From contig CAMWXM010000004.1 in NCBI GenBank assembly GCA_947178195.1, forward strand, positions 1-32,693: a DNA stretch of 32,693 bases, written 5' to 3'. The DNA comes from an uncultured Ruminococcus sp. (GTDB lineage: Bacteria; Bacillota; Clostridia; Oscillospirales; Ruminococcaceae). Below, in pieces: positions 1-32,693 of this stretch. The position numbers and the translations under genes are program-made. Position 1 is the stretch's first letter. The number at the start of each line of letters is the position of its first letter. The notes under the pieces were generated by a model. It was not told the origin of the DNA. It made no database searches and worked only from the letters and a program-made list of their open reading frames with translations.

Positions 1-648
1 GGATTTATACTATATAATACCGGCGGAAATACCGGAGAATTGTTTATAAGCAGTAAAATATGGGAGACGGCTCTTAAAATTATTTCGGCATTAGCCGGAT
101 ATGTCATTCTGACGCCCCTTATTACTGGCGGATTATGGTGGTTTTATCAGTCCGCATGCGGCAACGACAACATGAACATATTAAAGCTTTACACTGGATT
201 TAAACTTAATCTGAGAGCAGGCTTTCTTTATGGACTTATCTGGATAATGAGTATGCTTTCGCTGATACCTACAGGAGTATGCTGGGCGGCAGCTTATTAT
301 GTATTCGATCATGCTTCTGAATACGCAGATCAGGCTATTGCACTTTTTGCGGCTTTACAGCTTTTTATGCTGGGACTGTTTCTTGTTGGCTTATATCTTA
401 AATGCGTTATGTCTATGATTTTTGCGCCGTTTGTTTTTATAAAACACCCCGATATGAATATCTTTAAAATTATTAATAAGTCACGAAAAATAATATATGG
501 CTCAAAGCTTGAATGCTTAAAGCTTATTCTGACATATCTGCCGTTAATGCTGCCGATAGTAACGATACCTTTTATACTGCCGAGAGCAGTCATGGCTGTT
601 TCAGTCATGGCATGCGAGAAAATAGGAGCGGAAAATTGGGAACAATAA
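1..648 (+). CDS. Hypothetical multi-pass membrane protein, 5'-truncated by the window edge
   Basis: Frame 1 is open from base 1 to TAA at 646-648; several hydrophobic segments. The ORF-track start at 40 (TTG) is probably internal. Confidence 0.6.
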   Translation, partial: GFILYNTGGNTGELFISSKIWETALKIISALAGYVILTPLITGGLWWFYQSACGNDNMNILKLYTGFKLNLRAGFLYGLIWIMSMLSLIPTGVCWAAAYYVFDHASEYADQAIALFAALQLFMLGLFLVGLYLKCVMSMIFAPFVFIKHPDMNIFKIINKSRKIIYGSKLECLKLILTYLPLMLPIVTIPFILPRAVMAVSVMACEKIGAENWEQ

Positions 649-1952
649 TTTTAAATGTAAAAAAAGATGCGAAGCTTGAAGATTTTCTTATAAAAGAAGC
701 AGGTATTTCGAAAAGAACTATATGCAGGCTTAAACGTACAAAAAATGGTATCACACGTAACGGAACGCTTATCCGCACCATAGACAATGTATTTAGCGGT
801 GACAGGATAGCACTTGAATTTGAAGATACCAAAACTCTTGAGCCCAACGGCAGACTTCATGCAGGAATCGCTTTTGAAAATGATAATCTGGTTGTATTTG
901 ATAAGCCTGCCGATATGCCTGTACACCCTTCCATAAAGCATCAGGGGGATACTCTGGGGAATCTTTTTGCTTATAAATATCCCGGACTTACTTTTCGTCC
1001 GGTAAACCGTCTCGACAGAGATACTTCCGGGTTGTGCATTGTGGCAAAAAATGCTGTTTCTGCTGCAGCGCTGCAGGGTAATGTAAAAAAAATATATTAT
1101 GCCGCTGTGTCGGGACATATCGAAGGGGAGGGGACTATCACTCTTCCTATAGCAAGGGAATGCGATTCAATAATAAAAAGAACTGTCAGAAGCGACGGAC
1201 AGAAAGCGGTCACTCATTATAAGGCTACCTGTACGGGAGATAAATATTCCCTTCTTGAAATAAATCTTGAAACAGGCAGAACACATCAAATAAGAGTACA
1301 CTTTGCCCATATCGGGCATCCTCTTGCCGGAGATGAGCTTTACGGCGGAAATACTAACGATATTAAATATCAGGCTCTTCACTGTGGACAGCTTGATTTT
1401 AATGACCCTCTGAGCGGTGAACACATAACGGTGATTTCGCCTGTCAGAGAAAATATATTATTACTATTTAAAAAGGAGAGTAAAAAAATGGAAAAAATTG
1501 CAAGCTTTCAGGTGGATCACAGAAAAATCAACGTTGGTATGTACATATCGAGAATTGATGGGGATATAGTTACATATGATGTGCGAATGGTAAAGCCTAA
1601 CGGGGGAGTTTATCTTGAAAATCCCGCTATGCATACTATTGAACACCTTTTTGCGACCTTTGCAAGAAATTCGGAATTTGGCAACAATATCGTTTATGTT
1701 GGACCTATGGGCTGCCGTACCGGCTTTTACCTGCTTACAAGAGGAATGGACCATGAATCGGCAATAAAGCTTGTACGTGACGCTTATGGATTTATTGCTG
1801 AATATAATGACGAAATTCCTGGCTGCTCGGAAGAGGAATGCGGAAATTATAAGGAGCATAGTCTGGAAGGTGCTAAAAAGGCTGTGCTGCCTCTTCTGAA
1901 GGTATTGGAAAATTATACTGTCGAAATGTTGGAATACTCCTGGCACATGTAA
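636..1952 (+). CDS. RluA-family pseudouridine synthase fused in frame to LuxS (S-ribosylhomocysteine lyase)
   Basis: Likely TTG start at 636 after TAGGAG, overlapping the upstream stop. RluA motif RPVNRLDRDTSGL and LETGRTHQIRVH, then LuxS motifs HTIEHLFATF, GPMGCRTGFYL, ECGNYKEHSL in the same frame with no stop between. Confidence 0.85.
   Translation: MGTIILNVKKDAKLEDFLIKEAGISKRTICRLKRTKNGITRNGTLIRTIDNVFSGDRIALEFEDTKTLEPNGRLHAGIAFENDNLVVFDKPADMPVHPSIKHQGDTLGNLFAYKYPGLTFRPVNRLDRDTSGLCIVAKNAVSAAALQGNVKKIYYAAVSGHIEGEGTITLPIARECDSIIKRTVRSDGQKAVTHYKATCTGDKYSLLEINLETGRTHQIRVHFAHIGHPLAGDELYGGNTNDIKYQALHCGQLDFNDPLSGEHITVISPVRENILLLFKKESKKMEKIASFQVDHRKINVGMYISRIDGDIVTYDVRMVKPNGGVYLENPAMHTIEHLFATFARNSEFGNNIVYVGPMGCRTGFYLLTRGMDHESAIKLVRDAYGFIAEYNDEIPGCSEEECGNYKEHSLEGAKKAVLPLLKVLENYTVEMLEYSWHM
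1488..1952 (+). CDS. luxS: LuxS, S-ribosylhomocysteine lyase (internal start within the fused ORF)
   Basis: ATG at 1488 preceded by AAAAGGAGAGTAAAAAA; MEKIASFQVDHRKINVGMYISR is a typical LuxS N-terminus; metal-binding and catalytic motifs present. Confidence 0.85.
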   Translation: MEKIASFQVDHRKINVGMYISRIDGDIVTYDVRMVKPNGGVYLENPAMHTIEHLFATFARNSEFGNNIVYVGPMGCRTGFYLLTRGMDHESAIKLVRDAYGFIAEYNDEIPGCSEEECGNYKEHSLEGAKKAVLPLLKVLENYTVEMLEYSWHM

Positions 1953-2138
1953 CAAAAAATAACATCTTCATTTGTGCAGATATACAAATAATTGTCGGTT
2001 TATGGTAAATATATACAAATCGACTTGCGTTTTATTGTTAAACTGGTATAATAACTTCATGATGTAACTGAATTGTAATAATTTTGGTTCATTTTCTCTG
2101 CACCATTCCGGTGCTTACTACTGAAAGGAGTTTTTTCA

Positions 2139-3452
2139 ATGAAACGCATACGAACTGAAGGCAGAAGAAGGCTTTATTCAATGGTTATGAACTGTACTGC
2201 TCCTGCGCTGGCGATTTTGTTCCTTGCAGGCTCTGCATGCTGGGCAGCTGAATTGCAGTACGGCGAACCGGTGGAGTATGACAGAAGTCCGGAGGCGGCT
2301 GCTGTTCTGGCTGAAAACGGACTTTCCCTTGTGCCTGATGAATATACGGAATCGGCAATGCCTGTTTCAGAAATAGCCGTTATGAGCAGCCCTAATTCGG
2401 GTGCGGAAATGGTGGAGGCGTGTGGCATTTATATCGGCGATAAATTTGTGGGAGCTGTTGCAAACGGAGAAAGCGTTGAACAGGAGCTGTTGCAGATACT
2501 GGAAAATTACCGTAAAGAGGAAAATGTTATAGATGCGGATTTTGCGATAGAACCTGATATCAAGCAGGGACTTTACCGGACGGAGGCTCTGGTAGATGAA
2601 ACGGATATGTCGGATTTTCTCACCAGTGAAAAAAAGGTGGTTGCCGAATACACTGCTGAAAAGGAGGATACGCCGGAAAAAATTGCCGAGGATTTCGGAA
2701 TGAGCGTCGACGAGATAAAGGAGCTTAATCCTGAAATTGAAAGCATCAGCGACGGAGAACAAATTAAAATCAAGGAAACCGTTTCGGTACTTCCTGTTAA
2801 ATATGTATGTGAAGAACAGGAAGAGGAAATAATTCAGGTCAATTCATATGCTTATAATGAAAATTATGAATTGATATCAGACGGCATTAAGGGTAAAAAA
2901 ATCAGCACATATGAGGTGACTTACATCGACGGCAGTGAAATGTCCAGAAAGCTTATTTCCACGGAAACAATCGAATTGACGTCGGAGCAGATACCGGAAG
3001 AGCAGGACCCATACATTGACAGCAGCAGCGAGCAGACCAACGAGGAATTGTTTACCGAAAGCCATCCTGAAACAGGAGGACTTTTTTCGGGAAGTTTTAT
3101 ATGGCCGGTAAACGGCGGATATATAAGCGACACCTTCGGAAGCGACAGAAATCATAAGGGACTTGATATCGCAGCGCCTTCGGGCACTGATATTTATGCT
3201 TCTGACGCAGGAACAGTCATAGACGCAGGCTGGAACGACGGCGGCTATGGTAACTTTGTACAGATAGACCACGGCAACGGATATGTCACAATTTATGGTC
3301 ATGCCAGCGAGGTATATGTCAGCGCCGGAGATGTGGTGGAGCAGGGACAGCTTATTGCAGCAGTTGGAACTACCGGAGATTCTACCGGAAACCATTGCCA
3401 TTTTGAAGTCAGATATGCGGGAGCGTTTCTTGACCCACAGGAATTTGTATAA
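2139..3452 (+). CDS. Secreted LysM / G5-like / M23 peptidase (cell-wall endopeptidase)
   Basis: RBS GAAAGGAG; N-terminal hydrophobic segment; LysM-like YTAEKEDTPEKIAEDFGMSVDEIKELNP; M23 motifs HKGLDIAAPSGTDIYASDAGTV and GNHCHFEVR. Confidence 0.85.
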   Translation: MKRIRTEGRRRLYSMVMNCTAPALAILFLAGSACWAAELQYGEPVEYDRSPEAAAVLAENGLSLVPDEYTESAMPVSEIAVMSSPNSGAEMVEACGIYIGDKFVGAVANGESVEQELLQILENYRKEENVIDADFAIEPDIKQGLYRTEALVDETDMSDFLTSEKKVVAEYTAEKEDTPEKIAEDFGMSVDEIKELNPEIESISDGEQIKIKETVSVLPVKYVCEEQEEEIIQVNSYAYNENYELISDGIKGKKISTYEVTYIDGSEMSRKLISTETIELTSEQIPEEQDPYIDSSSEQTNEELFTESHPETGGLFSGSFIWPVNGGYISDTFGSDRNHKGLDIAAPSGTDIYASDAGTVIDAGWNDGGYGNFVQIDHGNGYVTIYGHASEVYVSAGDVVEQGQLIAAVGTTGDSTGNHCHFEVRYAGAFLDPQEFV

Positions 3453-3507
3453 ATTATATATTTTAATCAGTTCACAAAAAATTTACATTTTAAATTTGCA
3501 TAGGGTA

Positions 3508-3536
3508 TTGCAGAAAACGGAAGAATATGTTATAAT
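3508..3536 (+). promoter_or_regulatory. Putative sigma-A promoter for the S10 operon
   Basis: TTGCAG (3508-3513), 17-bp spacer, TATAAT (3531-3536). Confidence 0.6.
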
Positions 3537-3542
3537 TTATTT

Positions 3543-3772
3543 GCGTGATTGCAACAGATATGCGATGAAGCGAAAGGTTGCCGGCGGTATGCCGGGTAAT
3601 TTTCGTGGAGTATGTCCGATTTAAAACCGGGCGACTGAAATACTTGTGCACAGTTTGTGACTTTTTTACGGCTTTATGGCTGTAGCTATGTAAACTTAAA
3701 CTATGTAAAACTGTGTCCTGATGAAAGTAACCCGAATTTTGAATCTGCATGAATCAAAATTCGGTTTTTTTT
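3543..3772 (+). ncRNA. Candidate structured leader/attenuator of the S10 operon
   Basis: Roughly 315-nt gap between promoter and rpsJ; hairpin GCGAAAGGTTGCCGGCGGTATGCCGGGTAATTTTCGT; long-range pairing GCACAGTTT (3648-3656) with AAACTGTGT (3708-3716); ends in an intrinsic terminator. Confidence 0.55.
3732..3772 (+). terminator. Intrinsic terminator upstream of rpsJ (probable attenuator)
   Basis: CCGAATTTTGA ... TCAAAATTCGG followed by T8. Confidence 0.75.
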
Positions 3773-3858
3773 ACCGACTGAATCGGGAAACACACGGGAA
3801 CGTGGAGTGTTTCAAATCAAGCCCCCCAACAGAATATGCTTTAAGGAGGCGAAAAAAG

Positions 3859-4173
3859 GTGGCAGTCAACGAAAAGATCAGAATCAAGATCAAAGGCTAT
3901 GAACACGCAACAGTAGACGCAGCAGCGGCAAAAATCGTTGAAGCGGCAAAAAGAAGCGGTGCAAGGGTTTCAGGTCCTATTCCGCTCCCTACAAACAAAG
4001 AGGTAGTTACTATCCTCAGAGCTGTTCATAAATACAAGGACAGCCGTGAGCAGTTTGAAATGAGAACTCATAAGAGACTTATCGACGTTATCAGACCAAC
4101 TGCTAAAACGACCGATGCTCTTCAGAAGCTGGAAGTTCCGGCAGGCGTGGACATCGTAATGGAAGTTAAATAA
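3859..4173 (+). CDS. rpsJ: 30S ribosomal protein S10
   Basis: GTG start after [52 protein letters not shown]. The ORF-track start (3721) runs into the terminator and is rejected. Confidence 0.95.
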
Positions 4174-4281
4174 AAGACTTCCCGGATATCACAGAAAATC
4201 CACTGTGAAATAATGACGGAAAAATTTCCGCCGGTCATGTTGGCTTCGGGTCAACCAATAACCTAACAGGAGGAAATATAC

Positions 4282-4914
4282 ATGAAAAAAGGTATTATCG
4301 GCAAGAAAATCGGTATGACACAGATTTTTGACGAATCGGGAAAAGTTATTCCCGTAACGGTCGTTGAAGCCGGTCCGTGCGTTGTGGTTCAGAAAAAAAC
4401 TATTGAAAACGACGGATATGAGGCTGTTCAGCTTGGCTACGGCGAAGTTAAGACCACAAGAGTCAACAAGCCGATGAAGGGTCATTTTGACAAGGCAGAC
4501 GTAGCTTGTAAAAAGGAACTCAGGGAATTCAGACTTGAGGACTGCGCTTCAGTTAATGTAGGCGATATTTTAAAGGCTGACACATTCGCAGTAGGCGATA
4601 TGGTGGACGTAAGCGGTACAAGCAAAGGTAAGGGTTTCCAGGGTACTATTAAACGTCACAATAATTCGAGACTTAAGGAAACTCATGGTTCAGGTCCTGT
4701 ACACAGACATGCAGGCTCTATGGGCGCTTGCTCGTCTCCTTCAAGAATCTTTAAGGGCAAGGGAATGCCAGGTCAGATGGGTAATGAAAAGGTTACCGTA
4801 CAGAATCTTGAAGTTGTTAAAATCGACTCAGAAAATAATCTTATTGCACTCAGAGGCGCAATTCCGGGCCCTAAGGGCGGAATCGTGTCCATTATAGACA
4901 GTGTTAAGGCGTAA
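4282..4914 (+). CDS. rplC: 50S ribosomal protein L3
   Basis: [33 protein letters not shown]. Confidence 0.97.
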
Positions 4915-4931
4915 GGAAGGAGGAAGCATAT

Positions 4932-5555
4932 ATGTCAAAGGTTTCAGTTTATAATATGGCAGGAAATCAGGTTTCTGAAACAGAAATTTCCGACGCTGTA
5001 TTCGGTATAGAACCAAATGAAGCTGTAATGCATGCAATGGTTGTGAATTATCTCGCAAATCAGCGTCAGGGCACACAGTCTACACTGACACGTACAGAAG
5101 TTCGTGGCGGCGGAAGAAAACCATGGCGTCAGAAGGGTACAGGCCATGCAAGACAGGGTTCGACCCGTGCTCCTCAGTGGACACACGGCGGTGTGGCTTT
5201 AGGTCCTAAGCCGAGAGATTACAGCTATACACTTAATAAAAAGGTAAAAAGACTTGCAATGAAGTCGGCTTTATCTTCAAAGGCTCAGAATGCAAACCTG
5301 ATAGTTGTAGACGCTCTTGACCTGGAAGGCTTCAAGACAAAGACTATCGTTGAAATGCTCAAGGCTTTAAATGTTGAGGGCAAGGCTCTTATCGTAACAG
5401 CTGAGGCTGATAGAAAAGTCGTAAAGAGCGCAGCAAACATTCCGGGCGTTAAAACGGCGGCTGTCAATACTCTTAACGTATATGACATTTTGAATCATGA
5501 TAAATTTATCGTTGTAAAGAATGCCGTTGAAAAAATTGAGGAGGTGTACGCATAA
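4932..5555 (+). CDS. rplD: 50S ribosomal protein L4
   Basis: [35 protein letters not shown]. Confidence 0.97.
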
Positions 5556-5866
5556 TGAAAGCACCACAGGATATTATCCTCAAACCGGTCATCTCTGAAA
5601 GAAGCATCGATCTGCTTCCTACCGGAAAATATACTTTCAAGGTTGCCAAGGACGCTAACAAGGTTGAGATCGCAAAGGCAGTAGAACAGCTTTTCAGCGT
5701 TGAGGTCACTAAGGTAAATACCATGAACTGCAAGGGACGTACAAAACGTGTCGGCAGATTTGAAGGTAAAACGGCTGACTGGAAAAAAGCAATCGTTACT
5801 ATAAATACAGAACCGGACGATAAGAAAATTAAATCGTCAATCGAGTTCTTCGACGGCTTGTATTAA
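5555..5866 (+). CDS. rplW: 50S ribosomal protein L23
   Basis: APQDIILKPVISERS...KVNTMNCKGRTKRVGR; position in operon. Confidence 0.95.
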   Translation: MKAPQDIILKPVISERSIDLLPTGKYTFKVAKDANKVEIAKAVEQLFSVEVTKVNTMNCKGRTKRVGRFEGKTADWKKAIVTINTEPDDKKIKSSIEFFDGLY

Positions 5867-5928
5867 TAAAAAGCCGTATGGTATGGGAGTGATGCTCCCG
5901 CAAACAATGCATTTAAGGAGTGAAAACA

Positions 5929-6762
5929 ATGGCAATAAAAACCTATAAACCGACAACTCCTTCACGTCGTCAGATGACCTGTACCGACTATTCGGAATTG
6001 TCGAAGGTTGCTCCGCAGAAGAGTCTGCTTGAACCTCTGAAGAAAAAATCAGGCAGAAACAGCTACGGAAGAATTACTGTCCGCCACAGAGGCGGCGGCT
6101 CAAGAAGAAAATATCGTATAATCGATTTCAAACGTGACAAGGATGGCATGAATGCTGAAGTTATGACTCTTGAATACGATCCTAACCGTTCCGCATTTAT
6201 CGCTCTTGTTCAGTATGAAGATGGTGAAAAGAGATACATTCTTGCACCACACGGTCTTAAAGTGGGCGATACAGTCTGCTCAGGTCCTGAAGCTGATATC
6301 AAGCCGGGTAATGCACTTGAAATGATAAACATTCCTGTTGGTACGTTTATCCATGCTATCGAGCTTTATCCTGGTAAGGGCGCTCAGATGGTCCGTTCAG
6401 CAGGAAATATGGCTCAGCTTATGGCTAAGGAGGGTAAATACGCTCTTGTAAGACTTCCTTCGGGAGAACTCAGAAATGTACCGATCAACTGTAAGGCTAC
6501 AATTGGTCAGGTAAGCAATATTGACCACGAAAACGTTAATCTGGGTAAAGCCGGAAGAACACGTCATATGGGTATCAGACCGACAGTCAGAGGTTCTGTA
6601 ATGAACCCTTGCGATCACCCTCACGGCGGTGGTGAAGGTAAATCACCAATCGGTCGTCCGGGACCTGTTACTCCTTGGGGTAAGCCAGCACTCGGCTATA
6701 AGACCCGTAACAAGCATAACCGTTCCGACAAGTTTATCGTAAAACGCAGAAACGGTAAATAA
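5929..6762 (+). CDS. rplB: 50S ribosomal protein L2
   Basis: [17 protein letters not shown]...[32 protein letters not shown] at 5929 follows AAGGAG. Confidence 0.97.
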
Positions 6763-6783
6763 GCTGAAAGGAGGAACTGATTA

Positions 6784-7068
6784 ATGAGCAGAAGCATTAA
6801 AAAGGGCCCTTACGTTCAGGAGGCTCTTTATAAAAGAGTTGTCGCAATGAACGAAGCAGGTGAAAAAAAGGTGCTCAAGACATGGAGCAGAACCTCGACA
6901 ATTTTCCCAGAATTTGTTGGTCATACATTTGCAGTTCATGACGGACGCAAGCACGTTCCGGTATATGTGACGGAAGATATGGTAGGTCACAAGCTGGGTG
7001 AGTTTGCTCCTACAAGAACCTATAAGGGTCACGCTGGATCGAAAACTACAAACAACGGCAAGAAATAG
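6784..7068 (+). CDS. rpsS: 30S ribosomal protein S19
   Basis: [19 protein letters not shown]. Confidence 0.97.
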
Positions 7069-7085
7069 CGGAAGGAGGAATTCAG

Positions 7086-7421
7086 ATGGAAGCAAGAGCA
7101 TATCTGAGAAACGCTCGTATTGCACCAAGAAAAGTGCAGATTGTTTTGGATCTTATCAGAAACAAGCCTGTAGACGTTGCGCTCGCTACTCTTAATTATA
7201 CACCAAAGGCTGCATGTGAAATACTTGAAAAGCTTTTGAAATCCGCTATCGCAAACGCTGAAAACAATCACAGCATGAACAGGGACGACCTTTACGTTGC
7301 TGAATGTTTTGTTTGTCCGGGTCCTATAATGAAGAGAATCATGCCAAGAGCACAGGGCAGAGCATACAGAATTTTAAAGAGAACATCACATGTTACAATT
7401 GTTCTTAAAGAAAAAGAATAA
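7086..7421 (+). CDS. rplV: 50S ribosomal protein L22
   Basis: [26 protein letters not shown]...[21 protein letters not shown]. Confidence 0.96.
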
Positions 7422-7439
7422 TCCCAGGGAGGTTTAAGA

Positions 7440-8195
7440 ATGGGCCAGAAAGTTAATCCGCACGGTCTTCGTGTCGGCGTTATAAAAGATTGGGATTCTC
7501 GCTGGTTTGCGAATAAATCAACTTTTGGCGACACACTTGTTGAAGATTACAATGTTCGTAACTATATTAAGAAGAACTTGTATGCAGCAGGTGTTCCAAA
7601 AATTGAAATTGAAAGATTTGCTGAAGATAAGGTAAGAATCCACATCCACTGTGCAAAGCCGGGTATCGTAATCGGAAGAGGCGGCACAGAAATCGAAAAG
7701 CTCCGTCAGAAGCTTGAAAAAATGATCGGCAAACAGGTTGCGGTTAATATCGTTGAGGTCAAAAACCCAGATATCAACTCAAAGCTTGTGGCTGAAAAAA
7801 TAGCTCTCGATCTCGAAAACAGAGTTTCATTCAGACGTACAATGAAACAGGCTATCGGCAGAGCTATGCGTCTGGGCGCTAAGGGTATCAAGGTTATGGT
7901 ATCAGGTCGTCTCGGCGGCGCTGAAATTGCAAGAAGCGAAACATACCATGAAGGTACTATCCCACTTCAGACAATAAGAGCTGATATTGATTATGCAACA
8001 GCTGAGGCTGCTACAACATACGGTCGTCTTGGCATTAAAGTCTGGATCTATAAGGGCGAGGTTTTAAAGGGTGAAGCTGCTAAAACAGAAGAAACTAAGG
8101 CTAAGTCCGGCAGAGATAACAGAAGAAGAAATAATAATAATCAGAGACGTGACAATAAAGTCAGAGAAGTTAAAAATGAAGGAGGTAACCAGTAA
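7440..8195 (+). CDS. rpsC: 30S ribosomal protein S3
   Basis: [28 protein letters not shown] domain [14 protein letters not shown]. Confidence 0.97.
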
Positions 8196-8620
8196 TGCTA
8201 CTTCCAAAGAGAGTTAAATACCGTCGTGTTCACAGAGGACGTATGACGGGTAAGGCAACAAGAGGCAATAAGGTAAGCTACGGAGATTTCGGTCTTCAGG
8301 CTTTAGAGCCTTCGTGGATCACTTCAAATCAGATCGAAGCAGCCCGTATCGCTATGACTCGTTACATTAAGCGTGGCGGTCAGGTATGGATCAAGATTTT
8401 CCCGGATAAGCCTGTTACACATAAGCCAGCAGGTACTCGTATGGGTTCCGGTAAGGGTGCTCCGGAATATTGGGTTGCAGTAGTTAAGCCGGGTAGAGTT
8501 ATGTTTGAAATAGCCGGCGTTCCGGAAGAAACTGCAAGAGAAGCTATGCGTCTTGCTATGCATAAGCTCCCGATTAAATGTAAATTTGTAAAGAAAGAAG
8601 AGCAAGGAGGGGAGCAGTAA
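8195..8620 (+). CDS. rplP: 50S ribosomal protein L16
   Basis: [25 protein letters not shown]. Confidence 0.97.
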
Positions 8621-8826
8621 TGAAAGCATCTGAGATCAGAGATATGTCAGTTGAAGAAATGAACGAAAAGCTGACTGACTTAAAAGACGAACTTTTCAGG
8701 CTCCGCTTTCAGCTTGCTGTAAACCAGCTTGACAATACGGCTCGTTTAAAGGCTGTTAAGAAGGATATCGCAAGAATCAAGACTATTCTTCGTGAAAATG
8801 AAATAAAGTCAAGCGTTGGGCAGTAA
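8620..8826 (+). CDS. rpmC: 50S ribosomal protein L29
   Basis: [33 protein letters not shown]. Confidence 0.96.
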
Positions 8827-8844
8827 GAAAGGGAGGATTTAGCT

Positions 8845-9102
8845 ATGTCTGAGAGAAACCTTAGAAAAACAAGGGTTGGTAAAGTTGTAAGCGACAAGAT
8901 GGACAAAACTATCGTTGTTGCTATCGCTGACAATGTTAAACACCCGCTTTATAAGAAAATTATCAAGCGCACTGTTAAGCTCAAGGCGCATGATGAAAAG
9001 AACGAATGCCGTATCGGCGATCGTGTTGAGGTTATGGAAACACGTCCTTTGTCAAAGGATAAGAGATGGCGTGTTGTAAACATTATTGAAAGAGCTAAAT
9101 AA
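8845..9102 (+). CDS. rpsQ: 30S ribosomal protein S17
   Basis: [30 protein letters not shown]. Confidence 0.96.
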
Positions 9103-9162
9103 TTTTTATTATAAACGAGGAAACGGTTTAAAGCGAAACGTTTCTGAAAGGAGGAACTCGCT

Positions 9163-9531
9163 GTGATACAAATGCAATCTTATATGAAGGTCGCTGACAA
9201 CACCGGAGCCAAAGAGCTTATGTGTATCAGAGTTCTGGGCGGTACACGCAGAAGATATGCTAATATCGGCGATGTTGTTGTGGCTTCTGTTAAGAAAGCA
9301 ACACCCGGCGGCGTTGTTAAAAAAGGCGATGTTGTAAAGGCAGTTATCGTGCGTTCGGCAAAGGGCCTTAGAAGAGAAGACGGCACTTATATTCGTTTTG
9401 ACGAAAATGCAGCCGTAATTATTAAAGAAGATAAAAATCCGAGAGGAACCCGTATCTTCGGACCAGTAGCAAGAGAGCTTCGTGAAAAAGAATACATGAA
9501 GATTTTAAGCCTTGCTCCTGAAGTATTATAA
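9163..9531 (+). CDS. rplN: 50S ribosomal protein L14
   Basis: GTG start; [27 protein letters not shown]. Confidence 0.97.
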
Positions 9532-9541
9532 TGGAGGTGTC

Positions 9542-9898
9542 ATGATGAGTAAAGTACACGTTAAAACAGGTGACACAGTCGTTTTACTGACAGGTGACTA
9601 CAAGGATAAATATGAAGAGGGCGGAAAAAGAAAAACCGGTAAGGTACTGGAAGTAAGCCCTAAAGAAGGCAAGGTCATCGTTGAGGGAATCAACATGATA
9701 ACAAAGCATATGAAGCCTACAAGAATGGGACAGTCGGGTGGTATACTCAGAGCTGAATCTCCTGTTTACGCTTCAAAGGTGCAGCTTGTATGTCCGCACT
9801 GCGGCAAGCCTACAAGAGTCGGTCATGTGATCGAAGCCGACGGCGACAAGAAAACAAAGCTCCGTGTTTGCAAAAAATGCGGCAAATCATTCAAATAA
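9542..9898 (+). CDS. rplX: 50S ribosomal protein L24 with C-terminal four-cysteine zinc ribbon
   Basis: [21 protein letters not shown]...[21 protein letters not shown]...CKKC. RBS GGAGGT upstream of ATGATG at 9542/9545. Confidence 0.95.
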
Positions 9899-9910
9899 AG
9901 GAGAAACGAC

Positions 9911-10450
9911 ATGGCAAGATTAAAAGAATATTATGTTAATACCGTAGCTCCTGCAATGATGAAGAAGTTCAACTACAAGAGCGTTATGGAAATTCCAAAG
10001 CTCGACAAGGTAATCGTAAATGTCGGCGCCGGAGAGGCAATTTCCAACTCGAAGGTAATCGACGCAATTGTAAACGATCTTACACAGATCACAGGTCAGA
10101 AGCCGGTTGTTTGCAGAGCTAAAAAATCAGTAGCTAACTTCAAGCTTCGTGAAGGAATGCCGATAGGCGTTAAGGTTACGCTTAGAAGAGAAAATATGTA
10201 CGAATTTGTTGACAAGCTTTTTAATGTGGCTTTCCCACGAGTAAGAGACTTCAGAGGAATCAATCCTAACTCCTTTGACGGAAGAGGAAACTATTCGACA
10301 GGTATTAAGGAACAGCTTATTTTCCCTGAAATCGAATACGATAAGATCGATAAGGTAAGAGGTATGGATATAAACTTCATCACAACGGCTAAAACTGATG
10401 AAGAGGCAAAAGAGCTGCTTGCTTTAATGGGCGCTCCGTTTGCTAAATAA
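9911..10450 (+). CDS. rplE: 50S ribosomal protein L5
   Basis: [43 protein letters not shown]. Confidence 0.97.
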
Positions 10451-10469
10451 TTAGGGAGGAAAATTTCAA

Positions 10470-10655
10470 ATGGCAAAGAAATCTATGATAAATAAGCAGC
10501 AGAGAACTCCCAAGTATTCCACCAGAGCTTACAACAGATGTAAAATCTGTGGCAGACCGCACGCTTATTTAAGAAAGTTCGGCATCTGCCGTATCTGCTT
10601 CAGAGAATTGGCTCATAAGGGTCAGATCCCTGGAATAAAGAAGTCAAGCTGGTAA
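10470..10655 (+). CDS. rpsN: 30S ribosomal protein S14, zinc-binding type
   Basis: 61 aa; [38 protein letters not shown]. Confidence 0.96.
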
Positions 10656-10677
10656 AAATACAAAGGAGGTCATCGGC

Positions 10678-11076
10678 ATGCAGATTACTGATACAATAGC
10701 AGATTTATTGACAAGAATTCGTAATGCGAATTCTGCAAAGCACGCCACGGTTGACGTTCCTGCTTCAAATGTTAAGAAGGCGATTTCCCAGATCCTCGTT
10801 GACGAAGGATATGTAAAAAGCTTTCAGGTCATTGAAGACGGTAAGCAGGGTGTTATCAGAATTACTCTCAAATACTGTGACGGAAAGTCGCCTGTAATTA
10901 CAGGTCTTCGCAGGGTTTCAAAACCGGGTTTACGTATTTATTCAAGTTGTGAAGATATGCCAAAGGTTAGAAAGGGTCTGGGCGTTGCGATCGTTTCTAC
11001 ATCTAAGGGAATCATGACAGACAAAAAGGCTCGTGAGCTTAATGTAGGCGGCGAAGTCTTGGCATTCGTTTGGTAA
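10678..11076 (+). CDS. rpsH: 30S ribosomal protein S8
   Basis: [22 protein letters not shown]...[22 protein letters not shown]. Confidence 0.97.
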
Positions 11077-11089
11077 GGAGGACAGGGAA

Positions 11090-11638
11090 ATGTCACGTAT
11101 AGGAAATATGCCAATCAGCGTCCCTGCCGGCGTCGACGTTACAATCGGCGAAAACAACGTTGTTACTGTTAAGGGACCTAAGGGCACAATCACTAAAGCG
11201 CTCGCAGGCGCTATGAAAATCACAAATGAGGGCGGAATCATAAAGGTTGAACGTCCTAATGAATTAAAAATCAATAAGAGTCTTCACGGTCTTACAAGAA
11301 CTCTTCTTTCAAATATGATCGAGGGCGTTACAAACGGCTATTCAAAGACTCTTGAAATTGAGGGCGTCGGCTACCGTGTAGCAAAACAGGGAAAAAACCT
11401 TGTTATGAACCTGGGCTTCTCGCATCAGGTTATCATGGCTGAAAAAGATGGTATAACAATAGATGTTCCTCAGCCGAACAGAATTATTATAAACGGAATC
11501 GACAAGCAGGCTGTTGGACAGTTTGCAGCCGAGGTTCGTGAAAAGCGTCCGCCTGAGCCGTATAAGGGCAAGGGAATCAGATATGCCGGCGAGAGAATTA
11601 TCCGCAAGGAAGGTAAGGCCGGTAAGGGCAAGAAGTAA
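11090..11638 (+). CDS. rplF: 50S ribosomal protein L6
   Basis: MSRIGNMPISVPAGVDV...RPPEPYKGKGIRYAGE. Confidence 0.97.
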   Translation: MSRIGNMPISVPAGVDVTIGENNVVTVKGPKGTITKALAGAMKITNEGGIIKVERPNELKINKSLHGLTRTLLSNMIEGVTNGYSKTLEIEGVGYRVAKQGKNLVMNLGFSHQVIMAEKDGITIDVPQPNRIIINGIDKQAVGQFAAEVREKRPPEPYKGKGIRYAGERIIRKEGKAGKGKK

Positions 11639-11656
11639 TAAAGGAGTGAATTTGCA

Positions 11657-12016
11657 ATGATTAAAAAGGCTGATACTAAAAAAGCCAGAGCAAAAAGACA
11701 TGCCAGAGTTCGTGCTAAGATTTCCGGTACTCCTGAACGTCCTCGCCTGAATGTATTCCGTTCAGCAAAACACATTTACGCTCAGATTATTGACGACGTA
11801 AACGGAGTTACACTTTGTTCAGCTTCAAGTATGGATAAGGAATTTGACGGAAACGGCGGAAACGTTGAAGGTGCACGCAAGGTTGGCGAAATGGTTGCTA
11901 AACGTGCCGCTGATAAGGGCATTGCTGAAGTAGTTTTCGACAGAGGCGGTTTCCTCTATCACGGAAGAATAAAAGAGCTTGCAGAAGGAGCTCGTGAAAA
12001 CGGACTGAAGTTCTAA
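11657..12016 (+). CDS. rplR: 50S ribosomal protein L18
   Basis: [31 protein letters not shown]...[26 protein letters not shown]. Confidence 0.97.
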
Positions 12017-12032
12017 GAAAGGGGTTATACTT

Positions 12033-12533
12033 TTGGCTAATACAGATACAAAAGCGACTGAGCTTTCTGAAAAGGTCGTTTCCATTAACAGAGTATCAAA
12101 AACTGTTAAGGGCGGACGTATTATGAAATTCTCCGCACTGGTCGTTGTGGGCGACGGAAACGGTACAGTAGGCTTTGGTCTTGGAAAATCAGGGGAAGTT
12201 CCTGATGCTATCCGTAAGGGTATTGAAGACGCTAAGAAGAATCTTGTTAAGATTCCTATGTACGGCACTACGATCCCCCATGAAATTATCGGTAAATTCG
12301 GCGCCGGCAGAATTCTTATGAAGCCTGCTGCTCCCGGTACCGGCGTTATTGCCGGCGGTCCGGTTCGTGCTGTAATTGAAATGGCAGGAATCAAGGATAT
12401 CAGAACAAAATCACTTCGTTCAAATAATCCTTGCAACGTAGTAAGAGCTACAATAAACGGACTTATGTCATGCATGTCGGCTAAGGAAGCAGCTCAGAAG
12501 CGTGGTAAGTCAATAAAAGAAATTTTAGGATAA
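12033..12533 (+). CDS. rpsE: 30S ribosomal protein S5
   Basis: TTG start; [38 protein letters not shown]. Confidence 0.96.
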
Positions 12534-12545
12534 GGAGTGGGCATA

Positions 12546-12722
12546 ATGGCAAAACAAATAAAGCTTGTTAAAAGCCTTATCGGCAGAAAAAAAGATCAGA
12601 TCGCTACTGCTCATTCGCTTGGTCTTAAAAAAATCGGTCAGGTCACAGTTCAGCCTGACAATGAGCAGACAAACGGAAAAATCAAGAAGATTTCTCACCT
12701 TGTAGAAGTTTCGGAAAGCTAA
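12546..12722 (+). CDS. rpmD: 50S ribosomal protein L30
   Basis: [35 protein letters not shown] at 12546 after AAGGAG. Confidence 0.95.
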
Positions 12723-12741
12723 ACTAAGGAGGTGCAATATA

Positions 12742-13182
12742 ATGAAGTTACACGAATTATCACCGGCGCCCGGTTCAGTTTCCGAACGTAAGCGTATCGG
12801 AAGAGGTCACGGTTCAGGTAACGGAAAAACTGCCGGCAAGGGCCATAAGGGTCAGAACGCACGTTCAGGCGGCGGCGTTAGAATCGGATTTGAAGGCGGT
12901 CAGATGCCGCTTACAAGAAGAATCCCTAAGAGAGGATTCAATAATATCTTTGCAAAGAAATTTGCAATAGTTAATGTATCTGATTTAAGCAAATTCGTTG
13001 ACGGAACAGTTGTGGATACAGAAATGCTTATGGCGTCTGGTCTTATTAAAAAGGCCTATGACGGTGTAAAGGTTCTCGGAAACGGTGAGCTTACATCAAA
13101 AATCACAGTAAAGGCTGCTAAGTTCTCTAAGAGTGCTGTTGAAAAAATTGAAAAGGCTGGCGGGAAAGCAGAGGTGATTTAA
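12742..13182 (+). CDS. rplO: 50S ribosomal protein L15
   Basis: [44 protein letters not shown]. Confidence 0.97.
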
Positions 13183-13183
13183 T

Positions 13184-14503
13184 GTGTTCGAAACATTAAG
13201 AAACGCATGGAAGGTTGCGGAAATTCGTAAAAAGCTTTTGTTCACATTACTCATCATTATAGTATTCAGACTTGGAAGTGCTATAACTGTTCCTTTCCTC
13301 GATGTTTCTAAGGTAACAGAGTGGATGGATCAGAACGCAACAGGCGGTAACTTCCTTGAATACCTTAACGTCTTGACCGGCGGCGCACTTTCAAAAGCAA
13401 CAATATTCGCTTTGTCAATTACGCCGTTTATTAACTCATCAATTATAGTTCAGCTGCTGACATACGCCCTTCCGCCTTTGGAAAGACTTCAGAATGAAGG
13501 CGAACCCGGACGTAAAAAGCTGAATCAGATAACGGCTGTTGTGGCTATGGCATTGGCAATATTTATGTCCGTTGCATATTATTTTACTCTTAAAAATATG
13601 AACGCCATAAACTATACGTCAGGCTTTGAAGGCGTGTTTGCAGCAATCGTCATTGTATGTTCATTTGTGGCAGGTGCTATGCTTGTTGTATGGATGGGCA
13701 ACAGAATAAACGATAAGGGTATCGGAAACGGCGTTTCAATGATACTTTTTGCAGGTATCGTTGCAAGATTCCCGACTGATGTCGGAACACTTGTAGAGCT
13801 TACTCGTCAGAACCCTTCAAAATATCTCATTGTTTCAATTCTTATTGCAGTTATTTTTGTGGTAATGATAGGCTTCGTTGTTTTTATGAACGAATCGGAA
13901 AGAAGGATTCCTGTTCAGTATGCTAAGAGAGTTGTGGGCAGAAAACAGTACGGCGGACAGAATACTCATATTCCTGTAAAGGTTTGTATGAGCGGTGTTA
14001 TGCCTATTATCTTCGCTATGTCCTTTATGTCACTGCCAAGTACTATTGGAATGTTCAAAGGTCCTTATACCTCTCCGGAAGGCTTCTGGCAGAATTTCTA
14101 TAACGGATTTCTGAACTTCTTCAGCACTCAGTCATGGGGCTATGCGGTAATATATTTCCTTCTGATCATTGCGTTTAACTACTTCTACGTTTCAATGCAG
14201 TATAATCCCATCGAAATGGCGAACCAGTTAAGACAGAACAACGGCGGTATTCCAGGTATCAGACCTGGTAAGCCAACATCAGATTATATCCATAGGGTAC
14301 TTTCAAAAATCACTCTTGTCGGCGCATTCTTCCTTGGCGTTATCGCTATTTTCCCGATATTCTTAGGAATGGCTGACAACAATTTAAGAAGTCTTTCAAT
14401 GGGCGGTACGACGATGCTTATCGTTGTAAGCGTTGCTCTTGAAACGGTTCGTACACTTGAATCACAGTTGATGATGCGTCATCATAAGGGATTCCTTGAA
14501 TAA
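13184..14503 (+). CDS. secY: Protein translocase subunit SecY
   Basis: Multi-pass membrane protein; ITPFINSSIIVQLLTYALPPLERLQNEGEPGRKKLNQIT. Confidence 0.97.
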   Translation: MFETLRNAWKVAEIRKKLLFTLLIIIVFRLGSAITVPFLDVSKVTEWMDQNATGGNFLEYLNVLTGGALSKATIFALSITPFINSSIIVQLLTYALPPLERLQNEGEPGRKKLNQITAVVAMALAIFMSVAYYFTLKNMNAINYTSGFEGVFAAIVIVCSFVAGAMLVVWMGNRINDKGIGNGVSMILFAGIVARFPTDVGTLVELTRQNPSKYLIVSILIAVIFVVMIGFVVFMNESERRIPVQYAKRVVGRKQYGGQNTHIPVKVCMSGVMPIIFAMSFMSLPSTIGMFKGPYTSPEGFWQNFYNGFLNFFSTQSWGYAVIYFLLIIAFNYFYVSMQYNPIEMANQLRQNNGGIPGIRPGKPTSDYIHRVLSKITLVGAFFLGVIAIFPIFLGMADNNLRSLSMGGTTMLIVVSVALETVRTLESQLMMRHHKGFLE

Positions 14504-14515
14504 GGAGGGCAGAAA

Positions 14516-15148
14516 ATGAATTTGATTTTATTAGGCGCTCCGGGCGCAGGTAAGGGCACACAGGCTGAGGTTATCTCAGACGCTCTTAAAATCCCACAGA
14601 TCTCAACGGGAAATATTCTCCGTGAGGCTGTGAAAAACGGAACGGAATATGGTCTTAAAGCCAAGGCAGCAATGGACAGCGGCTCGCTGGTTTCAGATGA
14701 TGTTGTTATCGGCATCTTAAAGGATAGGATAGCTGAAGATGATTGTAAAAACGGATTTATCCTGGACGGCTTTCCAAGAACTGTTCCTCAGGCTGAGGCT
14801 CTTGACGATATGGGCGTCAAGATAGATAAGGTACTTGAAATATATGTTCCCGATGAAACTATTCAGCAGAGACTTTCGGGCAGAAGAGTATGCGAGGACT
14901 GCGGTGCTTCATACCACACTGAATTCAAACCTACAAAGGTTGAAGGCAAATGTGATAAATGCGGCGGAAACGCTGTTCAGCGTAAGGACGATCACCCTGA
15001 TACGGTAATTGAACGCCTTAAGGTTTATCATGATCAGACAGCTCCGCTCAAGGACTACTATACAAATCAGAATAAGCTTGAAACGGTTGTGGGACAGGAT
15101 ACTGTTGAAGAAACCTCAAAGCTTGTACTGGAGGCAGTCGGAGCATAA
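14516..15148 (+). CDS. adk: Adenylate kinase (zinc-LID type)
   Basis: MNLILLGAPGAGKGTQAEVI; LID CEDCGASYH...CDKCGG. Confidence 0.97.
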   Translation: MNLILLGAPGAGKGTQAEVISDALKIPQISTGNILREAVKNGTEYGLKAKAAMDSGSLVSDDVVIGILKDRIAEDDCKNGFILDGFPRTVPQAEALDDMGVKIDKVLEIYVPDETIQQRLSGRRVCEDCGASYHTEFKPTKVEGKCDKCGGNAVQRKDDHPDTVIERLKVYHDQTAPLKDYYTNQNKLETVVGQDTVEETSKLVLEAVGA

Positions 15149-15149
15149 A

Positions 15150-15899
15150 ATGATAAGCATAAAATCTTCTACTGATCTGGCTAAAATGCGTGAGGCCGGA
15201 TTGATCGCCGGCAGAGCATTGCAGCTTGCAGGCGAATCAATAAAACCAGGTATGACTACAAAGGCGCTGGATAAGATAATACATGATTATATTATGAGCT
15301 GCGGAGCAAAGCCGTCGTTTCTCAATTACGGCGGATTTCCGGCAAGCGCCTGCATCTCGATAAATAACGAGGTGATTCACGGTATTCCAAGCCATAAAAG
15401 AAGAATTGCCGAGGGAGATATAGTGAGCGTTGATGTGGGAGCTTTTTATAACGGCTTCCATGGAGACACATGCGCTACTTTTCCATGCGGTAAAATTTCT
15501 GAGGAAGCAAAACAGCTTCTTGAAGTTACAGAACAAAGTCTGTATGAGGGCATTGCGGCAGCTCAGGTCGGAGCAAGACTTGGCGATGTAAGCCATGCGG
15601 TTGAAGAATACTGCGCTTCGAGGGGATATGGAATCGTCAGAAATTACTGCGGACACGGCGTCGGACGAGAGCTTCATGAAGCACCTGAGGTTCCGAATTA
15701 CGGAAAACCGGGACACGGTCCGAGACTTGCAGCAGGTATGACTATCGCCATTGAGCCAATGATAAACGCTAAGGGCGATGGCGTAAAGGTTCTGAGGGAC
15801 GGTTGGACTGTTATTACGGCAAGCGGCTCTCTTTCAGCTCATTTTGAGCATACCGTTGCGATTACTTCAGATGGTCCTGTTTTATTAACAAAACCTTGA
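15150..15899 (+). CDS. map: Methionine aminopeptidase type I
   Basis: ATG at 15150; MISIKSSTDLAKMREAGLIAGRALQ...GHGVGRELHEAPEVPNYG...AIEPMI. Confidence 0.96.
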   Translation: MISIKSSTDLAKMREAGLIAGRALQLAGESIKPGMTTKALDKIIHDYIMSCGAKPSFLNYGGFPASACISINNEVIHGIPSHKRRIAEGDIVSVDVGAFYNGFHGDTCATFPCGKISEEAKQLLEVTEQSLYEGIAAAQVGARLGDVSHAVEEYCASRGYGIVRNYCGHGVGRELHEAPEVPNYGKPGHGPRLAAGMTIAIEPMINAKGDGVKVLRDGWTVITASGSLSAHFEHTVAITSDGPVLLTKP

Positions 15900-15911
15900 T
15901 GGAGGTAAACC

Positions 15912-16151
15912 GTGAAAGCAGAAAAAGGCAGGGTAGTTATACCGACTGCCGGAAAAGAATGCGGAAGATTATTCGTTATAACAGAGGCTGATGAAAAATA
16001 TATTTTTATTGCGGACGGAAAAAAACGCAGACTGTCAGCTCCTAAACGAAAAAATCCGAAACATCTGATATTTACTGATGATATTGTCGGAATGAACAAT
16101 ATAACTGATAAGAAGCTTAGAATTGTACTCAGAAATATGAGTACACCGTAA
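15912..16151 (+). CDS. KOW-domain RNA-binding protein (L14e/L6e/L27e-like)
   Basis: [47 protein letters not shown]; lies between map and infA, where such proteins occur in Firmicutes. Confidence 0.75.
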
Positions 16152-16173
16152 CCGGAACGGGGAGGTATTAATT

Positions 16174-16392
16174 TTGTCTAAGGAAGATGTAATTGAATTA
16201 GATGGAGTCGTTGAGGAAGCTCTGCCTAATGCAATGTTCAGAGTAAAGCTGCCGAACGATCACATAATTCTTGCACATGTATCGGGAAAGCTGAGAATGA
16301 ACTATATCCGTATAGTTCCCGGCGATAAGGTGACGGTCGAAATGTCGCCTTATGACCTGACTAAGGGCAGAATCACTTGGAGAGCTAAATAA
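16174..16392 (+). CDS. infA: Translation initiation factor IF-1
   Basis: TTG start; [52 protein letters not shown]. Confidence 0.97.
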
Positions 16393-16403
16393 ATTGGCTC
16401 TGA

Positions 16404-16571
<168 letters not shown>

Positions 16572-16610
16572 TATGCCTGACATCTTATTTAACGGAGGTG
16601 CTATTAATTA

Positions 16611-16979
16611 ATGGCAAGAATTTCTGGTGTCGACCTGCCAAAGGATAAGAGAGTTGAGATTGGCTTAACTTATATTTATGGCATCGGTCGTCAGACTGCT
16701 GTGACGATCCTTAAAGAAACAGGTGTTAATCCTGATACAAGAGTTAAGGATCTGAGCGAAGGAGACGTAGCAAAACTGCGTGACTATATCGATAAAAATT
16801 GTAACGTTGAAGGCGACCTCAGAAGAGAAATCGCTTTGAACATCAAGAGACTTGTTGAAATCGGCTGCTACAGAGGCGTTCGTCATCGTAAGGGTCTTCC
16901 TGTAAGAGGACAGAGAACCAAGACAAACGCAAGAACCCGTAAGGGTCCTGTAAAGACAATTGCAAACAAGAAGAAGTAA
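16611..16979 (+). CDS. rpsM: 30S ribosomal protein S13
   Basis: [27 protein letters not shown]...[19 protein letters not shown]-type C-terminus. Confidence 0.97.
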
Positions 16980-16992
16980 GGAGGGCTGAACA

Positions 16993-17394
16993 TTGGCACA
17001 GCAAAAAGCTAAAAAGGTTGCTATCAGAAGACGCAGAGAGCGTAAAAATATTGAAAGCGGCGCTGTTCATATCCAGTCCACTTTTAATAACACAATCGTA
17101 ACTATTACCGACACTCAGGGTAATGCTATATCATGGGCAAGCGCAGGCGGACTGGGCTTCAGAGGCTCAAGAAAATCTACACCGTTTGCTGCTCAGACAG
17201 CTGCGGAAACAGCTGCAAAGGCTGCTATGGAGCATGGTCTCAAGAGCGTTGAGGTTTACGTTAAGGGTCCGGGCTCGGGAAGAGAAGCCGCTATCAGAGC
17301 TTTACAGACTGTAGGTCTTGAAGTTAAAATGATCAAAGACGTGACCCCTATCCCACATAACGGATGCCGTCCTCCAACCAGAAGCCGTGTTTAA
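16993..17394 (+). CDS. rpsK: 30S ribosomal protein S11
   Basis: TTG start; [44 protein letters not shown]. Confidence 0.97.
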
Positions 17395-17415
17395 TTTACA
17401 GGAGGTGTAAATAAG

Positions 17416-18012
17416 TTGGCTATTAACAGAGAACCTATTCTCAAAAGATGCAGATATTTGGGAATCAGCCCGGCAGTTATGGGAATTTCCAAAACAAGCA
17501 ATCGTAACCCGAACGCAAACAAGAGAAAGAAAGTTTCAGAATACGGAATGCAGCTTAAGGAAAAACAAAAGCTTAAATTCATTTATGGTGTTCTGGAGAC
17601 ACCTTTCCGTCACTATTTTGAAATTGCTGAAAAAATGGAAGGTAAAGCAGGTGAAAATCTGCTGACTATCCTTGAATCCCGTCTTGATAACGTTGTTTTC
17701 AGAATGGGTATGGCGCTTACAAGAAGAGAATCAAGACAGCTTGTTTCTCATGGTCATTTTAAAGTAAATGGTCAGAAGGTCAATATTCCGTCTTACAGAG
17801 TAAAGGTCGGCGATGTGATCGAGCTTTGTGAAAACAGCAAGAAAAGCGATAAGTTCAAGGAAGTTGCTGAGGCAACAAAAGGCAGAGTAGTTCCGCTCTG
17901 GCTCGAGGCTAACAGAGATGCAGCGACTGCAAAGATCGTACGTATGCCTGTTAAGAGCGATCTTGATTATGAAGTTGAAGAAACATTCATCGTCGAATTG
18001 TACTCTAAATAA
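17416..18012 (+). CDS. rpsD: 30S ribosomal protein S4
   Basis: TTG start; S4 domain RLDNVVFRMGMALTRRESRQLVSHGHFKVNGQKVNIPSY. Confidence 0.96.
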   Translation: MAINREPILKRCRYLGISPAVMGISKTSNRNPNANKRKKVSEYGMQLKEKQKLKFIYGVLETPFRHYFEIAEKMEGKAGENLLTILESRLDNVVFRMGMALTRRESRQLVSHGHFKVNGQKVNIPSYRVKVGDVIELCENSKKSDKFKEVAEATKGRVVPLWLEANRDAATAKIVRMPVKSDLDYEVEETFIVELYSK

Positions 18013-18092
18013 TAATTTGAATTTTCATTTAATTATTATCAGCCTGTTGATATATACAGATATAAAAGTGATTGCAAAATAGGAGGGTTCTT

Positions 18093-19052
18093 ATGCTTGA
18101 AAAAATCGTAAAGCCGGAAATTGATGTCGTAGAGCTAAGAAGCGATGGTAAATACGGAAAATTCGTGTTGTCTCCGCTTGAGCGAGGTTACGGTATCACA
18201 TTAGGTAACAGTCTGAGACGAGTATTACTCTCCTCACTGCCCGGAATGGCGGTTAATTCAGTAAAAATTGACGGTGTGCATCATGAATTGTCAACAATTC
18301 CCGGTGTAAAAGAGGATGTTACAGAAATCATCCTTGCAATTAAGGGACTTACCGCAAAAATCTGCGGCGAAGGACCTAAGACCGTTTACATTGAAGCTGA
18401 AGGCGAATGCGAAGTTACTGCCGGTGACATTAAAACAGATTCAGAGGTCAGTATTCTTGATCCCGGAATGCATATAGCAACACTCGGCAAAGGAGCAAAG
18501 CTTTACATGGAAATTACAATTGACCGTGGAAGAGGCTATGTTTCCGCTGAACGCAACAAACAGCAGATGGGCGGCAATATGCCTATTGACGTTATTGCTG
18601 TTGACAGTATCTATACTCCTGTTTTGAAGGTAAACTACAAGGTCGAAGACACTCGTCTCGGTCAGGTAACTGATTTTGACAAGCTTACTATTGAGGTATG
18701 GACAGACGGAACTATCTCTGCAAAGGAAGCTTTGTCACAGGCAGCCAATCTCCTCAACGAGCATCTGAAGTTATTTATTGACCTTTCGGAAGAGTCAATC
18801 ATAACAGAAGTTTTAGTCGAACAGACAGATAAGGGTAAGGAAAAGATCCTTGAGATGACCATTGAGGAACTTGACTTATCAGTACGTTCATTCAACTGCT
18901 TGAAACGTGCTGGGATAAATACCGTTGACGACTTGATCAACAAGTCTGAAGAAGAAATGATGAAGGTCAGAAACCTTGGTAAAAAATCCTTTGATGAGGT
19001 CAAAGAAAAGCTTCAATCACTTGGTTTTGATCTGAGTTCAGAAGAGGAATAA
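18093..19052 (+). CDS. rpoA: DNA-directed RNA polymerase subunit alpha
   Basis: ATG at 18093 after [29 protein letters not shown]-terminal domain [16 protein letters not shown]. Confidence 0.97.
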
Positions 19053-19104
19053 AACTACAGAAGATCAATGGGTCTTTCTGTGATTTGTAAAGGAGTGAAT
19101 AACG

Positions 19105-19446
19105 ATGCCAGGTACAAGAAAGCTTGGAAGAACAACTGACCATAGAAGGGCAATGCTCAGAGCAATGGTAACATATCTGCTTGAAAAGGGTCAGATCGAA
19201 ACAACTGTAACAAGAGCAAAGGAAGTAAGAGCTGTTGCAGAAAAAATGATCACGATCGCTAAGAAAAACGACCTGCATTCCAGACGTCAGGTACTTTCAT
19301 ATGTTACTAAGGAAGACGTTGCTAAAAAGTTGTTTGATGAAATCTCACCAAAATATGCTGAAAGAAACGGCGGATATACGAGAATTATTAAAATCGGTCC
19401 TCGTAGAGGCGACGCAGCAGAAATGGCAATTATTCAGTTAGTTTGA
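19105..19446 (+). CDS. rplQ: 50S ribosomal protein L17
   Basis: [38 protein letters not shown]. Confidence 0.97.
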
Positions 19447-19462
19447 TTTTATAAATAAAATA

Positions 19463-19494
19463 AAAACCGGCTTTTTTAAGAGCCGGTTTTTTTG
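19463..19494 (+). terminator. Intrinsic terminator closing the ribosomal superoperon
   Basis: AAAACCGGCT ... AGCCGGTTTT followed by a T tract. Confidence 0.85.
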
Positions 19495-19585
19495 TATGCC
19501 TATTTCTTAAAAAAAATTAGTGAAATGATACGAAAAATATGACAAATATACAAAAATTTTGATGCAAATATGTTGAAAATGCTAC

Positions 19586-19614
19586 TTGTAATTTCTGCTA
19601 AAATGTAATATAAT
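19586..19614 (+). promoter_or_regulatory. Putative promoter for the pectate lyase gene
   Basis: TTGTAA (19586-19591), 17-bp spacer, TATAAT (19609-19614). Confidence 0.55.
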
Positions 19615-19715
19615 GAGAGTGGACAGTTATATTGTTTTGTCCGGGGTTAAGTCAACGCCGCACAATATCTTTGCGGTATTAACTGATAAAAGAAATATAA
19701 GAGAGGTAATTTATC

Positions 19716-22700
19716 ATGAAGCTTAAAAAAATTGTTACCAGTATTGTCGCAGCAGCGATGATGGTGACAGCTGCAACCGTGAACAGCGGCTATTTCTCAT
19801 TTGTAAAAACGCCGGACGCAGTATACGCTGCTCCTCAGCAGTCGACTATGTACGAGTCGTTTAGTCTGGTCTGGAAGCCTGTAAGCGGTGCGGAAGGATA
19901 TAACGTATATGTAAAGCCAGACGGCGGAAGCTATAAGCAAATCGACTCGATGCTTATAAGGCAGTACAGCGACGGCTATTTCCATGCGGACGCTGTGGGA
20001 CTTAAAGCAGGTTCATACACTATGAAAGTGGTTCCGGTAATCGGCGGCAAGGAGGATTCATCAAAGGCTTGGGAAACTCCGGGCGTGGTAAGCGCTTACG
20101 ACAGAACAGGCTTCGGCTGGGTAAACGGCACTTCTTCAGGCGCATATAATGAGGACGGTACGTTAAAGGATAACGCTCGTGTGATTTATATTACGGAGGA
20201 TACAAAGAATACCGTTACTCTTGAAGTTACGACCAGCTCAAAGGGTGCGACTACAGTGGGTACGGGTCTCCAGGAAATCTTTAATCTTTACAAAAAAGGC
20301 TATGAAACAAGACCGCTTGCAGTAAGAATTGTTGGTCAGGTGACAGATCCGGAAACTCTTGATAAGGGAGATATGACTATTGACGGCGGTGGAAAATTAA
20401 CCTGCGGTGTTACAATCGAAGGTATCGGACACGACGCTACAATAAACGGCTTTGGTTTAAGATTGAAAAATATTAAAAACTGCGAAATCAGAAATCTCGG
20501 CTTTATGCTGGTAGACAGCAATGAAGGAGATAACGTTACCTTGCAGCAGGGTAACGATCATATCTGGGTCCACAACTGCGATTTCTTCTACGGCAAGGCA
20601 GGAAGCGATAAAGATCAGGCTAAGGGCGATGGCGCTCTGGACTGTAAACTTTCTACATATGTAACCTTCTCCTACAACCATTTCTGGGACAGCGGAAAGT
20701 GCAATCTTTTAGGTTTAAGCGAAAATACAACAGACGATCTTTATGTTACCTATCATCACAACTGGTATGACCATTCCGATTCCAGACATCCTCGTGTAAG
20801 ATTTTATTCAGCTCATGTTTATAATAACTATTATGATGGAAACGCTAAATACGGAATTGGAGCAACATTGGGCTCGTCAATTTTCGCTGAAAACAACTAT
20901 TTCAGAAATTGTAAATATCCAATGCTCATATCTATGCAGGGTTCGGATACGGTTGCAGGAGGCATTTTCTCAGGCGAAGACGGCGGCATTATAAAAGCTT
21001 ATGGCAACTATATGACAGGTCAGAAGGCTTTCGTACCTTACAGCGAGAATAATACGGAATTTGACGCTTATGTTGCTTCTTCAAAGTCTGAAAAAGTTTC
21101 CGCAACGGTAAAATCTAAACAGGGATCTAATACATACAACAACTTTGATACAAATACTTCCGTAATGTATAACTGGACTGCCGATCCGGCAGAAAAAGTA
21201 CCGGAAATAGTTATGGCAGGCGCAGGACGTGCCGGCGGTGGAGATTTCAGCTTCACTTTCGATAACTCAAAGGACGATGAGGATTACAGTGTAAATCAGG
21301 CATTGATGACTTCTCTCCTCAACTATAAATCTTCTGTTATCGCTATCGGAAGCGGATTTAAATCAAATGTTGAACCTGTTACCACTACAGCAAAAGCAAC
21401 AACTCAGGCTACTACAAAAGCAACAACCAATGCAACAACAAAATCTACTAACGCAACAGCAAAGACAACACAGGCTACTACTAAATCTACAAATATAACC
21501 ATTCCTCCTGTTTCAGGGAAAATAATTTACTGTTCTCCACAGGGAAAAGTTTCTGCGGCTGGTACTCAGAATGATCCTATGGACGTACTTACGGCTATTT
21601 CAAAGGTTGAAGCTGGCGGTATGATTTATCTTCTTGACGGAACATATAAATTCGATAAAACAATTGTAATAGATAATAAAAACAACGGTTCTGCCGGTAA
21701 ATATAAGACTATGATGGCTTACCCTGGAGCAGACGTTGTATGGGATTTCTCAGCATTGGCTGTAGATGGCAACAACAGAGGGCTTGTTCTGGACGGCAGC
21801 TACTGGCATATCAAAGGCTTTGAAATAACAAAAGCAGGCGATAATGGTTTACTCTTATCTGGTAATAATAACCGTATTGAATTAATGGAATTCACAGATA
21901 ATCAGGATACAGGTTTACAAATTTCACGTTACAGAACAGATGCGGCAACTATTGACCAGTGGCCTTCAAACAACCTGGTTCTCAACTGTACATCAAAGAA
22001 TAACTGCGATGACAAAACTATGGAAAATGCGGACGGCTTTGCTGCAAAGCTTACCTGCGGCGAGGGCAACGTTTTTGACGGCTGTATGGCATACAACAAC
22101 TCGGACGATGGTTGGGATTTGTTTGCAAAAACCGACACAGGTCCTATCGGTGTTGTAACACTCCGCAATTGTGTAGCATTCAGAAACGGTTATACCGAAT
22201 TCGGCGAAGGCTTTGGCGATTGCGATGGAAACGGATTTAAGCTTGGCGGCAGCGGCGTTGGTACTGCTCATGTTGTAGAAAACTGTCTTGCATTTGAAAA
22301 CTTAAACTGCGGTTTCACAGACAATAATAACCCGAAGCTTGGCAGTCTTACAAATTGTACTGCATATAACAACGGTATGGGCGGCAAAGGAAAGCCTAAC
22401 TTCTCATGCTATCGCTGTACAGACGATGGCTGCGATTTCAAGAATGTTCTTACATACATAAATGAAGACAGACTTATATCTTCATTTGCGCGTGGTGAGG
22501 CAACACCTAAGAAATCCAATGATAAGTTTGTAGGTACTATTGAAAACTCTCTTTACTATAATTCCAAATATTACAATGTAAAAAACAAAACAAATATTGA
22601 AAACGGCGGAAAAATCGGCGATGTTGTAACTCCTGACGACGATATGTTTGTAAGCCTTTATGTTCCAGCATACAGTGGACCAATTACAGGTGATCCGGTA

Positions 22701-23015
22701 GAGTTTGTACCATTTGATTTCCATACTGAATGGAGAAATGCCGACGGCTCTGTTAACACTCACGGTTTCTGCGAAGTTAAGGACACAAGCGAATTTGCAG
22801 GTCTTGGTGCAAAGTTTGAGGCTCAGACTGTAAAGCCAGATTTAAAGGGTGATCTGGATAAGGACGGCGATGTTGATGTTACCGATCTGGTTTTAATTCA
22901 GAAATTCCTCGTTAAGTACTCGACTATTGTAACTCCGGCATATGATGTTAATGAGGACGGAAAAATCAATGTTTTCGATTTCATTACATTAAAGCGCATT
23001 ATACTTGCTAAGTAA
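19716..23015 (+). CDS. Secreted bimodular pectate lyase: FN3-like, PL1, Thr-rich linker, PL9, type I dockerin
   Basis: Signal peptide; PL1 motifs (GIGHDATINGFGLRLKNIKNCEIRNLGF, DGALDCKLSTYVTFSYNHFWDSGK, YHHNWYDHSDSRHPRVR); Thr/Ala linker; PL9-like repeats (YWHIKGFEITKAGDNGLLLSGNNNRIE..., AYNNSDDGWDLFAKTD); dockerin duplicated Ca loops DLDKDGDVDVTDL and DVNEDGKINVFDF. Confidence 0.85.
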   Translation: MKLKKIVTSIVAAAMMVTAATVNSGYFSFVKTPDAVYAAPQQSTMYESFSLVWKPVSGAEGYNVYVKPDGGSYKQIDSMLIRQYSDGYFHADAVGLKAGSYTMKVVPVIGGKEDSSKAWETPGVVSAYDRTGFGWVNGTSSGAYNEDGTLKDNARVIYITEDTKNTVTLEVTTSSKGATTVGTGLQEIFNLYKKGYETRPLAVRIVGQVTDPETLDKGDMTIDGGGKLTCGVTIEGIGHDATINGFGLRLKNIKNCEIRNLGFMLVDSNEGDNVTLQQGNDHIWVHNCDFFYGKAGSDKDQAKGDGALDCKLSTYVTFSYNHFWDSGKCNLLGLSENTTDDLYVTYHHNWYDHSDSRHPRVRFYSAHVYNNYYDGNAKYGIGATLGSSIFAENNYFRNCKYPMLISMQGSDTVAGGIFSGEDGGIIKAYGNYMTGQKAFVPYSENNTEFDAYVASSKSEKVSATVKSKQGSNTYNNFDTNTSVMYNWTADPAEKVPEIVMAGAGRAGGGDFSFTFDNSKDDEDYSVNQALMTSLLNYKSSVIAIGSGFKSNVEPVTTTAKATTQATTKATTNATTKSTNATAKTTQATTKSTNITIPPVSGKIIYCSPQGKVSAAGTQNDPMDVLTAISKVEAGGMIYLLDGTYKFDKTIVIDNKNNGSAGKYKTMMAYPGADVVWDFSALAVDGNNRGLVLDGSYWHIKGFEITKAGDNGLLLSGNNNRIELMEFTDNQDTGLQISRYRTDAATIDQWPSNNLVLNCTSKNNCDDKTMENADGFAAKLTCGEGNVFDGCMAYNNSDDGWDLFAKTDTGPIGVVTLRNCVAFRNGYTEFGEGFGDCDGNGFKLGGSGVGTAHVVENCLAFENLNCGFTDNNNPKLGSLTNCTAYNNGMGGKGKPNFSCYRCTDDGCDFKNVLTYINEDRLISSFARGEATPKKSNDKFVGTIENSLYYNSKYYNVKNKTNIENGGKIGDVVTPDDDMFVSLYVPAYSGPITGDPVEFVPFDFHTEWRNADGSVNTHGFCEVKDTSEFAGLGAKFEAQTVKPDLKGDLDKDGDVDVTDLVLIQKFLVKYSTIVTPAYDVNEDGKINVFDFITLKRIILAK
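21377..21512 (+). repeat. Low-complexity Thr/Ala/Lys linker-encoding repeat
   Basis: TTTAKATTQATTKATTNATTKSTNATAKTTQATTKST encoded by degenerate ACA/ACT/GCA repeats. Confidence 0.8.
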
Positions 23016-23045
23016 TTTAGAAACACGAATAATTCTGACAGATTT

Positions 23046-23083
23046 AACTGCCGGTTACTAATAAAAAGTGACCGGCAGTTTTT
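23046..23083 (+). terminator. Intrinsic terminator after the pectate lyase gene
   Basis: AACTGCCGGT ... ACCGGCAGTT then TTT. Confidence 0.8.
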
Positions 23084-23103
23084 GACTTGAAAACAAAATA
23101 GAC

Positions 23104-23132
23104 TTTACACCTTACAAAATTCCTGTTATAAT
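23104..23132 (+). promoter_or_regulatory. Putative sigma-A promoter for the 60-aa ORF
   Basis: TTTACA (23104-23109), 17-bp spacer, TATAAT (23127-23132). Confidence 0.65.
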
Positions 23133-23156
23133 ATAATCAGGAAAGGAGGTTTAGAA

Positions 23157-23339
23157 ATGGGTGATACGGATAAACAGTTTGTTGCCAGGCTGATCGAAGA
23201 TTATTATTACAATATAGAACTGCGTAAGCTGGCTGAAAAGGAAAATGCAACGGAAACAGTAAAAGCAATTAACCGAAAGCTTAAAATCATAAAATTGCAA
23301 CTGCAGCCGCTTGAGCTTCCCGAAGAAAACGATGATTGA
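23157..23339 (+). CDS. Small hypothetical protein, 60 aa
   Basis: AAAGGAGG RBS, own promoter and terminator; MGDTDKQFVARLIEDYYYNIELRKLAEKENATETVKAINRKLKIIKLQLQPLELPEENDD. Confidence 0.65.
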   Translation: MGDTDKQFVARLIEDYYYNIELRKLAEKENATETVKAINRKLKIIKLQLQPLELPEENDD

Positions 23340-23341
23340 GC

Positions 23342-23382
23342 AAGGGTGTAAAGTCTGAATATGGACTTTGCACCTTTTTTTA
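23342..23382 (+). terminator. Intrinsic terminator after the 60-aa ORF
   Basis: AAGGGTGTAAAGTC ... GACTTTGCACCTT followed by a T tract. Confidence 0.8.
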
Positions 23383-23418
23383 TTTAATCAAAAATAGTAG
23401 TCATAATTCTTTTAAATA

Positions 23419-23447
23419 TTGACATTTTTCGTCAAAAATGATATTAT
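23419..23447 (+). promoter_or_regulatory. Putative sigma-A promoter for murT-gatD
   Basis: TTGACA (23419-23424), 17-bp spacer, TATTAT (23442-23447). Confidence 0.65.
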
Positions 23448-23490
23448 AAAATAGATGGAAAACGTCAATATTGAATATGAGGAAAAAGCA

Positions 23491-24864
23491 ATGAAAAAAC
23501 CACTTAGATTTTATATTTCAGTAATCGGAGCAAAGCTCCTTATAAAGTTAATGCGTCTGATGAAACGTAATGCCACAAATCTTCCGGGGGAAATTATGCT
23601 TATTTTTTATCCCGGTCTTTTAAAGCATTTCGATATGCCACAGAATGTTATTGCTGTGACTGGTACAAACGGTAAAACTACCGTTTCAAATATGATAAGC
23701 AATATATTAAAGGCTAACGGATATGATATTATTAATAACAGTTTCGGCGGAAATGTCGATACCGGAATCGCTTCGCTGCTGCTTGACAAGTGCACTGTGA
23801 AGGGCGAATTTAAAGTTGATACCGCCGTTTTAGAGGTCGATGAAAGAAGTGCAGAACGAGTTTTACCATGCGTTAAACCTGATTGGCTTGTCTGTACAAA
23901 TTTACAGCGTGATTCTATGAAAAGAAATGCACATACTGAATTTATTTTTAATTTTCTGAATAAAAATATTCCTGAAAAAACGAAGCTTATTTTAAATGGA
24001 GACGATCTGATAAGCAGCAGGCTTGCGGAAAATAATCCAAGAACATATTTTGGTATCGCTAAGCTTGAGGGAGAAACTGCTGAATCGGAAAATATTATCT
24101 GCGATATTGTGAACTGTCCGAAATGCGGAAACAAACTTGAATTTTCATATCGCCATTATAATCATATCGGACGTGCTTCCTGTAAATGCGGATTTGGTTC
24201 TCCGGAAATTGATTTTGAAGCAATCGGTTCGGAAAACGGCGAAGCGGTCATTATGCATGACGGCAAAAAGGAACGCTATAAGCTTCCGAACAATCGCATA
24301 ACCGATCTTTATAACGTCTGTGCTGCGGTTACTTTTTCAAGAACCTTCGGACTTTCAGATAAGCAGGTCTCGGAGGCTATGTCTGAGGTTGAGGTAGTAA
24401 AGTCAAGATATGACAGCTTTACAGCAGGTGGAAAGGAAGTAATAGTTTCTCTGGCAAAAGGTCAGAACCCTGTGGCTTGTTCGGGAGTATGCGGTTTTGT
24501 AAGAAAGGAAAGCGGCGATAAGGCTGTTATTATGATTCTGGAAGACCTTTATGACGGAAAGCGTACCTCTGAAAATATAGCATGGATATATGAAACGGAT
24601 TTTGAATTTTTTAAGGGTCAGGACATAAAGCAAATCGTTGTCGGCGGGAAAAGAGCTGAGGATTATATGGTAAGGCTGCTTATTGCTGGAGTGGACAGAC
24701 AGAAAATCTTCTGTTGCCGCAATGAAACGGATACGGTAAAGCTTTTAAAGCCTGAGCTTTTCGATAAAATTATTATTATGTACGATCTGTTCAATGTTGA
24801 ATCGCTTAACAGCATAAAGGCGCAGCTTAAAGCTGATGACCAAATTGGCAAGGAGAATAAATAA
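23491..24864 (+). CDS. murT: MurT-like Mur ligase (lipid II isoglutaminyl synthase subunit MurT family)
   Basis: ATG at 23491 after GAGGAAAAAGCA; P-loop AVTGTNGKTTVSNMISNIL; Zn-ribbon CPKCGNKLEFSYRHYNHIGRASCKCG; adjacent to a GatD homologue. Confidence 0.85.
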   Translation: MKKPLRFYISVIGAKLLIKLMRLMKRNATNLPGEIMLIFYPGLLKHFDMPQNVIAVTGTNGKTTVSNMISNILKANGYDIINNSFGGNVDTGIASLLLDKCTVKGEFKVDTAVLEVDERSAERVLPCVKPDWLVCTNLQRDSMKRNAHTEFIFNFLNKNIPEKTKLILNGDDLISSRLAENNPRTYFGIAKLEGETAESENIICDIVNCPKCGNKLEFSYRHYNHIGRASCKCGFGSPEIDFEAIGSENGEAVIMHDGKKERYKLPNNRITDLYNVCAAVTFSRTFGLSDKQVSEAMSEVEVVKSRYDSFTAGGKEVIVSLAKGQNPVACSGVCGFVRKESGDKAVIMILEDLYDGKRTSENIAWIYETDFEFFKGQDIKQIVVGGKRAEDYMVRLLIAGVDRQKIFCCRNETDTVKLLKPELFDKIIIMYDLFNVESLNSIKAQLKADDQIGKENK

Positions 24865-25580
24865 TGAGCATTGTAATTGAAGAACTTTTTCCTGAGGTAT
24901 GTAATCTTTTCGGCGACAGTGGAAATATGCGGTATTTGAAGCTTTGTCTCCCGGAAGCTGAATATATCTCAACGCCGCTTAACCAGAAGCCATATTTTGC
25001 AGATAATGATGTTGATATGATATATATGGGACCTATGACTGAAAATACTCAGCTTCAGGTTATAGAGCGTCTTAAACCCTATAAAAAACGAATAGAAGAG
25101 CTTATCGAAAAAGGGGTTATTTTTCTTCTGACAGGAAATTCTCATGAAATATTCGGGCAGAAAATTATTGACTCGGACGGAACAGTTGTTGAAGGTCTGA
25201 AGGTAACGGATTTTTATGCCAAAAGAAATATGATGAAGCGTTTCAGCGGTCTTGTTCTGGGCAATTATGAAGATATTGAGATAGCGGCATTCAGGGCTCA
25301 GTTTACCGAAGGCTTTCCCGGTGAAGATTATCAGCCTTTTGTTCAGATGACAAAGGGCGTTCCTATGAATAAAAAATCTTTTACGGAGGGCTATGTTAAA
25401 AATAATTTTTATGCAACCTATCTTCTTGGACCGCTCCTAGTTCTGAATCCTTTTTTTACAAAAAAACTTTTGCATAAATTGTGTAAAAAGGATCGTACTC
25501 TTGCATTTGAAACGGAAGTGGTCAGAGCATATGAAATAAGACTTGAGGATTTTAAGGACAAAAAGGTTGATATTCATTAA
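24864..25580 (+). CDS. GatD-like class I glutamine amidotransferase homologue lacking canonical catalytic residues
   Basis: Overlaps the murT stop (TAATG). EKGVIFLLTGNSHEIFGQKIIDSDGTVVEGLKVTDFYAK and NNFYATYLLGPLLVLNP correspond to the GatD nucleophile and His motifs with Cys and His replaced. Confidence 0.8.
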   Translation: MSIVIEELFPEVCNLFGDSGNMRYLKLCLPEAEYISTPLNQKPYFADNDVDMIYMGPMTENTQLQVIERLKPYKKRIEELIEKGVIFLLTGNSHEIFGQKIIDSDGTVVEGLKVTDFYAKRNMMKRFSGLVLGNYEDIEIAAFRAQFTEGFPGEDYQPFVQMTKGVPMNKKSFTEGYVKNNFYATYLLGPLLVLNPFFTKKLLHKLCKKDRTLAFETEVVRAYEIRLEDFKDKKVDIH

Positions 25581-25649
25581 GCTTTTGTCTTTTTCTGATA
25601 TAAATGATATTGCCGATTGTTGAATGAATTCTGAACCCTTGCCAGAATT

Positions 25650-26267
25650 TCATAAAAGCTTAATTATAGCCAGGATTATTAAAAATACTCCCGAAAGCCA
25701 TGAAAGATCTATGCTTTTATGGCTTATTCCTGCACCGAGCTTGCTGCCTGCTGCAATTGAAAGTAGTCCGAAAATAAGGCTCATGATACATACACGAAAC
25801 ACGTTTGCTCCCGATAATCCTGCGCCTAATCCTCCTGATATGGAATCAATGGAAAGCGCTGCCGCAAGTGCAATGGATTCTTTTGCTGAAAGTACATTTG
25901 AACGGTCGGCGTCGGCTTTGGTTTCGTCCAGATAAACGCTTATCACAAAGCCAATGTTGAAAAAACGAAAGGACAATCTGCCATTTCCGCTGTGCTTTTT
26001 TAATATGGATTTTAAGCCGTTCTGACAAAATTGTACAGTACCTATCAGTCCTAAAAGAATTGCTCCGGAAATACGGCAAAAATTATCGGGAATGTACATT
26101 CCAGCAAATTTTGAAATGCATAGAGAAATAGTAAGTACTGCTGAACTGATAACGCTTATAATTAATCCCGAAATAAATGGTATTTTGATTTTGCCGCTGC
26201 TATAGGAAAGAGATGCTAAAAATGTATCGGTTATCATCGCAATTACAAGCAGTATGTCTTCTGTCAT
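25650..26267 (-). CDS. ytaF: YtaF/MntP-like sporulation-associated membrane protein
   Basis: Start at 26267 after GAGGATTGATTTT; DETKADADRSNVLSAKESIALAAALSIDSISGGLGAGLSG typical of YtaF. Confidence 0.75.
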   Translation of the reverse strand: MTEDILLVIAMITDTFLASLSYSSGKIKIPFISGLIISVISSAVLTISLCISKFAGMYIPDNFCRISGAILLGLIGTVQFCQNGLKSILKKHSGNGRLSFRFFNIGFVISVYLDETKADADRSNVLSAKESIALAAALSIDSISGGLGAGLSGANVFRVCIMSLIFGLLSIAAGSKLGAGISHKSIDLSWLSGVFLIILAIIKLL

Positions 26268-26389
26268 AAAATCAATCCTCTTAATAATATTACAAACTGT
26301 TCGCATAGGATAATATTTCATATATTTTCGGCTGTGAACAGAATTTTATTATTAATATTATATTAATTTTGACGGAAAAGGTGATTAAA

Positions 26390-27175
26390 ATGAATGATAT
26401 AAAGAAGCTTCTTAAAAAAAATGACAACAGAAAAATAATTATTTTAGATAAAACGGATTCTACAAATAATTACGCAAAAGAGCTTGCCAGACAAGGTGAG
26501 CCTTCCGGTACAGTCGTTATTGCTCATATGCAGACCCAGGGTAAGGGCAGGCTCGGACGAAGCTTTTTTTCACCTATGGGTACAAGTATTTATATGACTG
26601 TTATATTGCGTCCCGATACAGAACCGGAAAAAATCAGCCTTCTTACGCCCTGCACCGCTGTTGCCGCAGCAAGGGCTGCCGACAAGATATGCGGCATAAA
26701 TACAAAAATCAAATGGGTGAACGACCTTTATTTAAATGGAAAAAAATTTTGCGGGATACTGACCGAAAGTACCCTTAAACCGGACGGAAGGCCTGATTTT
26801 GCAGTTGTGGGAATAGGTCTTAATGTGAAAAGCATAAAAAAAATTTTTCCTTCTGAGCTTCTTGAAATTGTTACTTCAATTGAAGATGAAACAGGAAAAA
26901 TTTTTTCCCTCGATATGCTGGCAGCACAAATTTTAAATGAATTGGATATTCTTCTTCTGGATTTTGATAAGGCTCGCTTTATTGATGAGTACCGCAGCCG
27001 TATGTGCATAATTGGCTGTGATGTGGCTGTTTTAAAAAATGGTGTTAATTATGTCGGAAAGGCTGTGGGAATCAGCGATAATGCAGGTCTTGTAGTGGAA
27101 TATGATAATGCAAGCCGTGATATTGTTACCTCCGGTGAGGCAAAAATAATTCCTGCTTTTTTAGAAAAAAAGTAG
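26390..27175 (+). CDS. birA: Biotin-[acetyl-CoA-carboxylase] ligase without N-terminal HTH domain
   Basis: TDSTNNYAKELA; QTQGKGRLGRSFFSPMGTSIYMTVIL; IKWVNDLYLNGKKFCGILTE; starts close to the catalytic domain. Confidence 0.92.
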   Translation: MNDIKKLLKKNDNRKIIILDKTDSTNNYAKELARQGEPSGTVVIAHMQTQGKGRLGRSFFSPMGTSIYMTVILRPDTEPEKISLLTPCTAVAAARAADKICGINTKIKWVNDLYLNGKKFCGILTESTLKPDGRPDFAVVGIGLNVKSIKKIFPSELLEIVTSIEDETGKIFSLDMLAAQILNELDILLLDFDKARFIDEYRSRMCIIGCDVAVLKNGVNYVGKAVGISDNAGLVVEYDNASRDIVTSGEAKIIPAFLEKK

Positions 27176-27256
27176 GAATAAAACTTTATCTTTCTCTTTT
27201 GATTACCTGAAAACATTTTCTAAAATCTCGAAAACTAGCTTAATGGTAGCATAAGA

Positions 27257-27290
27257 AAAATGGGACGCTAAACTAAAAGCGTCCCATTTT
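27257..27290. terminator. Bidirectional intrinsic terminator between convergent birA and pduL
   Basis: Perfect 13-bp stem AAAATGGGACGCT / AGCGTCCCATTTT. Confidence 0.85.
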
Positions 27291-27301
27291 ATGTAATTGA
27301 A

Positions 27302-27880
27302 TTAAATTTCAACGATTTCGCCTTCAAGGCCATTAAATGCCGAAATTGCATTTGATTCGTCAGTGTCAATATGCATAGCAGGTGCATATTTTTCCGAAAC
27401 TCTGACAACAACATCGCCAAGAATTGCTTTTCTGCCGTCTGTGTCGATTTTTACCCATACAACATCCTTGTCCTTGACATTTCTTTCAGCTGCCGTTTCA
27501 GGAGTAAGATGAATATGACGTTTAGCTATAATAACGCCTTCGCTTATTTCGACTTCTCCCTTAGGTCCGATAATTTTACATGCTCCTGAATCCTTTACAT
27601 CGCCAGATTCTCTGATCGGAGCTGCAATACCGATCGAGCGTGCATCGGTTGCAGAAAGCTCAACCTGAGTTTCAGGACGTACAGGACCTAAAATAGATAC
27701 GTTAGGCATTTCTTTTTTAGGTCCGACAATAGTTACTCGTTCTTCGCAAGCAAACTGTCCCGGCTGAGACAGGTCTTTTTTCTTTGTAAGCTCAGCGCCT
27801 TTACCGAAAAGAATTTCAAGATGCTCCTGTGAAAGATGAACGTGTCTCGCAGAAGTTTCAACAATGAATTTTTTTGACAT
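27302..27880 (-). CDS. pduL: PduL-type phosphate acyltransferase (phosphotransacylase)
   Basis: VETSARHVHLSQEHLEILFG; VSILGPVRPETQVELSATDARSIGI; IIAKRHIHLTPETA. Confidence 0.92.
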   Translation of the reverse strand: MSKKFIVETSARHVHLSQEHLEILFGKGAELTKKKDLSQPGQFACEERVTIVGPKKEMPNVSILGPVRPETQVELSATDARSIGIAAPIRESGDVKDSGACKIIGPKGEVEISEGVIIAKRHIHLTPETAAERNVKDKDVVWVKIDTDGRKAILGDVVVRVSEKYAPAMHIDTDESNAISAFNGLEGEIVEI

Positions 27881-28142
27881 GATATTTCCTCCAATTTTCA
27901 GGGATTATCCCTTATATTACAACAATCGGACTAATTACGTCGCATATCATTATACGACATTTTTTATTAAAATTTTGCAAGCCGCTGTTGTTTTTCTCTT
28001 TTATAATTTTACTACTTTTTTTCAAAAAGGTCAAGCTTTTTTTCAGGAAAATGCTATGCTATATGGCATGCTCCTTGCATTAGCCGTTGACATACAAACT
28101 TCTATGACCAGAAATAATCTTCATTTTTATCATCCATTTAAC

Positions 28143-28586
28143 TTATTTCCAGCCGCTTTCGTTGCTGCCAGTTTCATAGCTTAATGGTGCAATATGAGGA
28201 TATTCATCAATATCAGCATTATTCTTTAATGCCCATGCCTTTTGTGGAACATAAAGCAGAGATTCAAATTCCATTTCCCACATTTCTTTACATTTGCCTT
28301 TTTTAGCATTTTCATAATATTTAGCTCCATTTATTAAAGCTACACATCTTGAATACAAAAATCCGTCGTCGCTGATACAACCTTCAACTTCTTCGCATGA
28401 TTTCGCAAGCTCTTTAGTATCAAGATCATATAAAAGTTCAGACATTAAATCATCAAATTTGAAAATGGTCTCATCATCAGCCTCCGATAAATGCTTGATG
28501 ACAGGAAATAAAACCTTATCATCATTACCTTCGTTATCCCAATTACATAATTCCATTGTACTCCAAAATAATTCATACTTATCCAT
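28143..28586 (-). CDS. DUF4240-like hypothetical protein
   Basis: ATG at 28586 after AAGGAGTTCAGAT; MDKYELFWSTMELCNWDNEGNDDKVLFPVIKHLSEADDETIFKFDDLMSELLYDLD. Confidence 0.65.
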   Translation of the reverse strand: MDKYELFWSTMELCNWDNEGNDDKVLFPVIKHLSEADDETIFKFDDLMSELLYDLDTKELAKSCEEVEGCISDDGFLYSRCVALINGAKYYENAKKGKCKEMWEMEFESLLYVPQKAWALKNNADIDEYPHIAPLSYETGSNESGWK

Positions 28587-28622
28587 ATCTGAACTCCTTA
28601 TGTACATGCAATTATAATTGTA

Positions 28623-29633
28623 TTAAAGAAGAATTATTCCATTTTCTTTACATTTTTGAGTCATATCCTCGGGCCATACTGAAACCTGAACCTCGCCGAT
28701 ATGAGCCTTTTCAAGCAAAAGCATACAAAGTCTTGACTGACCGATACCGCCGCCGATAGTAAGCGGAAATACGCCGTTTACTATGTTTTTATGATAATCG
28801 TATTTAAGACGATCCTCTGCGTCAACCTCTTTCAGCTGTGAAACAAGAGATTTTTCATCAACACGGATACCCATTGAAGAAACCTCAAGTCCTGTCTTCA
28901 AAACCTCGTTCCAGATGAATAAATCGCCGTTGAGCGACCAGTCGTCGTAGTCCGGCGCACGTCCGTCATGACGTTCTCCGCTTTTGAGCTTTCCGCCTAT
29001 CTGCATTATAAATACAGTTTTGTATTTTTCGGAAATAAGCTTTTCACGCTCTTTTGAAGTTTTGTCAGGATACATATCTTCAAGCTCCTGAGAGGTTATA
29101 AAATGCACGTCTTCACAAATCTGAAGCGCAAGCTGAGGATATCTGAGGCTTACTTTTCTTTTAGTATAAACTATTGCTTTGACTATAGATTTTACTGTTG
29201 ATTTTAAAAATTCAACATTGCGGTTTTCACGGGTTATAACCTTTTCCCAATCCCATTGGTCTACAAAAATGGAATGCATATTATCTGTATCGTCATCTCG
29301 ACGGATAGCGTTCATATCAGTATAAATTCCTTCGCCGGCATTATAATTGTATCTGTAAAGAGCCTGTCTTTTCCACTTGGCAAGAGACTGGACAACCTCG
29401 GCATCGTTTTCGATTTCCTTGATCGAAAAATCTACCTTTCTTTCAACACCGTTTAAGTCATCGTTGATACCGCTTCCTTTTTTTACTATGAGCGGAGCGG
29501 TCACACGGTCAAGAGTAAGTGCAAATGAAAGTGCCTGCTGAAAAATATCCTTGATATATTTTATCGCATGCTGAGTTTCTCTTAAAGTCAGAGAGGATCT
29601 GTATCCTTCCGGGATATAAAGTGATTTAGACAT
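28623..29633 (-). CDS. asnA: Aspartate-ammonia ligase
   Basis: LRETQHAIKYIKDIFQQAL; RVTAPLIVKKGSGINDDLNGVERKVDF; FVDQWDWEKVI; GGGIGQSRLCMLLL. Confidence 0.95.
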   Translation of the reverse strand: MSKSLYIPEGYRSSLTLRETQHAIKYIKDIFQQALSFALTLDRVTAPLIVKKGSGINDDLNGVERKVDFSIKEIENDAEVVQSLAKWKRQALYRYNYNAGEGIYTDMNAIRRDDDTDNMHSIFVDQWDWEKVITRENRNVEFLKSTVKSIVKAIVYTKRKVSLRYPQLALQICEDVHFITSQELEDMYPDKTSKEREKLISEKYKTVFIMQIGGKLKSGERHDGRAPDYDDWSLNGDLFIWNEVLKTGLEVSSMGIRVDEKSLVSQLKEVDAEDRLKYDYHKNIVNGVFPLTIGGGIGQSRLCMLLLEKAHIGEVQVSVWPEDMTQKCKENGIILL

Positions 29634-29663
29634 AATATCATTCCTTTCAAAAATAAATGGTTT

Positions 29664-31034
29664 TTATCTGATGCTTCCGACGGTTCTCGGATAAAGAATA
29701 ACATCTCTGATATTTGAAACGCCTGTTACATACATGATAAGACGCTCAAAGCCAAGACCGAATCCGCCGTGAGGTACAGAGCCGTATTTGCGGAGCTCAA
29801 GATAATCCTTATACAAATCAAGATTCATATTTCTTTCCTTCATAGCGGCTGTTATCTTATCATAATCCGCTTCTCTTTCACTTCCGCCAATTATTTCACC
29901 TACGCCAGGTACAAGCAGGTCTACAGCGGCAACGGTTTTTCCGTCTTCGTTCTGTTTCATATAGAAGGATTTTATCTCTTTAGGGTAATTTGTTACAAAT
30001 ACAGCTTTTTTAAATACCTCTTCTGAAATATATCTTTCATGTTCAGTCTGGAGATCGCAGCCCCATTCTACAGGGTACTGGAAATCTCTTCCGGATTCTT
30101 TAAGAAGCTTTATTGCTTCTGTGTAATCACATACGGCAAATTCGTGAGATATAAGTTCTTCTAATCTGTTAATAATGCCGTTTTCAAAGTGTGCGTCAAA
30201 GAATTTCATTTCACTGGGACATTTATCAAGAACAGTGCGGATAACTGCTTTTATCATGCTTTCGGCTTCTTCTATTACATCGGGAAGCTCTGCAAAGGCT
30301 ATTTCTGGTTCAACATGCCAGAACTCCGCAAGGTGCTTGGGAGTATTGCTGTTTTCGGCACGGAAGCTGGGTCCGAAGGTGTATATCTTGCCCATTGCCA
30401 TGGCAGCAACTTCGCCTTCAAGCTGACCTGATACGCTTAGACCTGCACGTCTGCCGAAAAAGTCATCGCTGTAATATTCTTCTTCGCTTTTATAATCGTT
30501 GGAGTATCCTATAGTCGTTACCTGGAACATTTCGCCTGCACCCTCGCAGTCGCTGCCGGTAATAAGGGGAGTATTTACATAAACATAGTTTCTGTCCTGG
30601 AAATACTGATGTATTGCTTCAGCCATTACCGAACGTACACGCAGTACAGCGTTAAATGTGTTTGTTCTTCCTCTGAGATGAGGCATTGTGCGAAGAAATT
30701 CAAGAGTATGCCTTTTTTTCTGGAGAGGGTATTCAAGGGGACATGCGCCCAGAACAGTAATAGACTCCGCATTTATCTCGACTGAGCCTTGCCTGGACGG
30801 TACTGCTGTTCCTGTGACCTTGAGAGAACAGCCGAGATGCATAGCGTCCTCATAAGCTATGCCGGATTCTTTGTCGATTACGATTTGCAGATGCTCAAGA
30901 GTAGTGCCGTCGTTCAATTCGATAAAAGCTACGTTTTTGGAGTTTCTTGCCGTTCTTACCCATCCGCATACCGTAACGGTATTTTCAAGAATGTCAGGAT
31001 TTGAAAATACTTCTTTGATGTCTGTGTGTTTCAT
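29664..31034 (-). CDS. asnS: Asparaginyl-tRNA synthetase
   Basis: Class II aaRS with OB-fold N-terminus VCGWVRTARNSKNVAFIELNDGT; YVYVNTPLITGSDCEGAGEMFQVTT; GFGLGFERLIMYVTGVSNIRDVILYPRT. Confidence 0.95.
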   Translation of the reverse strand: MKHTDIKEVFSNPDILENTVTVCGWVRTARNSKNVAFIELNDGTTLEHLQIVIDKESGIAYEDAMHLGCSLKVTGTAVPSRQGSVEINAESITVLGACPLEYPLQKKRHTLEFLRTMPHLRGRTNTFNAVLRVRSVMAEAIHQYFQDRNYVYVNTPLITGSDCEGAGEMFQVTTIGYSNDYKSEEEYYSDDFFGRRAGLSVSGQLEGEVAAMAMGKIYTFGPSFRAENSNTPKHLAEFWHVEPEIAFAELPDVIEEAESMIKAVIRTVLDKCPSEMKFFDAHFENGIINRLEELISHEFAVCDYTEAIKLLKESGRDFQYPVEWGCDLQTEHERYISEEVFKKAVFVTNYPKEIKSFYMKQNEDGKTVAAVDLLVPGVGEIIGGSEREADYDKITAAMKERNMNLDLYKDYLELRKYGSVPHGGFGLGFERLIMYVTGVSNIRDVILYPRTVGSIR

Positions 31035-31054
31035 TTTAATCTTCCTTTCATAAA

Positions 31055-31316
31055 TAAAAAACTCTCGCCCTGAAAATAGGACGAGAGATAAATCACCCGT
31101 GGTACCACCTAAATTACTGCCGCTTTAAAAAAGTAACAGTCGCTTAAAGTTTACCGTTTAACGCACGGTTTACGGCTTTCCTAATAATCCTGTGACGTTC
31201 AGATCGCTGCTCGGAAGTGTTATTCACAAAGACTCTGATATGTGGTTTTCACTACCCCACACTCACTTTGAACGAATTTCCTTGCTACTTCTCTTCGTCG
31301 CTGCATTTAAAATGAT
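31055..31316 (-). ncRNA. T-box leader upstream of asnS
   Basis: Minus strand carries T-box sequence AGGTGGTACCACGGGT (31094-31110), then terminator CTCTCGTCCTATTTTCAGGGCGAGAGTTTTTT (31055-31088); upstream Stem-I-like GCAGCGACGAAGAGAAGTAGC; AAC triplet in GTGAATAACACTTC consistent with an Asn specifier. Confidence 0.9.
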
Positions 31317-31322
31317 AGTAAT

Positions 31323-31351
31323 ATTTTAACACTAAATTTTATATTTGTCAA
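31323..31351 (-). promoter_or_regulatory. Putative promoter for the T-box/asnS transcript
   Basis: Minus-strand TTGACA (31351-31346), 17-bp spacer, TAAAAT (31328-31323). Confidence 0.65.
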
Positions 31352-31427
31352 GTTTTTTGCACAAAATTTTTGAGGTTGATTTTGTCGGAAAAAGCTGTTA
31401 TAATTATTTTTAAAAGGAGTGTTTGAA

Positions 31428-31976
31428 ATGGAAATCAAAAGCCTAGAAGAATACAATAATAAAATAAAAAAAATTATTATTACAGCGGAAGAAATTCACA
31501 AGGAAATCGACAGGGCAGCCGACTATATAAACAGCTTGTATGACGGTACGCCTATTCTTCTGGTAAGCATACTTAAAGGTGCGTTTTTGTTTATGGCTGA
31601 TGTGTGCAGGCGGGTAGCTGTTCCGTGCGAGATTGGTTTCATGTGCGCAAAAAGCTACTATAACAGTACAGTTTCCACAGGCGAGGTGAAGCTGACAATG
31701 GATATAGAACAGGATATAAGTCGTTATCATGTGGTTATTATTGAAGATATTGTCGATACAGGAAGAACACTGAGCGAGGTTGTAAAGCTTCTTAAAAAAC
31801 GTATGCCTGTTTCACTGACAGTTGTTACTCTTTTAGATAAACCTTCAAGGAGAGCTGTGGACTTTGAACCGGATATGTCGTTGTTTACTATCCCTGATGA
31901 ATTTGTTGTCGGATACGGACTTGACTGTGGAGAATTTTTTAGGAATCTTCCATATATAGCAGTTTACGGCGAATGA
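31428..31976 (+). CDS. hpt: Hypoxanthine phosphoribosyltransferase
   Basis: ATG at 31428 after AAAGGAG; PRPP-binding VVIIEDIVDTGRTLSEVVKLLKKR; PILLVSILKGAFLFMADVCR. Confidence 0.93.
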   Translation: MEIKSLEEYNNKIKKIIITAEEIHKEIDRAADYINSLYDGTPILLVSILKGAFLFMADVCRRVAVPCEIGFMCAKSYYNSTVSTGEVKLTMDIEQDISRYHVVIIEDIVDTGRTLSEVVKLLKKRMPVSLTVVTLLDKPSRRAVDFEPDMSLFTIPDEFVVGYGLDCGEFFRNLPYIAVYGE

Positions 31977-31995
31977 TTTTTGTTGCAATTTTACA

Positions 31996-32024
31996 TTGAC
32001 AATTTGCCATAACTGTGGTATAAT
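31996..32024 (+). promoter_or_regulatory. Putative promoter for the small lipoprotein gene
   Basis: TTGACA (31996-32001), 17-bp spacer, TATAAT (32019-32024). Confidence 0.7.
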
Positions 32025-32076
32025 GCTATTTATGTGATAGAAGATTATCATAAATTAAGTTTATAGGAGTTTTAAA

Positions 32077-32505
32077 ATGAAAAAATTATTTGGTATGATA
32101 GCAGCACTTGCTATGTCGGTAACTTGTCTTACAGCTTGCGGCAGCAGCGAAGACGCTTTTGTAGGTAAGTGGGAATGCAAGGAAATGAATATGGAAGGTA
32201 TGACTATTTCTGACGAATTTATGGGAATACCTGTTGCTGTAATGGCTCAGATGGAACTCAAAGATGATAAAACCGGTACGGTATCTTCGGTCGGAGAAGA
32301 AGCGGAAAGCTTTGAATGGGAAGTAAAAGATGATGATACTATAATTGCAACGCTTGACGGCGAAGAGGTTGAATTCAAAAAAGACGGCGATCTTATTACA
32401 ATGGAAATTGATGGCGCAAAGACAGTATTGACAAAGGTTGATAAATTTACAGAATTTGACGCTTCTGCACTTGAAGATCTTGGCGATGTTCCAGATATTG
32501 AATAA
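32077..32505 (+). CDS. Small secreted lipoprotein, function unknown
   Basis: TAGGAG RBS; signal peptide with lipobox LTAC; acidic beta-rich body (KWECKEM...DDKTGTVSS...FEWEVKDDDTIIATLDGEEVEFKKDGD). Confidence 0.8.
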   Translation: MKKLFGMIAALAMSVTCLTACGSSEDAFVGKWECKEMNMEGMTISDEFMGIPVAVMAQMELKDDKTGTVSSVGEEAESFEWEVKDDDTIIATLDGEEVEFKKDGDLITMEIDGAKTVLTKVDKFTEFDASALEDLGDVPDIE

Positions 32506-32531
32506 GTCTTAATATTAGATCTTATCATAAT

Positions 32532-32570
32532 AAAGAGCAGTTTGATGATAACTGCTCTTTATTATTTATT
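32532..32570 (+). terminator. Intrinsic terminator after the lipoprotein gene
   Basis: AAAGAGCAGTT ... AACTGCTCTTT, then AT-rich tail. Confidence 0.75.
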
Positions 32571-32640
32571 GCATTTTTATATACAAAATTCTTGGAAAAT
32601 TGTACAAAATGCTAAAATGCAAAAAAATGCAGAAAAACTG

Positions 32641-32669
32641 TTGACAAGTGAGAAAAAAGGTGATATAAT
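32641..32669 (+). promoter_or_regulatory. Putative promoter at window edge, downstream gene not included
   Basis: TTGACA (32641-32646), 17-bp spacer, TATAAT (32664-32669). Confidence 0.65.
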
Positions 32670-32693
32670 AAAAAAGCTGTCGAGGGAGAGCGA

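Follow-up and report, generated by a model that had tools for sequence, protein, structure and literature searches.

In the window analysed here, a stretch of 32,693 nucleotides from an uncultured Ruminococcus species, rluA and luxS form a single open reading frame, and rluA also runs through into luxS in 15 species of a second genus, all of them Ruminococcus-like bacteria of the gut. RluA is an RNA-modifying pseudouridine synthase, while LuxS acts in recycling within the methyl cycle and generates the precursor of the AI-2 signal; a report of an RluA-LuxS fusion was not found among open-access papers. The explanation that we consider likely is that the stop codon of rluA drifts, that its loss in frame 0 fuses the two genes, that free LuxS would still be initiated internally and that the fusion would be tolerated more readily than selected.

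The fused reading frame of the window

The frame extends from a TTG at 636 to the TAA at 1950-1952 (438 codons; Table 1), and its translation passes the junction without a stop, ...SPVRENILLLFKKESKK of the RluA part being directly followed by MEKIASFQVDHRK of the LuxS part. Both Pfam domains are recovered within it, which bears out the in-frame RluA-LuxS fusion proposed in the first-pass annotation: PseudoU_synth_2 (PF00849) covers residues 84-225 (103.7 bits, cut-off 26.8) and LuxS (PF02664) residues 287-424 (160.4 bits, cut-off 27). The RluA part matches TIGR00005 with 196.1 bits, above the curated cut-off of 192.7, and shows the catalytic Asp motif RLDxxTSG of the RluA family as NRLDRDTSG; against the RluD model it scores 137.2, below the cut-off of 351. 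The LuxS part matches NF002604 with 169 (cut-off 158).

Table 1. Coordinates of the rluA-luxS locus and its elements in the window
Feature	Position	Strand	Basis and remarks
Membrane-protein ORF, 5' end outside the window	1..648	+	ORF list; overlaps the rluA start by 13 nt
AGGAG Shine-Dalgarno of the rluA TTG start, spacing 7 nt	624..628	+	Sequence
rluA part, 284 codons including linker, TTG start	636..1487	+	PF00849 at 885-1310; NRLDRDTSG from 1005
AAAAGGAG, luxS Shine-Dalgarno	1471..1478	+	AAG GAG (1473-1478) read as Lys-Glu in the linker
AAA codon, start of the A7 run 1482-1488	1482..1484	+	rluA TAA of G004 lies here (comparison with L006)
luxS part with its own ATG (1488) and stop (1950-1952), 154 aa	1488..1952	+	HTIEH metal motif 1632-1646
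Whole fused RluA-LuxS ORF, 438 aa	636..1952	+	ORF list; 15 similar fused ORFs in the second genus

The AlphaFold2 monomer model of the fused protein consists of two confident domains, with low confidence for residues 280-299 and an uncertain orientation of the domains to each other (pTM 0.54). Among solved structures, the first domain is best matched by RluD and the second by structures of LuxS, and none of these best matches spans both domains. The active form of LuxS is a homodimer whose subunits share the active sites. The fused copy is the sole LuxS of the window genome. Two further RluA-like genes are present in this genome, as are three members of the nucleoside phosphorylase superfamily, which includes Pfs/MTAN, the enzyme that precedes LuxS in the pathway.

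With respect to the surroundings, the TTG start of rluA is common to two same-genus loci fetched from named records, and an ORF resembling the upstream membrane-protein ORF also precedes rluA in G010 (L036). A promoter scan gave fewer candidate sites than shuffled sequence, two in all and each of them on the minus strand, and a terminator scan returned one terminator-like site, about the shuffled mean. Elsewhere in the window, an ORF resembling asparagine synthetase A (28623-29633, minus strand) stands beside an asparaginyl-tRNA synthetase-like ORF (29664-31034, minus strand), and a large secreted, pectate lyase-like ORF with a dockerin-like end (19716-23015) adjoins the ribosomal protein cluster; these three ORFs were named by eye.

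The junction in related genomes

The survey covered 398 genomes of the family and then 125 species of the second genus, with loci fetched and read; each species is represented by one genome, mostly a draft, and locus counts are not independent of relatedness. rluA lies directly upstream of luxS in 110 loci, 94 of which have separate genes and 16 of which are full fusions, namely that of the window species and those of 15 species in the second genus. The fused state therefore recurs in the kind of search across related genomes that the first-pass annotation had suggested for the junction. The linkers of the fused loci differ (KGVFE, KENNT, KEKNI, KGDVN, QEEKK and others). At a 17th locus, G505 (L138), the junction is free of stops and the same as that of the near-identical sister G481, while an indel of about 10 nt lies inside rluA, which may be a real disruption of rluA or an assembly error. 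Long open frames in G377, G218 and G321 were also checked as candidate rluA fusions and are not fusions to rluA.

The position of the rluA stop varies between 29 nt into luxS and over 200 nt ahead of it, and in most relatives it is found within a few dozen nucleotides of the luxS ATG. Where rluA runs well into luxS, it does so in frame 0, which is fusion, at 17 loci (11 changes), in frame 1 at five (4 changes) and in frame 2 at nine (5 changes); run-ins in frame 0 are thus at least as common as those in either other frame, and fusion is not being avoided.

All ten other species of the genus of the window have rluA upstream of luxS, and in none of them are the two genes fused. The junction of one of them, G004, reads AAG GAA GGT TAA AAA ATG with the same frame and spacing as the window, and its TAA occupies the position of the AAA at 1482-1484 in the window, so that a single T-to-A difference at 1482 separates the two states at that codon. 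The loss of an rluA stop, which had been proposed from the window alone, is supported by this stop in the same reading position. Stops between the genes in relatives had also been named as an observation that would speak against the fusion; such stops are indeed present in the same-genus relatives, but they do not refute it, because the fusion is also present in 15 species of another genus, on several independent occasions.

The number of these occasions was addressed with a tree of RluA plus LuxS from which the linker was left out. The fused label changes, by gain or loss, 11 times on the quick tree and nine times on the careful tree (bootstrap range 9-11), and at least six changes are forced by supported branches. 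A single fused clade with a single origin was rejected (p-AU 8.7e-67), and the phylogeny indicates that the fusion arose several times. All members of a five-species clade (support 100/99) and of a further two-species clade are fused, while in sister species the fusion is lost or absent (G545/G579).

Other arrangements of luxS were encountered at this and other loci. In G005 (L039), two luxS genes follow rluA in tandem (877-1350 and 1501-2025), of which the native copy reads HTISH and has lost the Glu of the HxxEH metal motif, while the second, divergent luxS is intact; in G010, only a divergent luxS of this second type is present at the same place. Together, the two loci look like a replacement of the native luxS caught midway. 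G108 (L037, 1495-2778) encodes a LuxS that carries a long tail of acidic repeats and finishes in a Lys-rich stretch.

The internal luxS start

The codons at the junction of the window, AAA AAG GAG AGT AAA AAA ATG, serve a double purpose, as AAGGAG at 1473-1478 encodes Lys-Glu of the linker and is at the same time a Shine-Dalgarno sequence 9 nt before the luxS ATG at 1488; the internal ribosome-binding site and in-frame ATG described in the first-pass annotation are found exactly there. The luxS ATG is kept in all 16 fused loci, and 15 of the 16 have a Shine-Dalgarno match of at least 5 nt in front of it; among the remaining in-frame ATGs of these genes, 38 of 935 have such a match (Fisher p 3e-19, with the loci treated as unrelated). 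Matches of at least 6 nt, the length at the luxS site of the window, precede 3 of the 935 other ATGs. Lys-Glu is encoded by AAGGAG in seven of seven cases at fused junctions versus one of nine elsewhere in the same ORFs. Throughout the all-fused clade of five species, an 18-nt stretch ending in the Shine-Dalgarno sequence, AAAAATCTTTTTAAGGAG, is identical; identical four-fold sites in this clade number 29 of 101 in rluA and 15 of 55 in luxS. The RNA structure predicted at the luxS start of the window is weaker than that of shuffled sequences (z +1.46). Further downstream, the HxxEH, Cys and ECGN motifs of LuxS (HTIEH, GCRTG, ECGN) are intact in all 16 fused loci.

From these patterns of conservation, the ribosome-binding site of luxS is constrained within the fused frame, and this suggests that free LuxS continues to be produced. 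As far as sequence can tell, the conserved Shine-Dalgarno sequence and ATG show that internal initiation is kept, and they do not indicate the amount of fused protein. The one reading frame probably yields the fused protein plus free LuxS; two products from one ORF, as had been suggested for the window, would be the natural expectation because the rluA stop is lost and the internal luxS start is conserved.

Known arrangements resemble the locus in part. Tightly spaced gene pairs with translational coupling have been described in bacteria (PMC6728339, PMC10666635, PMC12548453). The unfused relatives are like such pairs in that the rluA stop is located a few nucleotides from the luxS ATG, including overlaps of -4 and -1, but the spacing at the rluA-luxS junction varies greatly (-29 to over +200), and in 16 species the stop is absent. 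An upstream stop about -4 to +20 nt from the downstream start, as termination-reinitiation calls for, is present in many unfused relatives and lacking in the window, and this mechanism cannot apply in the fused species because no stop lies between the genes.

Internal in-frame starts, on the other hand, give a long and a short product from genes such as E. coli infB and clpB. As in these genes, one ORF retains a Shine-Dalgarno sequence and an ATG inside, so that a full-length and an N-terminally truncated product would be expected, although here the short product would be an entire enzyme in its own right, belonging to a different pathway, and stop loss has given rise to the arrangement repeatedly. 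LuxS shares an ORF with another enzyme also in the LuxS-MTAN (Pfs-like) fusions of two other clostridial families (L181, L182); there, however, LuxS is N-terminal and its partner belongs to the same pathway, whereas RluA is functionally unrelated to LuxS. In another clostridial family, the frame of a TadA-like deaminase continues into LuxS (L180, 2522-3532), with LuxS again behind an upstream gene and the luxS Shine-Dalgarno sequence and ATG kept. This possible parallel is a single case and differs by its deaminase partner.

Drift, selection and the A7 run

The sequence of events that we favour begins with a compact junction, at which the C-terminus encoded by rluA reaches up to or onto the luxS Shine-Dalgarno sequence; the position of the rluA stop would drift around this sequence and the ATG. 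Loss of the stop with both genes in the same frame, as at 1482, joins them into one ORF, the state seen in 16 species. Initiation at 636 would then produce a 48 kDa RluA-LuxS protein and initiation at 1488 the normal 17 kDa LuxS. Free LuxS should supply normal, presumably active homodimers, because no other LuxS is present in the window genome and in 14 of the 15 fused genomes of the second genus.

The run of seven A at 1482-1488, correctly located in the first-pass annotation and suspected there of slippage or of hiding an indel, offers two other explanations. Slippage might set the ratio between the fused protein and an RluA which ends shortly past the junction, as the run spans the junction and a slip of +1 or -1 would end the product at 307 or 310 aa, that is an RluA carrying a short extension. 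No such run is present at the other 15 fused junctions, though, and the run of the window is unremarkable because the window holds 29 A/T runs of at least seven, so that slippage is discarded as a general mechanism and is highly improbable in the window as well. That an assembly or sequencing error at this run opened the frame is more improbable still. While a draft assembly of 446 contigs and a homopolymer at the junction of a single genome invite such a suspicion, the error would have to be a substitution and not an indel, as the relative of the same length has T where the window has A; an indel in the run cannot explain the difference to G004, because a run longer or shorter by one A would terminate the product at 307 or 310 aa and would not create a stop at the junction. 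In addition, the fusion occurs in other species that lack an A7 run, and the conserved genes of the window are intact.

A more serious alternative, albeit an unlikely one, is that the fusion is selected, as a bifunctional RluA-LuxS, or the two enzymes in a constant ratio, might be useful, for example by tethering the cleavage of SRH to sites of ribosome assembly or by tuning the LuxS level via rluA translation. The repeated origin of the fusion is in line with selection, as is the persistence of the fused state in the five-species and two-species clades over long synonymous divergence, but a rough neutral simulation keeps all five members of the larger clade open in 21% of runs, and the sister species mentioned above lose or lack the fusion. 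Run-ins in frame 0 are perhaps slightly in excess of one third (11 of 20 changes, p 0.04, a value not robust to relatedness). The control pair adk-map, whose genes lie within about 10 nt of each other in ten loci that were inspected, is fused in none of 94 genomes, which suggests that rluA-luxS fuses more often than two closely spaced genes that are presumably essential and leaves room for selection; GatD is a poorer control than adk because its matches were taken irrespective of adjacency and most of those in the second genus are only about 30% identical. Against selection, G505 retains the fused junction despite its disrupted rluA, and we know of no metabolic link between RluA and LuxS. The more elaborate proposal that fused protein beside free LuxS forms mixed dimers, links rRNA modification to methyl-cycle and AI-2 output and has been repeatedly selected appears slightly less probable again. 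A drifting stop with a retained internal start, and a fusion that is tolerated rather than selected, is most likely.

For annotation, this means that gene callers may report one LuxS-containing protein of 440-480 aa, while the functional AI-2 enzyme would probably be the internally started product of 154 aa. Within closely related species, one and the same junction occurs in all states, separate, overlapping and fused, and this natural series makes the question of drift versus selection in the fusion of operon neighbours directly testable.

Follow-up and report, generated by a model that had tools for sequence, protein, structure and literature searches.

The murT-gatD pair of an uncultured Ruminococcus sp. 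belongs structurally and genomically with MurT/GatD, yet it fails the tested features of a glutamine-hydrolysing lipid II isoglutaminyl synthase, and comparison of its sequence with characterized homologs makes the loss of glutaminase chemistry very well supported. The pair keeps the structure and gene context of MurT/GatD but fails the catalytic-residue tests and falls short of the NCBIfam equivalog cut-offs (GatD, 65.9 bits of 400; MurT, 213 of 800), and was therefore classed as a variant of MurT/GatD. It lies in a window, the whole stretch of DNA analyzed, of 32,693 nt (GCA_947178195.1, contig CAMWXM010000004.1, positions 1-32,693, forward strand). The gatD gene (24864-25580, +; RBS AAGGAG) encodes a 238-aa GatD-like subunit without the catalytic Cys and His, and shares one base with the stop codon of murT, an overlap already pointed out in the original prediction. 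The murT gene (23455-24864, +) encodes a Mur ligase with a Zn ribbon (PF08353, 74.7 bits), whose top PDB match is Staph. aureus MurT (E 7e-55). Upstream of the pair is a sigma-70-like promoter, TTGACA-17-TATTAT (23419-23447, +), which is a consensus match only, at 11/12 positions. The first ATG of murT, at 23455, coincides with the predicted transcription start of this near-consensus promoter; because of this, and because relatives begin at ATG 23491 (MKKPLRFY..., RBS GAGGAA), the latter is likely to be the true start. The host genome is 97.4% complete and encodes one MurT (a single MurT_C match) and one GatD, side by side; a search for a canonical murT-gatD pair elsewhere in it returned none, nor a second GatD or MurT. 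Other GATase_3 matches in the genome were rejected as GatD, being read from their translations and frame lengths as CobQ/CobB-like (long cobyrinate-synthase-like frames), HisH-like and ThiJ-like proteins.

Sequence and structure comparisons agree that the open reading frame at 24864-25580 encodes a GatD homolog, as had been proposed. The PDB entries closest to it are GatD subunits from Staph. aureus, Strep. pneumoniae and Strep. pyogenes, with phmmer E values of 1e-13 to 3e-15 to chains 5n9m, 6gs2, 6fqb and 9sq9, and it scores 33.7 bits with Pfam GATase_3 (PF07685; gathering score 27). The AlphaFold2 model, built from a 55-sequence alignment, has a pLDDT of 95.7 and a pTM of 0.92, and VIA-align gave Z scores of 26.6-27.9 to six MurT/GatD entries versus 16.5 to the next family, the HisH-type glutaminases. 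The model confidence and this gap in Z scores indicate that the fold is that of GatD and that the residue register is sound. The GatD fold and an adjoining MurT with a P-loop, Zn ribbon and MurT_C domain are thus all present in the pair, which shares with the isoglutaminyl synthases of Staph. aureus (6gs2/6h5e), Strep. pneumoniae (6fqb) and Strep. pyogenes (9sq9) the operon order, overlap, fold, MurT domain architecture, P-loop, DE pair, four-cysteine Zn ribbon, K-N loop and GatD Arg128. It differs from them in lacking Cys94, His189 and MurT Asp349, in the replacement of the oxyanion glycines Gly60 (by Pro57) and Gly95 (by Asn92), in a two-residue insertion in the MurT K-N-P loop, and in a GatD identity of only ~21-24% by structural alignment.

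In the phmmer alignment, the nucleophile segment of the PDB GatD chains lies opposite LLTGNSHEIFG, and GTYLHGPIL lies opposite ATYLLGPLL. Gly91 (GGA, 25134-25136) therefore occupies the position of the Staph. aureus nucleophile Cys94 and Leu188 (CTT, 25425-25427, +; Ile, Leu or Thr across the clade) that of the catalytic His189, in agreement with the original prediction. The former nucleophile elbow reads Gly91-Asn92-Ser93-His94-Glu95 (25134-25148, +) in place of Cys94-Gly95-Gly96-Tyr97-Gln98, so that TGN stands where ICG is expected, and with Pro57 at Gly60 neither the elbow Cys nor the oxyanion-hole glycines are found. In Staph. aureus, His189 of GatD is completed by Asp349 of MurT in a triad formed across two proteins (PMC6113224), and in the window pair this third residue is MurT Asn374 (24574-24576, +; Asp in 100% of canonical MurTs and Asn in 83% of subtype 2a, the subtype of the window). 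As Cys94, His189 and MurT Asp349 are all replaced, the whole two-protein triad is absent. In Staph. aureus, activity is abolished by C94G, C94S, C94A or H189A alone and is severely reduced or lost with D349N (PMC3266927, PMC5871853, PMC6113224). The window pair is altered at every one of these positions, in line with the earlier proposal that the subunit probably cannot hydrolyze glutamine.

The vacated site has been rebuilt with new residues rather than left to random decay. The substrate loop, GGGSDREQ in the canonical protein and MGPMTENTQ here, had been described as degraded; it is indeed changed, with Pro57 at Gly60, but it is not merely degraded, since Glu60 (25041-25043, +), which stands in the former oxyanion loop where canonical proteins have Asp63, is Glu in 100% of the 2a and 2b representatives. 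The TGN..E motif is likewise nearly invariant, and subtype 2a GatD proteins carry Gly91 in 100%, Asn92 in 98% and Glu95 in 94% of cases, alongside MurT Arg131 in 96% and His160 in 90%. MurT His160 (23932-23934, +) replaces a canonical Glu141 conserved at 100%, lies in a loop facing GatD, and reaches 100% in 2b. Arg128 is needed for glutamine capture in Staph. aureus (PMC5871853), and its counterpart Arg126 (25239-25241, +) is kept; a first column count had suggested its loss, which better alignments showed to be an alignment shift. The description of MurT as apparently intact holds for the ATP and Zn residues: the ATP, Mg and acceptor residues K59, T60, N85, E108, D110, E111, N267, K315 and N316 and the four Zn-ribbon cysteines are conserved in all types. 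It does not extend to the interface, which is remodeled, with Asn374 at the triad position and a two-residue insertion, Gly336-Gln337 (24460-24465, +), present in all members of the triad-less clade and located in the K-N-P loop, which may touch the ATP ribose in Strep. pneumoniae (PMC6085368).

Both genes are maintained. Against three close relatives, dN/dS was 0.04-0.14 for gatD and 0.03-0.07 for murT, values that are approximate as synonymous distances are near saturation, and gatD is under strong purifying selection. The loss of the catalytic residues, together with two near-complete genomes of the same genus (G006 and G007) that have no GatD-type match except CobQ-length ones, might suggest a subunit losing its function or an assembly error, but this is very improbable given the intact overlapping reading frames, the low dN/dS, the occurrence of the motif in hundreds of species and the age of the clade. 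For the clade as a whole, conservation rules out a pseudogene or sequence error. The original prediction would have been undermined had the degenerate form been absent from all relatives, whereas the variant was present in 8 of 10 other genomes of the genus (51-82% identity) and in distant members of the order (23-29% identity), and a pattern search across 84,980 species, selective for the variant motif, returned 483 coding stretches carrying it.

Later genome surveys used a mixed profile that did not select for type; the survey genomes outside G000 include MAGs, and part of the class and phylum matches were fetched and typed. In the order of the window, triad-less pairs outnumbered canonical ones (48 of 66 typed complete pairs), while they made up 18 of 62 in the typed part of the class matches; outside the class, a single locus (L284) was the only clade member in the portion of the phylum sample that was typed. 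Altogether, 220 complete pairs comprised 61 canonical (Cys, His and Asp present, no insertion), 156 triad-less and 3 sporadic ones. Cys and His were absent and the insertion present in all 156 triad-less pairs, with Asp also absent at the aligned position in 144. A single branch of the MurT tree separated the triad-less pairs from all canonical ones, including Staph. aureus (SH-aLRT 99), and they remained on one side of one branch when the insertion and Asp349 columns were removed (79 representatives, support 97), although these are quick trees in which deep placement is approximate. Conservation of the degenerate motif as a clade is thus borne out by the genus relatives, the species scan and the MurT trees. 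One 2a GatD (L240; G330:C31:9178-10020), in a 310-residue frame, carries a mid-protein Ala/Val/acid-rich repetitive insertion of ~30-40 residues.

The same 79-representative tree contained ~7 further independent GatD inactivations nested among canonical MurTs. In these (L216, L220, L234, L277-L279, L280-L281, L282 and L283), Cys is replaced by Gly, Ser or Ala and His often by Ser or Gln; in L277-L279 the MurT GAN and K-N-P motifs are also lost. Since these glutaminase losses arose with an otherwise canonical MurT, independence from glutamine seems viable without a new substrate; this suggests that a supply free of glutamine is easily sustained, which favors ammonia as donor.

A canonical pair together with a 2a or 2b pair was seen in none of the surveyed genomes; where a genome held two copies, both were of canonical type, the gene was split, or a divergent pair of subtype 2d was present in addition. 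Because the two never share a surveyed genome, the data are consistent with a replacement of the canonical pair by 2a and 2b, acting on the same carboxyl, with shared ancestry also contributing to the lack of coexistence. Subtype 2d (L237, L243, L245 and L284) is a divergent triad-less group with the motifs RNG[DE]P, K-x-x-N and YxNxFYxFD; it stands beside a canonical pair in genome G602 and beside a 2a pair in genome G559, and for this reason it probably has a separate role. That at least 2d is no simple replacement lends some weight to the idea that GatD is a scaffold in triad-less pairs that act on another carboxyl or precursor. For the kind found in the window this is unlikely, as 2a and 2b have not been seen beside a canonical pair and N85, D110 and E111, which serve the acceptor and Mg, are unchanged.

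The observations (three triad residues lost, conservation, a clade, intact ATP and Zn machinery) are here read as an active MurT-type ligase with an obligate non-catalytic GatD that most likely uses free ammonia, a reading given about an even chance; the substrate, the donor and the role of the channel are the parts that we infer. MurT would bind ATP, turn a carboxyl on the lipid-linked precursor of peptidoglycan into an acyl phosphate, and then join an amine to it; the alpha-carboxyl of D-Glu is the most likely target. GatD, without hydrolyzing glutamine, would be an obligate structural subunit shaping an amine channel between both proteins, and with free cytosolic ammonia as the most likely donor, D-isoglutamine would be formed without glutamine. 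The original prediction offered free ammonia, another amine donor or a scaffold for a different ligase role, which is the right list, and ammonia is ranked first.

Human carbamoyl phosphate synthetase I is a natural ammonia-using enzyme in which a Cys-less glutaminase-like domain is kept as a structural part. It appeared as a weak Foldseek match (5dot, rank 42), and differs in its unrelated synthetase domain and pathway and in being a single polypeptide. A further parallel is the Staph. aureus GatD C94G mutant, with the same Cys-to-Gly change, in which glutamine-dependent amidation was lost, NH3-dependent amidation was unaffected at pH 8.5, and the glutaminase-dead GatD was still required by MurT (PMC3266927). 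Ammonia is ranked as most likely because this mutant works on NH3, and the window pair looks like a natural, further evolved version of the same state. The mutant is a laboratory point mutant that needs pH 8.5 and keeps His189 and Asp349, whereas the window pair has lost both. Several points weigh against ammonia: Staph. aureus MurT/GatD did not use NH3 at pH 7.5 (PMC3266927), the ammonia-dependent AsnA shows no consistent link with the variant, and the new near-invariant residues of GatD (Glu60, Asn92 and Glu95) and MurT (Arg131, His160 and Asn374), with the loop insertion, exceed what glutaminase loss would need. These residues, the insertion and the retained Gln-capturing Arg could form a pocket for a new donor.

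It is possible, if rather doubtful, that the remodeled cleft between GatD and MurT is a site for an amino acid or another amine, which MurT attaches to the D-Glu alpha-carboxyl. The newly conserved polar and acidic residues point toward the former glutamine site and toward the loop with which other Mur ligases receive the amino acid, the Gln-capturing arginine is kept, and the lack of genomes that also have a canonical pair is compatible with both competing for one carboxyl; on the other hand, no racemase or amino-acid gene recurs among the neighbors, and the repeated independent glutaminase losses require no new donor. Peptidoglycans with an amino acid at position 2, such as those with group B cross-links, require a ligase attaching it to the D-Glu alpha-carboxyl, and we know of none. 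The stronger proposal, that the triad-less clade is a distinct ligase family in which an amino acid or some other amine, rather than ammonia, is added to the D-Glu alpha-carboxyl of lipid II, with the former glutaminase as part of the amine-binding site, is tentative and on balance improbable.

The genomic neighborhood of triad-less pairs gave no clue to the donor. The only conserved run, found in ~28 loci of one clade (L029-L092) directly downstream of gatD, consists of rlmN, a PP2C phosphatase (Stp), a PASTA Ser/Thr kinase, rsgA and rpe, and suggests a cell-wall context. The window also encodes an ammonia-dependent aspartate-ammonia ligase, AsnA (28626-29633, -; TIGR00669, 353 bits). AsnA was discarded as a tracker of the triad-less type, its presence pointing in opposite directions in the order (27/47 triad-less versus 5/18 canonical, P 0.05) and in the class (6/17 versus 24/41, P 0.15). 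Upstream of the pair, the window encodes a 1099-residue secreted protein (19716-23015, +) that resembles the pectate lyases PelX and PelN and, as read from its sequence, carries a pair of dockerin-like repeats at the C terminus.

A search of non-subscription literature returned no paper describing the triad-less form or the muropeptides of such bacteria. MurT/GatD determines whether position 2 of the peptidoglycan stem is amidated, and in this way influences cross-linking, antibiotic sensitivity and the sensing of gut bacteria by NOD receptors. In a large clade of gut Clostridia the pair is probably annotated, on the basis of similarity, as a glutamine-dependent amidotransferase, but it cannot use glutamine in this way, and the presence of murT-gatD is therefore an unsafe predictor of peptidoglycan chemistry in these bacteria. 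If the clade did add an amino acid or other non-ammonia amine, it would be a missing enzyme class for position-2-branched peptidoglycan. The natural variant also offers a direct test of what a non-hydrolyzing GatD contributes and of the route by which an amine or ammonia reaches MurT.
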